DNA of 64,000 nt from Sulfurospirillum sp. Its GTDB lineage: Bacteria > Campylobacterota > Campylobacteria > Campylobacterales > Sulfurospirillaceae. The DNA lies in NCBI GenBank assembly GCA_014859685.1, contig JACUTU010000005.1, positions 1 to 64,000 of the forward strand, given 5' to 3'. Shown here piece after piece: positions 1 to 64,000 of the stretch; position 1 is the stretch's first letter; each line of letters begins with the position of its first letter. The position numbers and the translations under genes were made by a program. The notes under the pieces are model-generated. The model searched no databases, was not told the DNA's origin, and saw nothing but the letters and a program-made list of their open reading frames with translations.

Positions 1-224
1 TCTCTTTTTAACCAGTTGTGGTTCAAAGGTTGATTCTCTATCTCTTGGAATGGAACTTGATTATCTTTACATTTTTTTCTAATTTTCATCAAAAAACTAA
101 TATGTTGCTTTTGTATCACTCCATATAAAACCAATTATTAATAACTCTTCTAAACTTGAATGATTATGACCATATCTTTTATTGTAGTTCAATCAAGCTG
201 CTCTCAAAATTCCAATGTAAAATA
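1..224. other. Island edge with a decayed reading frame
   Basis: No intact gene is visible. On the minus strand a frame broken by one stop reads roughly from 224 to 118 and ends in a stop, so it may be the remnant of a decayed gene. Nothing in it is recognisable. The sequence to the left is outside the window, so this could also be the edge of a larger mobile region. Confidence 0.3.
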
Positions 225-824
225 TCATTTCGGTAGTGGGTTATTTAAACTTTTACCTAGTAGTTGTTCATAGTACTTTCGCATTGCAGGAGCAAATAAA
301 TTTCTCCATGAAGCTTCATCTATGAGATTACTTTTAGCATTGTTACAAAGAGGACAAGCCAAAATTAAATTACTAATGTTGTAGCTATTATTCAAACTAT
401 CTTTACGCTCTATTTCTAAAGCCCCACTGGATCTTTTTACTTTGTCATTTAGTGGCAGTACTTTACTTTCGATAAAAATAGTATGAAGTTCATTTTGCGT
501 TACTCCACAATATCCACAACATCCATTCTCTTCTTCTTCTGAGTACCACTCTAAAAAGCTTTCAAAACTATTATTATTATCATCTTTACGTTTATCAGTA
601 AATTTATTTCTAATTTTTTGTATTTCATTTACATAATAATTACATTCAATGTTTAATCTTTGAACATCTTTATATGTTTTACTGTTATCATATTTATGAA
701 GCACTTTTTCAATTTCTTTGAAGCTTTTTCGTTCAAAAGAATAGCATTTAATAAAAATTTTCTGCTCTTCATTTATTGAAAACCTTTTCAAATACTTTTC
801 TATTATTTGGTCTTTATTATCCAT
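225..824 (-). CDS. HNH-family endonuclease
   Basis: A predicted metal-dependent nuclease of about 199 residues. The N-terminal half is charged and helical. The C-terminal half has a Cys-rich knuckle (C104, C105, C108), an E-x-x-R-x-D core near residues 139-144 and a closing ACPLCNNAK segment (C159, C162), which is the usual shape of HNH nucleases that use two CxxC zinc ligands. The start at 824 is preferred to the ATG six bases upstream because AAGG then sits eight bases away. It stands alone: the next gene upstream is a small membrane protein, so no PtuA-like ATPase or other partner is visible on that side. A role in defence is suggested only by the restriction genes nearby. Confidence 0.75.
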   Translation of the reverse strand: MDNKDQIIEKYLKRFSINEEQKIFIKCYSFERKSFKEIEKVLHKYDNSKTYKDVQRLNIECNYYVNEIQKIRNKFTDKRKDDNNNSFESFLEWYSEEEENGCCGYCGVTQNELHTIFIESKVLPLNDKVKRSSGALEIERKDSLNNSYNISNLILACPLCNNAKSNLIDEASWRNLFAPAMRKYYEQLLGKSLNNPLPK

Positions 825-969
825 TATCATTACCTTGTATGTTAAATTTTCAATAGTTTACTTGGAAATCTTTAAAAAAACTTAATATAATATGTATTAT
901 TTTTTTCATTCAAACTACTCATCGATTTCTAAAACACAATTGGCAACTTCACGAGCTTTAGAGTTGCAA

Positions 970-998
970 TAGAAATTACACCCCTGTGAATGAATCTC
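970..998. repeat. 29-bp direct repeat, copy 1
   Basis: A perfect 29-bp sequence beginning TAGAAATTACA and ending GAATGAATCTC. It recurs in the same orientation at 4344-4372. The two copies bracket the 95-residue membrane protein, a small gene and the truncated hsdR. Identical 29-mers this close together are not expected by chance and suggest recombination, duplication or insertion at this sequence. Confidence 0.9.
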
Positions 999-1021
999 AA
1001 TAGAAAAAAGAGATAAACTTT

Positions 1022-1054
1022 TGACACTACCATCTTCCCCCCCCAGTAGTGTCA
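1022..1054. repeat. Inverted repeat with a C8/G8 homopolymer in the loop
   Basis: TGACACTAC at 1022-1030 and GTAGTGTCA at 1046-1054 are perfect 9-bp inverted arms. The 15-nt loop carries eight consecutive C residues at 1037-1044. Poly-G/C runs of this length in AT-rich Campylobacterota genomes are known phase-variation sites. The hairpin spans the stop codon of the 95-residue membrane gene on the minus strand. Confidence 0.75.
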
Positions 1055-1314
1055 TTCATTGCCCAAAAATTTGCTTGTCTGTGATAGTAAGCATTTGCAT
1101 TACCTTTCTTATCTGGCTTAAACCAAGCAAATATAAATGGCATCCATACAGCAAACTCTGCAAAAGCATTGTCACTTACACTGTGTATAAATGCTAGCAT
1201 AGAGCTATAATCTGCAATAATCCAGTAACCTGCCAAAATAACCAGTGATATTACCAATAAAGTTAAATAGCTAACCATCAGTCTTGCTAGTACATGTGCG
1301 AAATACTCTGCCAT
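1027..1314 (-). CDS. Small two-helix membrane protein, unknown function
   Basis: 95 residues with a hydrophobic segment near residues 14-34 and a second near 50-65, then a polar tail rich in Lys, Asn and His. A good ribosome-binding site (AGGAG, about six bases before ATG) supports the start. I do not recognise the family. Its last codons run through a tract of eight consecutive G residues (coding strand), so slippage there would replace the C-terminus; the tract sits in the loop of a 9-bp inverted repeat. The neighbours are restriction and nuclease genes, but nothing else ties it to defence. Confidence 0.6.
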   Translation of the reverse strand: MAEYFAHVLARLMVSYLTLLVISLVILAGYWIIADYSSMLAFIHSVSDNAFAEFAVWMPFIFAWFKPDKKGNANAYYHRQANFWAMNDTTGGGRW

Positions 1315-1398
1315 GCTTTGCTCCTGAAATATTATTTTTACATTAAATAATAACTCAAATTAACTTACTTTGTTTTTTGGTTCTTTTTTGTGGGTACA

Positions 1399-1620
1399 TT
1401 ACAGAGCTGTTTTTGAAGGAAAAAATGGAAAAATTTGTTCTTTATTGTATTCTTCTTTGATTTTTTTATCTTCAATATAAAAAGTAGGAATTACAATTTC
1501 AGCTCTTGCACCTTCTTTGATAGCGGGTAGTTTTTGTCCATCTTTTAAAACAAATTTGCCATTTTTAAACTCTATTGGCAAAACGGTAGTATTTAGAGTA
1601 TCAAACCAATCTAACATCAT
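1399..1620 (-). CDS. Hypothetical protein downstream of hsdR
   Basis: A 73-residue product whose ATG overlaps the stop of the restriction gene upstream (1617-1620), so translation is probably coupled. No domain is recognised; the sequence is mixed, with several beta-prone stretches and no membrane segment. It could be a short accessory gene of the type I restriction locus or the start of a gene shortened by rearrangement. I assign no function. Confidence 0.45.
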   Translation of the reverse strand: MMLDWFDTLNTTVLPIEFKNGKFVLKDGQKLPAIKEGARAEIVIPTFYIEDKKIKEEYNKEQIFPFFPSKTAL

Positions 1621-4343
1621 ACTTTTCTATTCTTCTTAAAATTTTCTGCTTGTTCAAAAATATCTTCATATACTTCATCTCTTTCAACAGGAGGATACCC
1701 ATATTCATCAAGTAGTATTATTATTCCAACTTTTAAAGAATCTTTTATATCTTGTCTATTGTTCCAATCTGGAAATCTTGTTTGCTCATCTACAAGCTCT
1801 TTTGTGGCTTTTGCAAGTTCTATCAGCTTGTTTTCAGGGTATCTAAAATCATATTTCACACACAACTGCATCAAGATATCATAAAATGCTTTTTCTTCAA
1901 AATCAATCCCTAGCTCATCTCCAGCATTAAACTCTTTTTGTACTTCCCAAATAAGATTTGTAAGCTGTTCTGCCATCTCTTCATAAACTTCACTTCTTAG
2001 AACATCATCTTCTTTTCGTTCATTATATTTTTCCACTAAAGTTTGCATTTTTTTAGAAAAATCAATCCCTTTTACTTTATTTACTTTTTTAATCTCTCCT
2101 ATGGCTTTAGCTAAAAGCTTTTGCAATAGTTTGATTTTGGTATTCGGAAGTTTTATCTTATCTATCTTTGCTAAGTAATCTTCATCAAAAATATCTTGCT
2201 CACTCTCAGCTTCATCACCAAGTTTAAATATCTCCTCAACGCCATCACTTTGAAGAGCATCTTTTATCATCTCTCTTACTTTTGCATTCATCTGCTGCGT
2301 ATCTGGAGCATTGCCTTTTGTTAGTTTAAAAACTATTGAGCGAACGGCTAAATAAAAATGGATATAGTCTCTTTCTATTTGTGTAATCTGTTCGCTTCCT
2401 GCACAAATATCATAAGCAGCTTTAAGCCTTTTTACAAATCCCATAAATCTAGTTTCAATCTCTTTGGTTTGTTGAGCAAATTCAGCCGCCATATTTAAAG
2501 TATTTAACTGCTCTAATGCACTTCCATTGAAATATTTACTACTATCAAACTTATGAAAAATCTTAGCGAGTAAATCAAGATGATTTCTCACGACAATCAA
2601 TGACTCTGCTATATCTTCAAAGTTTTCATCATCCCCTTTGTTGTATTTGGCAAGGGCTAAGTTCATTTGCTTTTTAATACCTATATAATCAACAACTAAG
2701 CCTTTATTTTTCCCTTCAAATTTTCTATTTACCCTTGAGATTGTTTGGATAAGATTGTGTTGTTGTATCGGTTTATCTATGTAAATCGTATCCAAAAATG
2801 GTACATCAAACCCTGTAAGCCACATATCAACTACAATAGCAATTTTAAAGTTTGATTTCTCATTTTTAAACTGTCTATCAAGCTCTTTTCTATGTTTTTT
2901 ATCTCCTAGCAATATATGAAGCTTTTTTGGGTCATCATCACTTCTAGTCATAATCATCTTTATTTTTTCAATAGGCTTAATCTCTTTTTTCTCATTTTCG
3001 CTAAGTTGTACTCCCTCATCAGCTTCTTTTATATCAAGCCAACTAGGTCTTAGTGCTACTACATTTTTATAAAATTCATATGCTATCTCTCTTGAGCTAC
3101 ATACAAACATCGCTTTACCTTTTACGGTTGAGCCTTCACTTACTCTATTTTCATAGTGTTTTACAAAATCCTCTGCTAAAACTCTTAATCTATCAGGATC
3201 GCCAAGTATTGCATTCATATTTGCAGTAGCTTTTTTACTCTCTTCTATTTGATACTCGTTCGCTCCTAACTGCTCTGCTTCTTCATAGTACTTCTCAATC
3301 TTTTTTAACTCTTCATTTTTAAGGATTACTTTAGCTGCTCTTCCCTCATAAACGATTCTTACAGTAATTTCATCTCTTACAGACTCCGTCATCGTATAAG
3401 CATCAATAACTTTTCCAAAGACATCTAAAGTCGCATCAACAGGAGTTCCTGTAAAACCTACAAAGGTTGCATTTGGCAGTGAGTCATGCAAGTACTTAGC
3501 AAAACCATAACTCTTTTTAACACCCTTGCTTGTAACCTTTACTTTTTGGTCTAAGTTTGTTTGGCTTCTATGTGCTTCGTCAGATATACAGATGATATTT
3601 GTTCTATCGCTTAGTAGTTTTATATCTTCTGTAAATTTATGAATAGTAGTTAAAAAGACACCGCCACTCTCTCTGCCTTGAAGTAGTTCTCTTAAGTGTG
3701 TTCTGCTTTCAACACTTAAAATTCCATTGTCCCCGATGTAGTTTTTGGCATTGGTAAACTCTTCTGAGAGTTGGTCATCTAGGTCTGTTCTATCTGTGAT
3801 TAGTACTATGGTAGGATTTTCAAAATGGGTACTTTTCATCAACAATCTTGTCAGATAAAGCATTGTAAAACTTTTTCCACTCCCTGTTGCTCCAAAATAT
3901 GTACCACCTTTTCCATCTCCATGTGGTTTCTGTGCTTTTTTGATATTGTCATACAATCTTCTAGCTGCATAGTATTGAGGATAGCGACATACCACTTTTA
4001 CCTCTTTTTTGGAACTATCGGGGATGTATATGAAGTTTTCTATTATATCTCTTAGTCTATTGTGATGCAGCATCCCTTGCACAAGGGTAAACATACTATC
4101 TATCCCATCTACATCTTTTGCAAGTCCAGCTATCCTTCTCCAAGCATAATAAAAATCATAAGGGGCAAAAAATGAGCCCGCTTTGTTATTTACTCCATCG
4201 CTTATGACACAAAAAGCGTTGTATTTAAAAAGCTCTGGAATATCTCTTTTGTACCTCGTAGTAATTTGCACATAAGCATCATGGATAGTCGCTTCTTCTC
4301 TAATGGCACTTTTAAATTCAAACACCACCAAAGGTAAGCCATT
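1617..4343 (-). pseudogene. hsdR: Type I restriction enzyme R subunit, 5'-truncated (hsdR)
   Basis: About 905 residues of an HsdR-type endonuclease/translocase. The remaining protein opens at the E-x-K end of the nuclease fold (the LPLVVFEFKSA segment), then has a DEAD-like motor: Walker A GATGSGKS, the DEAH box in ISDEAHRS, GFTGTPVD, and the helicase segment around TISRVNR. Family members normally carry well over 100 more residues at the N-terminus. Upstream codons for F-L-N-G are still in frame, then the 29-bp repeat begins and a TAA closes the frame. The breakpoint therefore coincides with the repeat at 4344. No hsdM or hsdS is in the window. A TTG near the break could allow translation of a stub, but the nuclease would lack its first acidic residues, so I call it inactive for restriction. 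Confidence 0.85.
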
Positions 4344-4372
4344 TAGAAATTACACCCCTGTGAATGAATCTC
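4344..4372. repeat. 29-bp direct repeat, copy 2
   Basis: Identical to the copy at 970-998. On one side it marks the exact point where hsdR similarity ends; on the other it directly abuts the attC-like site (4373-4429). This position makes it a probable record of how the R-M cassette and the truncated hsdR came together. Confidence 0.9.
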
Positions 4373-4429
4373 CACTAACGGTTGACTTCACTGACAGGGT
4401 GTCCTGTTCGGTGCAAGGATTTGTTAGAT
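4373..4429 (-). other. attC-like integron cassette recombination site
   Basis: Read on the minus strand, the 57-bp site opens with ATCTAAC, an exact RYYYAAC box, and ends with GTTAGTG, close to GTTRRRY. Inside are unpaired 6- and 7-nt spacers, then arms TTGCACCGAACAGG and CCTGTCAGTGAA that pair with extra-helical bases, and a 4-nt ACAC loop. This is the layout of attC: R box, unpaired central spacer, L box with extra-helical bases, short terminal loop. As in typical gene cassettes, the TAA stop of the upstream gene lies inside the first box. No integron integrase is in the window, so this would be a solitary site. Confidence 0.7.
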
Positions 4430-5200
4430 GCCTTGGTCTACCAACTCAGCTGGATTTATTTTAAATTGAAGCATATTGGCTGTTTCTCTTCCATTGTCTC
4501 CACCTTTTCTTTGGATAGTAATATTACCAATTTTAAAACTACCTCTTGGAGTAATAGAAATTTTTCCATTCCCAAAATGATTTAAAACTTTGTTTATTGG
4601 TTCTAATGCCCAATTGATAGTATCTGTATCTTTTAGTTTTAAAATTACTAGCATCCATTCAGCAGAAAACTTACCTCTACCTTTTAAAATATCATTCACT
4701 ATTAAAGTTTTATTATCATTTAAAAACTTTAATAATAGTTGTTGTTCATCTTGTGAAAACTCATCTGCAAACATTCTTCTTTCATCTCTTGGATTTACGA
4801 TTTTTGGTGGATTTTCACCTGTAAAGTGCTGTAATAATTCATAAACATCACTTGGAATATTCCAAAGTTCATTGTAGCTTTTTAACCATCTTTTATCTAT
4901 TTGATTAAAACCTTTTGGGTTTGATACAAGTTTTACTTGTAAGTTTTGAATATCTGTTAAACTTTTGAGTTTAATTTCAATTTTTATTTCTACTTGAATA
5001 TCTGCTTTATAAGAGCCTTTGACTTTTGTAGCCTTAACACTTTCAATATCTGTTAAGTCATAATTCATTGCTTGTAGCCAAAGCCCAGCTATTTCACTGT
5101 CTTTCCAATGATTAAACTCACAAACTACAAAATCCTCATTTTTAAAACCATTTTTTGCTGTTGTAGAACCTCTGTTTATTAATATTTCTTTATCAGTCAT
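4424..5200 (-). CDS. Type II restriction endonuclease, HinP1I family (predicted GCGC)
   Basis: 258 residues closely resembling R.HinP1I as I remember it, which cuts within GCGC. Shared segments include RGSTTAKNGFKNE near the start, NLQVKLVSN followed by GFNQIDKRWL, HFTGE, and the C-terminal TIQRKGGDNGRETANMLQFK. The expected catalytic residues are present: D67 in YKADI, then Q88-x-K90 in LQVKL. The gene overlaps the methyltransferase gene by 8 bp, the usual compact R-M arrangement. Its stop codon falls inside the attC-like site, suggesting the pair moved as an integron cassette. All visible motifs are intact, so I expect an active enzyme. The sequence specificity is inferred from family resemblance. 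Confidence 0.9.
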   Translation of the reverse strand: MTDKEILINRGSTTAKNGFKNEDFVVCEFNHWKDSEIAGLWLQAMNYDLTDIESVKATKVKGSYKADIQVEIKIEIKLKSLTDIQNLQVKLVSNPKGFNQIDKRWLKSYNELWNIPSDVYELLQHFTGENPPKIVNPRDERRMFADEFSQDEQQLLLKFLNDNKTLIVNDILKGRGKFSAEWMLVILKLKDTDTINWALEPINKVLNHFGNGKISITPRGSFKIGNITIQRKGGDNGRETANMLQFKINPAELVDQGI

Positions 5201-6182
5201 TTATTTTACTTATTGCTTTCATTAAATTTTTACTTATTTCTTCAATAACATTTACAGTCATTGCATTTCCTGATTGTTGCAGAAGTTTTGAGTTTGATAT
5301 TTTACCTTTCACTTTACTCGCATATTTTTTAGGAAAACCTTGAAGTAATAAAGATTCATACCCTGAAAGCTTTCTAAATTTTTTATTTTTCACATAAAGA
5401 ATACCATGTCTTCCTCTTCTTAAAGTAGGAGTTTTTTTATCATAAATTCTTAAGTCAGATTGTCTTGTATCTATCACTTTAAAATCTTCCGATAATAAAT
5501 CATCAATTTTATATTTATTCTTATTATATTTATTGTTTAAATATTTTAAAAAAGTTTGATACGATGATACTCGTTCATCAAATGTTAATTCTTCATCATC
5601 TATTAAACACTCTTCTATATTTATTTTTGTATTACTTGATTTTGGAAATTCATATTTAAAATTATCATCAATTAAATCTTTTTGTACTCCAACAAAATAG
5701 ATTCTCTCTCTCATTTGAGGTACACCAAAATTTAAACTGTTCAATATATTGTGATATACTTTGTATCCTGCATTGTCTAATAATTCTAAAACTGTTTTTA
5801 GAGTATTACCTTTATCATGATTTATTAAACCTTTTACATTTTCTAATATAAAATATTTTACATTTTTAGCTTTGAGTATTTTAACTAAGCCATAAATTAC
5901 TTGTCCTCTTTCCTCATCATCTAAGCCACATCTAGTACCAATAATTGAAAATGTTTGGCATGGAAAACCACCTACCATAAAATCAAAATCTGGCAAATCA
6001 TTAGGATTGATTTTCATCAAATCTCCATAGTTTTTTTCATCTTTACCAAAAAATTCTTTATATGTTATCTCTGCATCTTTATCTATCTCACTAAAGCCAA
6101 CACAAGACATTCCAAGGTTTTCTAAACCTATTCGTCCTCCACCAACACCAGCACAAAAGTCCATAAATTTAATATTTTCCAT
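5193..6182 (-). CDS. DNA (cytosine-5)-methyltransferase, HhaI/HinP1I type
   Basis: 329 residues, the length of M.HhaI. Visible m5C motifs in order are the SAM site DFCAGVGGGRIGLE (residues 8-21), the catalytic Pro-Cys in GGFPCQTFS, ENVKGL (motif VI), PQMRERIYFVG (motif VIII), a short target-recognition region and a closing GNAMTV (motif X). It would protect host DNA from the endonuclease encoded immediately downstream, whose start overlaps its end, and is predicted to methylate GCGC by association. No controller (C) protein with a helix-turn-helix is evident; the small gene upstream does not look like one. Confidence 0.93.
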   Translation of the reverse strand: MENIKFMDFCAGVGGGRIGLENLGMSCVGFSEIDKDAEITYKEFFGKDEKNYGDLMKINPNDLPDFDFMVGGFPCQTFSIIGTRCGLDDEERGQVIYGLVKILKAKNVKYFILENVKGLINHDKGNTLKTVLELLDNAGYKVYHNILNSLNFGVPQMRERIYFVGVQKDLIDDNFKYEFPKSSNTKINIEECLIDDEELTFDERVSSYQTFLKYLNNKYNKNKYKIDDLLSEDFKVIDTRQSDLRIYDKKTPTLRRGRHGILYVKNKKFRKLSGYESLLLQGFPKKYASKVKGKISNSKLLQQSGNAMTVNVIEEISKNLMKAISKIND

Positions 6183-6264
6183 CTTAAACCAACTTTTTAT
6201 TTGATTTTATCAAAAAATATTTATTTTGTTTAAAAATATTGCAAATTGATATACTTTTATTTTA

Positions 6265-6468
6265 TTATAATCTAGTAAATGGATAAGCTTGTTTTCTAGC
6301 TCTTTGCATTAAGCCATACTCTTCATAAGTTATTGTTTTACAAAAATTATATTTTTCTTCTGTATTCATATCTGTCGGATTTAGCACACCAGGATTTTCA
6401 TTCTGAAATCGTTTATACAATATTTTTGCTTTTTTTTCATCTTCTACAGATAATGTTTGACTACTCAT
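6265..6468 (-). CDS. Small hypothetical protein upstream of the R-M pair
   Basis: A 67-residue charged protein with no membrane segment and no recognised domain; the middle is acidic and the C-terminus basic. The ribosome-binding site is weak (AAGAAA before ATG). It lies 82 bp upstream of the methyltransferase gene in the same orientation, where R-M loci sometimes carry a controller gene, but I see no helix-turn-helix. It may be a cassette passenger or a chance frame. Confidence 0.35.
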   Translation of the reverse strand: MSSQTLSVEDEKKAKILYKRFQNENPGVLNPTDMNTEEKYNFCKTITYEEYGLMQRARKQAYPFTRL

Positions 6469-6522
6469 TTTATTTCTTAGTATTTAAATTAATGCAATTA
6501 TATCAAAATTGATTTAAAATGG

Positions 6523-7339
6523 TTAATGGGGACAGGCTACTTTTTTATTATGGATACTTTTTACGCAACTTTCGCACCTAAATCCAAGCAATTCTCGAGT
6601 TGTGCTTCGCAGTGTGGCTATTATAGTCATGAAATCCTCATTTCTATTTACAACCGTTTCAATTTTAGCTATTTTGTCCATGATTTCAATAAAAGTCTGC
6701 ATGGCAATAGAGAGAGTATACAGTTCACACTCTAAATCTTTAAATAATCCACCGATGATTTTTGGTTCATGGCTGATCCTGTTGATGTAGCTGACAATAT
6801 TGTAAGCAAAGAATGAGAGTGTCATTCTTGCGATCAGTGCTTCATAAATCCTATTCTCTTCTTTTCCAAATCCGAAGTGTTCACGAAGCTCTTTATAGCC
6901 CTGCTCTATATCCCATCGTCGCTTGTAAATCTCGATAATTTCTTCATCATTAATCTCTAAATCAGTAGAGGCAATAGGGATAAGGTTATCACTTGTTTTG
7001 AGAAAAACTATTTTGATCTTGCCTGCATTTTTGTGCGCTACTACCACAGAAAAATAGGTGAAGCGAATCTTTTTGCCATATTTTCCCATCTTTTCGACGG
7101 TAATCTTTTTAGACTTTTCATAAATGGCATTGAGCGTTTTCTCTTTGCCGCTAAAGTTCCAAATCTTATTGTTATTGGCAATTCTTGAGATGACTCTAAG
7201 ACCCAAATCGCTCATCTCTTTGTTTTACAAAGTTTGCACTTTTTAAGATGCTCTTGATGTTTAAAAGTTGCAGTGTTTGATAGATTGGATTTTTGAGCGT
7301 TGTATTGATGGCACAGAGGATTTGTTCTTGAAGATTCAT
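6523..7339 (-). pseudogene. DDE transposase remnant (IS4-like), internally deleted
   Basis: Two out-of-frame pieces of one transposase. An N-terminal piece of about 41 residues starts at 7339 and ends at a TAG near 7211. The rest restarts at 7215 in another frame and gives 230 residues with the C-terminal catalytic region: YKRRWDIEQGYKELREHFGF resembles the Y-R-E signature around the last catalytic Glu of IS4-type enzymes. The central part, which should contain at least the first catalytic Asp, is missing. The last codons run past the left inverted repeat into flanking DNA. It cannot encode a working enzyme. Confidence 0.85.
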
Positions 7340-7496
7340 GGGCTGTATTCTTTATTGGTATTATAGCTAAAAATCCCTAAAATAGGGACTAAAATGAATT
7401 TTTTCTGTCTGTCAAGACAGGTGATATTTATCGTCACAAACCGCTATAATGCAGCACTTTTGGAATGTTTTTTCTGGTAAATTAGGTGCGAAAGTT
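6567..7496. mobile_element. Degenerate insertion sequence bounded by inverted repeats
   Basis: A 15-bp sequence, AACTTTCGCACCTAA at 6567-6581, is repeated inverted as TTAGGTGCGAAAGTT at 7482-7496. Between them is the broken transposase. At about 930 bp the element is shorter than a complete IS4-type element, consistent with internal deletion. No clear target-site duplication is visible; GATACT occurs near both ends but at different distances. It sits between the restriction island and the core-like gene train that begins with mnmH. Confidence 0.75.
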
Positions 7497-7602
7497 CAGA
7501 TACTAACAACACCTCAAAATAAAAATTGAAGTTAAATGAGCTCTAACAAGAAAAATGGAATGTGTCTAGTGTTAGAAACTGGGGAGATAATATTAATTTT
7601 TA

Positions 7603-8619
7603 TTATGAAATATTTGAAAGCTCTGTGTGGATTGCTTGTAAGTTTTCAAGTGCTGCTTGCATGTTGCCTGTATCAATACTAAAATCTATCTTTTGTGGTT
7701 TTTTATAGACTTTATCGTAGTACTGCACCAAAAGTATTTCTGCCACTTTTGCAAGATCTTGCTTATAAAAAGCCTCAATCGCTTCAATTTTTGCCTCTTT
7801 TTTTATATAAGGTGTGATGGTTTGCATACTTTGTAGGAAAAATGATTCATCTATATCAACATAATCTTTGAGTATTCTAACAACTCTTTGGTGCAATGGT
7901 GCAGTCACTTCTATGCGAATACTATCGTGAATTTTTGCATATAAACGATCTGGCTGGATAATCTTGCCTAGTTTTTTACTCTCGCCCTCAACAAAAATCC
8001 ACGCATTTGTATTGATACTCATGAGCTTCTCGCAAATATTGTTTTGAAACTCTTTTTGGTTTGGTTGTTCACCCAAAATAGAACCAAATGTTGAACCAAA
8101 ATGATTTGCAAGTGCTTCTATATCTAAAGCAGGTTCAAGTTTTTGCAACAATTCACTTTTTCCGCAACCAGTGTTACCACCAAGTGTAATGAACTTTTTG
8201 TGTGGAAAATTTTCAAGATACGCTAACACAAATTTACGGTAATCTTTATACCCTCGATCTATTTTTTCAATGCGATAACCACTCAAAGAAAGAATAGTCC
8301 CGATAGAAGTTGAGCGAAGCCCTCCCCTTGCACAATATACGGCTATTTTTGAGCCTATCGGACAAGTTTCATAAATCTTTTTTATATGTTTACTAGCATT
8401 TTGGCAGATATAACTAGCACCAATAATCTTTGCTTTTGATTTAGAATTTTGTTTGTAAACCGTACCAACTTCATGATGCTCATCATCACTAAGTGCAAAA
8501 TAATTATGTGCATTTGGAATTTTTGATTCGTTATATTCTTTTGGACTTCTTGCATCAATAATGAGTGCATAGTGTGATTTTTGTGCCATAAATTGTTCGA
8601 TTGAAATTGTTTTTAACAT
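7603..8619 (-). CDS. mnmH: tRNA 2-selenouridine synthase
   Basis: Converts 2-thiouridine to 2-selenouridine at the wobble position of Lys, Glu and Gln tRNAs, via a geranylated intermediate in studied homologues, using selenophosphate. The 338 residues show an N-terminal rhodanese domain with the active-site Cys at C96 in YCARGGLRS, then a P-loop domain with GGNTGCGKS at 147-155, the diagnostic two-domain order. It is the last gene of a dense minus-strand train (14 bp after the HIT gene). No selD is in the window. The presence of mnmH implies that the organism uses selenium. Confidence 0.93.
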   Translation of the reverse strand: MLKTISIEQFMAQKSHYALIIDARSPKEYNESKIPNAHNYFALSDDEHHEVGTVYKQNSKSKAKIIGASYICQNASKHIKKIYETCPIGSKIAVYCARGGLRSTSIGTILSLSGYRIEKIDRGYKDYRKFVLAYLENFPHKKFITLGGNTGCGKSELLQKLEPALDIEALANHFGSTFGSILGEQPNQKEFQNNICEKLMSINTNAWIFVEGESKKLGKIIQPDRLYAKIHDSIRIEVTAPLHQRVVRILKDYVDIDESFFLQSMQTITPYIKKEAKIEAIEAFYKQDLAKVAEILLVQYYDKVYKKPQKIDFSIDTGNMQAALENLQAIHTELSNIS

Positions 8620-8633
8620 CTAATTCCTAGTTT

Positions 8634-9122
8634 TTAACCAAAATATTTTGGGATATGCTGTTTGATTTTTTGATAAAACGATTCAAAATCTGTAGAATAG
8701 ACTCTTGTGTGTGCTATCGTTGTGATGAAGTTTGTATCTCTTTGCCATCTTGGAACGATGTGGTAATGTATATGTTCAGCTATGCCTGCACCTGCCGCAC
8801 TTCCCAAGTTCATACCAAGATTTACACCACTTACATGTAACTCTTTTTTTAGCAGTGTAACACAACGAAAAACAAGTACATTCATCTCTTGCCAAACACT
8901 TTCTTCTAAATCTTCTAACTTGTCTAAATGGCGGTTTGGAATTACCATAAGATGCCCAGGCGTATAGGGGTAAAGATTCATCACAATAAAACAATTTGTA
9001 CTACGAAAAAGCACTTTTGTTTTTGCATCAATATCTGGATTTTCCACGATATAGCAAAACGGACAACCTTCTATTTTATTTTTGATGTACGCATCTCTCC
9101 ATGGCGCATATAGATGTTCCAT
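8634..9122 (-). CDS. HIT-family nucleotide hydrolase/phosphorylase
   Basis: 162 residues with the histidine triad H117-x-H119-x-H121 in HIHYHIVPRW and an N-terminal CPFC pair (residues 20-23) that probably binds zinc. Members act on nucleotide-phosphate substrates such as diadenosine polyphosphates; the longer C-terminus with WQRDTNF resembles the Ap4A-phosphorylase-like branch. It follows trpC after one base and precedes mnmH, so it is co-transcribed. The exact substrate cannot be read from sequence. Confidence 0.9.
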   Translation of the reverse strand: MEHLYAPWRDAYIKNKIEGCPFCYIVENPDIDAKTKVLFRSTNCFIVMNLYPYTPGHLMVIPNRHLDKLEDLEESVWQEMNVLVFRCVTLLKKELHVSGVNLGMNLGSAAGAGIAEHIHYHIVPRWQRDTNFITTIAHTRVYSTDFESFYQKIKQHIPKYFG

Positions 9123-9123
9123 A

Positions 9124-9909
9124 CTAAAACTTTTTCAATTCTTGTAAGGATTGTGTTATATCATTTTGACGCATAAAATGTTCACCTATCAAAAAGGCAT
9201 CGGCACCAACGCTGCTTAAATGCTTGATCACTTCTTTATCATCAAGTCCACTTTCTGCCACGATAATTTTACCATTTGGTATAAGTGGAATGATTTTTTC
9301 GCACAGTTGCATATCCATTTTGAATGTTTCAAGATTGCGATGATTGATACCGATGATATTGGCTCCAGCAAAGATAGCTTTAGTGAGATCTTCTTTGTCA
9401 TGAATCTCAACAAGTGCGTCCATGCCGAGTCTATGCGTATATTCTAGCAAAGTTCTCAGTTCTTTTTTTTCAAGTGCTTTTGCTATGAGTAAAATAAAAT
9501 CAGCCCCATACACAAGTGCCTCAAGTACTTGATACTCATCAACTATAAAATCTTTTCGCAAAAGTGGCGTTGCAACATAACGACGGATTGCTGTAAGATA
9601 GTCAAGATTGCCTTGAAAAAAATGTGGTTCCGTGAGTACTGAAATGGCATTTGCTCCACCTGCTTCATAAGCTTGCGCTATCGCTATTGGGTCAAAATCT
9701 TCTCTAATAACACCTTTACTAGGGCTTGCTTTTTTTACTTCAGCGATAATTCTATAGGGATCTTCACTAGTAGATTGTAAGTATGGTTTTACATCTCGTG
9801 GCATATATGGATTGTATGCCAAACTTCGTCCCAGCCAATCCATAGGAAAATCTTTCTTTTTTTTCTCTAAATCTTGTCTTGTTTTTTTGAGTATATCATC
9901 GAGTATCAT
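9124..9909 (-). CDS. trpC: Indole-3-glycerol phosphate synthase
   Basis: Closes the indole ring in tryptophan synthesis, converting carboxyphenylaminodeoxyribulose phosphate to indole-3-glycerol phosphate. The 261-residue TIM barrel shows the catalytic Lys segment [13 protein letters not shown] (about 53-65), [12 protein letters not shown] (second Lys), [10 protein letters not shown] and AESGL near the phosphate site. It is monofunctional, with no TrpF fusion. It directly follows the TPR lipoprotein gene with no gap. Other trp genes are not in the window, so tryptophan genes are at least partly dispersed. Confidence 0.96.
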
Positions 9910-11166
9910 CTATTTTTTTCCTAAACATTCTTGAATTTTTTGATAGTGCATCTGCACCTCTTCTTCTTGTATATTTTTCATAAACGGCTCAAGGATTTTT
10001 TGAGCCTCAATGCACTTATTTTGCTTAAAAAGACCCCACGCCAAAGAATCAAGATAAAATAGCGAATTAGGTTCTTGCAACAACGCTTCTTTAACTAACG
10101 CTATACCTTTTGCAATATCCCTCTCATGATCGATAAGCAAGTAACCATAATAGTTTAAAAAAACAGCATTGTTTATCTTTTGCAAAGCTCGATCAAATTT
10201 TGAAGCGATGGAGGCTAGTACTGTTTCACTCAGGTTGTTTTTGTTGAGTTCGTATTCATAAATCCCCATATAACCTAGATACACAAAATCATTTTTTTCT
10301 TCAAATAATTTTTCTGCTGCATCAAAAGCTGCTTGAAACTCTCCCAATGAGGCATAAATATTTACAAGCATTTCTTGATTGTACCCTGTTTTTTTAAGAA
10401 ATTCTATTGCAGATTTAGTATCTTTTTTGTACATGTAGAGTTCTATGATCTTTTTTGCATACACATCATTTTGATTCTCTTCATAGAGTTTTTTATAAGT
10501 TGTAATGATGCCATTTATATCTTTTTGCTTTCCATAAACTTCGATTAGTTTAAAACATACTTTTTCATCGCACCCTTGTAGTCTTACATGTGTTTCCAAA
10601 TAAGATATCGCTTCATCTTGCTTGTCTAAAAAATTGTATAAAATATCTGCCATATTTAAAAGTGTATTTTCATCTTTAGCTTTATTGTAGGAGCTTTGAA
10701 AATACTTAAGTGCTAGTGGATAATTGTTTTGTTGGAGATAAATATTGCCAGCAATTGCAAGATTGCGTGCATTCTTTTCTATCTTGAGTAACTTTTCAAC
10801 TTCTTGTGTAGCTTCTTGAAAGCGCGAAACTTTCATATAGTAACCCACCAAAAGCCTTCGCAGATCAACATTATTGGAGTCTTGTTTTAATCCCAACTCT
10901 AGCAATTGCAGTGTTTGAGGGCTATTTGTAGCAACAAAAGAAAGTTTAGCAGCTTCTATGAGATAGTTGAGTTTTTTACTTTTTTGAAATAATTGTTTAT
11001 AAGTATCTATCGCATCTTGATACTGTTTTTGATGCTGCAAATGCAAAGCTTGCATGATAAGCAGATCTTCATTTTCAAAAGATTTTTTGCCTATTTGCAC
11101 AGGCTCTTTAGTGCTACATCCCCAAAAAAGCAATAATGATATGATAACTACGATATACCGGGACAC
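9910..11166 (-). CDS. TPR-repeat lipoprotein
   Basis: 418 residues beginning with a signal peptide and lipobox (LFWGC, Cys17), so probably a membrane-anchored lipoprotein facing the periplasm. The remainder is helical pairs typical of tetratricopeptide repeats, for example around YQDAIDTYKQLFQKS, YPLALKYFQSSYNKA and FQAAFDAAEKLFEEK. TPR lipoproteins act as scaffolds for envelope complexes; no specific partner is evident. The start overlaps the cysteine-cluster gene by 19 bp, indicating tight co-translation. Confidence 0.8.
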   Translation of the reverse strand: MSRYIVVIISLLLFWGCSTKEPVQIGKKSFENEDLLIMQALHLQHQKQYQDAIDTYKQLFQKSKKLNYLIEAAKLSFVATNSPQTLQLLELGLKQDSNNVDLRRLLVGYYMKVSRFQEATQEVEKLLKIEKNARNLAIAGNIYLQQNNYPLALKYFQSSYNKAKDENTLLNMADILYNFLDKQDEAISYLETHVRLQGCDEKVCFKLIEVYGKQKDINGIITTYKKLYEENQNDVYAKKIIELYMYKKDTKSAIEFLKKTGYNQEMLVNIYASLGEFQAAFDAAEKLFEEKNDFVYLGYMGIYEYELNKNNLSETVLASIASKFDRALQKINNAVFLNYYGYLLIDHERDIAKGIALVKEALLQEPNSLFYLDSLAWGLFKQNKCIEAQKILEPFMKNIQEEEVQMHYQKIQECLGKK

Positions 11167-11522
11167 TCTTTTTTTACCTCTTTTATGTTGTCTTTAAAAT
11201 GCTCCCAAAATGGAAATGTTCTGCATTGAATTGGTCTATATTCATAAACGCTGCATTGTCTTTTTGTAACATCAAAAAACACGCAACGAAAGCCGCTTTT
11301 AAAAGGCATTTCAGTGATGCTGTAGCGATAACCTACTTTTATGAGGTATTTGCTCATAAAATCTTTTACTTCCATTTCTTTATGTTGTGCAAGTTTTGCT
11401 ATCTCCTCTTTAGAGACCCAGATATATCCACTCTCGCCGATACAACAATTTCCCTCACAACTCTCACAAGCACGCGGGTTGAAAGAAAAATCATAGCCAA
11501 CTTTACTTAATAATTGCTCCAT
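11148..11522 (-). CDS. YkgJ-family cysteine-cluster protein
   Basis: 124 residues with the clustered cysteines of the YkgJ family: C19-x2-C-x3-CC in ACESCEGNCC, then C79, C90 and C99 in the C-terminal half (RCVFF, RQCSVY, IQCRTFP). The family is thought to bind zinc or an iron-sulfur cluster; its biochemical role is not established. It overlaps both neighbours (16 bp with trmN6, 19 bp with the TPR gene) and lies in the same operon. Confidence 0.85.
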   Translation of the reverse strand: MEQLLSKVGYDFSFNPRACESCEGNCCIGESGYIWVSKEEIAKLAQHKEMEVKDFMSKYLIKVGYRYSITEMPFKSGFRCVFFDVTKRQCSVYEYRPIQCRTFPFWEHFKDNIKEVKKECPGIS

Positions 11523-12223
11523 TCTTGACTCATTGTATTTGATTTTTTATAAATATTTGTTATCTCTTCACTCTGCTTATCATATATATCGTGTAAAAAA
11601 AGTGGTGGCAAAACTCGCACAAGTGAGCGGGAAGATTTCTTTACATGTAAGAGCATCAGATGTGCCTCACTGTTTTGCTTTGCATGTACAAAACGCAATG
11701 TTTCTAGTTTGAATTTATGTGTGATGAGCGATGTTAAAACCACATCAATCTGCTTTGCATCATAACAAAAGATGAACGAACCACGAGGCTTTATGATTTG
11801 TGATATTTTTGTAAGCATGGCATCTAATGGAAGATAACTTTGATGCCTACACATAGCAAGTGAGGACGATTCGCTCATTTTTGCACCTTGAGTATAAAAA
11901 GGAGGATTGCTTACAATAAAATCAAACTTTTGTTCATTTACATACTCTAGAAAATTGCCTACAAGCACGCTTGTATCGAGTGCATTTGCTTGGGCATTTT
12001 GTTCATTAATCAATGCTTGATCAGCTTGCAATTCGATTTGTGTCAAATCAATATGTACAAAATCTCTTTTGAGTAAAAGTCCTACAATACCACATCCAGA
12101 ACCTATCTCCAACAATGATCCTTTGAGTGAAAATGAACTGATAAAATCATAGAGTATCAGCGAGTCACTGTTGTACCTGTAACCATTTTTTTGCTGTAAG
12201 AGATTGAGTGTCATACTACTCAT
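11507..12223 (-). CDS. trmN6: tRNA1(Val) adenine-37 N6-methyltransferase-like protein
   Basis: 238-residue Rossmann methyltransferase. The SAM-binding segment LLEIGSGCGIVGLLL lies near residues 36-50 and the catalytic NPPFY tetrad of N6-adenine/N5-glutamine methyltransferases near 105-109. The opening LNLLQQKNGYRYNSDSLIL is typical of TrmN6/YfiC. It is predicted to modify A37 of a valine tRNA. It overlaps the coiled-coil gene upstream by 8 bp. Substrate assignment rests on family resemblance only. Confidence 0.85.
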   Translation of the reverse strand: MSSMTLNLLQQKNGYRYNSDSLILYDFISSFSLKGSLLEIGSGCGIVGLLLKRDFVHIDLTQIELQADQALINEQNAQANALDTSVLVGNFLEYVNEQKFDFIVSNPPFYTQGAKMSESSSLAMCRHQSYLPLDAMLTKISQIIKPRGSFIFCYDAKQIDVVLTSLITHKFKLETLRFVHAKQNSEAHLMLLHVKKSSRSLVRVLPPLFLHDIYDKQSEEITNIYKKSNTMSQEWSNY

Positions 12224-14327
12224 ATACCTTGATCAAAAACCCTCTTTTGCCCTGCTTTTCTATAGCATCTATCGGATAACTTATCTTTGCGTATTCGCCA
12301 AATTTTTCCCGCACCAAAGCCCCGCCACTTGCTGCTCTAAATTTTCCTAAGCCAAGATTTGATAGTTCTGTAAGTCTGTTAATCTCAGCTTCTGGTACAT
12401 TCATGGATACATTGTTGCGTAAGCGGTTAAGCGTTCCAAAGCCCCCCGTGCCAACTATTGGGATAATTTCAAAAAAGTTTTTGCTATCAAATTGTTCCAA
12501 AAACTTTGTCACATTTTGCTTACATGTAGCACCGATTTCAAAGTTTCCAGCCGGCATATCATCGCACTGTATCTGCGAAATGAGAGTGAGTTTTTTGTTT
12601 TTAGTTGCCTCTTTTGCATCTTGCAAACTTACAATCACTGCATCCTTTTTTTTCAGTGTATCTTTGAGATTTGTGATCATAGCGATATAATCATCTTCTC
12701 TTTTCTGTGTCTCTTTTTGCAAAGCTTCAAAGGATTTTTTTATCTCTTTGAGCTTTTGGTTTTCATTTTTTTGTAAATCTTCATTGTGAGTTTTAAGTTC
12801 TACAAGAGTTGCTTTCACATTTTTTAACTCAAGTACCACTATATCTTTTTGCTGTTTTGCCTCAAGTAATTCTTTCTTTGCATCTGTTACGATTTGTATA
12901 TTATTTTCCAATTTTGTTTGCATAAATGCAATTTTTTCATTGAAAAATTTATAGTTCTCATTGTGTTTTTTATCATTTTTCAGCACTTTTTCCTGTACGC
13001 TCGCATCAAAAGTTCGATTTTTTGTATCAAGTGATGATATTTTGTCTTGGAGTTGTAAAATGATATCATTTTGTTGTTCTTTCTCTTGTTTCAGTGATGA
13101 TATTTTTTGCTCGAGATTTTGCTTTGTTAATTCAACCTGAGCTATCTCTTTTTGAAATTGCAACGCTGTATTTTTGTAAGTCTGCTGCTCTTCATCAAGT
13201 TGATTTTGTATCTTTGCTAAAAGTGCTTTGTATTCTTCTTCTTTTTTTTGAAGGGCTTTTTCACCGTTGTTTAAGATTTCTATACTTGTTGATGAAACTT
13301 TGTTGAGTTCCTCTTGAAGTTTTTTATTGGACTCTTTTTGAGCGTTGATTAGCTTCATATATTCAAAACTTTTTTGGTTTATCTTTGCTTCATACTCTTT
13401 GATAAGTTGCTGTTTTTGCTCTTTTGCTTCAAGGGCTATATAATCTGTTTGATTGACTTGTGTGTTATATTTTTCTTCAAGTTTTGCAATTTGTTGTTTG
13501 CTCTGTTGTAAAAGAGTGTTTTTTTCTCGTGCAATTTTGTCAAATCTTTCTTCAATATCTTGCTTGTCTTGTTGCAATTGTTTCTGTTTTTGTGTCATTT
13601 TTTGCAATGATATTTGAAGCTTTTCGTTTTCACTCTGTAAAGCAAATTCTTTTTGAGTGGCAGTTTTTGTTAATTCTTCAAGTAAAAGTTGTGATTTTTC
13701 ACGGGCTTCTTGAAGTTGTGTTTGAAGTTGTTGCTTTTGTTCTTTTTGTGTATTTTTTTGTTTATTGAGTGTGTCTGCAAGCTGTAGATTTTCTCTTTGT
13801 AAATCGTTGATCTTCATCGTTAGATCACTGATATTTTGATAATGTTGCTTTTCGGCTTCATTGATATTTTCAAGATTTTGGCTTAAAAGTGTTGTTTCTT
13901 CAACCTTGCGACTTGATTTTTCATTTTGAATATTTTGAAGCAATTCATCTCTTTCATTAGAGATGAAAAGATTTTCTTGTTCCAAAAAAAGTACTTTATC
14001 TTGTAATGATTTTATCATACTTTGCAATTCATTTACATCGCCTTGCACATTTATGATAGGATTGCCATCTTCATCAAAGACTTTTTCAAGCCCTAAATCA
14101 TTCTTGGGTTTTGGCGCTATAATTTCTTTGCTGATATACTTTTTTTGCAAATCAAGTGGTAAATCGCTAAATTTTATCTGTGTTTTTGGAATATATTCAT
14201 TTTTTATCTCTTTGATACTCACGCCACCAAAATTACCAAAAAAATAGCTAAACGCAATACTGCCAAAAAGTGAAATCCCTAAAACTATCGATAAAAAAAG
14301 CAAAAATACACTATGCTTTGATGTCAT
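12216..14327 (-). CDS. Membrane-anchored long coiled-coil protein
   Basis: 703 residues. One N-terminal transmembrane helix (about 7-30) is followed by a Pro-rich linker and a continuous coiled coil from about residue 100 to 560 rich in Gln, Glu and Lys heptads. A globular C-terminal domain of about 130 residues follows (from QIQCDDMPAGNFEIG to the end), with two Cys and a GGFGTLNRLRNN segment. I do not recognise the C-terminal domain. Such architecture suits a scaffold or envelope-spanning tether. It starts 4 bp after the FAD oxidoreductase stop and overlaps trmN6. Confidence 0.75.
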   Translation of the reverse strand: MTSKHSVFLLFLSIVLGISLFGSIAFSYFFGNFGGVSIKEIKNEYIPKTQIKFSDLPLDLQKKYISKEIIAPKPKNDLGLEKVFDEDGNPIINVQGDVNELQSMIKSLQDKVLFLEQENLFISNERDELLQNIQNEKSSRKVEETTLLSQNLENINEAEKQHYQNISDLTMKINDLQRENLQLADTLNKQKNTQKEQKQQLQTQLQEAREKSQLLLEELTKTATQKEFALQSENEKLQISLQKMTQKQKQLQQDKQDIEERFDKIAREKNTLLQQSKQQIAKLEEKYNTQVNQTDYIALEAKEQKQQLIKEYEAKINQKSFEYMKLINAQKESNKKLQEELNKVSSTSIEILNNGEKALQKKEEEYKALLAKIQNQLDEEQQTYKNTALQFQKEIAQVELTKQNLEQKISSLKQEKEQQNDIILQLQDKISSLDTKNRTFDASVQEKVLKNDKKHNENYKFFNEKIAFMQTKLENNIQIVTDAKKELLEAKQQKDIVVLELKNVKATLVELKTHNEDLQKNENQKLKEIKKSFEALQKETQKREDDYIAMITNLKDTLKKKDAVIVSLQDAKEATKNKKLTLISQIQCDDMPAGNFEIGATCKQNVTKFLEQFDSKNFFEIIPIVGTGGFGTLNRLRNNVSMNVPEAEINRLTELSNLGLGKFRAASGGALVREKFGEYAKISYPIDAIEKQGKRGFLIKVYE

Positions 14328-14331
14328 TTTT

Positions 14332-15285
14332 CTACTTGTTTTTCAAAATATGATTGATGATATGGTGTGCATGTGAAAGTGCCATCGCGATAGAACCACC
14401 ACTTTTAACAGCGATATCTCCAGCAAGATACAAGCCTTTTTGCTCACTTTCATAGTTTTCATCAAAGATAGGCATGAGTTTATCATCAAAAGTAATGCCA
14501 CATTTTCTCAAGAAATCAACAGGCGTAGTGCCGCCAATTGCATATACAACTCTCTCATAAATAGTGTAGTATCCATCATTAAATTCAACTTTTACAAGTC
14601 CATTTTCATTTTCCAAAGAGAGTATATCCGTGCCAAGTCTTAAGCGTAACTTTTCTTGTCCGTTGTATTCTAGTAGTGTTTTTTCATTAACTTCATTGAG
14701 TCTTGTAAATTTAGTCTGTCTGTAGTTGAGTGTCACTATGTTGGTTTTTGAAAGCTCTATAGCATATTCAGCTGCGGAATTACCGCCACCCACAAGAAGT
14801 ATCTTTTCTCCGCCGATACATTTATCAAGGTTAAAATTAACGCGTTCTTTGATAGATGGTGGGATTTTGTAGCTTGGTTTATTTGGTTTGCCCATAGTTC
14901 CAATAGCAACAATGACATTTTTTGCGGTATATCCTGCATTTGAAGTAACGATACGAAATATGTTATTATCTTTTATGACACTTTCAACTTCTGCATTAAA
15001 AGCGGTATCTATCTCATCATTGTCCAAAAGTGAATCAAAGTAGTTTAGTGTACTTTCTTTTGTGCCATCACTAAAATCTACACTTCCAACAAGTTCTATA
15101 ACAACACCTTTATAATCTTTATCAACTCGCTTATTGTCTTTATAAAATTTTCGTATTGTTTGGGAATGGTTATCACCTTTTTCTATCATAAGAATAGATT
15201 CAATACCCAAAACTTTTGCCTCAACAGCTGCACCAATACCGCCAGGACCGCCACCAATGATAATCAAATCATACACTTGTTGCAT
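14332..15285 (-). CDS. FAD/NAD(P)-dependent oxidoreductase, YpdA/thioredoxin-reductase-like
   Basis: 317 residues with two dinucleotide-binding motifs: GGGPGG at about 11-16 for FAD and GGGNSA in the centre for NAD(P)H, then the closing FAD motif GLYLAGDIAV near the C-terminus. The redox-active CxxC of thioredoxin reductase is absent, placing it with YpdA or ferredoxin-NADP reductase-like members. In Firmicutes YpdA reduces bacillithiol disulfide; the substrate here is unknown. A TATAAT lies about 25 bp upstream on the minus strand, so it may head its own transcript. Confidence 0.85.
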   Translation of the reverse strand: MQQVYDLIIIGGGPGGIGAAVEAKVLGIESILMIEKGDNHSQTIRKFYKDNKRVDKDYKGVVIELVGSVDFSDGTKESTLNYFDSLLDNDEIDTAFNAEVESVIKDNNIFRIVTSNAGYTAKNVIVAIGTMGKPNKPSYKIPPSIKERVNFNLDKCIGGEKILLVGGGNSAAEYAIELSKTNIVTLNYRQTKFTRLNEVNEKTLLEYNGQEKLRLRLGTDILSLENENGLVKVEFNDGYYTIYERVVYAIGGTTPVDFLRKCGITFDDKLMPIFDENYESEQKGLYLAGDIAVKSGGSIAMALSHAHHIINHILKNK

Positions 15286-15309
15286 TTTTTATCCTTATTT
15301 TTTTGGCTC

Positions 15310-15315
15310 ATTATA
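15310..15315 (-). promoter_or_regulatory. Possible -10 element for the FAD oxidoreductase gene
   Basis: A perfect TATAAT on the minus strand, 25 bp before the start codon at 15285. No matching -35 is apparent, as is common for Campylobacterota sigma-70 promoters. A hairpin (CTCTTT/AAAGAG at about 15316-15334) followed on the plus strand by seven T lies just upstream. Confidence 0.4.
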
Positions 15316-15438
15316 CTCTTTTGAGCTAAAGAGTTTTTTTAATCACAAGAAATCTGGCGTATATTTTTGCAGTATTTGCAAAATACCGTCGGATACAACG
15401 GGGGTTTAGATAAAAAAGCTGGCTACTTTGCCATGAAT

Positions 15439-16458
15439 TTAAATCTCTTCTGTAATTTCAAGTCCAAAACCGCAAAGACCTATATATTCTAAACCTTTTG
15501 AACTTGTAAGGAGATGGATTTTTTTAACACCAAGCTTTTTGAGGATTTGTGCACCAATTCCATACTCTTTAACCTCTTTTTTTTGTGAATTTTCATCATT
15601 GAGAAACACTAAAAGCCCACCATTTTTTTTGAGATAATCCAAAGCTTTTAACATTCCCTCAAATTTTATTTGATTTGAAAAAAGCTCTATATCTGGGATG
15701 ATATTGTGAAATTTGACAGCACAATTTTCTTTGATATCACCAAACGCATACACGATATGATGGTTATCTTCATGATCTAGCATATCAATTTTTTTGACTT
15801 TATATCCCAAAAAAGTTGTTTTAGATTCAGCAATTTCACGCACTAAAAGTTCATGCTGCATTCTATACTCTACGATATCAGAGATATACACAATATTGAG
15901 ATTATGCTCTTCACAAAAGATATCAAGATCAGGGCGTCTCGCCATAGTTCCATCTTCCTTGATAACTTCACAGATAACAGCGCAAGGAGCAAGTCCTGCT
16001 AGTTTACACAAATCAACTGAACCCTCAGTATGCCCTGTTCGCACAAGTGAACCGCCTTTTTTAGCAATGAGTGGAAAAATATGCCCAGGCCTTACAAGCT
16101 CTTTCGCACTACTCATAGAATCTGCTAAAATCTTTATAGTCATATCTCGTTCATGAGCAGAGATTCCTGTGGTACATGTATGTGCATCAACAGAAACGGT
16201 AAATGCTGTCTCATGTTGTGAATTGTTTTTAAGCACCATCGGCATAAGATCGAGCCTATTGGCAATACTTTGTGAAACTGCAACACAGATAAGCCCTTTT
16301 GCATGTGTTGCCATAAAATTGACTTTTTGTGGTGTAGTAAAAGTGGCTGGATAAACCAAATCACCTTCATTTTCTCTATCTTCATCATCCACCATGATGA
16401 CCATTTTCCCTTGCTTCATATCCTCAATAGCGCGTTTAACTCGTTGCAATGCAGTCAT
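15439..16458 (-). CDS. ribBA: RibBA-type protein: DHBP synthase with degenerate GTP cyclohydrolase II half
   Basis: The N-terminal domain (about 1-200) makes 3,4-dihydroxy-2-butanone 4-phosphate for riboflavin. It shows DDEDRENEGDLV, the RTGHTEGSVDL segment and the HxxH-containing tail of active DHBP synthases. The C-terminal half aligns in position with GTP cyclohydrolase II and keeps YGIGAQIL, but the three zinc cysteines are missing (VKFHNIIPDIELF where C-x-L-T-G-D is expected), so that activity is probably lost. The start at 16458 is chosen for TTGGAG seven bases upstream and the usual MTALQRV opening; an ATG at 16503 lacks a binding site. Confidence 0.93.
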   Translation of the reverse strand: MTALQRVKRAIEDMKQGKMVIMVDDEDRENEGDLVYPATFTTPQKVNFMATHAKGLICVAVSQSIANRLDLMPMVLKNNSQHETAFTVSVDAHTCTTGISAHERDMTIKILADSMSSAKELVRPGHIFPLIAKKGGSLVRTGHTEGSVDLCKLAGLAPCAVICEVIKEDGTMARRPDLDIFCEEHNLNIVYISDIVEYRMQHELLVREIAESKTTFLGYKVKKIDMLDHEDNHHIVYAFGDIKENCAVKFHNIIPDIELFSNQIKFEGMLKALDYLKKNGGLLVFLNDENSQKKEVKEYGIGAQILKKLGVKKIHLLTSSKGLEYIGLCGFGLEITEEI

Positions 16459-16496
16459 ATTTACTCCAATTTTTTTTGACATTATAGCAAAAAGGC

Positions 16497-16525
16497 TTGA
16501 CAAAGAGATAAAATATGACTATAAT
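16497..16525 (+). promoter_or_regulatory. Consensus sigma-70 promoter for the tRNA pair
   Basis: TTGACA at 16497-16502 and TATAAT at 16520-16525 are both exact consensus boxes with the ideal 17-bp spacing. Transcription would begin near 16532, about 29 bp before the initiator tRNA. This is the strongest promoter recognised in the window and fits a stable-RNA operon. Confidence 0.85.
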
Positions 16526-16560
16526 TTCACCTCAATTCAACCACACTAGGTTGAAAATGT

Positions 16561-16637
<77 letters not shown>

Positions 16638-16655
16638 ATGTATTTTAATTTGTGA

Positions 16656-16730
16656 TGGGGATTCGCCAAGTGGTAAGGCATCACGTTTTGGTCGTGACAT
16701 TCACAGGTTCGAATCCTGTATCCCCATCCA
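16656..16730 (+). tRNA. tRNA-Gln (TTG)
   Basis: A 75-nt cloverleaf with acceptor stem TGGGGAT/ATCCCCA, anticodon loop TTTTGGT (anticodon TTG), a normal T-arm and encoded CCA. It is co-transcribed with the initiator tRNA. Its wobble uridine is a substrate type for the MnmE and MnmH modification enzymes encoded elsewhere in the window. Confidence 0.97.
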
Positions 16731-16887
16731 TCTCCTCTAACTTTAAAAATTTTACATCCAACTTCTAAACTATACTCTTGTGAGCAAACTTCGATTTCAA
16801 TAACAACAAAAATCTAATGATAAACTATATCGTGAAAGAGTTGCGGGCTTAATAGTCATGTTATTTTTACTATCTTGGTATAGAAAC

Positions 16888-16931
16888 AAAAAAAGCGTCT
16901 TGGAGTGGGCAAACTCTCAAGACGCTTTTTT
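16888..16931 (+). terminator. Strong rho-independent terminator after the tRNA genes
   Basis: A long hairpin: AAAGCGTCTTGGAGT pairs with ACTC-t-CAAGACGCTTT around a short loop, flanked by an A-run on the left and a T-run on the right, so it could work in both directions. It lies about 160 bp after tRNA-Gln. The remaining sequence from 16731 to 17166 contains only this hairpin, a partial copy of the dispersed repeat (17023-17057) and AT-rich leader DNA. Confidence 0.85.
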
Positions 16932-17022
16932 AAAAAAAATTTGGTTTTATCTACAAAAAGGAGGTTTTGTTTAGATGTTGTGATTATAAAGTAACTTTTT
17001 AAACAAATAATAAATATAAATA

Positions 17023-17057
17023 CTTTTTTCATAGCTTTAGGAGGGGGCATAGGGACA
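17023..17057 (-). repeat. Dispersed intergenic repeat, partial copy D
   Basis: On the minus strand TGTCCCTATGCCCCC...CTAAAGCTATGAAAA matches the 5' third of the repeats at 30654, 54264 and 60339, with a 3-nt insertion. Downstream, GTGCATAACATCAG at 17133-17146 also recurs next to copy C (54388-54401), so these two loci share more than the core repeat. Confidence 0.65.
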
Positions 17058-17166
17058 TTAGTTACAATAAATAAAATGATTTTATCTCTTCTTTCGCATA
17101 ATACTGTTAAAATTATGGTTTAGTAACTTTGTGTGCATAACATCAGTTTTGAGTATTGGAGAAGCA

Positions 17167-19107
17167 TTGGCACTTTTAGATTTATTGGGGATTAGTAAGG
17201 CGTATGACGCGCAAAAGCTACTTAATGGAGTAGATTTTTTTATCAATAAGGGTGAGCGGATCGCTATCATCGGAAAAAATGGTGGTGGTAAGAGTACACT
17301 TATGAAAATTATCAATGGCACGCTTGAAGCTGATGAGGGCAGACGCATACTGTCGCATGGATGCAAAGTGGAGATGCTTGATCAAAGCCCTCGTTTTGAT
17401 GATGCTATCAGTGTAAAGCAAGCGATAGAAAATGAACTCAAAGAACTCAAAGATGCAAAAATTGCTTACGATAGCGTGAATGTCCAGCTACAACAAGATT
17501 TTGCCAATACGCAATTACTCAAAAAACATGAGGAACTTACTAACTTTTTAGATTTGCACAATGCTTGGAACTTGGATGACAAAATTCAAAGAGTTTTGCA
17601 AGAGTTTGATCTTGTGGAGTTTGAGCATACAGCCGTTTCAATGCTTAGTGGTGGTGAACAAAGACGCGTAACGCTTGCTGGATTGCTCTTGAAGAAACCA
17701 GATATTTTACTTCTTGATGAACCTACAAATCACTTAGATGTCTATATGGTTGCTTTCTTGGAAGAGATTCTTTTAAAAGAAAAATTTACTCTTGTTTTTA
17801 TCTCACATGATCGCTATTTTATAGACAATTTAGCCACAAGAACGCTTGAGATTGATGATTGTGTATTGCGGAGTTTTCAAGGTGGATACAAAGAGTATTT
17901 GAGTGCCAAAGATGCACTTTTAGCATCTTTGAAAAAAACACACGAAGTACTTGTTAAAAATCTTAAAAGTGAAGAGGAGTGGCTTAGACGCGGTGTTAAA
18001 GCACGGCTCAAGCGAAATGAAGGGAGAAAGCAGCGGGTTTTTGAACTACGAGATGCAGCGAAAAAAAATCCAGCACTTATCAATAAAATCAAACTACAAC
18101 TTGAACGGGAGCAAAAAAATTTTAATCAAGAACATTCACAAAACCGTCAAAAAATGCTTTTTGAAATGTATGATATCTGTAAAAAACTAGGTGACAAAGA
18201 GCTTATTGACAAGTTTACATGTAGAATATTGCAAAAAGATCGCATCGCTATCGTAGGCAAAAATGGTGCTGGAAAATCAACTTTATTAAAGATTCTTTTG
18301 CAAGAAATGCCTATTGATAGCGGCGTTTTGAAGATAGGAGATTTTCGTATAGGGTACTTTGATCAGCAACGCACTGTGCTTGATGATGCAAAAAATCTTA
18401 TAGAAACTTTTTGCCCAAATGGTGGTGATAGAGTTCTCGTGCGTGGTAGTAATATGCATGTTTTTGGATACTTGAAAAATTTTCTTTTTCCAAAAGAAGA
18501 TCTCAATAAAAAGATAGGCATCTTGAGCGGTGGAGAAAAAAACAGAGTTGCATTGGCACTTCTTTTTACCAAAGAGTATGATTGTTTAATCCTTGATGAG
18601 CCGACAAATGATCTTGATATTCCTACTATCAACATCCTTGAGGAGTATATTCAAAGCTTTCAAGGTGCTGTTATCTTTGTAAGCCATGATCGCTATTTTG
18701 TTGATAAGATTGCAAAAAAACTTTTTATCTTTGAGGGCAATGGTAAGATAGCTGAAAGTTATCAAGAGTATAGCGAATATCTTGAAATTGAAAAAGAGAT
18801 AGCTTCTTTAAATCTCTTACATGTAAGCTCTATGGAAGAGAAAAAAGACACACGAATCCAAAGTGAAAAAAGTCCTACGAAACTGAGTTACAAAGAAAAA
18901 ACCGAATATGAAACCTTGCCTCAAACGATTCAAAAACTTGAAGATGAGATAGCAAAGATAAAAAAATGCCTCTATAACCCTGATTGTTATGAAGAATTTG
19001 GCATCGTAGAGTTGAGTAAAAAGTTAGAATCCAAAGAAAAGGAACTCGAACCATTGATAGAGCGGTATCTCCAAATCGAAGAGAAGATAGAGTTATTGCA
19101 AGGTTGA
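17167..19107 (+). CDS. uup: ABC-F family ATPase, Uup-like
   Basis: Soluble ABC-F protein with two tandem ATPase domains and no membrane segments. Domain 1 has GKNGGGKST, LSGGEQRR and DEPTNHLD; domain 2 has GKNGAGKST, LSGGEKNR and DEPTNDLD. A C-terminal coiled coil (roughly the last 80 residues) is typical of Uup, which acts on ribosomes or nucleic acids. I chose the TTG at 17167 (GGAG five bases upstream; product starts MALLDLLGISKAY) over the GTG at 17131, because the sequence there, GTGCATAACATCAG, is shared with a non-coding locus near 54388. Convergent with the histidine kinase gene that follows. Confidence 0.92.
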   Translation: MALLDLLGISKAYDAQKLLNGVDFFINKGERIAIIGKNGGGKSTLMKIINGTLEADEGRRILSHGCKVEMLDQSPRFDDAISVKQAIENELKELKDAKIAYDSVNVQLQQDFANTQLLKKHEELTNFLDLHNAWNLDDKIQRVLQEFDLVEFEHTAVSMLSGGEQRRVTLAGLLLKKPDILLLDEPTNHLDVYMVAFLEEILLKEKFTLVFISHDRYFIDNLATRTLEIDDCVLRSFQGGYKEYLSAKDALLASLKKTHEVLVKNLKSEEEWLRRGVKARLKRNEGRKQRVFELRDAAKKNPALINKIKLQLEREQKNFNQEHSQNRQKMLFEMYDICKKLGDKELIDKFTCRILQKDRIAIVGKNGAGKSTLLKILLQEMPIDSGVLKIGDFRIGYFDQQRTVLDDAKNLIETFCPNGGDRVLVRGSNMHVFGYLKNFLFPKEDLNKKIGILSGGEKNRVALALLFTKEYDCLILDEPTNDLDIPTINILEEYIQSFQGAVIFVSHDRYFVDKIAKKLFIFEGNGKIAESYQEYSEYLEIEKEIASLNLLHVSSMEEKKDTRIQSEKSPTKLSYKEKTEYETLPQTIQKLEDEIAKIKKCLYNPDCYEEFGIVELSKKLESKEKELEPLIERYLQIEEKIELLQG

Positions 19108-19204
19108 TGTACTATACATTTTCTCTCATAATCCACTTGTGATAAGTTTATGAAGATATATGTATTTTATGCTTTTGAGCATCTTACATGTAGTCGTTTT
19201 GGAA

Positions 19205-22144
19205 TTACTCTTTTATCTTCCAATGCTCCATGATTTCAATCGCTTTGGCATAGTCAAGGGCATTTAGAGCCTTGTCCCATTCGCTGAGAAGCTTTGCATC
19301 TACCCTATTTTCAAGTGTTGCAAGGATGTCATTTTGCACTTGTGGTTCTAAAAGTTCCGCATCTTGCATATATTTTTTGAGTGCATCTAATCTTTGAAAA
19401 AGTTTTGTATCACTGAGGATTTTTTGCTCATGTATGGTATCTAATTTGAGTGAATTTAGATGTGCTATGAGTGCATTTATGGCATCTTGCAACTCTGCAT
19501 TGCTTTGTGAATCTATAGTTTTTCCCTCTTTATACAGTGCATCGATGTGGATACAGATCAATGAGAGTCTTGTAGCTCCTAAATTGCCACTCACACCTTT
19601 GAGCGTATGTATAAGTGTCCTAGCTTCAGATAAATCTTCTTTGATAGTTTTGCAAATATCTTTAAACTCATTTTGAAGTTGTGTTAAAAATTGCTTTAAA
19701 AGTTTATGGTACAAAACGATATCCCCATCAAAAACTATATCTAAATGCTTATCGTTGATATTTGCTTTTGCATCTTGTAGCTTGTGAGGTTTTTCAAGTT
19801 GATTTTCTTGTGTGCTATGCTGCATATTTTTACAAAATCTATAAATAATTTCATACATTTTTTTTGAACTTATCGGTTTAATAAGATATTCATTCATCCC
19901 TACATGTAAGGCCTCAGTCTTGTCTTCTTTACTAGCAGAGGCACTAAGGGCTATTATCGGCACGGTTTTGTTTATCTCTCGTATCGCACTAGCAGCTTCG
20001 TATCCGCCCATAATTGGCATATGAATATCCATCAATATACAATCATACTTTTGGGGATCTTTGCGATACAATGCTACGCCCTCCATCCCATTATCTGCAA
20101 TTGCTACGCGAACTCCTTGTCGCTCAAGCATTGCTTTTGTAACTTTTTGATTGATACTGTTATCTTCAAAGAGTAAAACTTCTAATCCATGGAGATCCAT
20201 ATCTGCTTTTATTTGTTGGTGTTCATGTAAATGCCTAAGCTGTTTATCTTCTTGGACAACCTCAAGCTCAATCTCAAAACCAAAAGTCGAACCAACACCT
20301 TTTTGCGTGCTTACATGTAAGCTTCCACCCATAGCAGCAACAAGGTGCTTGGCTATACTCAAACCCAAACCTGTGCCACCAAATCTTCTAGTTGTAGAAC
20401 TATCAGCTTGCTCAAAAGGCTTAAAAATGCGTTCTTGTTCATTTTCAGTCATACCTATACCTGTATCTGTAACTGCAAAAAATATTTTTGCTTTTTGCTC
20501 ATATGTGCTAAGAAGTTTTATATCAAGTTGTACGCTTCCTTGTATTGTAAACTTAAAGGCATTACTTAAAAAATTGCTTAAAATTTGTGAGAGTCGTAAC
20601 TCATCTGCTAGCACAATTTGAGGAAGTTCTTTATCGCAGTTTATCTTGAATGTAACTCCATTTTTCGCTCCAGATTTTGCAAACATTGCTTGGATATTTG
20701 AGACAAAAGATGTGAAGTAAAGAGGTGTTTTTTCGATTTGTACTTTTTCGGCTTCTATCTTTGAAAAATCTAGAATATCGTTAAGAACTCCTAGCAACAT
20801 CTTTGAAGAGGCTTGGACATTTGCGAGATATTCTTGCTGTCTTGCATCAAGCGTTGTATCTTCCAAGAGTTCACTTAAGCCTAGTATCGCATTCATAGGA
20901 GTTCGTATCTCGTGGCTCATATTTGCTAAAAATGATGATTTTGCTTCATTTGCCTTTTGTGCTTTTTCCCTTGCATCAAGTAATTCTTGCTCTTCAAATT
21001 TTTTTTGCGTGATGTCTTGTTGTATTCCGTGCATCAAAAGAGGTTTGCCATCTTCATCCCATTGGCTCACCATACCTCGATCAGCAACCCAAATCCAATG
21101 CCCTTTTTTATGTTTCATACGACATTCTGCAAAGTAATGTTGTACATGTCCATTTAAATGCGACTGCAAGGTATGAGTTAATGTTTCAAAATCATCTGGA
21201 TGTACAAATCGATCCCAAGTTTTTACCGTTGTTGGTTGTAATTCTTCAAGAGCATACCCTAGCATATTTGCCCATTTTTCATTAAATATAATTTCACCTG
21301 TTTGGATATTCCACTCCCAAGTACCAACATTTGTGGCATCGATAATGCTTTGTAATCTTCGCTCATTGTGTACTACTTTCTCTTGTGCGAGTTTTCTATC
21401 GGTGATATCTGTTAGATTCGTACACAAACCATTTATCACTCCATCAATATCTCTTAATACAAATTTGATAACTTCAAAATACCGCAATTGTTTATTACTT
21501 TGCAAAGTTACTTCTAAATGGAGGCTTTCCCCATTTTGCAAAACAGAAGCATCATTTTGTGTAAAATTTTCAACTATCTTGGGAGAAAAAATTTGATCAT
21601 CTTTTTTGCCAAGTACACATTCACTAGCAAGACCTGTTATCTCTTCCCATGAATGATTTATAAACTTATATATGCCGTCTAAATCTTTAATCGATATGGA
21701 GATACTAGAGTTTTCCATAAACTGCGAAAGCAGATGATGCTCTGCTCTTAATTTTTGCTCAAACAATTTTTCCTCGGTGACATCCAAAGCGTTGCCATAC
21801 CAAAGCGTGCTACCATCATCAAGTCGCTCGGGAGTTGAGAAACCACGAAGCCATCTTTCCCCTTTTTTTGGTAAAACAACACGAAAATCAATCTTCCAAT
21901 CGATCATTAATTCTTGTGAAACCAAGATAGAATTGTGAAAATCTTGTTTATCTTGCGGGTGAATTCGTTGGTACATTATCGAAGCGTCATCTTGCATTTG
22001 CTTGCTACTAACCTCAAGAATATCTTCAACATGCTCACTGATAAAAGGACAATACATCCTACCAGATGGGGTAAATCTAAATTGGAAAATGATACCAGGA
22101 ATTTTTTGTGAAAGTTTTTCTAATAGTTCATAGTGTGCTTGCAT
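19205..22144 (-). CDS. Cytoplasmic hybrid histidine kinase: PAS-PAS-PAS-HisKA-HATPase-REC-Hpt
   Basis: 979 residues without a membrane segment. Three PAS-like sensor domains occupy about residues 10-390. The phospho-acceptor His lies in FLANMSHEIRTPMNAI, followed by an HATPase with DTGIGM and GGTGLGLSI. A receiver domain carries the phospho-Asp in LMDIHMP and the conserved Lys in YLIKPIS. The C-terminal Hpt domain has the His in LIHTLKGVSGNLGA. A full intramolecular phosphorelay is therefore present; the final recipient is not. Its gene overlaps the upstream kinase gene by 17 bp, so the two are produced together. Confidence 0.92.
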   Translation of the reverse strand: MQAHYELLEKLSQKIPGIIFQFRFTPSGRMYCPFISEHVEDILEVSSKQMQDDASIMYQRIHPQDKQDFHNSILVSQELMIDWKIDFRVVLPKKGERWLRGFSTPERLDDGSTLWYGNALDVTEEKLFEQKLRAEHHLLSQFMENSSISISIKDLDGIYKFINHSWEEITGLASECVLGKKDDQIFSPKIVENFTQNDASVLQNGESLHLEVTLQSNKQLRYFEVIKFVLRDIDGVINGLCTNLTDITDRKLAQEKVVHNERRLQSIIDATNVGTWEWNIQTGEIIFNEKWANMLGYALEELQPTTVKTWDRFVHPDDFETLTHTLQSHLNGHVQHYFAECRMKHKKGHWIWVADRGMVSQWDEDGKPLLMHGIQQDITQKKFEEQELLDAREKAQKANEAKSSFLANMSHEIRTPMNAILGLSELLEDTTLDARQQEYLANVQASSKMLLGVLNDILDFSKIEAEKVQIEKTPLYFTSFVSNIQAMFAKSGAKNGVTFKINCDKELPQIVLADELRLSQILSNFLSNAFKFTIQGSVQLDIKLLSTYEQKAKIFFAVTDTGIGMTENEQERIFKPFEQADSSTTRRFGGTGLGLSIAKHLVAAMGGSLHVSTQKGVGSTFGFEIELEVVQEDKQLRHLHEHQQIKADMDLHGLEVLLFEDNSINQKVTKAMLERQGVRVAIADNGMEGVALYRKDPQKYDCILMDIHMPIMGGYEAASAIREINKTVPIIALSASASKEDKTEALHVGMNEYLIKPISSKKMYEIIYRFCKNMQHSTQENQLEKPHKLQDAKANINDKHLDIVFDGDIVLYHKLLKQFLTQLQNEFKDICKTIKEDLSEARTLIHTLKGVSGNLGATRLSLICIHIDALYKEGKTIDSQSNAELQDAINALIAHLNSLKLDTIHEQKILSDTKLFQRLDALKKYMQDAELLEPQVQNDILATLENRVDAKLLSEWDKALNALDYAKAIEIMEHWKIKE

Positions 22145-25100
22145 TTACTGTTTGATCCTCTTTTGTTATCTCCATACTCACGACTCTATCTCTTCCTGTT
22201 TCTTTTGCACGATACAATGCTTCATCTGATTTTTTGAGTAGCATATCTTTGCTTATTTTAGCATCCACTGCCTTGTGTGCTAAACCGATGGAGATACTTA
22301 CATGTGAAGCTGATTTTGAGTACTCATGCTTGATGGCCATTGTATCAACAGCATTTTTGAGTGCAGTAGCAATTTCTTGTGCCACTTTATAGCTTGTATT
22401 TTTCAAAATAACTACAAATTCTTCTCCACCATATCTTGCCACTAAATCGCTAGGGCGTTTGAGGTTGCTTATAAGTGCATTTGCAATGAGTTTGAGGCAA
22501 ACATCACCCTCTGCATGTCCGTAGTTGTCATTGTAAGGTTTAAAATAATCCACATCTATCATCATCACGCTTATCATACCACCATCTCTAAGCACCTCTT
22601 TATACACTCTTGCAAAATACACATCAAAATATCCCCGATTTTTTAAACCTGTAAGTGCATCACTCATAGAAAGCTTGGCAAGTGCATCGCTTTTTTGTTT
22701 GAGTTCTATCTCGTGTTTTACTCGCACTTTCACCTTCATAGGGCTGAATGGTTTTGTGACATAATCAGCCGCTCCCAAGCTAAATCCATACGCTTCATCT
22801 TCACTACTATCTTTTGCAGTAACAAACACAATAGGTATATCTTGCGTGAGAGAATTGTTTTTTAGTTCCTTACAAACCGCATAGCCATTCACATGAGGCA
22901 TCACAATATCAAGTAAGATAAGCATCAAATCTTTTGATTCTTTGGCTATTTTGATCGCAGTTTTTCCATCAGTTGCTATCTTAATACGGTAATCTTTTTT
23001 TAGGATATTTGAAAGAGTGTGGATATTTGATGGGGCATCATCCACTATCAAAACGAGCGGCTTTTCTTCTTTTTTGTTAGGGATTGTATCGATCACTTTT
23101 GCTTTGCACAATTGCTGTAGTATTGTATAAAGTTTTGAAGGTTCGATTGGCTTGCTAAGATGTTCATTCATGCCAATGTCTAGTGCTTTTTGACGATCCT
23201 CTATGCCAGCTGCTGCTGTGAGTGCGATAATCAAAACTTCTGTATCAATCTTCCTAATCCGCTTCGTACTCTCATACCCATCAAGAATTGGCATATGGAT
23301 ATCCATAAAGATAGCACAATATAAATGCGGATCACAAGTAAAAAGCTCTACCGCCTCTAAACCATTGTTTGCTATCACTACCTTTGCACCCGTTCGCTCT
23401 AAAATAGCCTTCAGCACTTCTTGATTGACACTATTATCTTCAACTATTAAAAATGTTTGGTTTAAAAACTTTGGAACGCTTACATGTATAGGTTTTTCAT
23501 TTTGTTGCAACTTGAGTGTTTGTTTAAGTACTTTTACGGGCAAAAACAAACAAAAAGTAGAACCTTCACCCTGAATTGAACTTACTTGTATATCTGCATC
23601 TAGTATCTTTGCGAGTTGTTTTACAATACTTAGCCCTAAACCTATGCCTCCAAAACGCCTTGTTGCAGATATATCTGCTTGAGAAAATGGCTCAAAAAGA
23701 TCTGCAAGCTTCTCTTTGTCTATTCCTATGCCCGTATCCTTGATAGCAAATTGCAACAATGCATTATGTGGTTCGAGTTTTTTTACACTCACATGTAAGT
23801 TCACTGTTCCCTCGTAGGTAAATTTGATAGCATTACTTAACAGATTCATAAGGATTTGTTTCACTCGAAATTCATCTATTTCTATCAAATCTGGTACATT
23901 CACATCGCTTGTAAAGCTCAGTTCTAAGTTTTTCGCAGCCGCTTCTTCACTAAAAAGATCTTCCAAATCATAGAGAAATTTTTCAATATGTAATGGTTTT
24001 TTTTCAAGCTGTATTTTGTGTGCTTCGAGTGTTGAAAAATCTAAAATATCATTTACTATATGTAAAAGGAGCTTTGAAGATGTACACAGTTTTTCTAAGA
24101 TGCTGAGTCCATTGGCATCAGATAAATGCTCACGCAAGAGATCTTCAAATCCCATGATAGCGTTGAGTGGTGTTCGCAACTCGTGGCTCATATTTGCTAA
24201 AAATTGAGTTTTGACTTGCAGGGCATTTTGTAACTGTTCAAAAGATTCTTTTGCTTGGGTGTTATCAAAAAAAGCAGTTACCAAAACCGCACCCTCGCCT
24301 TCTCGTATAAGTGGCCTTGCATGTACAACCACAGGAATAATCTTGCCATTCTTGCATATAAAACTTTGATCATCTGAAAAATAAGCTTGTAACTCTTGCA
24401 AAGATTCATATAAAGGGCAATTAGCAAATTTAGTGAAACCATTTTGAGCATGAGTGTGAAATAAAGCATGTGCCTCTTTGCCCAAAATTTCCTCTTTTTT
24501 ATATCCAAGTAAATCACAAGCCGTCTGATTGACTTCAACCACAACACCATCACTCCCTATAACATAAACACCTTTACCAAGCGTATCTAAGATAATGCGT
24601 AACTCCTGCTTTGCTTTGAGATTTTCTTTGGCTCTTTTGCCCGCAAGTACAATCAATCCCGTTATCATAAAAATCAAAATGATACCAATAGAGAGAATAA
24701 TTATAAAATTACGCCATAAATAAATTGGCAGTTCATTAATCTCATAGCTTATCAAATATCCCTCAGCTCTTCCTGAAATGCCTTGCATAGGTAAGAGTGT
24801 TACGCTCATATAAATTTCATCTTGCTTGACAAAAGTTGAAATTGGCTCACCACGATTTATCGCATTTTGCACAGCTGGTGTATGAGCTAAGATAAGGTTT
24901 GCATTTTTTGTCATAATGGAAAGTTGTTTTGGAGAATCAGAAAGACTATAATCAGAATCTTCTATAAAATAATCAGAATGTAAAGACGCGGGCTTGTAGA
25001 GTTTTTTGTTTTCTTCAAAAATTATATTTTCAGCAATTTTCTTATTGATGATATAAGCGTAGTGGGTATTTGGATTGAGTTCTTGAAGCGAATCAAGAAT

Positions 25101-25706
25101 AGCTTTGATGGTTATGCTAGCCTCAACAGTTCCCAAAAAATCGCCCTCATAAAACAAGGGATACACAAAACGATATCCTGATACAACTTTTCCAACCTCA
25201 AATCCTTGAACAAATCTTCGTTCCTCATTGGCGATTTTTACAGATGGTCGTGCCTCAAAAAGATCATCACCAAATTTTTGAGGACTATGAAAACGCAAAA
25301 AACTTTTTCCATCTGGCTCATGAAAATGCAACTGTCTTAAATTCTTTGCATATAAACTCTCATATACATTCATTAAGTTTTCATAGAGCAATTCTCTTGC
25401 GATCTCTTTTTCTTCTCCTTGTGCAAGGACGCCTTGCCTAAAGAGTTCTAGCACAAAAGGAGTGTTGATGGCGATATCAAAAACCTCTTTTGTGACTAAT
25501 TCGTACATTTTCAATGAAAACTGGTAGGCAATATGAAGATTTTCTTGCTTTTTTGCAAGTTCTAAGTTTTCTTGATATGATCTTGTATAATTAAGCCAAC
25601 TTACGATGAGTAAAGATAAGAAGCCTACAAGCAAAACATAAAACAAAAAATAGTTTTTAATACTTTTGTAACTCACACAAAATTCCTTGTTATGTGCAAT
25701 AAACAA
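22128..25706 (-). CDS. Membrane hybrid kinase with GGDEF output: dCache-PAS-HisKA-HATPase-REC-REC-GGDEF
   Basis: 1192 residues. Transmembrane helices near 15-38 and 340-365 bracket a periplasmic Cache-like sensor of about 300 residues. Then come a PAS domain, HisKA with His in FLANMSHELRTPLNAI, HATPase (DTGIGI, GGIGLGLSI), two receivers (IFMDIHMP and ILLDIVMP) and a diguanylate cyclase domain with the intact ARYGGEEF signature. It would couple a periplasmic signal both to phosphotransfer and to c-di-GMP synthesis. The first receiver may exchange phosphate with the Hpt domain of the overlapping downstream kinase; that is inference from gene order. Confidence 0.92.
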   Translation of the reverse strand: MFIAHNKEFCVSYKSIKNYFLFYVLLVGFLSLLIVSWLNYTRSYQENLELAKKQENLHIAYQFSLKMYELVTKEVFDIAINTPFVLELFRQGVLAQGEEKEIARELLYENLMNVYESLYAKNLRQLHFHEPDGKSFLRFHSPQKFGDDLFEARPSVKIANEERRFVQGFEVGKVVSGYRFVYPLFYEGDFLGTVEASITIKAILDSLQELNPNTHYAYIINKKIAENIIFEENKKLYKPASLHSDYFIEDSDYSLSDSPKQLSIMTKNANLILAHTPAVQNAINRGEPISTFVKQDEIYMSVTLLPMQGISGRAEGYLISYEINELPIYLWRNFIIILSIGIILIFMITGLIVLAGKRAKENLKAKQELRIILDTLGKGVYVIGSDGVVVEVNQTACDLLGYKKEEILGKEAHALFHTHAQNGFTKFANCPLYESLQELQAYFSDDQSFICKNGKIIPVVVHARPLIREGEGAVLVTAFFDNTQAKESFEQLQNALQVKTQFLANMSHELRTPLNAIMGFEDLLREHLSDANGLSILEKLCTSSKLLLHIVNDILDFSTLEAHKIQLEKKPLHIEKFLYDLEDLFSEEAAAKNLELSFTSDVNVPDLIEIDEFRVKQILMNLLSNAIKFTYEGTVNLHVSVKKLEPHNALLQFAIKDTGIGIDKEKLADLFEPFSQADISATRRFGGIGLGLSIVKQLAKILDADIQVSSIQGEGSTFCLFLPVKVLKQTLKLQQNEKPIHVSVPKFLNQTFLIVEDNSVNQEVLKAILERTGAKVVIANNGLEAVELFTCDPHLYCAIFMDIHMPILDGYESTKRIRKIDTEVLIIALTAAAGIEDRQKALDIGMNEHLSKPIEPSKLYTILQQLCKAKVIDTIPNKKEEKPLVLIVDDAPSNIHTLSNILKKDYRIKIATDGKTAIKIAKESKDLMLILLDIVMPHVNGYAVCKELKNNSLTQDIPIVFVTAKDSSEDEAYGFSLGAADYVTKPFSPMKVKVRVKHEIELKQKSDALAKLSMSDALTGLKNRGYFDVYFARVYKEVLRDGGMISVMMIDVDYFKPYNDNYGHAEGDVCLKLIANALISNLKRPSDLVARYGGEEFVVILKNTSYKVAQEIATALKNAVDTMAIKHEYSKSASHVSISIGLAHKAVDAKISKDMLLKKSDEALYRAKETGRDRVVSMEITKEDQTVNASTL

Positions 25707-25964
25707 ATAATAAAAAAAACATTTAATTTCATAAGCTTACTTTTTGTGGATTGGAATATTATACTGAAAAAAATATATAAAAGAGATAAAAAAAGTTTAA
25801 TTTTAGAAAGTTTGTGATATTTTTGTGTGTTTTTTACACATAAGTTGTTGTATTTGCAGATTGTCTTTTGTGATAAGTTTTGTAAATCATAGATGAACAA
25901 AAAATCTATAAAACACATAATTTGGAGCGGCCATTGAATTTATGCTAAAAAATTAGAGAATTTT

Positions 25965-25990
25965 GAAGACTCCCTTGCGTGGGAGACTTC
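25965..25990. terminator. Hairpin downstream of purH
   Basis: GAAG-A-CTCCC and GGGAG-A-CTTC form a stem with one A-A mismatch around TTGCGT, ending seven bases from the purH stop. The T-run (GGTTTTT) is on the plus-strand side; on the purH strand the following bases are AAAATTCTC, so this is either an atypical terminator or a 3' stability hairpin. From 25707 to 25964 the sequence is AT-rich leader for the kinase operon with no gene visible. Confidence 0.45.
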
Positions 25991-25996
25991 AGGTTT

Positions 25997-27529
25997 TTAG
26001 TGTAAGAAGTGTCTTGTTCCTGTAAAATACAATGCCATTGCGTATTCATCAGCAGCTTGTATAACTTCGTCATCTCTAATGCTACCGCCTGGCTGGATGA
26101 TGGATTTTACTCCCGCAAGTGCAGCCGCATCGATTGAGTCTCTAAATGGAAAAAATGCTTCACTTGCTAACGCACATCCGTTGATATCTATATCTAAATC
26201 TTTTGCTTTTGTGAGTGCGGCTTTAGCTGCATCGACTCTGCTTGTCATTCCCATGCCGATAGCCACCATCGCAGCATCTTTTACATACACAACGCAGTTT
26301 GATTTAGTAAGCGCCGCAACCTTGTATGCTATTTCAAGATCACTCATCTCTTCTTTACTAGCCACTCTTTTACTTTGTAATGAGGCATCTGTAATTTCGC
26401 TTTGCAAAACTTTATCACTTTGTTGATACACAAAACCGCCATCCACATGTTTAAAATCATAAGCATCATCATTGAGTACGAGTGTTTTACTCTCTTGTGT
26501 AAAAATCTTGATGCGTTTTTTACTTGCAAAAACCTCAAGAGCATCAACATCAACATTGGCAGCAATTATCACTTCTATAAAAATCTCATTGATCTTTTCA
26601 GCTAACTTCTTGTCAAGAGTACCATTGATCGCTACAACTCCACCAAAAGCTGAAATAGGGTCACAACGCAATGCTTTTGTATAAGCATCTAAAAGATCCT
26701 CACCAATGGCAAAACCGCAAGGGTTTGCGTGCTTGATAATCGAAACACAAGGCAACTCTCCAAATGAAGCCGCTATCTTCACCGCACCATTTATATCTGT
26801 CATATTGTTAAAACTAGCTTCACCTTTGAGGGTTTTAAAATTGTTGCTGAAAAAATAATCAAACTCATATAACGCACCTTTTTGGTGTGGATTTTCTCCA
26901 TATCTCGTCTCAAATGCTTTTGTGCCGACTATAAACTGTTTCTCACCAAAGCCGTCATTAAATCGCTCGTTCATATAATTTGCAATCATACTATCATAAG
27001 CAGCAGTATGTTCAAATGCTTTAATCATCAATGACCTGCGAAATTCTAGAGTGTTTTTATCATTCTTGAGTACATCTATCACAGTATCAAAATCATTGAC
27101 ATCTGTTACTATTAAGACAGAATTAAAATTCTTTGCAGCACTTCGCACCATTGCAGGACCGCCGATGTCTATATTTTCCACGATCTCTTCGAAATCATCT
27201 GTGCGACAGATAGTTTCTTTAAAAGGGTACAGATTAACACAAACAAGATCAATCCCTGTAACTCCTAACTCTTTTGCTTGATTGATGTGCGATTCTTTGT
27301 CTCGTCTGTAAAGTATGCCACCATGCACAAAAGGATTGAGCGTTTTCACTCTACCCTCAAAACACTCTGGAAATTTTGTAACTGCATCGATCTCGATAGC
27401 CTTCACGCCCTCTTGATGTAAAAGCTTAAAAGTACCGCCAGTTGAAACTATCTCATATCCTAAAGATTCCAAATCCTTAGCAAACTCTACCACACCCGTT
27501 TTGTCGCTCACGCTAATTAATGCTCTCAA
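25997..27529 (-). CDS. purH: Bifunctional AICAR formyltransferase/IMP cyclohydrolase
   Basis: Catalyses the last two steps of IMP synthesis. The 510 residues have an N-terminal IMP cyclohydrolase/MGS-like domain starting [18 protein letters not shown], and a C-terminal transformylase domain with [13 protein letters not shown], the KHANPCGFA motif (Lys-His catalytic pair) and FFPFRDSID. The start is TTG, preceded by AAGGG eight bases upstream. A perfect TTACATGTAA (27539-27548) lies just before that binding site. The gene follows the TerB/DnaJ gene by 30 bp, in a unit with purL. Confidence 0.96.
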
Positions 27530-27559
27530 ATTTTACCCTTACATGTAAGTTTATAGTTT

Positions 27560-28315
27560 TTATTTTATCGTTTCTTTCTTTATAAGCTCATAAGCTTCGT
27601 TAATCTCTTGGAGCTTTTTTGTGGCTTGATCAATGATGGATTGCTCTTTGCCTTGCCCCATGAGAATATCTGGATGATACTCTCGCACAAGCGCTCTGTA
27701 AGCTTTTTTTACGACATCAAAAGAGTCTTGCCCACTTACGCCCAACAAAGTGTAAGCTTGTGCAAGTGTCATTTTTTTTACACTTGCTTTGTTTGCATAA
27801 AACTGCTTAAACAAAGCTATAAATCTTTCAAAATCTTCTTTTTTAATCTCTAGCGCATTGGCTATATCTTCTGTGATCATAAATTCTGTTTGGGAGAATT
27901 CTTGATCAATAAAAGCTAGATTGAGTAGATACTCCAATACTTTTAAGCGTTTGTTATACTCTTTTTTTGTGAGATGCAAATACTTCTTTGCAATCTCAAG
28001 CGTATTTTCAAAACTCTCTTTTTCTTGATTGTAGATAGCTTTCAAAGATTCTCGCACGCTTTGACTCTCTTCAAAAGTATTGGCAATGTCGCTAAAAGTT
28101 AGACTCAAAAGCTCTGCTTCTAGTTCGCAAACCTTGCCGTCTGCTTTGGCAACTTTTGCCATGAGCGACACCAAAAGTCCCGCTTCATGTTCACGCAAAT
28201 CTCCACGCAATTGTTGCTTGACATTGCGTCTGATATGCTGATAATCACTCGTTTTATAATTTTTCGTAAGCAAATAAAAAACAAAAACAACACCCAATAA
28301 TAGTAAAAAACTCAA
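27560..28315 (-). CDS. djlA: DjlA-like membrane co-chaperone (TM-TerB-DnaJ)
   Basis: 251 residues: one N-terminal transmembrane helix (about 3-16), a TerB-like helical domain (about 45-160, with AKVAKADGKVCELE) and a C-terminal J domain (about 180-248) whose HPD tripeptide is seen in REYHPDIL. This order is that of DjlA, a membrane-anchored DnaK co-chaperone. It is unusual that the gene is sandwiched between purL (35 bp) and purH (30 bp); I read this as transcriptional convenience, not a purine role. Confidence 0.88.
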   Translation of the reverse strand: MSFLLLLGVVFVFYLLTKNYKTSDYQHIRRNVKQQLRGDLREHEAGLLVSLMAKVAKADGKVCELEAELLSLTFSDIANTFEESQSVRESLKAIYNQEKESFENTLEIAKKYLHLTKKEYNKRLKVLEYLLNLAFIDQEFSQTEFMITEDIANALEIKKEDFERFIALFKQFYANKASVKKMTLAQAYTLLGVSGQDSFDVVKKAYRALVREYHPDILMGQGKEQSIIDQATKKLQEINEAYELIKKETIK

Positions 28316-28350
28316 ATAAAAATCCTTTATAATTTATCTACTCTCTAAAG

Positions 28351-30552
28351 CTACAAATCTTGTTCTATAACTTGCATAAAGCGGTTGAAGTATATATCTT
28401 GTAATTGCTCAATATCCATAGATACATCATTACATGTAAAGCTTTTGCCGCCTATAGTTCCTATCTTTTCTACTTTAATTCCAACTTCTTTAGCGAGTGT
28501 TTCAAAGTCATTTTCATCTCTTACCTCAACTAAAGCACGAGAGAAACTCTCAGCAAAGATATCTCTAGTATTATCCAAAGAAAGTTTACATGTAACGCCT
28601 TTGCCACTTTTTGCACTCATCTTTGCAAGTGCTATGGCTATGCCACCGACATTTACATCTTTGGCGCTACTCAAAAGCCCAGCTCTATTTGCTTCAATCA
28701 CAAGATTCCATAATTTTAACTCTTTTGCATAATCAATACAAGCAAGTTTTCCTCCAACAGCATCAAAAAGCTCTTTCATATATAAACTGCCGCCAAAGTC
28801 ACTTTTTGTTTCGCCCACAAGATAGATGCTCGCACCATCATTTACAAATGCACTCGGCAAGACTTTGTTTGCATCTTCGTTAAGTCCAACCATAACGATA
28901 GCAGGAGTTGGAAATACACCAACGCCATTTGTTTCATTGTATAGCGAAACATTGCCACTAACCACAGGCGTATGCAAAGCCGCACACGCTTCTTTGATAC
29001 CATAACAACCTTGTGCAAATTGCCACATAATCTCTGGATTTTCAGGGTTTCCATAGTTGAGACAATCTGTAATAGCAAGCGGTCTTGCACCGCTCATAGC
29101 AACATTGCGTCCACTTTCCATCACAGCAGCAGCTGCGCCATTTTTTGGATCGATATAATTGTATCGAGGGTTGCAATCACTACTCATTGCCAATGCTTTG
29201 CCATTTTGTTTTACACGAATAACACTCGCATCAAGGCTTCCTGGTGCTTTGATAGTATTTGTCTGCACCATCGAATCATATTGCTCATAAATCCATGCTT
29301 TATCCACTACTTCTACGCTTGAAACAAGTTTTATAAAGGCATCTTGATTTGTAACAGATTCAAAATCATCACAATTTATCACTGCTATTTTTTTAAGATA
29401 CGCAGGCTCACGAACAGGTCTGTCGTAGATTGGAGCAGCTTCACTTATGGGTTGCACTGGGATATCAGCAACTCTTTTTCCGTGCCAAAAAAGTTCCATA
29501 TTGCCACTATTGGTTACTTCTCCGATCACTTCAGCGTCTAAATCCCACTTGTGAAATATCTCTAAAACTTTGTGTTCATACCCTTTTTTGGCACATATCA
29601 ACATTCGCTCTTGTGATTCACTCAGCATAAATTCAAATGGCTCCATTCCCTCTTCTCTAGCAGGAACACGATCAAGATGCATAATCATTCCAGAACCTGA
29701 TCGCCCCGCCATCTCAAATGAACTTGAAGTAAGCCCAGCAGCACCCATATCTTGAATACCGACGATATAATCTTGTTTGAAAAGTTCTAAACATGCTTCG
29801 AGTAAAAGTTTTTCAGCAAATGGATCTCCAACTTGTACGGTTGGCCGTAAGCTTTTGTTCTCTTCTGTAAAACTGTCGCTAGCCATCACAGCACCACCTA
29901 GCCCATCGCGTCCCGTTTTACTGCCCACATACACAACCGGATTTCCTATGCCTTCTGCTTTGCCATAAAATATCTCATCACTTTTTGCTAAACCAAGAGT
30001 AAAGGCGTTGACAAGGATATTGCCATTGTAGCTTTCATCAAAAAAAGTTTCTCCCCCTATAGTTGGTACGCCCATGCAATTGCCATAATCCCCGATACCA
30101 GCGACAACGCCACGCACTAAATAGCGTTGGTGTTTTGAGATTTTATCGTTATTGGTTATATTGCCAAATCGCAAAGAGTTCATATTTGCAACAGGTCTAG
30201 CACCCATCGTAAATACATCTCTCAATATCCCTCCAACTCCTGTGGCAGCACCTTGATAGGGTTCAATAAAACTCGGATGATTATGAGATTCCATTTTAAA
30301 AACAGCCGCCATGCCATCACCTATATCAATAACGCCAGCATTTTCCCCCGGTCCTTGGATCACCCACGGAGCTTTTGTTGGAAAACCATTTAGGTATTTT
30401 TTACTTGATTTATAAGAACAATGTTCACTCCACATAGATGAAAAAATACTCATCTCTAATGCGTTTGGCTCTCTACCCATAATAGTGAGTATGTTGTTGT
30501 ATTCATCCACAGTGAGCTTGTTTTTTTTCAAAACTTCTTCTAAATTTTTCAT
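28351..30552 (-). CDS. purL: Phosphoribosylformylglycinamidine synthase subunit II
   Basis: 733 residues, the size of the small PurL type that needs separate PurS and PurQ partners (neither is in this window). It converts FGAR, ATP and ammonia to FGAM. Typical segments are [10 protein letters not shown] near 43-52, [44 protein letters not shown] and the second-half NYGNPENPE. It is the first gene of the purL-djlA-purH unit. Two TTACATGTAA motifs lie inside its 3' part. Confidence 0.96.
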
Positions 30553-30653
30553 AGTTTTATCATCCTATTTGCATTAAAATTTTATTATTTTACAAAAAAA
30601 CTGCTAAATAACTATTGAAAAAAAACATCTTACATGTAATGTTGCTTTACTAG

Positions 30654-30743
30654 TGTCTCTACAACCCCTTAAAGCTACCAAGAGGGTACTTTTTGAGAAA
30701 ACGAGAGGTGTTTACAAACTTTTTTGTAAAAGTGCGTAAGGTC
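30654..30743 (+). repeat. Dispersed intergenic repeat, copy A
   Basis: A ~90-bp sequence shared with 60339-60428 (same strand) and 54264-54350 (opposite strand). Shared landmarks in order are ACAACCCCYTAAAGCTAC, GTACTTTT-GAGAAAA, GAGAGGT, AACTTTTTT, AAAAGTG and GTAAGGTC. The 3' part can fold (ACTTTT/AAAAGT). It lies between divergent purL and pit, in a 279-bp gap with no other gene. Confidence 0.85.
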
Positions 30744-30831
30744 AAATATTTTATAGATTTAATAAGGAATTTTATGAGATAATTGCGTTTATTATAAAAT
30801 CATTACATAACGATTACAAATAAGGAATTTT

Positions 30832-32376
30832 ATGTCAAAAGACAATATCATCGCACTGGCCATTTTTTGCATTTCTAGTATCGCTTTTTTCATCTGGGGT
30901 TTTCAGTACATTCCATCACATCATTTTATCATCTTTTCTGTAGCCACTATCTTTGGAATCTTTATGGCTTTCAACATCGGTGGCAATGATGTTGCGAACT
31001 CTTTTGGCACAAGTGTTGGCGCAAAAACAATTACGATAAAACAAGCATTGCTTATTGCAGCTATTTTTGAACTCAGCGGTGCTATCTTTGCAGGTGGTGA
31101 AGTCACAAAAACAATCCGTCAAGAAATCATCAAATTACCGGTTACTGATTTTGATCCTATGCTTTTTGTGTTTGTTATGATGGCAGCCTTATTGAGTGCT
31201 GGGCTTTGGCTCATGATCGCTTCAAAAAAAGGCTTACCCGTATCTACAACACATTCTATCATTGGAGGAATTGTTGGAGCTGGACTTGCATTAGGGTATG
31301 TTCTGACTTCTGGAGACAATTTAACGGCTATGGTACAATGGAATAAAATAGGTCAAATAGCCATAAGTTGGGTCATATCTCCTCTTTTAGGTGGTTTATT
31401 TTCTTATGCCATTTATTATCAAATCAATAAAAATATTCTCATTCCAAGTAAAATCACACAAAGCAAGCAAGCAAGGTATAAAGAAAGAAGAAAAGCACTC
31501 AAAGAAGCTTACAAACTCCACATCAAAGACAAATCACAAGAAGAACAGATCAAAGAGTTATCCCTTTTAGCATTTCATGATGAGGAAGATGGCGAGTTGA
31601 CAAATTTAAGTGATTTTCAGCAAAAAATCAAAGATCTGAAGCATAAAGAAAAAAATATCAATACTTTTTTGCATATCAAAAGATTTGTGCCACATGTAGG
31701 TGCTTTTACAGCGACGGTTATCGCTAGCATGCTTCTTTTTAAGGGATTGAAAAATCTTCATCTCAATTTTAGCACCGTAGAAACACTTTGGATTCTTTTT
31801 GTTATCGGTACTTGTGCTTATCTTGCAAGTGCTGCACTTATTGGTATCATGGCAAAAAATGATCCAAACAAAGCAATCATTCGAATCTTTTCATGGTTTC
31901 AGATATTTACCGCTTCTGCTTTTGCTTTTAGTCATGGGGCAAATGATATAGCAAATGCAATAGGACCATTTGCTGCCATTTTGGACATTCTCAAAACAGG
32001 TGCTATAAATGGAAAAGCACCTGTTCCAACAATCGCCATGGCAACATTTGGTGTGGCATTGATTGTCGGATTGTGGTTTTTAGGAAAAGAGGTTATCCAA
32101 ACTGTTGGAAGCAGACTTGCGGAGATTCTTCCGGTTACTGGTTTTTCAGCAGAATTAGGAGCTAGCACAGTCATACTTTTTGCAACAAAATTGGGCATTC
32201 CTGTTTCTTCAACACACATCCTCATAGGTGCAATTTTAGGTATAGGTATACTCAATAAAGATGCAAATTGGAAAATGGTGAAACCTATTGTCGCGGCATG
32301 GCTCATCACTTTGCCAGCTGCTGCAATATCTTCAGCTATCTTCTTTTTTATATTGAAATATATGGCAGGGTATTAG
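30832..32376 (+). CDS. pit: PiT-family inorganic phosphate permease
   Basis: Low-affinity phosphate (or metal-phosphate) symporter in the inner membrane. The 514 residues contain the duplicated PiT signature: FNIGGNDVANSFGTSVGAKT near 47-66 and FSHGANDIANAIGP in the second half, with STTHSIIGG and SSTHILIGA partner motifs. A hydrophilic cytoplasmic insert of about 80 residues (200-285, Lys/Glu-rich) separates the halves. The start has AAGGA upstream; the same AAGGAATTTTATG also occurs 58 bp earlier, before a two-codon frame. Confidence 0.94.
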   Translation: MSKDNIIALAIFCISSIAFFIWGFQYIPSHHFIIFSVATIFGIFMAFNIGGNDVANSFGTSVGAKTITIKQALLIAAIFELSGAIFAGGEVTKTIRQEIIKLPVTDFDPMLFVFVMMAALLSAGLWLMIASKKGLPVSTTHSIIGGIVGAGLALGYVLTSGDNLTAMVQWNKIGQIAISWVISPLLGGLFSYAIYYQINKNILIPSKITQSKQARYKERRKALKEAYKLHIKDKSQEEQIKELSLLAFHDEEDGELTNLSDFQQKIKDLKHKEKNINTFLHIKRFVPHVGAFTATVIASMLLFKGLKNLHLNFSTVETLWILFVIGTCAYLASAALIGIMAKNDPNKAIIRIFSWFQIFTASAFAFSHGANDIANAIGPFAAILDILKTGAINGKAPVPTIAMATFGVALIVGLWFLGKEVIQTVGSRLAEILPVTGFSAELGASTVILFATKLGIPVSSTHILIGAILGIGILNKDANWKMVKPIVAAWLITLPAAAISSAIFFFILKYMAGY

Positions 32377-32378
32377 GC

Positions 32379-33716
32379 TTATTTGCCAAGACAAAAACTT
32401 CCAAACATCTTATCTAAGATTTCATCTCTTTGGAAATTGGTCGAGATAGAAGCTATACTCATAATAGCTTCATTGATATGAAAAGCAAAAAGTTCAAGTT
32501 CACCCTCGCTCAAAAGCTCAACGCTTTGTTCGATGTTTTCATAGGATTTTTTGACAGCTTCAAGTTGCCTTGTGGAAGTTAAAAGAATCGTATCATCTTG
32601 TGCATTTTTATCCAATAGTTTTTCAAGCTCTTTTACAAGTATATTGCTTTGATTTTTACAACTTAATTCAAGCATTTTTTCTTTTACATGTAGTTTCTCA
32701 AAACGAGATGGAAGGTCACATTTATTGAGAATATACAAAATCTCTTTGGAATCTTTATAAGCTTGTAACATCGCATAGATACTTGCATCTTCGTGATCAA
32801 ATTCCCTAGAACTATCAAAAAGTGACACAACTATATCGGATTCTTCGATAGCTAATTTTGATCGCTCTATACCTATCTTTTCTATGCTATCGCCGGCTTC
32901 TCTAATGCCTGCTGTATCTATTATCTTGATAAGATGAGTGCCTATACGAATTTCTTCTTCGATTGTATCTCTTGTAGTTCCAGCGATATCACTGATGATC
33001 GCTCGCTCATAATGCAATAAGGCATTTAGTAAGGAACTTTTACCGACATTTGGTTTGCCGACTATCGCTATTTTAAAGCCATTTATGAGTCCTGAACGCT
33101 GTTTAGAACTCTCATAAGTTTGTAAAAGTTCCGCTCGGAGTGATTGGAGTTTTTGTTCTATTTGTAAAATCAAATCAGCCGGAAGGTCTTCTTCCGCATA
33201 GTCTATATTGACCTCTACGAAAGCAAGTATTTCAACCAGACTATCACGCACTTTTACTACAAATTCTTTCACCGCACCTTTCATTTGAGCGGAAAGAATT
33301 TTAGCAGCATCAACGCTTTTTGTTTCAATAAGTTTAGCAATCGCTTCCGCTTCACTCAGATCTATGCGACCATTGAGAAACGCTCTTTTAGAAAATTCTC
33401 CAGCTTGTGCTAGCACAACACCGTGACGCAGGACTTCTTGCAAGATAAGTTGTGCTACAACAACACCACCATGGCATTGAAATTCAACAATATCTTCACC
33501 ACTGAAAGAATGTGGGGCTTGGAAGTAGATAACAATACACTCATCGATGAGCTTGCCATCATGTCCATACACAAGGGATAAAGATGCATGTCTTGGGATA
33601 AAATTTTCTTTACATGTAAGTTTTTTTGCGGCGTGCAAAGCATTGGCTCCGCTGAGTCTTACAACCGCGATGGAGCCTATACCATGACTTGTAGCGATAG
33701 CAGCTATAGTGCTTAT
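32379..33716 (-). CDS. mnmE: tRNA U34 modification GTPase MnmE, apparent AUA start
   Basis: With MnmG, installs the carboxymethylaminomethyl group on wobble uridines. The G domain shows GKPNVGKSSLLN, and DTAGIREAGD; the C-terminus is the required CLGK. The conserved N-terminus STIAAIATSHGIGSIAVVRL is encoded, but no ATG, GTG or TTG precedes it: the codon at the expected Met is ATA (33716-33714), overlapping the jag stop codon as ATAA, with AGGA seven bases upstream. The first canonical start would remove about 25 conserved residues of the folate-binding domain. With the AUA start the protein is 445 residues, the normal length. The gene ends 2 bp from the convergent pit gene. Confidence 0.93.
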   Translation of the reverse strand: MSTIAAIATSHGIGSIAVVRLSGANALHAAKKLTCKENFIPRHASLSLVYGHDGKLIDECIVIYFQAPHSFSGEDIVEFQCHGGVVVAQLILQEVLRHGVVLAQAGEFSKRAFLNGRIDLSEAEAIAKLIETKSVDAAKILSAQMKGAVKEFVVKVRDSLVEILAFVEVNIDYAEEDLPADLILQIEQKLQSLRAELLQTYESSKQRSGLINGFKIAIVGKPNVGKSSLLNALLHYERAIISDIAGTTRDTIEEEIRIGTHLIKIIDTAGIREAGDSIEKIGIERSKLAIEESDIVVSLFDSSREFDHEDASIYAMLQAYKDSKEILYILNKCDLPSRFEKLHVKEKMLELSCKNQSNILVKELEKLLDKNAQDDTILLTSTRQLEAVKKSYENIEQSVELLSEGELELFAFHINEAIMSIASISTNFQRDEILDKMFGSFCLGK

Positions 33717-34627
33717 TGGTTTTTCCTATTAAAATCGTTGATAACGATAAATTTTCCGCCTTCTCGTCCAGATTTTATGCCAACATATTTTTGTGGAAAT
33801 GTTTCCCTTAGAGATTCAAGTGCAATTTTCACCAAAACACCGTCAAGAATTTTTGTTTGAGCACGACCATTTGCATTTACTCGCTCAACTACACCTATAA
33901 GGTATTTTTCGATCATCTCTTCTTGATTTTTGAGAAATTCTGCTATCTCAAGGCGAATATTGAGATTGTATTTGAGATTGATCCAATTATAAAGTAAATA
34001 AGAAAGTGCTTTGTAACGGTAGCCTTCTTTGCCGATAAGCAGTGCGGCATCTTCACCGCTGAACTCTACAAGAACGGTTATTTCATCGTAAGAACTTACA
34101 TTGATTGCATTAAGCACAAAACAACTATGGGCAAAAAGATTGTTGATAGCTTCATTAATTTCTGGTATGGCTTTTTGGATATCTCCTCTTGGTTTTTGTT
34201 CTGTTTTAGGATTTGGTTTTTTTACCTCTTGAGTTGTAGCAACACTTTCAATCTTTTGTGCAACTTGTGGTTTTGGCTCTATCGCACTAGGCTCTTTTTT
34301 CTTGTTTTTCTTGTTTTTATTTTTATTTTTTCTACGCTCATCTTTTTGGCTTGCATCTAGCATAGGTTCGCTTACATGTAGCACATTTTTTGCAGTTTCT
34401 TCAATCTTCGGCATTTTTTTAATAGCGGCATCAACTTTTTGTACAGATTCTTTTTTTACATCTGTCGTTTTGCAAGCTTCAATGATGGCATTTTTTTGAA
34501 ACATTCCTAAAAAACCAGAACTTGGATGCTGGATGACCGTGATGGTAATCTGTGTAACAGAACACTCAAGTGCAGTTGCTGCTTTTGAGTACGCATCTGC
34601 TAGATTTTTTGCTTCAATTCGTATCAT
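33713..34627 (-). CDS. jag: Jag (SpoIIIJ-associated) RNA-binding protein
   Basis: 304 residues in the standard order: an N-terminal Jag_N domain (about 1-50), a Lys/Glu/Pro-rich linker of about 100 residues, a KH domain around LIGKEGYRYKALSYLLYN, and a C-terminal R3H domain ending near the window coordinate 33720. Encoded directly behind yidC with a 4-bp ATGA overlap, as in most bacteria. Homologues bind RNA and affect cell division and envelope synthesis. The poly-Lys/Asn stretch in the linker is longer than in Gram-positive relatives. Confidence 0.92.
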   Translation of the reverse strand: MIRIEAKNLADAYSKAATALECSVTQITITVIQHPSSGFLGMFQKNAIIEACKTTDVKKESVQKVDAAIKKMPKIEETAKNVLHVSEPMLDASQKDERRKNKNKNKKNKKKEPSAIEPKPQVAQKIESVATTQEVKKPNPKTEQKPRGDIQKAIPEINEAINNLFAHSCFVLNAINVSSYDEITVLVEFSGEDAALLIGKEGYRYKALSYLLYNWINLKYNLNIRLEIAEFLKNQEEMIEKYLIGVVERVNANGRAQTKILDGVLVKIALESLRETFPQKYVGIKSGREGGKFIVINDFNRKNQ

Positions 34628-36201
34628 ACAACAGCCTTTTTTTCTTTTTCTTTTGCAAATAAACTATTGACATAGTATTGTTGCGCTATAGAAAAGAGGT
34701 TATTTGTAAACCAATACAGAGTCAAACCAGCTGGAAAAGTTACAAAGAAAAATGTAAAAATTAAAGGTAAAAATTTCATTATTTTCTCTTGCATTGGATC
34801 TGTGAAGTTTGTTGGCGTAATTCTTTGATGCACAAACATTGTGATACCCATCGCCACTGGCAATATAAAATACGGATCCATAATCGCAAGATCGTGTACC
34901 CAAAGTATCCATGGAGCCGCTTTGAGTTCTATAGCATTTTGCAAAACACGATAAATAGCGAAAAATACAGGAATTTGTAAGATGATAGGCAAACAACCGC
35001 CCATAGGATTTGCTCCATGTTTTTTATACAATTCCATCATATGTGCGTTGAGTTTTTGACTGTCACCTTTGTATTTTACTTGCAACTCTTTTATCTTTGG
35101 ACTGAGTTCTTTGAGTTTATTCATAGAAACCATTCCTTTGTAAGTTAAAGGAAATAGCACCAAACGGATAATCATCGTCATCACAACAATAGCCCAACCC
35201 CAATTTCCAAAAAGAGAGTGTAGGTAAGAAAGTAATAAAAACAGTGGTTTAGAAATAAAAGTAAAAAATCCATACTCAATAATGTCGGTAAGTTGTGGAT
35301 CTATCTGAAAAAGTGTTTTGTATTCTTTGGCACCGATATAGCCAGATATACTCAAATCTCCCTCAGCTTTTATGAATAAAAGTGGCATCTTATCTTTGAT
35401 AGGCTCAACTACAATATCAATGCCTTTATCAAAACTATACAGTGCTGTTGTGTAGTATTTATCGGCTCCTGCTGCTATCTTGGCATCTATAAATTTTTCA
35501 CTTCCTTTAGCATCACCATCATCAATAGGCGTATGTGTATCATCAGCTTCTTTTATGAGTGCGCCATGAAAAGTATAGCTATCTACAGCTTGATTTGGTC
35601 TGATACCTGGAGTTATAAAGTAAGATTTTGGATTGTCAAAAGTGACTGCAAGATTGTAGTTCCCTGCTGGATAAAAGGTAAGCATTTTTGTTATATTTAC
35701 GCCATTTAATGCTTGTTTCAAAACAACACTACCGCCCTGCTCACCCACACTTACGCTATTTACACTAGCAGTATATGGAATTTTAAATGCTTGTTCATTG
35801 ACAATAGAATCACTAAATCGCATCTCAAGAGGAAATACCGCCAATTCTTGGTCGATGAGCTGCATGCGTTCGCCATTTTCCATTATATATTTTGATTCTT
35901 TAAGATAAAACGAATTGATGCGACCAAAACTATCGATTGTAAGCTCGTACTTATCAGCTATAACACGCACAAGTGTTTCGCCCTCTTTTGTCACAGTAAT
36001 TGGAGTTTTTACACTTGTTTCTTGAGTATTTGAAACAACAGGAGCTTTTTGTGTAGTTGCTTGTTGTGAAATTTCTTGGCTAAGTGCTTGGGGGGCTGGG
36101 TCTTTTTTTGGAATAAAAAAATAATCATAAGTTGCGAAAAATGCAAATGAAAGTGCGGTTGCAATGATGATCCTGCTTTGATTACTCAATTTATCAATCA
36201 C
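34624..36201 (-). CDS. yidC: Membrane protein insertase YidC
   Basis: Inserts and folds inner-membrane proteins with or without Sec. The 525 residues show an N-terminal anchor helix (about 10-27), a large periplasmic beta domain (about 50-300) and a conserved C-terminal five-helix core from about 325, including NWGWAIVVMTMIIRLVLFPLT, the hairpin with MNKLKELSPKIKELQ and GGCLPIILQIPVFFAIY. The start is GTG with AAAGGA upstream. It follows yidD by 43 bp. Confidence 0.96.
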   Translation of the reverse strand: MIDKLSNQSRIIIATALSFAFFATYDYFFIPKKDPAPQALSQEISQQATTQKAPVVSNTQETSVKTPITVTKEGETLVRVIADKYELTIDSFGRINSFYLKESKYIMENGERMQLIDQELAVFPLEMRFSDSIVNEQAFKIPYTASVNSVSVGEQGGSVVLKQALNGVNITKMLTFYPAGNYNLAVTFDNPKSYFITPGIRPNQAVDSYTFHGALIKEADDTHTPIDDGDAKGSEKFIDAKIAAGADKYYTTALYSFDKGIDIVVEPIKDKMPLLFIKAEGDLSISGYIGAKEYKTLFQIDPQLTDIIEYGFFTFISKPLFLLLSYLHSLFGNWGWAIVVMTMIIRLVLFPLTYKGMVSMNKLKELSPKIKELQVKYKGDSQKLNAHMMELYKKHGANPMGGCLPIILQIPVFFAIYRVLQNAIELKAAPWILWVHDLAIMDPYFILPVAMGITMFVHQRITPTNFTDPMQEKIMKFLPLIFTFFFVTFPAGLTLYWFTNNLFSIAQQYYVNSLFAKEKEKKAVV

Positions 36202-36244
36202 GGTGATCCTTTTTGAGAGTTAATTAAAGGGTGTTTAAAAACCC

Positions 36245-36571
36245 TTAAAAAGCTTTTAAAACATAAAAACTTTTGTTATTTTTTGGAACGAACCAAAAAA
36301 TGATTTTAGTATGTTTTGGCTTACATGTAAGAATAGAAAGTTTATAAAAAGTCTTATTTTTAACAACTGGATAATCTATTCCGCCGGCAAAGAGTTGGTT
36401 GCATCGCAAAATTCTTAAAATAGTAAAAAAACATGCCCTAAAAAAGCCATTGTGAAGGAGTTGCCACCTTGCATATTCTGAACAAGTGGGATAATACCGA
36501 CAACTTCCATACCCCAAAAGGGTAAAAAATCTTTGATATATTTTAAGAAACCAAAGTGCAATTTGCCTCAT
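36245..36571 (-). CDS. yidD: Membrane protein insertion efficiency factor YidD
   Basis: 108 residues with the family core: an amphipathic N-terminal helix (IALWFLKIYQRF), CRYYPTCSEYARWQL and the Cys-containing RILRCNQLFAGGIDYPV. It helps YidC-dependent insertion. The ATG overlaps the rnpA stop. The last ~40 residues are extended and basic/aromatic compared with the usual ~70-85-residue YidD. Confidence 0.92.
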   Translation of the reverse strand: MRQIALWFLKIYQRFFTLLGYGSCRYYPTCSEYARWQLLHNGFFRACFFTILRILRCNQLFAGGIDYPVVKNKTFYKLSILTCKPKHTKIIFWFVPKNNKSFYVLKAF

Positions 36572-36897
36572 AGAAGATAAACGCCCAATCTTTTAAAAGC
36601 CCAAATAAACTCTTTTTTAATAGATTCATAAGGCATAGTGCAGATTTGATCTTTTGCAACAATTACATAAATGCCATCTTGTAAATTTTGTTTAAACTCA
36701 AAAAATAGTGATCTCATTCTGCGTTTAGCAAAATTTCTTTTAACGGCATTGCCAACTTTTTTACTTGCTGTAAAACCAATTTTTTTTTCTAAATCTTCTT
36801 TATAAAAGATAACTACACTCTGCGTATGCCATCTTTTTCCTTGTTTGTAAGCTTTTGAAAACTCACTATTTGCAGTGAGTTTTTCAAAATCAACTAT
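36568..36897 (-). CDS. rnpA: Ribonuclease P protein component, apparent AUA start
   Basis: Protein subunit of RNase P, which trims tRNA 5' leaders. The 109 residues carry the family motif [17 protein letters not shown], and the N-terminus [20 protein letters not shown] aligns with other epsilonproteobacterial RnpA from its first residue. No ATG, GTG or TTG precedes this in frame. The codon at the expected Met is ATA (36897-36895), overlapping the rpmH stop as ATAG, and the next in-frame ATG lies about 60 residues in. The 3' end overlaps yidD by 4 bp, so the whole chain rpmH-rnpA-yidD is likely coupled in translation. Confidence 0.93.
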
Positions 36898-37028
36898 ACT
36901 GCCAATCTTTTTCTTCCCTTGGCACGACGAGCCGCTATAACTTTTCTGCCGTTTTTAGTTTTCATTCTTTCACGAAAACCATGTGTGCGTTTTCTAGGTG
37001 TATTGTGCGGTTGGTATGTTCTTTTCAC
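36894..37028 (-). CDS. rpmH: Ribosomal protein bL34
   Basis: 44 residues, strongly basic, with the bL34 signature (KRTYQPHN, then [25 protein letters not shown]). The start is GTG, preceded by AAGGA. It heads the conserved rpmH-rnpA-yidD-yidC-jag-mnmE block. Its stop codon overlaps the apparent AUA start of rnpA. Confidence 0.97.
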
Positions 37029-37114
37029 CAAAATTCCTTTTTATAATTTGTTTTTTAGCCGTAGATTGTATCTTTTTTATACTTAAAAATTCCAAAATCT
37101 ACGCTGATAAATGG

Positions 37115-38689
37115 CTATACAATCTCTAAAATCTCTTTTTTTAGCGACTCTTTGTCTATTTTTCCTTGTGATGGGCTACTCATAGGAAGATTTTCTTTAT
37201 AAATAATCACAGCTGGAATCATATGGTTTGGCAAGTGTTTTTTGAGCTCAAAAAGAATCTCATTTTTTGGTATCTCTCTTGTTGCTGTATAAACCATCAC
37301 AATCTCCTCTTCTATCTTTTCATTTTCAATAGAAAAAACAGCACATCCCTTGATTTGCTGGAGATTGTTTCGCACGACGCTTTCAATCTCATAAGGACTG
37401 ATGCGAAAACCGCAGGATTTTATCATATCATCTTTTCGTGATACAAAATAGATATAACCCTCTTCATCCTTATAAACATAATCACCACTACAAACAACGA
37501 TCTCATCGATAAGTTCTCCCTCAAGATCAATCACTTTTTCAAGCACTTTGATACTTTTATAAAACTTTTGCGTATCATCTTTGGCATTCCAATAGCCTTT
37601 ATAGATGTATCCGCCACGGTGAATAAGCTCTCCTATCTCTCTTGGCTTGCATTCAAGTCCTTCTTCATTGATGATATATATCTCTACATCTGGGATAGCT
37701 TTTCCTATGGAATCTGGACGAATTTTAAGCTGATTTGGCTCAAGGTAAGTGGAGCGAAATGCTTCTGTAAGTCCGTGCATTGAGTAAAATTTAGCATTTG
37801 AAAAGTAGGTTTGGACATCTTGGATCATTTTGTTTGTAATCTTACCGCCCGAACTCGTAACAATCCTTACATGTGAGAGTAACTTTGGATTTGGCAATCT
37901 TGAGAGTGTTTCATCAAACATTTGTGTTATATGGATCGGCATAAGTGGAATAATGGTAACTTTGTGATTTAAGATATGATTGAAAAAATCATTTGGCAAA
38001 ACAATACTATGGATTGCAAGTGTAGCTCTTTTGTAGATACTGCAACAAATTTGATTGATCCCATAATCAAGAATAAAAGGAAGCACACCACTGAGTACAT
38101 CATCGCTTTTTATATCAAGATATTGTGAAACAACCCTCGCACTGTCGATGAGATTTCTATGCGTTATAACGATTCCTTTTGGAAAACCGCTCAAACCAAA
38201 ACTATAAGTGATGGCTGCATTTGTGTGTCCTGAGATGTTGCAAGTGTATTTTTTGGAGCAACACTTAAAAATCTCTTCAAAAGAAACAATGTCTCTTTTC
38301 GTTGCTTCATAAGTAATGATAACACCGCTGTAATCAATTGCATCGATATTTTTAAGTTTGCTGTGATCTGTTATCAAACACTCTATACCGCAATCTTTGA
38401 TGATATGTTCCACCTGCTCGCTTTTGAGAAATCTCGAAATTGGTACAAAGATATAATCGCTTGAAAGCACAGAAAGAATTGCTATAACTTGAGCTATATT
38501 TTTATGCGAATAGATCCCGATGCGAGAACCTTTTTTGAGATCTAATTCGCTTAAATAACTCGCCACTTGATTGACTTTTTCAAAAAGCTCTTCATAGCTC
38601 ATCAATCCATGACTATCAATCAATGCTGTTTTTTTTGGTGCTTTTTCATACGCTTTTTCCAAAATTGAGCGCATACAATTTATAGACAT
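37115..38689 (-). CDS. AMP-forming acyl/aminoacyl ligase of the glutamate mutase operon
   Basis: A 524-residue member of the ANL adenylating family. Recognised elements are a P-loop region FGLSGFPKGIVITHRN (about 170-185), the aromatic/GxTE segment HGLTEA, the SGDYVYKDEEGYIYF hinge with SRKDDMIK, and a C-terminal QGKIDK carrying the catalytic Lys. The P-loop is unusual: F-G-L-S-G replaces the Ser/Thr-rich consensus. The start at 38689 is chosen for AAAGGAG six bases upstream; an ATG further upstream overlaps the preceding gene. It is 10 bp after the MutL-type gene. By position it should activate the mutase product, 3-methylaspartate, but no carrier protein is adjacent and the substrate is unproven. 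Confidence 0.85.
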   Translation of the reverse strand: MSINCMRSILEKAYEKAPKKTALIDSHGLMSYEELFEKVNQVASYLSELDLKKGSRIGIYSHKNIAQVIAILSVLSSDYIFVPISRFLKSEQVEHIIKDCGIECLITDHSKLKNIDAIDYSGVIITYEATKRDIVSFEEIFKCCSKKYTCNISGHTNAAITYSFGLSGFPKGIVITHRNLIDSARVVSQYLDIKSDDVLSGVLPFILDYGINQICCSIYKRATLAIHSIVLPNDFFNHILNHKVTIIPLMPIHITQMFDETLSRLPNPKLLSHVRIVTSSGGKITNKMIQDVQTYFSNAKFYSMHGLTEAFRSTYLEPNQLKIRPDSIGKAIPDVEIYIINEEGLECKPREIGELIHRGGYIYKGYWNAKDDTQKFYKSIKVLEKVIDLEGELIDEIVVCSGDYVYKDEEGYIYFVSRKDDMIKSCGFRISPYEIESVVRNNLQQIKGCAVFSIENEKIEEEIVMVYTATREIPKNEILFELKKHLPNHMIPAVIIYKENLPMSSPSQGKIDKESLKKEILEIV

Positions 38690-38699
38690 ATCATCTCCT

Positions 38700-39875
38700 T
38701 TATTGGTGCATTCCAAGTGTCCAAATATCATAATTGTGATCTAGAACAATCGTTGGAATGGTATTTGTATTTAGCACTTTTTTATAGAAAAAATGCACGA
38801 TACTTAAAACCTCATCTTGTGAGAGTACTTTTGTAATGCCGCCTGTAAACACAAGGGCATTTAAACGCTCTAAATTAAGAGTTACATACGCTGGTTTATA
38901 GCTTGAAACTTTATATAAAACTAAAAAAATGGATAGGAGCATAAGAATTTTTGTAGCTTTTTCACTTTGCTCTTCGAGAATATTTTCCGTAACATTGAGG
39001 TAATTGAGCATTTCATACACAAATTCATTGCTTTTGGCTGCAAAAACGAGACTCTCACGCGATTTATACACGCCAAGCTTTTTAAATACAAGCCTATCAA
39101 ATCCGTTCTCGCTCACTATATTGTCTCGCACGAGGTCACGACTATAATGTATATCTGTCGTAGCTCCGCCGATATCAACCACAATAAATGGATCAACCAC
39201 TGCAAATTTCGTACCGATAAACGGCAAAGACCGATTAACGATATAAGGCGTTGAAAAAATTTGATTGGCCGTGATTGCATAGAGTTGCTTGATATCTTCT
39301 TTGCCTACGATATCTTGTTGATAAAGATTTGTAAGGTACTCTTTAAGTGCTTCTTCTCGCACTTTGAGTTTATTGTCGATGATATTTTCAAGCACCACAA
39401 GTGCTTCTACATGTGAGCGTAAAAAAGGAACATCTTGAGTATTGCCTACATAAACTATATTGCTGTATCGTAGTTTTGCAAGATAGCTTATAAGTTTTGT
39501 ATCATAAATCCCGCCAACACTATCGATGCCACCTACAACAATTACAACATCAAGCAATTGCGTCGGTGCTACACTTGTTTGCAATTCATGCACTAAAACT
39601 GTGTCGATGATATTGATTCCAGAATTAAAAGCGATATTTTTGGCGTATTTGAGACTAAAAGAGTTTGTAAGTCCAATGATAAGCGTACTTAAACCGCCAT
39701 TTGCTGATGAACAGATATAAATATCTTCTTTTTTATATGCAGCTATTTTGTTTGCAAATTTGTGGCTTAAATCATCAAAAATAGTCATACTAAAATCTCG
39801 AAAAGCTTGTGCTACGCCCTCACTTGAACTTGTTTTAAAATAAGTACTCCCAACATCTATGAGTAACTTACTCAT
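38700..39875 (-). CDS. MutL-family protein of glutamate mutase loci (ASKHA ATPase fold)
   Basis: 391 residues opening with SKLLIDVGSTYFKTS, a phosphate-1-type loop, and with VDIGGATTDIHYS in the middle, both typical of the actin/hexokinase fold. This is the MutL protein that accompanies glutamate mutase in clostridia, unrelated to the mismatch-repair MutL. It is thought to help assemble or reactivate the B12 enzyme. It overlaps the E-subunit gene by 8 bp. Confidence 0.88.
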   Translation of the reverse strand: MSKLLIDVGSTYFKTSSSEGVAQAFRDFSMTIFDDLSHKFANKIAAYKKEDIYICSSANGGLSTLIIGLTNSFSLKYAKNIAFNSGINIIDTVLVHELQTSVAPTQLLDVVIVVGGIDSVGGIYDTKLISYLAKLRYSNIVYVGNTQDVPFLRSHVEALVVLENIIDNKLKVREEALKEYLTNLYQQDIVGKEDIKQLYAITANQIFSTPYIVNRSLPFIGTKFAVVDPFIVVDIGGATTDIHYSRDLVRDNIVSENGFDRLVFKKLGVYKSRESLVFAAKSNEFVYEMLNYLNVTENILEEQSEKATKILMLLSIFLVLYKVSSYKPAYVTLNLERLNALVFTGGITKVLSQDEVLSIVHFFYKKVLNTNTIPTIVLDHNYDIWTLGMHQ

Positions 39876-41235
39876 GCATAACTCCTATATCACAAATGAT
39901 TTTATTGATAACTGCTGTTTTATCATCGCTCAAGCTTACATGTGAGCGTTCAAATGCAAAACATTTTTCACTAATCGGTAGTTTGCCTTTTTCGATGATG
40001 CGGATATTACTTTGGGCATCTCGTATGGTAATCACGGCATTGTGATTGATGATATGAGGTGAAAAAGGTACATCAATGATACCGTTTTTGATAGAATTGA
40101 ATGCTTTTCTCCAGAGCGTATCGGCACTATCATTCAATACCGCTTCCATGATAGAATGTATTTCGGCTTCAAGATTTTCCTCTTCCGCTGCATCACTGAT
40201 ATTTGGCAAACCATTTAAAACTTGTAGGGTGTATTTTGTGTTAGCAACTGATTGGGCGTTGCATTGCATCGTTGGAATACCAAAAGCCTCATCTCTTGTT
40301 TTTACGATAATTTTATCGGCTCTCACAAGTGCTGCTATGACGGTGCTTGTGTTGATAAGTGAGTCTGAAAGTTCTTTGTTTCTAGGAAAAGCGCCCATCC
40401 ACTGGTGGTAGACTATATTTATTGTAGCATCGCTACATCCTATCTTTTGAGCATAATAATTGGCTGTTTTACGCAAAACATTTGCACTCACTATATCTTG
40501 CATCACCGAACCGTGCTGGGCGAAACTCACCGAAAATGATTTCACTCCCTCTTCAAGTGAAAGCAACATCTCTAAAAGCTGGATAACGATTGTGATACAA
40601 GGCGGTACAAGCGTTGCGGTGAGTGGACCAAAAGACTCACGATTTATCGGTTCATTGAGCGTTGAATACTCTGCACAAATTTTTTCTACATATTTCCAAT
40701 ATAAAAACGCTTTATCAAGTGGAAAATTTTTCGAGTAAGGCAAGAGATAAGTGATAGGTCCGCCCTCTATCTCAAAAATACCGCTAGCAAGTGCTGTTTC
40801 TATGAGCAATCTCGCATCGGGCGTTCCATGACGAAGACTCACAGGTGTGTTAAAGTGCGTGATCATTTTTCTTGTGGTACGGTATCCGTGCGTGACCAAA
40901 GGGTAACCGTTGAGCATATCGACTTCATTTTCCTCAGATAACATCAACATTTTTTTGGCACTTGCATAATCATTGAGTCTTGTGTGTGAATCCACAGTCA
41001 AAGGCATAACATCGATATTTGCTTTTTGAAATTCATGATAGAGTGCGAACATCTTGTTGTAAGTAGGAAAACCGCCCCTTGGTTGTACGAGTGTTTTGTT
41101 ACTATGCTTAAAAGTATGGGATATAAAAAGCTCTTTTGGAGCATTGGTTATAAACTCTCGTATTTCATCAAAATCAAATCTATCTGCATATTCGTTGTGA
41201 GTGATGATATCTCGTTCACGCTTCAATAAAGTCAT
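39868..41235 (-). CDS. glmE: Glutamate mutase epsilon subunit (methylaspartate mutase E)
   Basis: The catalytic subunit of the adenosylcobalamin-dependent rearrangement of L-glutamate to (2S,3S)-3-methylaspartate. The 455 residues show the TIM-barrel signatures VQPRGGFPTYNK, LRHGTPDARLLIE (substrate Arg region), EGGPITYLLPYSKNFPL and HQWMGAFPR. It is slightly shorter than the clostridial protein (about 480). The ATG overlaps the S-subunit stop by 4 bp and its end overlaps the MutL gene. No methylaspartate ammonia-lyase or mesaconase is adjacent, so the fermentative pathway is not indicated here. Confidence 0.93.
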   Translation of the reverse strand: MTLLKRERDIITHNEYADRFDFDEIREFITNAPKELFISHTFKHSNKTLVQPRGGFPTYNKMFALYHEFQKANIDVMPLTVDSHTRLNDYASAKKMLMLSEENEVDMLNGYPLVTHGYRTTRKMITHFNTPVSLRHGTPDARLLIETALASGIFEIEGGPITYLLPYSKNFPLDKAFLYWKYVEKICAEYSTLNEPINRESFGPLTATLVPPCITIVIQLLEMLLSLEEGVKSFSVSFAQHGSVMQDIVSANVLRKTANYYAQKIGCSDATINIVYHQWMGAFPRNKELSDSLINTSTVIAALVRADKIIVKTRDEAFGIPTMQCNAQSVANTKYTLQVLNGLPNISDAAEEENLEAEIHSIMEAVLNDSADTLWRKAFNSIKNGIIDVPFSPHIINHNAVITIRDAQSNIRIIEKGKLPISEKCFAFERSHVSLSDDKTAVINKIICDIGVMHE

Positions 41236-41657
41236 TTTGTAATCCTATCTTGCATAAAAGCTTCAAGTGTATCGAGTCCTGTGTTGAGGTCTATTTGATG
41301 AAAAACAAGATCAAAGCCGTATGCTTTATACTTTGGAACTATATCTTCGCATTTTGCTTCACCGACTGCTAAATTGCCACCGATAACAAAAACAACATCT
41401 TTTAGTTGATATTCGGATCGTAAAAATTGCAAATCCCTACACCAGCCCTCAGCTTCACCATTGAGCGAAGAGATAAGCAAGATATCAGCATCAGTTTCTA
41501 TAACAGCATCTATAAACTCTTCTAAGTAGGTATTGACCCCTAAATTGAATACTTCATAACCTCTAGCTTGCAAAGAGATATCGATAAGTCTATTTGCCAC
41601 CACATGTATGTCGTTTCCAACAACTCCCGTTACAACTTTTTTAATCCTATCTGTCAT
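41232..41657 (-). CDS. glmS: Glutamate mutase sigma subunit (B12-binding)
   Basis: The cobalamin-binding subunit, 141 residues. The base-off/His-on motif reads D16-I-H18-V-V-A21, so the last position of D-x-H-x-x-G is Ala; His18, the expected cobalt ligand, is kept. The partner motifs S-S-L (63-65) and G-G (93-94) are intact. The start at 41657 is chosen for AGGA upstream and for length; an ATG at 41696 lacks a binding site. It is the first gene of the four-gene operon. (The symbol here means glutamate mutase, not glucosamine synthase.). Confidence 0.92.
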   Translation of the reverse strand: MTDRIKKVVTGVVGNDIHVVANRLIDISLQARGYEVFNLGVNTYLEEFIDAVIETDADILLISSLNGEAEGWCRDLQFLRSEYQLKDVVFVIGGNLAVGEAKCEDIVPKYKAYGFDLVFHQIDLNTGLDTLEAFMQDRITK

Positions 41658-41720
41658 CTTAAAATTTCCTATCGCTTCACATATAAAAGTGTCCATTTTA
41701 TCTTATTTATTTTTAAGATT

Positions 41721-41729
41721 TGATATAAT
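41721..41729 (+). promoter_or_regulatory. Extended -10 promoter for the RraA-family gene
   Basis: TGATATAAT is an exact extended -10 (TG-N-TATAAT) 29 bp before the ATG of the RraA-family gene. No convincing -35 is seen, which extended -10 promoters do not need. The promoter of the divergent glutamate mutase operon should lie in the same ~100-bp gap, but I could not pick one. Confidence 0.5.
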
Positions 41730-41758
41730 TTTTCATATTTTAAAGCTATGGAGGACAA

Positions 41759-42238
41759 ATGACTTTTCAAACTTCTGATCTGTGTGACAAATACGACAAT
41801 ACAGTGCAAGTGTTAACGCCACTCTTACACTCTTTTGGTGGGACAAATAGATGCTTTGGACAAATAGTTACATGTAAGCTACCTGATCACAACTATACTC
41901 TAAAACAACTTTTGCAAACATCAGGTGATGGAAAAGTGTGTGTGGTTGATGTGAATGCTAAATTTACTGCTGTTGTTGGCGATACACTCATGGCATTTGC
42001 TGCACAAAACAATTGGGCTGGAATCATCATAAATGGATATGTGCGAGACACGATAAATACAAAAAAAATCAATGTAGCACTCTTTGCACTTGGAACTTGT
42101 CCTAAAAAAACACAATTAGAAAAAAAAGGCGTGCTTGGTGAAACGCTTCATTTTGCGGGCGTAGATTTTTGCGATGGGGATTTTTTGTATGCTGATGAGG
42201 ATGGTATCATCACAAGCAAAGAAATGCTTTACATGTAA
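41759..42238 (+). CDS. rraA: RraA-family protein (RNase E inhibitor/HMG aldolase-like)
   Basis: 159 residues of the RraA fold: the FGGTNRCFGQ opening, GDTLMAFAAQNNWAGIIINGYVRD and the closing FLYADEDGIITS. Members either inhibit RNase E or act as metal-dependent class II aldolases on 4-hydroxy-4-methyl-2-oxoglutarate; the R and D of NGYVRDT are shared by both. GGAGG lies six bases before ATG. The last codons and stop are made by a TTACATGTAA motif. It is divergent from the glutamate mutase operon; a metabolic link is possible but unsupported. Confidence 0.85.
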   Translation: MTFQTSDLCDKYDNTVQVLTPLLHSFGGTNRCFGQIVTCKLPDHNYTLKQLLQTSGDGKVCVVDVNAKFTAVVGDTLMAFAAQNNWAGIIINGYVRDTINTKKINVALFALGTCPKKTQLEKKGVLGETLHFAGVDFCDGDFLYADEDGIITSKEMLYM

Positions 42239-42246
42239 AACATTTG

Positions 42247-42765
42247 ATGAAGCAAATATTTTTAGGGTTTATATTACTTTTTATTTTTTACGGATGTACA
42301 GCACATGGTCCACAAACTGCAAAAATTGAACAGTTACAAATGACACTTGTGAATCTTGATGTAAAAGTAGATTTTAGTGAGGCCGCAACGCTCGCTACAA
42401 ACTTGCATATGCTTGGCGCATCATTAGCGCTTGAATATGCCTTGGTAAAACCTCCATTGTTTCATAATTTTTTAGTTAATGCTGGTGTCAAAAAGCGTGG
42501 CTTGTGTTGGCATTTTGCAACTGACATGCTCGAAAGTGTGCTTAAAGAGAAATATGAAAGTTTTGATTTTTATCTTGTTGGGACAAATATCGGGGATTAT
42601 TGGCAAGAGCATACCGCACTTCTTGTCACAGCTCAAGGACAGGAGGTTAGCAAAGGTGTTATAATCGATGCATGGAGAAATTCAGGCGAACTTTTTTTCT
42701 CCAAAATTGATGAAGACCCTGTGTATAAGTGGTCTCAAAGAGGAGCTAAAAGAAATGAAAGATGA
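42247..42765 (+). CDS. Lipoprotein with a possible Cys-His-Asp protease-like triad
   Basis: A 172-residue protein with a signal peptide and lipobox (FYGC). The mature part has a Cys in KRGLCWHFA, a His in WQEHTALLVTA and an Asp in VIIDAWRNSGELFF, the order and spacing seen in papain/transglutaminase-fold proteins. I do not recognise a named family. It starts 8 bp after the RraA gene and overlaps the YgbA gene by 11 bp, so the three are probably co-transcribed. Catalytic activity is inference only. Confidence 0.65.
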   Translation: MKQIFLGFILLFIFYGCTAHGPQTAKIEQLQMTLVNLDVKVDFSEAATLATNLHMLGASLALEYALVKPPLFHNFLVNAGVKKRGLCWHFATDMLESVLKEKYESFDFYLVGTNIGDYWQEHTALLVTAQGQEVSKGVIIDAWRNSGELFFSKIDEDPVYKWSQRGAKRNER

Positions 42766-43099
42766 AAAATTTATCAAAGATACGCAAACAGTTTTGCAAT
42801 TTATCCAAACCTTTTGTGACGATAAACATGCTTCACAACATCCAAAAGAATCCCTAAACATTTCATATCGAGAAAAAAATCTCTTACATGTAAGCTTTCA
42901 TCTATGCTCTACATGTAAGCAAACTTTTTTATATTCCCTAGAGCGATTACAATCGTGTCCGCACGAAGAGAAACCACGATGCCGCAAATGTTCAAATCCA
43001 TGCTATGAACGATCCCGTTGGAAAGAATTGGCTCAAATTATGCGTTATAGCGGTATGAAATTAGGACTTGTAAAGCTCAAAAAAATTTTTATGCGTTAA
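42755..43099 (+). CDS. ygbA: YgbA-family (nitrous-oxide-stimulated promoter) protein
   Basis: 114 residues with the family's Cys pattern: FCDDKH in the N-terminal part, LCSTCKQTFLYSLERLQSCP in the centre, then CRKCSNPCY and a C-terminal MRYSG. In Escherichia coli, YgbA is induced by nitric oxide and linked to iron or nitrosative stress; the biochemical role is not settled. The ATG at 42755 is preferred (AGAGGAG upstream). Overlaps the lipoprotein gene; faces the EamA gene tail to tail. Confidence 0.85.
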   Translation: MKDEKFIKDTQTVLQFIQTFCDDKHASQHPKESLNISYREKNLLHVSFHLCSTCKQTFLYSLERLQSCPHEEKPRCRKCSNPCYERSRWKELAQIMRYSGMKLGLVKLKKIFMR

Positions 43100-43101
43100 A
43101 T

Positions 43102-44007
43102 TTATAGGCTTTTTGTTTTCACCCGTTTGATGATTTTGATGTTGTTGAGTATTTTTATTGCTAAAAGCGTGAGAATTGTACCTGCTATGATCGAGTAACT
43201 GATATGTTCATCCAAGAAAATGACGCTTAGGATTATCGCAAAAAATGGCACTAAAAAGATAAATGAACTCACCTCGTTTGCACCAAGTTTTTCTATCCCC
43301 AAGAAGTACACACTTGTAGCAAAAGTCGTTGAGACAATTGACAAAGAGAGGATATTTATCCAAAAAATATTATCAAATCTGGCGACTTGTATCTGTGAAA
43401 AATCAACAAAAAATACCGAAACGATTATGGTTGTGATTGCATACATGTAAAAAGTAAAAACAAGCGGAGAAGTTTGCGTGGAGCGAGAACTGATGATCGT
43501 GAGTGCTGGCCACAAAAGTGATGCACCTAAGAAATAAAGATTGTCAATACTAAAAATCTGTGCGACACTAAAAGAGCCAACATCTAAAAGTATCATCACA
43601 CCAACCGCACCTATCAACAAGGCAAATATATCTTTTTTTTCTATCTTCTTGCCGAAAAAAAGTGCCATAAATAAAAAAGTATTGATAGGAATAAGTGATG
43701 TTACAAGTGAACCTCCAAGACTTGCTGTACCAAATTTTGTACCGAGAAAATAGCACTTCATGTATGCTATCATGACTACAGAAGCTAGACAAACCAGCAA
43801 AAAACTCTTTTTTGTTATCACAAAATACTGCCGCATTATCACCAAAACAGGTGCAAGTGTTATGAGTGTAAAGATATTACGAAAAAATATAAGTTCATAT
43901 TCGTTGATGTAAGCACTTAAAACTTTTGCATTGACCCAAGAGCCACCCCAGCCAGCCATCGCTAGAAAAAGCAAAAAATAAAAGAGATTTTTGTTAGTTT
44001 TATCCAT
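43102..44007 (-). CDS. EamA/DMT-family transporter
   Basis: 301 residues, about ten hydrophobic helices in two similar halves, typical of the drug/metabolite transporter superfamily. The N-terminal half begins NLFYFLLFLAMAGWGGSWVNAK and the second half ends with the usual short helix and a basic tail. Substrates of EamA proteins range from amino acids to sugars and toxic compounds; none can be assigned. Single gene, tail to tail with ygbA. Confidence 0.88.
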   Translation of the reverse strand: MDKTNKNLFYFLLFLAMAGWGGSWVNAKVLSAYINEYELIFFRNIFTLITLAPVLVIMRQYFVITKKSFLLVCLASVVMIAYMKCYFLGTKFGTASLGGSLVTSLIPINTFLFMALFFGKKIEKKDIFALLIGAVGVMILLDVGSFSVAQIFSIDNLYFLGASLLWPALTIISSRSTQTSPLVFTFYMYAITTIIVSVFFVDFSQIQVARFDNIFWINILSLSIVSTTFATSVYFLGIEKLGANEVSSFIFLVPFFAIILSVIFLDEHISYSIIAGTILTLLAIKILNNIKIIKRVKTKSL

Positions 44008-44072
44008 CGCGAAAGTCTATAGCAAGTAGGCTTAAAATTGAGCCATAAATTGCATATAAAGCTACAAACAAA

Positions 44073-44522
44073 TCACTTTTTCTCTAACATAGCTTTGGTA
44101 ACTTTGTGGCGGAATGTAAACATACTTGCAAGTTCTTTAAATACAAATAAAGAAAAAAATCTTCCTATAAAACCTAATGGAATATCATATTTGACTCTAT
44201 CACGCAATTCACAAGTCCCATCTCCTAGATTTGTGAAGATGTGGTGATGTTCCCAATACGCAAAGGGAGATTTTAGAGCAATATCTACAAGCAAATTTGG
44301 TTGTTGCACTTTGGCAATTTTCACTATCCAGCGAGTCGGCAAGTAATATTTAACCGTTTTTATGCGTAGCAATTCGCCCTCTTTTGCTTCAAAATTTTCA
44401 TTTTCAAGAGTTACTTTTGTATCTGGTGGCGTGATGTATTTGAGATTTTTTGGGCTAAGATGAAATGCAAAAAGATCTTGTACATCACACTTTATAATGG
44501 AACTTTTTTCATAGATAAACAT
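44073..44522 (-). CDS. SRPBCC-family protein
   Basis: 149 residues with the START/Bet v1-like fold pattern: an opening beta strand (FIYEKSSIIKCDVQDLFAFH), the FAYWEHHHIFTNLGDGTCELRDRVKYDIP hairpin and a long C-terminal helix. Members bind hydrophobic ligands or act as cyclase-like enzymes. It is 9 bp downstream of thiE and likely in the same transcript; no functional link to thiamine is evident. Confidence 0.8.
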   Translation of the reverse strand: MFIYEKSSIIKCDVQDLFAFHLSPKNLKYITPPDTKVTLENENFEAKEGELLRIKTVKYYLPTRWIVKIAKVQQPNLLVDIALKSPFAYWEHHHIFTNLGDGTCELRDRVKYDIPLGFIGRFFSLFVFKELASMFTFRHKVTKAMLEKK

Positions 44523-44531
44523 CTCTTTTCC

Positions 44532-45140
44532 TTAAAAAAATTTCGCATATAGTTGCGATTGTGCTTGTATGTCTTCACTAAGCCAAATATCACTAATCAC
44601 AGCTAACATATCTGGTTTGTGAGCTAGCAGTTTTTGAACATTGCGTAAATTTATCCCGCCTATGGCACAAACAGGAATATCAAGAAGGCTTTTTGCGATA
44701 CCTAAAACTTCTATATCCACAACCCTTGATGTTGGTTTTGTTGGTGATGGAAAAAAGGAGCCAAATGCTACATAATCAACTCCGATAGCTTGCATACTCA
44801 AGGCTTGATCGATATCGTTATAGCAAGAAACGCCCAAGATGCCCTTAAAATTATCACGGATCTGTTGTATATTTGTATAATCACTTTCACCTACATGTAA
44901 GCCGTCAAATCCTTGTTCAAGCGCTACTTTATAATTGTCGTTGAGTATAAAAGTTGCGTTGTATTGTTTGCATAAATCTTGCAAAGCGTTTGCATCTTCG
45001 GCAAGTTTCGCATCATGACTTGCCTTGTCTCTGTGTTGCACGATTCTCGCACCACCCTCGAGTGCTTTTTGTACTTGCTCAAGCATTGTTTTTGAAGGTG
45101 TGAGTGCGTTGTCTGTGATGATATATAATCCTCGAAGCAT
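44532..45140 (-). CDS. thiE: Thiamine phosphate synthase
   Basis: Joins the pyrimidine and thiazole moieties of thiamine. The 202-residue TIM barrel shows VQHRDKASHDAKL, the LNDNYKVALEQGFDGLHVGESD segment (phosphate and pyrimidine binding), GVDYVAFGSFFPSPTKP and PVCAIGGINLRNV. No TPP riboswitch is recognisable in the 70 bp upstream. A TACATGTAAG motif lies inside the gene at the LHV codons. Confidence 0.95.
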   Translation of the reverse strand: MLRGLYIITDNALTPSKTMLEQVQKALEGGARIVQHRDKASHDAKLAEDANALQDLCKQYNATFILNDNYKVALEQGFDGLHVGESDYTNIQQIRDNFKGILGVSCYNDIDQALSMQAIGVDYVAFGSFFPSPTKPTSRVVDIEVLGIAKSLLDIPVCAIGGINLRNVQKLLAHKPDMLAVISDIWLSEDIQAQSQLYAKFF

Positions 45141-45210
45141 AGTTTTCCTTTATAAATTATTGAATTATTGTATCGGGCTAGATGCCCTTTTGTAGCAAAA
45201 ATTTGTCACT

Positions 45211-45921
45211 TTATAAACTTCTGCGTTCCAAATATTCACGAAACTCTTTCGCACCATCTTTGGAACTTGTCACCATTTCATTGATGCCTTGAAAAGCGAT
45301 CTGGAGCTTTGATTGTTCGACACTTTGCATGGATTTTATCTTGTCCACATTGATGATGTAGGAGCGGTGTATACGATAAAAATTTTTTTCACGCAAAAGT
45401 TCTTCAAAATCACTAATTTTCTTTTTAGCATACGCACTCGCTTCTTTGATACGGATGATTACTTCATCAAGATCAGCTTTGATATAGTAGATTTCATCGA
45501 TGTCGATAAGATACACTTGCGAGCCGTTTTTAGCGATGATTTTTTTGTTAATTGTTTGTTGTTTAGCTCTAAAATGCTTTATCCTTTGCACTACTTTTTG
45601 TACACTTGCCAATTCTATAGGTTTGAGCAGATAATCAAATCCGCCCGTTTTATACGCTTGGAGTGCAAAATCTTCGTGGGCTGTTTGAAAGATGATAAAG
45701 GTGTGAGGCTCAAGTGCAAAAATCGCTTCAGCTAACTCAAGTCCATCCATCTTTGGCATTGAAATATCTAAAAAAACTGCATCAAACTGTGTTTTCTTCG
45801 CCTCTTCAAGTGCTGCTAGTGGGTCTTCAAAAGCTTTTACATCATCGATACCAGTTTCACCCAAAAGCCTTTGCAAACGGCTTAATGCTAATTTTTCATC
45901 ATCTACAATCATAACTTTCAT
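45211..45921 (-). CDS. LytTR-family response regulator
   Basis: 236 residues. An N-terminal receiver domain has the acidic pair DDE at 7-9, phospho-Asp in VFLDISMP and Lys in YLLKPIEL. The C-terminal LytTR DNA-binding domain (from about 140) contains YLIDIDEIYYIKADLDEV and the FYRIHRSYIINVDKI signature. It pairs with the overlapping kinase gene (4-bp ATGA overlap). LytTR regulators usually control envelope, adhesion or carbon-uptake genes; the target here is unknown. Confidence 0.93.
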   Translation of the reverse strand: MKVMIVDDEKLALSRLQRLLGETGIDDVKAFEDPLAALEEAKKTQFDAVFLDISMPKMDGLELAEAIFALEPHTFIIFQTAHEDFALQAYKTGGFDYLLKPIELASVQKVVQRIKHFRAKQQTINKKIIAKNGSQVYLIDIDEIYYIKADLDEVIIRIKEASAYAKKKISDFEELLREKNFYRIHRSYIINVDKIKSMQSVEQSKLQIAFQGINEMVTSSKDGAKEFREYLERRSL

Positions 45922-46910
45922 ATCTTTTCCTTTTTGAAAACTATAGTAAAACTTCTTCCATTATCTTCAAATTCCAAAGAACCCACGCATAAAAATTTGA
46001 GTCTATCTTGGAGATTTGAAAGTCCTGTTCCAAAGACTATTTTTTGTGCCAATTTGCCATCATTGTTTACTTTTATGCCCGCTTCATCGGCTTGAATGCT
46101 TACATGTAAGACTTTTTGATCATAACCGTGTTTTATGGCATTTTCTACCAAAAGTTGGATAGAAAATTTTGGTACTAATCTGTTTTTACAATCCTCGCTC
46201 ATATCAATGCCAAGATGTATTTGATCACTAAAGCGGATATTTTCTATATTGACATAAGTTTGCACCATTGCTATCTCACGAGAAAGTTCTATGAGACTGC
46301 TTTGTTTGATGGCATTTCGCAAAAAACGAGCAAGTTCAAGTATCGCCCGCTCGGCTTTAAGTGTATCTACATGTAAGAGTTCAGAGATCGAGTTGAGCGT
46401 GTTAAATAAAAAATGCGGATTGAGTTCATTTTCTAAGGCTTTGATTCTTGCATCAAGAATCTGTTTGTGGATGCGTTCATTTTTGTATTTCATAGAGATA
46501 AATTGGTGTAAAACAAGTCCGATGAGAAAAGTTAAAAATCCCATGATATTTGTAAGCATTATCCAATAGGGCTTTATCAATCCGACAAAAGCGATATCAA
46601 AACTGTAAAAAATCCAGAAACTAGACGAAAAACCGAGGGCACCAGAAAGGTAAGAAAACAAAAAACTCAGAAGATACCAAAATCGCTTATGCACCTTTGG
46701 TAAGATAAAATTATTTGAAAGTGTTATAAAAAAAAATGAAAAAAGTGCGATAGCAACAGCACTGATCGTGCCAAAAATGATCGTGCTAAAAGTTTGTATC
46801 TCTTTGTTTGTGTAGTAAAAAAACAGTGCAATAAAAAAACCAAACAAAGCGCCAAGCAAGATGATATACAACCAATCATTGCGAGATATTTTCAACTCAA
46901 CACTTTGCAA
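45918..46910 (-). CDS. LytS-type sensor histidine kinase
   Basis: 330 residues: four membrane helices in the first 150 residues without an extracellular domain, then the LytS-type dimerisation/phosphoacceptor segment NPHFLFNTLNSISELL, and a short HATPase domain with QLLVENAIKHG (N box) and a G-T-G-L loop (GTGLSNLQDRL). It senses something in or near the membrane and phosphorylates the LytTR partner encoded downstream. Confidence 0.92.
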   Translation of the reverse strand: MQSVELKISRNDWLYIILLGALFGFFIALFFYYTNKEIQTFSTIIFGTISAVAIALFSFFFITLSNNFILPKVHKRFWYLLSFLFSYLSGALGFSSSFWIFYSFDIAFVGLIKPYWIMLTNIMGFLTFLIGLVLHQFISMKYKNERIHKQILDARIKALENELNPHFLFNTLNSISELLHVDTLKAERAILELARFLRNAIKQSSLIELSREIAMVQTYVNIENIRFSDQIHLGIDMSEDCKNRLVPKFSIQLLVENAIKHGYDQKVLHVSIQADEAGIKVNNDGKLAQKIVFGTGLSNLQDRLKFLCVGSLEFEDNGRSFTIVFKKEKI

Positions 46911-47024
46911 ATCAGCCCTTTTATTTTTTGAAAGTATAGCAGATATTTATGAACTTATAAAATAAAGCTACCAAAAGTTTTGATATTTTCTTAAAATTAA
47001 TGCAATACTTTTAAAAGGCTTCTT

Positions 47025-48356
47025 ATGAAATCTATCCTTTGGTTTAGAAGAGATTTACGCGTAAACGACAATGCTATTTTAGCACATGCAAAAGGGGAAG
47101 TTTTACCCATTTTTATCTTTGATACTAATATACTAAGCGGGCTTGATAGAGATGATAAACGGGTGAGTTTCATCTATCAAAGCGTCTTGCAACTTAAGAT
47201 TGATTTACAAATTTTAGGGCTTGATCTTGCGGTATATTATGGTGATCCTGAACTGATTTTTGCACAACTCAAACAAGATGGATTTAAAAGTGTTTTATGT
47301 TCTTGTGACTTTGATGCGTACGCATTGCAAAGAGATAGACAAATTGAAACGATTTTAGAAATGAAACGATTTTATGATTCTTATCTGCTTCATCCTAGCT
47401 TACATGTAAAGGCTGATAGCACGCCTTATCGGGTATTTACTCCCTACTATAAAGCGTTGCATCCTTTATGGATGAGCGATTATATAGAGCAATTTGTACC
47501 AGCAAAAAACCTACAGCTCGCAAAGGCAAATTTTACAAGTGTTCCGACACTTAGCGATATGGGATTTGTGATGCAAAAATTACCTGATTTTTTGTATAAA
47601 AGCTCTAGCGATCACCTTGAGGATTTTGTTGCAAAAATAGAACATTATAAAGAAAATCGAGATTTTTTTGCACTCGATGGCACTTCAAATATGGGCATAC
47701 GACTTCGTTTTGGACTCATAAGTCCCAAGCAGATTTTCAATCGTGTTAAAAGGGAGGTTGGCAGTGAATTTTATATCCGTGAACTTTTTTGGCGTGAATT
47801 TTATGCGTATATCTTGTACCATTTTCCACAAACTCAATATGAGAATTTTAACGATAGTGAAGTTGCTTATGAAAACAATGAACGCTATTTTCAAGCGTGG
47901 TGCGACGGCGAAACGGGGTTTCCACTCATCGATGCTACAATGCGTCATTTTAATCAAACAGGTTTGATGCACAATCGATTGCGAATGATCACAGCTTCTT
48001 TTTTATGCAAAAATCTACTTATAGATTGGCGTTGGGGCGAGCAGTATTTTGCAAAAAAATTGCTCGATTATGAGGCAAGTTCCAACATAGGCTCATGGCA
48101 ATGGGCGGCTGGAACTGGTGCAGATGCGGCTCCTTATTTTCGCATCTTCAATCCTTGCTTGCAATCTGAAAAATTTGATGCACAAGCGAAATTTATCCGA
48201 TCCATCATTCCACAACTCGCACAATGCACGCCAAAAAGCTTACATGTAGAGGGTGGTTTGGGTGAAAATCTCTTTTTGGACTATCCAAAACCTATCATTT
48301 CACTAGCCGTTTCAAGACAAAAAGCACTCGCTGCATTTTCAAAGAAAACTGTATGA
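47025..48356 (+). CDS. phr: Class I CPD photolyase
   Basis: Repairs UV-induced cyclobutane pyrimidine dimers with FAD and light. The 443 residues open with SILWFRRDLRVNDN, the antenna-binding alpha/beta domain, and the C-terminal FAD domain shows FPLIDATMRHFNQTGLMHNRLRM, FLCKNLLIDWRWGEQYF and SNIGSWQWAAGTGADAAPYFRIFNP, with the Trp residues of the electron-transfer chain. Its stop overlaps the next gene by 4 bp. A photolyase implies an ecology with some light exposure. Confidence 0.95.
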   Translation: MKSILWFRRDLRVNDNAILAHAKGEVLPIFIFDTNILSGLDRDDKRVSFIYQSVLQLKIDLQILGLDLAVYYGDPELIFAQLKQDGFKSVLCSCDFDAYALQRDRQIETILEMKRFYDSYLLHPSLHVKADSTPYRVFTPYYKALHPLWMSDYIEQFVPAKNLQLAKANFTSVPTLSDMGFVMQKLPDFLYKSSSDHLEDFVAKIEHYKENRDFFALDGTSNMGIRLRFGLISPKQIFNRVKREVGSEFYIRELFWREFYAYILYHFPQTQYENFNDSEVAYENNERYFQAWCDGETGFPLIDATMRHFNQTGLMHNRLRMITASFLCKNLLIDWRWGEQYFAKKLLDYEASSNIGSWQWAAGTGADAAPYFRIFNPCLQSEKFDAQAKFIRSIIPQLAQCTPKSLHVEGGLGENLFLDYPKPIISLAVSRQKALAAFSKKTV

Positions 48357-49768
48357 GACAGCTTGATATAGCGGTCATTGGATCTGGTATTGGTGGGGCA
48401 CTCATTGCCTCTTTACACAAAGATAAAAATCTTATTCTTTTTGAAAAAGACCATAATTTAGGAGGTTGTGCAAGTACTTTCTCAAGATATGGGGATAATT
48501 ACAATGCAGGAGCCACTACTTTTGTAGGTTATGAAACAGGACATGTAATCAAAAAAATGTTTGATAAAATTGGCTTTAAACCAGATTTAAAACAAAGTTA
48601 TACTGCTATCTCTACGATACAAAACAATCAGGTTCTTGATCGGATTGAAGATTTTGAGACATTTTTGCAAGCACTTGATACAATTTATCCGCATCCAAAC
48701 AATCGAATTTTTTGGAGTGCTATCAAAAAAATGGATGAGCGATTTTGGAAATTAAAAAAACTCTATTTCAATAGATTTTCGCTTCAAGCGTGGCTTAAAA
48801 CTTTTGCATTTGGCGTAGAAGCATTGTGTACTTTTGGAATGCAGATTTTTCAAAGTGCCAAAGGATTTATCCACAAAACATTGCCAAATATTTCCAAAGA
48901 GTACCTTGCTTTTATTGATGCACAATTGCTCATCACTTTGCAAAGCAAACATGATGGTATTCCACTTTTAGCGATGGCGTTGGGACTTGCTTATCCATTT
49001 CATAAAGTATACTATCCAAATGGTGGCATGGGTTCTCTCATCACGGCTTTACTTGAGGGCGTAGATGTTCACAACAAAGAGGCAATAACTCGCATACAAT
49101 TAGCAGATGGTGGCTACATCTTGCACAGTACAAAAAGTGTTTATTTCGCTAAAAAAGTTGTCTTAAATACAAACATTTATGATAGTAGCAAACTTTTTGA
49201 AGATGGTGCTATCAAACGCTATTATGACAAGTTTTCATTCAGTGACCAAAGTGCATTTGTGGTGTATGCAAAAGTAAAATCTGATCAAGATTTGCTACAT
49301 CATTACCAAATCATCCTTGATAAACAAATTTTAAACTGTATCTCCAATTCGTTTTTCATCTCAATCAGTGATACACATGATACAAAAATGTCACAAGATG
49401 GCTATAGTGTTACGATATCCACACATACAAAAGCATTTTTTTGGCAAACGCTCAGTAAAGAAGAGTACAAAAAACAAAAAAACGCCACGGAAGCTTTTAT
49501 TCTTTCAAAATTACAAAAACATCTTCCACACATAAAAGTTATGCGTGCCTTTAGTGCAACTTCCAAAACCTTTGATCGCTACATCGCACGACTAAATTGT
49601 GGAGGTAGGGCTTTAAGTTTTGCAAATATCCTTCAAATGCCACCGTGTAACACACCCTTTAGAGGACTTTACAACATAGGTGATACAGTTTTTGCAGGTC
49701 AAGGGTGGCCAGGAGTTGCGCTTGGGGTAAGCGTGCTTGATCAAGAATTGACTTGCAATAAATCGTAG
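48353..49768 (+). CDS. Phytoene-desaturase-like FAD oxidoreductase
   Basis: 471 residues with an N-terminal FAD-binding motif (AVIGSGIGGALIASLH, then FEKDHNLGGCASTF) and the C-terminal LYNIGDTVFAGQGWPGVALGV typical of CrtI/CrtH and retinol-saturase-type enzymes. It overlaps the photolyase gene by 4 bp. No phytoene synthase or other carotenoid gene is in the window, so the substrate is unknown. The 3' end overlaps the convergent GGDEF-EAL gene by 28 bp. Confidence 0.88.
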   Translation: MRQLDIAVIGSGIGGALIASLHKDKNLILFEKDHNLGGCASTFSRYGDNYNAGATTFVGYETGHVIKKMFDKIGFKPDLKQSYTAISTIQNNQVLDRIEDFETFLQALDTIYPHPNNRIFWSAIKKMDERFWKLKKLYFNRFSLQAWLKTFAFGVEALCTFGMQIFQSAKGFIHKTLPNISKEYLAFIDAQLLITLQSKHDGIPLLAMALGLAYPFHKVYYPNGGMGSLITALLEGVDVHNKEAITRIQLADGGYILHSTKSVYFAKKVVLNTNIYDSSKLFEDGAIKRYYDKFSFSDQSAFVVYAKVKSDQDLLHHYQIILDKQILNCISNSFFISISDTHDTKMSQDGYSVTISTHTKAFFWQTLSKEEYKKQKNATEAFILSKLQKHLPHIKVMRAFSATSKTFDRYIARLNCGGRALSFANILQMPPCNTPFRGLYNIGDTVFAGQGWPGVALGVSVLDQELTCNKS

Positions 49769-52700
49769 ATATCTTCTTGCATATTTTGAGCGAGTGCTAA
49801 AAGCTCCTGGATTTTTTTGGATGCATCTACTTTGAAACCTGCATTGTGAAGTCCTATGAGTTCTTGTGCAAGCATATGGATTTTTTTGTGTTGTGGTAAA
49901 ACTGGTTGCAAAAAGGACTTAAGGTTGCTATCATTTTCTATAATTCTTGCAAATTTGCACTCTTTGTGATGCAACGGTGGCAAGATATCGTTCATATCTT
50001 TGATGTATAGCTCTATCTTATCAATCCATGCAAAATGTTCCATGACAACTCGTAAGATAGAGATATTTTCATGTTTGATTTTTTTAGTTTTACTCCACTG
50101 AGGCGGTGTTTGCCAGTTGCTTTGCCATGCTGGAATTTGCTCTTTTGGCATCGGCTTTGCGATAAAATAACCCTGAGCATTATCACACCCTAGATGCAAT
50201 AAAATACGACCTTGAGAGATATCTTCAACTCCCTCAGCAATCACTTTTATATTAAACGAGTTTGCAAGAGCTATAATCGCATCAAGAATATCAATATTTT
50301 CAGCTTTCAAAAACAATTCACGCACAAAACTTTGATCGATTTTGATAGTTTGAATATCAAGTCGTTTGAGATAAGTGAGTGAAGAATAACCTGTACCAAA
50401 ATCATCAAGTGAAAAAGATATACCCATCTGCTTACATGTAGCGATCACTTGCGAAGCTGCTGTTATATCTTCAAGCGCACTCGTTTCTAGGATTTCAAAC
50501 TCTAAAAAGTGGAGATCGAGTTGCGGATATTGTTGTAAAATAGCTTGCAATCTTGGAATAAAATCCTCATGCAAAACCTGATAAGCACTGAGATTGACGC
50601 TGATACTTTGGTTTTGTCGCTCAGTATTATGCCATGAGGCAAGCAAATCAAGCGCGTCTTTGAGTACATACTCACCTAATTCCATCATTAAGGAATGATT
50701 TTCTATGAGTGGCAAGAAAAATGCTGGAGAGATAATTTGCTCATCTCTTTGCCATCGCACAAGTGCTTCAAAACCTAAAACCTCTCCTGTGTGCATGTTG
50801 ACTTTTGGTTGGTAGTACACTAAAAATTCTTGTGATATAAGGGCATTATGAATCTGCTGGATATCTTTATGGAAAGTTTGGAGCTGTTTTTCTGTGTTTG
50901 TATCAAAAAATTTGTATTGATTTTTTCCACTCATCTTTGCATTATACATCGCTTGATCTGATTGGCGGATCAATTTTTCAGGACTCAAGATTGCTTCTTG
51001 TGGATAAAAACTCACCCCTATACTCACACTACTTGAAACACTTTGTGCATCTATACTGAGTGTTTGGATACTTATATGTAAGAGTTGCTCTAAAAATGCT
51101 TCACATGTAACTTCTCTTTCCTCACTGTGCCATATGATAGCAAACTCATCGCCTCCTATGCGTGCAAGAAAATCTGTTTTTTTCAAAACATTTTGAAGCC
51201 TTTGTGCAAAAGCAAGTAAAAATTTATCGCCGATTTCACGACGAAATTTTTCATTAAATAGTTTAAAGTCATCTAAATCTATGAGCAAAAATACAAAAGG
51301 AGTTTGTTTGCTCATAAGTTGCTCTAGAGTTTTTACAAGTTTTCGACGATTTGGTAATTTGGTGAGTGTATCAAAATACGCCATCTGTTCCAAAGCTTTT
51401 TGCTGTGACTTAATCGCAGTGATATCAGAAAACAAGGCAATATATGCATTTATATTGTCTTGTTCATCTTTGAGGGCGTTGATACTGAGGTATTCTGGAT
51501 ACACTTGCGTGTTTTTTCGTTTATTGTAAATCTCCCCTTCCCAAAAACCTTTTGTGCGTAGATCTTTCCACATGCTCTCATAAAAAGTTTTATCGTGTTT
51601 ACCTGATTGTAGCAGATTTGTGGTATTGCCAATGGCTTCAGCTTTACTATAGCCAGTGATCACACAAAATGCTGGATTGACATCTGTGATGACTGTATTT
51701 ACATCTGTTAGAATGATAGCTTGTGCTGTGTTGTTAAAAATTTTTTCAAACTTCACAAGAGCATTTTGGTGCGCTTTGAGTTTTTTATTTGCTAGCCGTA
51801 ATTGATAAGCAATAAATACTATAAAAATAAACAAAAGCGTTGTAAAAAGGATCAATTCATAAAGATATCGATCTATATAAGTATCAAAAAATTCAAATAT
51901 CTCTGAGTTTTTATGTTCATCCGAATGCAAAAAGTGCATTGATTGGAGTATCTGCTTCACCCTGGCATAATCTTGTGCAACACCAAAACCACCTAGTCCA
52001 TAAACTTGCATATCTGGCAAAGAAAGTAACAAAACACTTAACTCTTGTGCAACTTTTTTGTTTACATGTAACAAGCTTGTAAGCGGCCATTGGGGATAAA
52101 GATCGGTTGAGAGCAGAAAAGGAAAATCTTCTTTTTGTTGTATGTTGAGAATTTTGAAATCTGAGAGATGTATCTTTTTTTCTTTCACAAGTGCTTCTAA
52201 AACACTTGTTCTCACAAATCCAACATCAGCTTTTTTGTTCAAAACTTCAAAAACAGTATTGTCATGTGGTAGCTCTGTGAAGATGAGTTTTGTATCTTTG
52301 ATGACATCTGTGCCGATCTTAAAAAGCTCATAAGCTTGCACTTGATAACCACCTAGAGAATTAGTGCCAACAGTGGCTATCTTTTTGCCTTTGAGATCTG
52401 CTAAAGTATTGATATCTTTAGAGTCTTTATGAGTAAAAATTACGCCTCCAAATTGATCTAAAACTTTACCATCTTTTAGTTCTTTCATACTCAGAAGTGC
52501 AATATTTACAAGATTTTTTTCTTTAAAAAGAATATAAGAAATTGGATTTGTGAGTAAAAAATCGATAGTTTGATTTTTTATGGCAACATCTAATTCGACA
52601 AAAGAGAGTGGCTTGAGTGTAAATGAATAGTTTGCTTGTTTGTTTTCCAAATAATCAATAAGTGGTTGCCACTGTTTGAGTGTCACTTCTGGTGATCTAA

Positions 52701-52791
52701 AAGAAAGTATGCCTATAGTGTAATGTTCTTTCGCCAAAACAGTGTTAAAAAACAATGCAAGCAATACAAAGATGTACGAAAAAAAACGCAT
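49741..52791 (-). CDS. PhnD-like sensor with GGDEF, EAL and CZB domains
   Basis: 1016 residues. A signal peptide and periplasmic PhnD-type binding domain (about 20-290) precede a transmembrane helix (about 312-335), a PAS domain, a GGDEF domain with intact ARIGGDEFAI, an EAL domain with EALVRW and the DDFGTGYSS loop, and a C-terminal CZB zinc-binding domain (HHKECKFARI, then HKKIHMLAQEL). Both c-di-GMP domains keep their catalytic signatures. It starts 10 bp after the PAS sensor gene. CZB domains inhibit diguanylate cyclases when zinc is bound in characterised cases, so this protein could integrate a periplasmic ligand and cytoplasmic zinc. Confidence 0.92.
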   Translation of the reverse strand: MRFFSYIFVLLALFFNTVLAKEHYTIGILSFRSPEVTLKQWQPLIDYLENKQANYSFTLKPLSFVELDVAIKNQTIDFLLTNPISYILFKEKNLVNIALLSMKELKDGKVLDQFGGVIFTHKDSKDINTLADLKGKKIATVGTNSLGGYQVQAYELFKIGTDVIKDTKLIFTELPHDNTVFEVLNKKADVGFVRTSVLEALVKEKKIHLSDFKILNIQQKEDFPFLLSTDLYPQWPLTSLLHVNKKVAQELSVLLLSLPDMQVYGLGGFGVAQDYARVKQILQSMHFLHSDEHKNSEIFEFFDTYIDRYLYELILFTTLLFIFIVFIAYQLRLANKKLKAHQNALVKFEKIFNNTAQAIILTDVNTVITDVNPAFCVITGYSKAEAIGNTTNLLQSGKHDKTFYESMWKDLRTKGFWEGEIYNKRKNTQVYPEYLSINALKDEQDNINAYIALFSDITAIKSQQKALEQMAYFDTLTKLPNRRKLVKTLEQLMSKQTPFVFLLIDLDDFKLFNEKFRREIGDKFLLAFAQRLQNVLKKTDFLARIGGDEFAIIWHSEEREVTCEAFLEQLLHISIQTLSIDAQSVSSSVSIGVSFYPQEAILSPEKLIRQSDQAMYNAKMSGKNQYKFFDTNTEKQLQTFHKDIQQIHNALISQEFLVYYQPKVNMHTGEVLGFEALVRWQRDEQIISPAFFLPLIENHSLMMELGEYVLKDALDLLASWHNTERQNQSISVNLSAYQVLHEDFIPRLQAILQQYPQLDLHFLEFEILETSALEDITAASQVIATCKQMGISFSLDDFGTGYSSLTYLKRLDIQTIKIDQSFVRELFLKAENIDILDAIIALANSFNIKVIAEGVEDISQGRILLHLGCDNAQGYFIAKPMPKEQIPAWQSNWQTPPQWSKTKKIKHENISILRVVMEHFAWIDKIELYIKDMNDILPPLHHKECKFARIIENDSNLKSFLQPVLPQHKKIHMLAQELIGLHNAGFKVDASKKIQELLALAQNMQEDIYDLLQVNS

Positions 52792-52801
52792 TAAAACCCT
52801 T

Positions 52802-54154
52802 TTAAATGATCTCTTTTATGATTCCAGCTAGATAAGTTTTTTTTGAAAACTGGATTTTATATCGTGTAATCTCAAATATTTTATCATATATTTGCAAAGT
52901 GCTTATGGTCTGCAAAGCATTGTTCCAAGCGTATCTATCGCCCTCTTCTAACACTTTGGCAATTGAAAAATCCATTATATCATAATCAGTTTTATCTAAG
53001 ATATCAACTTCATCTTTTCCGATAAAATCACGAAATTTTTCATTGACCACAAAATAACGCAAATTGGCATCTTTGAGAAAAAGAATATCACTTGAGAGCT
53101 TCAATAAGGCTCTGTATTTTCGTTTACTTTGTTCAAGCTCTTCTTGTTTTTGCACAGATTCAGTGATATCTCTAGCTATGATATATACTCGATTGGTTTT
53201 ACCATTGTTGTTATAAGTTATTTGCACATCATCTTCCACCCAAATCAAACTTCCATCTTGCTTTTGCACGCGATAGATGTAATGCAATAAACTCTTTTTC
53301 TCTTTAAACGCAATCAAATGCGCTTTTTTAATACTTTTTACATCTTTTGGATAGATAAATTCATAGAGATCTTCCATCCTTAAGCCCATAAGATCTTTAC
53401 CTATTATCTCTTTGTATTTTTGTGAAGCAAAAACCACTTTTTCACTCTCAAGAAGCATAACTCCTTGGTTGATATAATCAAGCGTATGTTTAAAGATATC
53501 TTGCGATTGTTTATGTTTTCTTATAATTAAAAGCATTGATGCAGTAAAAAGAACTACAAACAACAATACAAAACTAGCGACTAAGCTAAAATCTTGCAAT
53601 TGTGCCCTGATTTGTTGGCGTACACTGTCAAATCTATTTAAAACAATATCTCTCAATTCACCCATCGCCTTAGAAACTATTCTATCATGACCCATAAGTT
53701 CCGTATCTATTTCTTGAATATTTTTCAAATCACTACTTTTGAGGAGTTCTAAAGCCACAAAGTATTGAGCATTGAGTTGTTCATAAAGTTCTTGAAGTGT
53801 GGCTAATTTTTCAAATGCTTGATCATGTTGATCATACAAACTTTGTAAAAGATACTCTATCTGTATTAATTTTTGTTTGAAATTTTGTGAGGCTTGCAAA
53901 AACGCAAGATAATGTTTGTCTCTCAACTTTTCATTTGAAGCTCGCAATAAGATATCTTTCCATTCTTGAACTTGTATACGAAAATCTACCTCAGCTTCAT
54001 AAAAAAGTCTCATGCTTTTTTGTATGGACGCTGTTTTTGCAAAAGATACATCTACTCTATTTTGATAAAAATAGATACTTCCTAAGAGTGATCCTAAAGC
54101 AAAAAAAATAATGACACAAAGTATCAAACTAGATGATAGCAATCTTTGCAACAT
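52802..54154 (-). CDS. Membrane PAS-PAS sensor without an output domain
   Basis: 450 residues. Two transmembrane helices (about 9-30 and 185-208) enclose a helical periplasmic domain. Two PAS/PAC units follow (about 225-330 and 345-450), with the PAC signature KQDGSLIWVEDDVQITY in the first. The protein ends inside or just after the second PAS, with no kinase, GGDEF or methyl-accepting domain. It is 10 bp upstream of the PhnD-GGDEF-EAL-CZB gene and may work as its partner, or it may derive from a kinase that lost its C-terminus. Confidence 0.82.
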   Translation of the reverse strand: MLQRLLSSSLILCVIIFFALGSLLGSIYFYQNRVDVSFAKTASIQKSMRLFYEAEVDFRIQVQEWKDILLRASNEKLRDKHYLAFLQASQNFKQKLIQIEYLLQSLYDQHDQAFEKLATLQELYEQLNAQYFVALELLKSSDLKNIQEIDTELMGHDRIVSKAMGELRDIVLNRFDSVRQQIRAQLQDFSLVASFVLLFVVLFTASMLLIIRKHKQSQDIFKHTLDYINQGVMLLESEKVVFASQKYKEIIGKDLMGLRMEDLYEFIYPKDVKSIKKAHLIAFKEKKSLLHYIYRVQKQDGSLIWVEDDVQITYNNNGKTNRVYIIARDITESVQKQEELEQSKRKYRALLKLSSDILFLKDANLRYFVVNEKFRDFIGKDEVDILDKTDYDIMDFSIAKVLEEGDRYAWNNALQTISTLQIYDKIFEITRYKIQFSKKTYLAGIIKEII

Positions 54155-54263
54155 AGAGAACCTTTCGTTTTTATGGTTTATTTTACTTAGATTTTACTAA
54201 ATATTGTCTAAATTAACGAGTAAAATTTAATACAAAAACATTTAAAAAAATGTTTACAAGCGA

Positions 54264-54350
54264 TTTTACGCACTTTTGTAAAAAAGTTCGTAGATACCTC
54301 TCATTTTCTCAAAAAGTACCTTTTTCGTAGCTTTAGGGGGTTGTAGGGAT
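54264..54350 (-). repeat. Dispersed intergenic repeat, copy C
   Basis: Minus-strand copy of the ~90-bp repeat at 30654 and 60339, with the same landmarks (CTACAACCCCCTAAAGCTACG, GTACTTTTTGAGAAAATGAG, GAACTTTTTTACAAAAGTG). The 384-bp gap 54155-54538 holds this copy, the GTGCATAACATCAG box shared with 17133-17146, and otherwise no gene. Confidence 0.85.
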
Positions 54351-54538
54351 ATTTGTCCCTGCCACTAAAACGGACGCGTTTATTTTAGTGCATAACATCA
54401 GGCTACAAGTGAAAATAATAGATTTTATTTTTGATCATTGTCGTTATGGTTGATTTTTTTGGTGTGCTATCGTGAAGATAGATTGAAAGAGTGGTAGAGA
54501 GCTTAAAAACTCTCTACATGTAAGTTAAAAAAGAGGAA

Positions 54539-54757
54539 TTAGATAACTTCGACAAATTTTGCTTGAGGTCCTCTTGCACCTTCGCCTATTTCAAAAGATA
54601 TGCGTTGACCATCTTCTAAAGATACTCTGCCATAACCTGTGTTTTTGATGTCACTATAATGAACAAATATATCTTTGCTCTTATCTTCTAGTTGGATAAA
54701 TCCAAAACCTTTTTCGCTGTTGAACCATTTTACTGTTCCATTTTGTCTTGTTGCCAT
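54539..54757 (-). CDS. Cold-shock-domain protein
   Basis: A 72-residue single cold-shock domain with the RNA-binding motifs KGFGFI (RNP1) and IFVHY (RNP2), starting [12 protein letters not shown]. It binds single-stranded nucleic acid and acts as an RNA chaperone. AAGGAG precedes ATG. Monocistronic, with about 175 bp of leader containing no other gene, consistent with the long 5' UTRs of csp genes. Confidence 0.96.
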
Positions 54758-54934
54758 TGCAACTCCTTTTGGGTGTATTTAAAGTGTAGATGGAGTTTTA
54801 TTTGGATATGCAATGTATTAATAGTAGTAATCAATAAAAAATATAAACAAAAGACGAAACTCTAAATCATCTTTAAGACTCACATTATAGCAAAATAAAC
54901 TACCAATAGCAAGCCCTAAAGATTTTATCTCAAA

Positions 54935-57061
54935 TTATTCAAATTTATCGAGCATTAGTTCTGCTGGATGCACAGCTTTTATCTTTGACCCCGCTTTATC
55001 TAAACCGCCACCTAATTGAATAAGGCAACCTGGACACTCAGCACTCACAAACTGCGCACCAGTAGCTTCAATATTTTCCAACTTCCGTTTGAGCATCTGC
55101 ATTGAAATATCAGGTTGTTTCACCGTATAAGAGCCACCCATACCGCAACATGTATCACACTCTTTCATCTCTGTTATATGATATCCAGCGGCACTCAATG
55201 CATCTCGTGGCTCTTGTGAAATTCCCACATGTCGTTTTGCGTGGCACGAATCATGATAAGTTAATTCACTGATCTGTACGCCTTGTTTTGGTGTAAGTCT
55301 CTTTTCTTTTATGAGTTTGCTTACAAGTTCTGTAAACATATAAGTTTTTTCAGCAACTTTATTTGCATCATTAATAAGATCATCTCTTTTTTCTGCGTGC
55401 AATACTTCTGCCCATTCTTTTTTCAAAGCCGTTGTACAACTCGCACAACTCACCACTACATAATCTGGATTACATTCCAAAAGTGGCTTGATATTTCGTT
55501 CAGCTGCATCAGCTGCCATATCAAACGAACCACTTCCCCAATGCGGAATACCACAGCAAGATTGATCCTGCGGAAATACAACTTCAATGCCGGCTTTGTT
55601 TAAAATAGTAACGATTGCTTGACCTGTTTTTGGATATACAAAATCGATAGCACACCCTGCAAAAAAGACTGCTTTTTCACTGCATTTTGGTTGTTTGATC
55701 GTTTTGAAAATATCACGAAAAGCAACTGGTGCAATTGATGGTAAGCTTCTATATTCTGAGAGATTTGAGAGAAACATCGGCAAATGTCTGATAAAACCAT
55801 CTTTTACAAAAGGTTTTTGCACAAAAGAAGCGGCTCGCAACATAGAGTGAAAAACTTTTCGATTATTGATAACTTGCAACGCACTTTTATAAATAAAAGA
55901 CAAGCCCTCTTTTTGCGTGGTGCGATGTCGTAATTCTAAAATCAAAGCAGGAATATCGATCTTGCCAGGGCAAACATCCTTACATTTATCACACCCAATA
56001 CACAAAGCTTGGATATCTTCAGCTGATTTAAGCTCATTAAACCAAGCTGTAAGAATTGTTCCGATTCCACCTGTATAGATATCACCAAAAACATGTCCTG
56101 TTACTAAACGATATACTGGGCAAACATTGAGACAAGATGCACAACGAATACACTGCAATGCTTCTTTAAATTTTGGATCGGCTGCCATAGCCGTTCTATT
56201 GTTATCCATCAAGACTACATGTAACTCTTTTATAGAGCCATTTTCATCTGGTGTTGGTGCTGAGATAAAAGAGGTGTAACTTGTAAGCAATTGACTTGTT
56301 GCACTTCGTGGCAAAGCCGCTAAAATAGGTGCTGCATCTTCATAATTTGGGATAAGTTTTTCAAGTCCAACAAGTGCTACATGTACCTTTGGAAGCGTAG
56401 TTACTAAACGGGCATTGCCCTCATTTGTACAAATAACTATTGTTCCTGTTTCAGCGATCGCCATATTTGCTCCAGAGATACCAAGATCAGCTGCAAAAAA
56501 CTTTTCACGAATCTCATTTCTGGCTACTTTTACAAGTTTTTGAATGTCATTGTCAAGTGGTCTTTTTACTTCTTGTGCAAAAAGATCGGAAACTTCTTCT
56601 TTGGTAAGATGCAACGCTGGCATAACCATATGCGATGGCGTTTGGTGTGCTAGCTGGCAGATCCATTCGCCAAGATCTGTTTCATCAGAATCTATGCCTT
56701 GTTGTTCTAAAAAGTGGTTAAGATGGATCTCTTCTGTTGCCATAGATTTTGATTTGACGATTTTTTTTACCGATTTTTCTTTGCAAAGATTTGCGATGTA
56801 TTGTTTGGCTTCATCGGCACTTTTTGCGATAAAAACTTTCACCCCATTTGCTTCTGCATTTTTCTTAAATGTCTGGGCAAGATCCATAAGATGATCAGCC
56901 GCGCCACCTTTGATATCTGCTATCTTATTTCTTAATGCTTGAAAATCAACGCCTTCATAGGCTTTTGCTCTTGCCGTTGGATAATCCCATCTATCTAAGA
57001 TACCAGCTAAATTTTGGTTTTTAAGTGCTTTTTGGACTACTTTTGTCATATCTTGTGTCAT
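54935..57061 (-). CDS. LutB-LutA fusion, lactate utilisation iron-sulfur protein
   Basis: 708 residues combining two proteins that are separate in most bacteria. The N-terminal part is LutB-like: a LUD domain (about 65-300) and two 4Fe-4S clusters (CIRCASCLNVCPVY and CIGCDKCKDVCPGK). The C-terminal part is LutA-like, with two CCG domains (FAGCAIDF...SCCGIPHWGSG and CDTCCGMGGSY). Together with LutC, encoded 11 bp upstream, it should oxidise L-lactate to pyruvate in the cytoplasm and pass electrons to the respiratory chain. No lactate permease is adjacent. Confidence 0.92.
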   Translation of the reverse strand: MTQDMTKVVQKALKNQNLAGILDRWDYPTARAKAYEGVDFQALRNKIADIKGGAADHLMDLAQTFKKNAEANGVKVFIAKSADEAKQYIANLCKEKSVKKIVKSKSMATEEIHLNHFLEQQGIDSDETDLGEWICQLAHQTPSHMVMPALHLTKEEVSDLFAQEVKRPLDNDIQKLVKVARNEIREKFFAADLGISGANMAIAETGTIVICTNEGNARLVTTLPKVHVALVGLEKLIPNYEDAAPILAALPRSATSQLLTSYTSFISAPTPDENGSIKELHVVLMDNNRTAMAADPKFKEALQCIRCASCLNVCPVYRLVTGHVFGDIYTGGIGTILTAWFNELKSAEDIQALCIGCDKCKDVCPGKIDIPALILELRHRTTQKEGLSFIYKSALQVINNRKVFHSMLRAASFVQKPFVKDGFIRHLPMFLSNLSEYRSLPSIAPVAFRDIFKTIKQPKCSEKAVFFAGCAIDFVYPKTGQAIVTILNKAGIEVVFPQDQSCCGIPHWGSGSFDMAADAAERNIKPLLECNPDYVVVSCASCTTALKKEWAEVLHAEKRDDLINDANKVAEKTYMFTELVSKLIKEKRLTPKQGVQISELTYHDSCHAKRHVGISQEPRDALSAAGYHITEMKECDTCCGMGGSYTVKQPDISMQMLKRKLENIEATGAQFVSAECPGCLIQLGGGLDKAGSKIKAVHPAELMLDKFE

Positions 57062-57072
57062 GATCGTACTCC

Positions 57073-57621
57073 TTATGATTGCAGATCATCAACACAAACG
57101 ATGATCAGTCGTTCAGGTCCGTGTACTCCAATTGCGAGTACGCGTTCTATATCTGCTGTTTTACTAGCACCTGTTATAAGGGTAATGTATTTGTTGTTCT
57201 TAGGATGCATTTTACCCATCAATGCAGGAATATCGGCAATGATTTTAGTTGTTGGTAATATCGCTACATGTATCCACGAAAGTGCTGAAGCTAAGCGTTG
57301 TTCTATGTTTGTACTATCTTGTGCCATACTTCCTGTTTCTGCGAGTCCCCATTCAAGTTGTGTGATACCAATCCTTGCATTTTTTGCAAGCTCTCTATCA
57401 ACTTTAAAATACAAGCCTGGATGTCGCGATGCCATCGAGTCTGCATCAAATGATGAGAGTATAGGGCTTTGCGCCCACAAGGCATAGGAACCTGCCTCCT
57501 CTTTTATGTCCTCTTGCACCAATAAATCTTCGATAAATTGAAGCGCTGATGGTGTAGTTTCAAAGCGTTTTACTTCAGTATTGCCCGAAAGCTCTGCTCT
57601 TTGTTTAAAATTTTCAAACAC
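57073..57621 (-). CDS. lutC: LutC-type LUD-domain protein
   Basis: 182 residues with the LUD fold: GITQLEWGLAETGSMAQDST in the centre and VLAIGVHGPERLIIVCVDD at the C-terminus. It is the third component of the Lut lactate oxidation complex. It is the first gene of the two-gene operon, with AGGAGG before the start region. Confidence 0.9.
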   Translation of the reverse strand: MFENFKQRAELSGNTEVKRFETTPSALQFIEDLLVQEDIKEEAGSYALWAQSPILSSFDADSMASRHPGLYFKVDRELAKNARIGITQLEWGLAETGSMAQDSTNIEQRLASALSWIHVAILPTTKIIADIPALMGKMHPKNNKYITLITGASKTADIERVLAIGVHGPERLIIVCVDDLQS

Positions 57622-57741
57622 ACTAACCTCCTTATAATAATAAGCTTATATATATATTTCAATTTTAATATCTTATTTTTTGTGAATGATAAATTTATGA
57701 AAAAACGATTGTATGCTGCGTAAAATGAAGATTTAGAGCGG

Positions 57742-57772
57742 TATCTAGCAAATTTTACACACTTGCTAGATA
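57742..57772. terminator. Hairpin immediately downstream of ovoA
   Basis: Perfect 10-bp arms TATCTAGCAA and TTGCTAGATA around an 11-nt loop, 8 bp after the ovoA stop. The T-run (TTTTTG) is on the plus-strand side, so on the ovoA strand this is a hairpin preceded by an A-run, similar to the hairpin after purH. Confidence 0.5.
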
Positions 57773-57779
57773 TTTTTGT

Positions 57780-59885
57780 TTAGTTTCGCCTTTTCCAGAT
57801 ACTCATCTGTGAGATACTATGCTGGAATTTTCGCACACTTTCTTTGATGACAAATTCTACATCCAAAGTATCTAAAAGCTCAAAATCACTTTGAAAATTT
57901 TCACGCAAAGTCTGGAGTGTTCTAATCTCTTTGTTTTCTTGCACGAAACCCCCAAGCCAATTATCTTTTGGAGTGTATGCTTCCATCCAAGTATAAGGTG
58001 AAAGTATAACTAAAAGCCCTCCTTTATTTACTCTGCGAGGTACATCATCTAAAAATTTTTGCGGATAGTAAAGCCTATCGATAAGATTTGAACAAAAGAT
58101 TAGGTCATAGCCGCTGTAGATCTCTTTAAGATTGCACGCATCACCTTGCAAGAAGCTCACTTTGTGACGAACAACTTCAAGATCTAGATCTTTAAGTGAA
58201 ACACTTTTGCTCTCAAATATATCTCCCTCAACTTTACTTTTATAGATCAAAGAGTCGTATTTTTGTAGTTTTACACCAACATTGATAAAGTTTGCACTAA
58301 AGTCTATCCCCACAACTTCATCAAAAAAAGTTGCCAGTTCAAATGAAGATCTTCCCACACTACAACCCAAATCAAGTGCTTTTTTTGTAGGTATATCTTG
58401 TAAATAAGATTTGAGTAGATGCACGCTTTGTTTCGCAAAATTTTCTACACCAAAATGCGTATCTCCATAGTGAAACTCACAATACTGCGATATCTGCTCA
58501 TCACTTTCATACACATTGTCATTGAGTTTTGTTCTGTAGGAATTGGTACTTTTGACATAACGGAAACCAGCGTGTTGAAAAAAATGCTTGCGAAAAGCGT
58601 ATCGAGCACTGCGTAGAATTTCATTGCCAAAACTGATAAATGAGCCACCCTTCATAAGCGCGTGTCTATCATCAAAAGTTGGTGTTGTAAAATCATCATA
58701 AGATGGGTGCGTTTTAAATCCGTCAAATGGATACATAGGAGTCAAACTCCATTGCCAAACATTGCCCCTTACATCATAAAAATCCCCAAAAATATACTTA
58801 TCAACAGGTGTTTGATTTGCATATTTTAATGCTATATTTGCCTCACAATTTGAAGCATCAACAAAATCATACAATCTATAGTATTCATCTTCACTTGGCA
58901 ATCTTACCTCAAAGCCAAGCTTGTCACTTTTGTACTTACAAAATGCTTCTGCTTCATAAAAATTGACATCAACAGGATAATTGAGTGGCAATTCAACGAG
59001 TCTGTTTATCTCTCGCAGATAGATTTTACCCTCTTTTTGCATCCAAAATCGCGGCATCACAGCTTTTGAAAAATCAAGCCATCTCAGCCCGTCTTCAGTA
59101 AAATAGTGCAGCTTTTTATAGCCTCCGTCTTTGACAAATTCAAGATATTCGCCATTACTCACAAGGTATTTACTCGCTTTAAAATCATCCAGCGTTGCTT
59201 TGTGAAAAGCAAATTCATTGTCCCAGCCGTATTGCTTTGGTTGGTTGTGATTTTTTTCACACACAACCGCTCCGCCGCTTACATGTAAGAGTTCATTTTG
59301 CGGATACACACTTGATCGTTCGTCATTGTAGGTAAAAATCTTATTATTATTGATCAAAGAAAAATCAAGCTCCCGAAGTAGTACAGAAGAGGTTTCTATG
59401 TGAATATTTTCATGTTCGATGCCCATCAAGATGATCCACATAGGGCTATCCCAATTTATCGGCAAGGTAAATTCAAGATTCTCGATGATAGACAATACAA
59501 ATTCCCGCACTGCATCTCTATATGCTTTTGTCTGCTGGATGCTAGGCCAAGTATAGTTTTGATGATTGAGATCATCCCAACTCATTTCATCAACACCGAT
59601 AGCAAAAATCGACTCATATATTTTATTGATGCGTTTTTGCGAAATATTTGCAGCATTAAGTTTATTTATAAAAAAAGTAGCAGTGTGTCCAAAATAAAAA
59701 ATCAGCGGATGCCTAAGACTATTTGGTTGCTCATAGATATTTTGTTCACAAGAAAGCACTTCAAAAAGTTTTTCATCGAGTGAATAAGTTTGTAAAAAAT
59801 ACTCTTTTATCTCTTGACGCTTTTCTGCAACGCTCCCTTTTTCCAAATCTATAGTTTGCGATCTAAACTTCACAGCAACCTCCAA
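57780..59885 (-). CDS. ovoA: OvoA: 5-histidylcysteine sulfoxide synthase with methyltransferase
   Basis: First and last enzymology of ovothiol, an N-methylated 4- or 5-thiohistidine antioxidant. The 701 residues have a DinB-like N-terminal domain carrying the iron-binding H-x3-H-x-E motif in EHENIHIETSS (about 152-162), a formylglycine-generating-enzyme-like domain (LPSEDEYYRLYDF, DVRGNVWQWSLTP, GGSFISFGNEILRSARYAFRKH), and a C-terminal SAM methyltransferase (KALDLGCSVGRSSFELA). All three parts appear intact, so the whole pathway to methylated product except C-S lyase (OvoB) is in one protein. It stands alone. Confidence 0.93.
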   Translation of the reverse strand: MEVAVKFRSQTIDLEKGSVAEKRQEIKEYFLQTYSLDEKLFEVLSCEQNIYEQPNSLRHPLIFYFGHTATFFINKLNAANISQKRINKIYESIFAIGVDEMSWDDLNHQNYTWPSIQQTKAYRDAVREFVLSIIENLEFTLPINWDSPMWIILMGIEHENIHIETSSVLLRELDFSLINNNKIFTYNDERSSVYPQNELLHVSGGAVVCEKNHNQPKQYGWDNEFAFHKATLDDFKASKYLVSNGEYLEFVKDGGYKKLHYFTEDGLRWLDFSKAVMPRFWMQKEGKIYLREINRLVELPLNYPVDVNFYEAEAFCKYKSDKLGFEVRLPSEDEYYRLYDFVDASNCEANIALKYANQTPVDKYIFGDFYDVRGNVWQWSLTPMYPFDGFKTHPSYDDFTTPTFDDRHALMKGGSFISFGNEILRSARYAFRKHFFQHAGFRYVKSTNSYRTKLNDNVYESDEQISQYCEFHYGDTHFGVENFAKQSVHLLKSYLQDIPTKKALDLGCSVGRSSFELATFFDEVVGIDFSANFINVGVKLQKYDSLIYKSKVEGDIFESKSVSLKDLDLEVVRHKVSFLQGDACNLKEIYSGYDLIFCSNLIDRLYYPQKFLDDVPRRVNKGGLLVILSPYTWMEAYTPKDNWLGGFVQENKEIRTLQTLRENFQSDFELLDTLDVEFVIKESVRKFQHSISQMSIWKRRN

Positions 59886-60002
59886 ATAATAAAATTTTAT
59901 TGTAACAAAACAAGGTTAAAATTGTCTAAAGTTTTGTTTCTTGACTTTTGTCAAAGAAAATATTTTGCTATTCAAGTAAAATGATAAAAAATATTTAGGA
60001 TT

Positions 60003-60338
60003 ATGATGAAATTTGTGATTGTATTTTTTGCTATGAGTATCTACATGTACGCCATATCTTTAGGACAAACGCTTTTTGAAGGCAATTGTGTTACATGTCA
60101 CCAGATAGATACAGAAAAATCCGCTCCAACTATCCAAAAAGTTGTACAAGTATACAAGATGAGATTTTCAAAAAAAGAAGATTTTGTAAAAAATATGGCA
60201 ATTTGGCTTATAAAACCTGACACATTAACCACTTTAATGCCTAAGAAAATTCAAAAATACCGGCTTATGCCAGAGTTAGGATATGATAAAGATACCCTGC
60301 AAATCATCGCAGAGTATCTTTATGAGACTTACATCTGA
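60003..60338 (+). CDS. Small monoheme cytochrome c
   Basis: 111 residues: a signal peptide (about 1-19, MMKFVIVFFAMSIYMYA), then an N-terminal heme site C-V-T-C-H near 31-35 and a C-terminal Met (RLMPELG) likely to be the second heme ligand. It is periplasmic. The ATG at 60006 has better spacing to AGGA and may be the true start. It is a single gene; the redox partner is unknown. Its stop codon directly joins a copy of the dispersed repeat. Confidence 0.85.
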   Translation: MMKFVIVFFAMSIYMYAISLGQTLFEGNCVTCHQIDTEKSAPTIQKVVQVYKMRFSKKEDFVKNMAIWLIKPDTLTTLMPKKIQKYRLMPELGYDKDTLQIIAEYLYETYI

Positions 60339-60428
60339 TGTCCCCGCAACCCCCTAAAGCTACGAAAAGAGTACTTTTCGAGAAAATGAGAGGTATTTAT
60401 GAACTTTTTTACAAAAGTGTGTAAGGTC
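60339..60428 (+). repeat. Dispersed intergenic repeat, copy B
   Basis: The copy begins at the base after the cytochrome stop codon and ends near a TTACATGTAA motif (60431-60440), filling the whole gap to the clpB stop. It matches copies at 30654 and 54264 over about 90 bp with scattered substitutions. Confidence 0.85.
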
Positions 60429-60442
60429 AGTTACATGTAAGC

Positions 60443-63007
60443 TTATCGTTTTGTGATCGTGATAATTTCATGAGTTGCATCGATAAGCAAATCATCGCCA
60501 TCATTGATTTCATCGCTTAAAATCATATCCGCAAGTCTATCTTCTACAAGTTCGTAGAGTGATCTTTTGAGTGGGCGCGCACCATAAACTGGATCAAATC
60601 CTGCCTTTGCGATCAGTTTTTTTGCTTCAGTACTCAAACTAGCTTTGATATCTCTTTCTTTAAGCTTTGCTTGTAACTCTTTAAATATAATATCCACAAT
60701 GCCTTCTATCTCTTCAAGTCCTAGCGGGTTAAAGATGACTATATCATCGAGTCGATTTAAAAATTCTGGCTTGAAGTTGCGTTTAAGTTCACTCATCACG
60801 CTGGCTTCGCAATTTGCTGGATCTTGCATGATTTTATCACTAGCGATATTTGAAGTAAGAATGATGATCGTGTTTTTAAAATCAACCACCACTCCTTTGT
60901 TATCAGTCAATCGCCCATCATCAAGCACTTGCAATAAGATATTAAATACATCTGGATGTGCTTTTTCTATCTCATCAAATAAGATTACACTATAAGGTTT
61001 TCTTCTAGCAGCCTCTGTAAGTTGTCCACCCTCTTCGTAGCCAACATATCCCGGTGGTGGTCCTACAAGTCTTGATACAGAGTGTTTTTCCATATATTCA
61101 CTCATATCAAATCTCACAAGTGATTTTTCACTATCAAAGAGAAAATTTGCCAAAGCCTTAGCGCTTTGAGTTTTACCAACGCCCGTTGGCCCCAAAAACA
61201 AAAAGCTTCCTATCGGGCGATTTTGAGAACTTAAACCTGCCTTGTTTCTCTTGATTGCACGACCTATGGCATGCAACGCTTTATCTTGTCCTATAACTTC
61301 TTGCCTTAATTTATCCTCGATATCAAGTACTTTTTGCTTATCGCTTTGAAGCATTTTATTGATCGGAATGCCTGTCCATTTGCTCACAATAGTCGCTATC
61401 ATCTCTTCATCAACAGAATTTTTCAAAAGTGTTCCCTCTAAAAGCATCTGCTCCCATTGAATGTTTAAGCTCTCCTCTTGTTTTTGCATTTGTGGAATTT
61501 TGCCGTATTCTATCTCAGCAGCTTTATTAAAATCACTATTATTTTTTGCAAGTGTTGCATCTCGTCTGAGAGATTCAAGTTCAGTTTTAATGCTAGCTAT
61601 TTGATTAAAAACACTTTTTTCATTGTCAAATTTTGCTTCAAGAGATTGTTTTTTCTCTTTTGCATTACTCACCTCTTTTTCGATGACTTGCAATCGTTCT
61701 TCATTTTTTTTATTTTTTTCCATCAGAAGTGCTTCTTTTTCAACCATCAAAGAGCTGATTTCTCTTTTGATGCGACTCAATTCGCTTGGTTCTGATTCTA
61801 TCTGAATCTTAAGTTCACTAGCCGCTTCATCTATCAAATCGATAGCTTTATCAGGCAAGAACCGATCAGTGATATAGCGATCAGAAAGTTTTGCAGCCGC
61901 GATAAGCGCACTATCTTGGATTGTGATACTGTGATGGCTCTCAAGCGATTCTTTGATACCTCGCAAAATACTTAATGCTTCATTGATACTTGGCTCATCA
62001 ACTTTTACAGGCTGAAAGCGTCTTTGTAAAGCCGCATCTTTTTCAAAATATTTTCTATATTCTTTAAGAGTTGTTGCACCTATAGTATGCAATTCTCCTC
62101 TAGCAAGTGCAGGTTTCAAAATATTTGCAGCATCCATACTTCCCTCGCTAGCTCCGGCACCTACAATAGTATGAATTTCATCGATAAAAAGAATGATATT
62201 GCCATTTTTTTTGACTTCATCGATAACGCTTTTGAGTCTATCTTCAAACTCTCCTCTATATTTTGCACCTGCTATGAGTGCGCTCATATCCAAAGCAATT
62301 ACCCGTTTATTTTGCAAGCTAATAGGCACATCGCCATTGGCTATCTTAAATGCTAAACCCTCTGCAATCGCTGTTTTTCCTGTTCCGGGCTCCCCTATCA
62401 AAATAGGATTATTTTTTGATTTACGGATGAGGATCTGCATCATACGGCTTATTTGTTCGTCTCTTCCGATAACAGGATCAAGCTTGCCCTCTTTTGCTTT
62501 TTTGGTAAGATCAATGCCAAATTTTTCTAAAGATTCAAGATTTTCATCGGCACTTTGGCTATCAACTTTTTTATTTCCCCTCAATGCTTCAAAATTTTTC
62601 TTCAACTCAAGCATATCTATGTATTTTGAAAGTATGGCTTTGAAATTATCAAGATTTGCAACAATCCAAGTATCGACAGCTAGGTAACTATCGCCTTGTT
62701 TTGCCATCAAACCCTCGGCTACATGTAAGGAATCTACCATTTTTTTCGAGAGTTTTATATTTTCTTTTGAAACGACACTTGTTTTGGGTAATTTTGCTAT
62801 TTCACTTTTGATTTCAAGCTCTATAGCAGCTTTATCTATATTCATCTTGTTAAAAACTTGATTTAAGATAGAGCTGGAATTTGTACAAAGCGCCCAGAGT
62901 ACATGTAAGGGAACAACCTCTACATTTTTAGAGTGCATTGCTAAAGAAATCGAACTTTCTATAGAACTTGTAAGCTGGTGAGTTAATTTTTCAAATATTG
63001 AGTTCAT
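60443..63007 (-). CDS. clpB: ClpB disaggregase
   Basis: ATP-dependent Hsp104-type chaperone that extracts proteins from aggregates with DnaK. The 854 residues show an N-terminal repeat domain, NBD1 with [14 protein letters not shown], a long coiled-coil M domain (about 395-520) and NBD2 with [19 protein letters not shown] and [11 protein letters not shown] are the Walker B boxes. AGGAGG lies directly upstream of ATG. A CIRCE-like operator lies 81-107 bp before the start, so HrcA-type heat-shock control is likely. Confidence 0.96.
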
Positions 63008-63087
63008 GGAAACCTCCTATGTTTTAATGAAGAAATTATATAACTTTAGTCATATGTTGTCAAGTATATTTAGTAAAATCATTTATA

Positions 63088-63114
63088 TTAGCACTCTTTG
63101 TAAATAAGTGATAG
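63088..63114. promoter_or_regulatory. CIRCE-like operator upstream of clpB
   Basis: TTAGCACTC (63088-63096) is a perfect left half of CIRCE. After the exact 9-bp spacer comes AAGTGATAG, matching the expected GAGTGCTAA at six of nine positions. HrcA binds this element to repress chaperone genes. The gap 63008-63196 also must contain promoters for clpB and the divergent ctp gene. Confidence 0.6.
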
Positions 63115-63196
63115 ATTATCTAAAAATTCTTTTATAGACTTTTTAGGGAAATTTCTATACAATCAAACCTTATTTTAACTTTGGAGCGATGCCCTT

Positions 63197-64000
63197 ATGA
63201 AACATATAAAATTTTTAACCGTAGGCTTTGCTACGACTTTATTGGGTGCGTCTTTGATGCTCTCAAGCGGTCTGTTTGCAAAAGAAACCGCACAGAAAAG
63301 TCAAGAATCTCGTTTGAGTGCATTGGCAAAATACACAAAAGTACTCGGAACTATCGAACAATACTATGTTGATGACTTAGAGGTTAGTGAAATAGTCAAA
63401 AAATCGATTGAGGGACTTTTAGAAAAACTTGATGCACATTCTTCTTTTTTGGATGAAAAACACTTTAAAGAGATGAAAATCCAAACAGATGGTGAATTTG
63501 GTGGACTTGGTATTACTATTGGTATACGAGATGGCGCCCTTACTATCATAGCACCGATGGAAGGCACGCCTGCTGATAAAATAGGCATAAAAGCAGAAGA
63601 TATTATCCTTAAAATTGGTGAAAAATCAACACTCAATATGACTATTGATGAGGCTGTCGGTCTTATGCGTGGCAAGCCAAAAACTGATGTTCGTCTCACT
63701 ATCGTGCGAAAAGGCGAGCAAAAACCACTACAATTTGTCATCACAAGAGATATCATCAAAATTGACTCTGTGTATGCTAAAAAGATTGAAAATGAAGCTA
63801 TTTTGTATGTGCGAGTAACAAATTTTGATAAAAATGTCGCACAAAAAACAAAAGAAGCACTTTCAAAACATAGAGATATCAAAGGAATTGTGCTTGATTT
63901 GCGAAACAATCCTGGAGGCTTACTCAACCAAGCGGTCGCATTAAGTGATCTTTTTATTGGTGATGGTATCATCGTATCACAAAAAGGTCGTAGTAGCGAT
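63197..64000 (+). CDS. CtpA-type S41 peptidase, partial
   Basis: Carboxyl-terminal processing protease, cut by the window end after about 268 residues. A signal peptide or anchor (about 1-27) precedes an N-terminal helical region with EQYYVDDL, a PDZ domain (about 95-180, with FGGLGITIGIRDGALTIIAPMEGTPADKIGIKAEDIILKI) and the start of the protease core (ILYVRVTNFDKN, GIVLDLRNNPGGLLNQAV). The catalytic Ser-Lys pair would lie beyond the edge. TTGGAG precedes ATG. Divergent from clpB. Confidence 0.94.
   Translation, partial: MKHIKFLTVGFATTLLGASLMLSSGLFAKETAQKSQESRLSALAKYTKVLGTIEQYYVDDLEVSEIVKKSIEGLLEKLDAHSSFLDEKHFKEMKIQTDGEFGGLGITIGIRDGALTIIAPMEGTPADKIGIKAEDIILKIGEKSTLNMTIDEAVGLMRGKPKTDVRLTIVRKGEQKPLQFVITRDIIKIDSVYAKKIENEAILYVRVTNFDKNVAQKTKEALSKHRDIKGIVLDLRNNPGGLLNQAVALSDLFIGDGIIVSQKGRSSD

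Follow-up and report, generated by a model that had tools for sequence, protein, structure and literature searches.

What a glutamate mutase is for, when its genes are packed together with that of a protein resembling an AMP-forming ligase, is the question raised by a locus of Sulfurospirillum sp., a member of the Campylobacterota with a genome of 2.1 Mb that is 100% complete. The window analysed here, a stretch of 64,000 nucleotides of that genome, had been the subject of an earlier note, which described four tightly packed genes and proposed a small biosynthetic route making and activating 3-methylaspartate. The gene arrangement was recovered as described: all four genes lie on the minus strand, with overlaps of 4 and 8 bp, and glmL is separated from the ligase gene by 10 bp when the conserved starts are used (Table 1). 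Likewise, family profiles match all four products, namely the two mutase subunits, the MutL-type helper and a member of the AMP-forming ligase family. A gene of the rraA family, divergent from glmS and overlooked in the earlier note, is also part of the module. Neither a cobalamin riboswitch nor any other known RNA was found upstream, in the window or in seven related loci.

Table 1. Features of the glutamate mutase locus and positions in the window
Feature	Positions	Strand	Remarks
glmS	41232-41657	-	B12-binding subunit of glutamate mutase; ATG start conserved among orthologues; mechanical ORF begins at an upstream in-frame ATG, 41696
glmE, catalytic subunit of glutamate mutase	39868-41235	-	4-bp overlap with glmS
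glmL, divergent MutL/GlmL-type ASKHA ATPase-like accessory protein	38700-39875	-	8-bp overlap with glmE
Adenylation-domain (ANL) protein, probable pseudo-adenylase	37115-38689	-	Conserved MSINC start at 38689; mechanical ORF begins at 38731
A10 Gly-Lys codons of the ligase	37160-37165	-	Residues 523-524, counted from 38731
Degenerate A3 phosphate-binding loop of the ligase, YSFGLSGFPKG	38174-38206	-	Canonical YTSGSTGKPKG in the sister family
rraA-family gene, predicted metal-dependent aldolase/2-oxo acid decarboxylase	41759-42238	+	Divergent from glmS
Intergenic region between rraA and glmS	41658-41758		Likely bidirectional promoter

Scanning GTDB species genomes for conserved peptides yielded 221 relatives of GlmE, and the best 80, with at least 71% identity, were taken for comparison of their loci. 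The order glmS-glmE-glmL-ligase is not due to chance, since it recurs in most of these 80 loci across two phyla: in the Campylobacterota it is carried by Sulfurospirillum, Arcobacter and relatives, Sulfurovum, Sulfurimonas, Sulfuricurvum and Hydrogenimonas, and in the Gammaproteobacteria by Colwellia, Thalassotalea, Vibrio, Granulosicoccus, HTCC2143 and others, so that the restriction to a single phylum implied previously has to be given up. Many of the carriers are marine bacteria. In the GlmE tree the protein of the window groups with Sulfurospirillum, the sequences from Gammaproteobacteria cluster with support inside the Arcobacter side, and this cluster in turn contains Sulfurimonas and two Arcobacter sequences; these placements indicate that the module has moved between phyla. 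Its occurrence is patchy, glmE being present in 30 of the 298 genomes and 13 of the 58 genera of a Campylobacterota sample. In most of the genomes checked that have a broken cassette, glmL and the ligase gene persist at another place, and those in which the ligase is missing are two small draft genomes. We regard glmS, glmE, glmL, the ligase-like gene and rraA, with high confidence, as a five-gene module. A literature search for glutamate mutase in connection with RraA, AMP-dependent synthetase, Sulfurospirillum or Arcobacter found no account of it in the papers covered.

GlmE matches PF06368 with 392 bits (3e-117) and scores 369.7 against the NCBIfam equivalog TIGR01503, just below the cut-off of 390.1. 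All 11 of the Clostridium cochlearium active-site residues compared are kept (R66, R100, N123, R149, E171, Y177, Y181, E214, K322, K326 and E330), and 3-methylaspartate is consequently the product that GlmES should form, as the earlier note had inferred. GlmS reaches 160.5 bits against NF002612 (cut-off 110) and 101.2 against TIGR01501 (cut-off 135.8), and it matches PDB 1be1. Throughout the family, its B12 motif reads D-x-H-x-x-A instead of DxHxxG, the aspartate and histidine being kept and the final glycine replaced by alanine; this change and the sub-cut-off score of GlmE leave some room for another substrate. GlmL is more divergent, with 100.5 bits against PF13941 (1.2e-28) and 81.7 against the NCBIfam GlmL model, far below its cut-off of 475. 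The cassette thus resembles the clostridial glutamate mutase (GlmES/MutSE, PDB 1ccw) in both subunits, in the active-site residues and in the MutL-type accessory protein, but differs from it in the GlmS motif, in the divergence of GlmL, in having no ammonia-lyase and in its association with RraA and an adenylation-like protein.

The fifth member, RraA, scores 153.4 bits against NF006875 (cut-off 136). Its gene lies next to the cassette or close to it in 58 of the 80 loci, in both phyla, with further linked copies beyond these, one of them frameshifted. Among the 60 nearest relatives, RraA above the cut-off was found in all 26 genomes with glmE and in 1 of the 34 without it, the single exception being a different RraA with 35% identity; in the phylum sample, RraA of full or almost full length accompanies glmE in 30 of 30 genomes and occurs in 3 of the 268 that lack it. 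The corresponding Fisher p values (~4e-16 and ~4e-38) overstate independence, because the genomes share ancestry and some of them belong to both samples. Nevertheless, RraA and glmE are jointly missing at several places within one family (genomes G009, G010, G012, G031 and G035). As for the function of this protein, two kinds of RraA homologue are described: regulators of RNase E, and class II pyruvate aldolases with an additional oxaloacetate decarboxylase activity, which in the HMG/CHA aldolase proceeds through the same pyruvate enolate (PMC5065237). RNase E/G was detected in none of 31 relatives, with E. coli as a successful positive control, and a role of RraA as RNase E regulator in these bacteria is consequently rejected. 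The [D/E]-X20-R-D motif of class II aldolases/decarboxylases, formed by [D/E]75, R96 and D97, is kept in 59 of 59 linked RraA proteins, R96 and D97 corresponding to Arg-123 and the metal-binding Asp-124 of the HMG/CHA aldolase, whereas E. coli RraA, whose structure is solved, has VRQ there. Based on the conserved metal/Arg motif and the absence of RNase E/G, we interpret the linked RraA as an enzyme that uses a 2-oxo acid. Some RraA homologues are non-enzymes, which counts against a decarboxylase. The linked proteins share the fold family and this motif with the RraA and HMG/CHA aldolase family, but are tied to glutamate mutase, occur in hosts devoid of RNase E and show no aromatic-degradation context around their genes.

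The ligase-like protein matches PF00501 with 208.7 bits (1.5e-61); its nearest curated family is the exosortase-A-associated TIGR03098, against which its score of 450.6 bits falls below the cut-off of 592.35. Plasmid-borne relatives belonging to TIGR03098 adjoin genes for a PLP decarboxylase and a phosphopantetheine carrier. The stretches TEAFRSTYLDP, DSIGKAIP and MIKTSG(F/Y)R(V/I)SP are common to both groups, but where two plasmid-borne relatives show canonical YTSGSTGKPKG and NGK motifs in the alignment, the glm-linked proteins read YSFG(L/S/V/I/M)(S/T)GxP(K/R/N)G followed by a variable A10, and they are accompanied by glutamate mutase instead of the decarboxylase and carrier. Among 65 distinct orthologues, the A10 position holds lysine in 36 and Q, R, E, L, S, V or A in nearly half; at least 18 changes of this residue are counted on the family tree, and its variability exceeds that of 86% of sites. 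On the same tree, Asp222, Tyr223, Glu323, Arg326, Asp417, Asp434, Lys438 (the A8 lysine) and Arg443 have not changed once. The A10 lysine is known to serve adenylation and the A8 lysine thiolation (PMC11253843), and an A domain without the A10 lysine did not accept its proposed substrate (PMC7966384).

The earlier note had drawn a parallel with vicenistatin biosynthesis, in which VinN activates 3-methylaspartate, and this parallel holds for the pocket but not for the catalytic motifs. VinN is reported to have D230, a bulky F231 and a shortened loop with R331 (PMC11253843), and a comparison of motif positions with the residues given in that review finds the features of a beta-amino-acid pocket: the invariant Asp222, for the amine, the invariant bulky Tyr223 and a short T-E-A-F-R loop with the invariant Arg326. 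In a Foldseek search the structural model of the protein (mean pLDDT 87) scored much the same against A domains, MatB, 4CL and the rest of the ANL superfamily, and such matches do not discriminate substrate class. The frozen pocket, combined with the drifting A10 position and the degenerate A3 loop, implies that ligand binding has been conserved and activation has not. Accordingly, the protein has lost selection on its adenylation motifs and is probably not an adenylating ligase, and the proposed activation of 3-methylaspartate finds no support. The copy in the window retains the A10 lysine, K524, so that activity of that single copy is possible. We hypothesize that the protein functions as a regulatory or reactivating subunit that has 3-methylaspartate or glutamate as its ligand.

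On this basis we tentatively propose, with a confidence that stays short of even, that the module forms a B12-dependent shunt from glutamate to 2-oxobutyrate accompanied by a non-activating ligase-like protein. GlmES would convert L-glutamate into L-threo-3-methylaspartate, an aspartate-type aminotransferase may turn this into 3-methyloxaloacetate, RraA, given its motif, could decarboxylate the latter to 2-oxobutyrate via enolate chemistry, and 2-oxobutyrate might be directed to isoleucine or to propionyl units. GlmL would act as accessory ATPase of the mutase, and the ligase-like protein, whose pocket and hinge are kept, may bind 3-methylaspartate or glutamate without activating it. The intervening transamination is demanded by the chemistry of RraA, which requires a 2-oxo acid. 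An AspC/TyrB-type aminotransferase gene adjoins rraA in 11 gammaproteobacterial loci; a close paralogue exists elsewhere in some of these 11 genomes, while in HTCC2143 the linked gene is the only close copy and may thus be housekeeping. No linked aminotransferase was found in the Campylobacterota loci, where a general cellular aminotransferase would perform this step. The predicted series from glutamate through 3-methylaspartate and 3-methyloxaloacetate to 2-oxobutyrate is that of the glutamate mutase isoleucine route, which we take to be isoleucine biosynthesis III of MetaCyc. To our knowledge, dedicated genes for its later steps have not been assigned. This route, going back to Abramsky et al. 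1962 (as cited in PMC7476758), is counted among the known ways to isoleucine through 2-oxobutyrate (PMC7476758). The present case differs in that RraA is the candidate decarboxylase and in that threonine deaminase co-exists: ilvA (TIGR01127) is present in 60 of 60 relatives, whether or not they carry the module. Citramalate synthase above the cut-off was found in none of these 60 genomes, regardless of glmE. A replacement of threonine deaminase or citramalate synthase by the module is rejected on the universal presence of ilvA; none of these genomes depends on the module for isoleucine, and the route, if real, is accessory. The net effect would be a cobalamin-dependent bypass from glutamate/2-oxoglutarate to an isoleucine precursor, running beside threonine deaminase. 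That all parts hold jointly, with the pseudo-adenylase as a subunit responsive to 3-methylaspartate or glutamate, RraA as 3-methyloxaloacetate decarboxylase, the whole constituting the glutamate mutase isoleucine route, and the unit being mobile between Campylobacterota and Gammaproteobacteria, seems to us rather doubtful.

The shunt gives the retained ligase-like protein no necessary role, which is a point against it, and other explanations have to be considered. The ligase might, like VinN, activate 3-methylaspartate and pass it to CoA, an amine or an unlinked carrier, yielding a small conjugate while RraA processes a by-product. The match to the VinN pocket (PMC11253843), the nearest relatives being amino-acid-type ligases with PLP decarboxylase and carrier, the invariant A8 lysine and the A10 lysine of the window copy all speak for such a route; we nevertheless hold it to be somewhat unlikely, given the freely varying A10 and degenerate A3, the association of A10 loss with an inactive A domain (PMC7966384) and the outcome of a search for partner genes: across about 80 loci, no carrier, PLP decarboxylase or transferase regularly accompanied the cassette, and the partner that did recur, RraA, suggests a step on a 2-oxo acid instead. 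The vicenistatin system (VinH/VinI/VinN/VinL/VinO) shares with the cassette a glutamate mutase and an adenylation-fold protein with a VinN-like pocket, but in the cassette the adenylation motifs are degenerate, a linked carrier or PLP decarboxylase of the VinL/VinO kind is absent, as are polyketide genes, and RraA is included.

A role closer to the mutase itself would be that the ligase-like protein and GlmL form a machine for its reactivation or maturation, the pathway stopping at 3-methylaspartate, which would be used directly. GlmL has the ASKHA ATPase fold of the B12-enzyme reactivases, as in DdrA and EutA, and both proteins are retained with GlmES even when unlinked; on the other hand, other glutamate mutase operons, for example in Gemmobacter, do without such a ligase-like protein, and the strict link with RraA is left unexplained, for which this arrangement appears unlikely. 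A further alternative starts from RraA, whose motif fits class II aldolases generally (PMC5065237) and which might thus act on another substrate, such as a 4-hydroxy-4-methyl-2-oxo acid, within a module that makes or degrades a larger compound. We consider this distinctly improbable, as the conserved neighbourhood contains no further enzyme that would handle such a compound. Finally, a mutase identical in kind serves the catabolic methylaspartate fermentation of glutamate, which could operate here with unlinked ammonia-lyase and mesaconase genes. The genuine catabolic cluster of Gemmobacter looks different, however, and a search for methylaspartate ammonia-lyase (PF07476) gave nothing in the whole of this genome and only partial, enolase-superfamily-like matches, none of them full-length, in relatives; the lack of this enzyme, on which the earlier note had relied in setting aside a clostridial type of fermentation, essentially refutes this explanation and leaves it a very small probability.

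What is new and useful here is the rraA gene as fifth member and the likely loss of adenylation. A cryptic metabolic pathway, perhaps leading to an isoleucine precursor, describes the cassette better than an activation route of the antibiotic type does. Candidate genes are thereby offered for the later steps of a glutamate mutase isoleucine route known since the 1960s, and, in bacteria that lack RNase E, a protein of the RraA family is given a specific metabolic context. A standalone adenylation-fold protein is kept with the pathway while its catalytic lysine drifts freely and its ligand pocket is frozen, which makes it a clear example, open to testing, of an ANL enzyme put to a new use and cautions against naming ligases from family membership alone.

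In Colwellia maritima the rraA-family gene is frameshifted, even though the remaining genes of the module are intact, and these frameshifts may reflect either a sequencing error or decay of the gene. Full-length RraA homologues were also found in three genomes of family f9 lacking glmE (G251, G299 and G333), with three such copies present in G251, and it is possible that these homologues are paralogues with a different role. In one Sulfurospirillum genome (G026), rraA is retained on the far side of a large insert, which starts with an IS110-like transposase and contains many small genes without a match. A gene of the YgbA_NO family (nitrous-oxide-stimulated promoter family) lies near rraA in the window, and two related genomes also have one close to their cassette. 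The B12-binding motif of GlmS is D-x-H-x-x-A, with alanine replacing the usual glycine, in the window and in all the fetched GlmS sequences.

Coordinates of the features at and around the cassette
Feature	Coordinates	Genome or position
GlmS	window 41232-41657 (-)	
YgbA_NO family gene	window 42668-43099	near rraA
Frameshifted rraA	L112 8910-9387	Colwellia maritima
Insert, ~14 kb	L024 10864-19001 + L156 1-7300	G026, glmS/rraA interval
Anti-phage pairs	L148 7876-9750; L147 8895-10566	two sister Sulfurovaceae genomes, between glmL and ligase
AbiLi/AbiLii (RloAB-like)	L034 53-2020	immediately follows glmE
MNT/HEPN pair	L157 3873-4599	glmS/glmE junction
nSTAND NTPase (weak match)	L035 2408-5179	upstream of cassette

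In three genomes other than the two from Sulfurovaceae, AbiLi/AbiLii (L034), an MNT/HEPN pair (L157) and a weak nSTAND NTPase match (L035) lie at other places in or around the cassette. One of the two sister Sulfurovaceae genomes carries Septu PtuA/PtuB and the other a PD-T4-4-like pair, the second gene of which is a weak match. Different anti-phage pairs occupy the same junction in these sister genomes, which is what an insertion hotspot at the cassette would look like.
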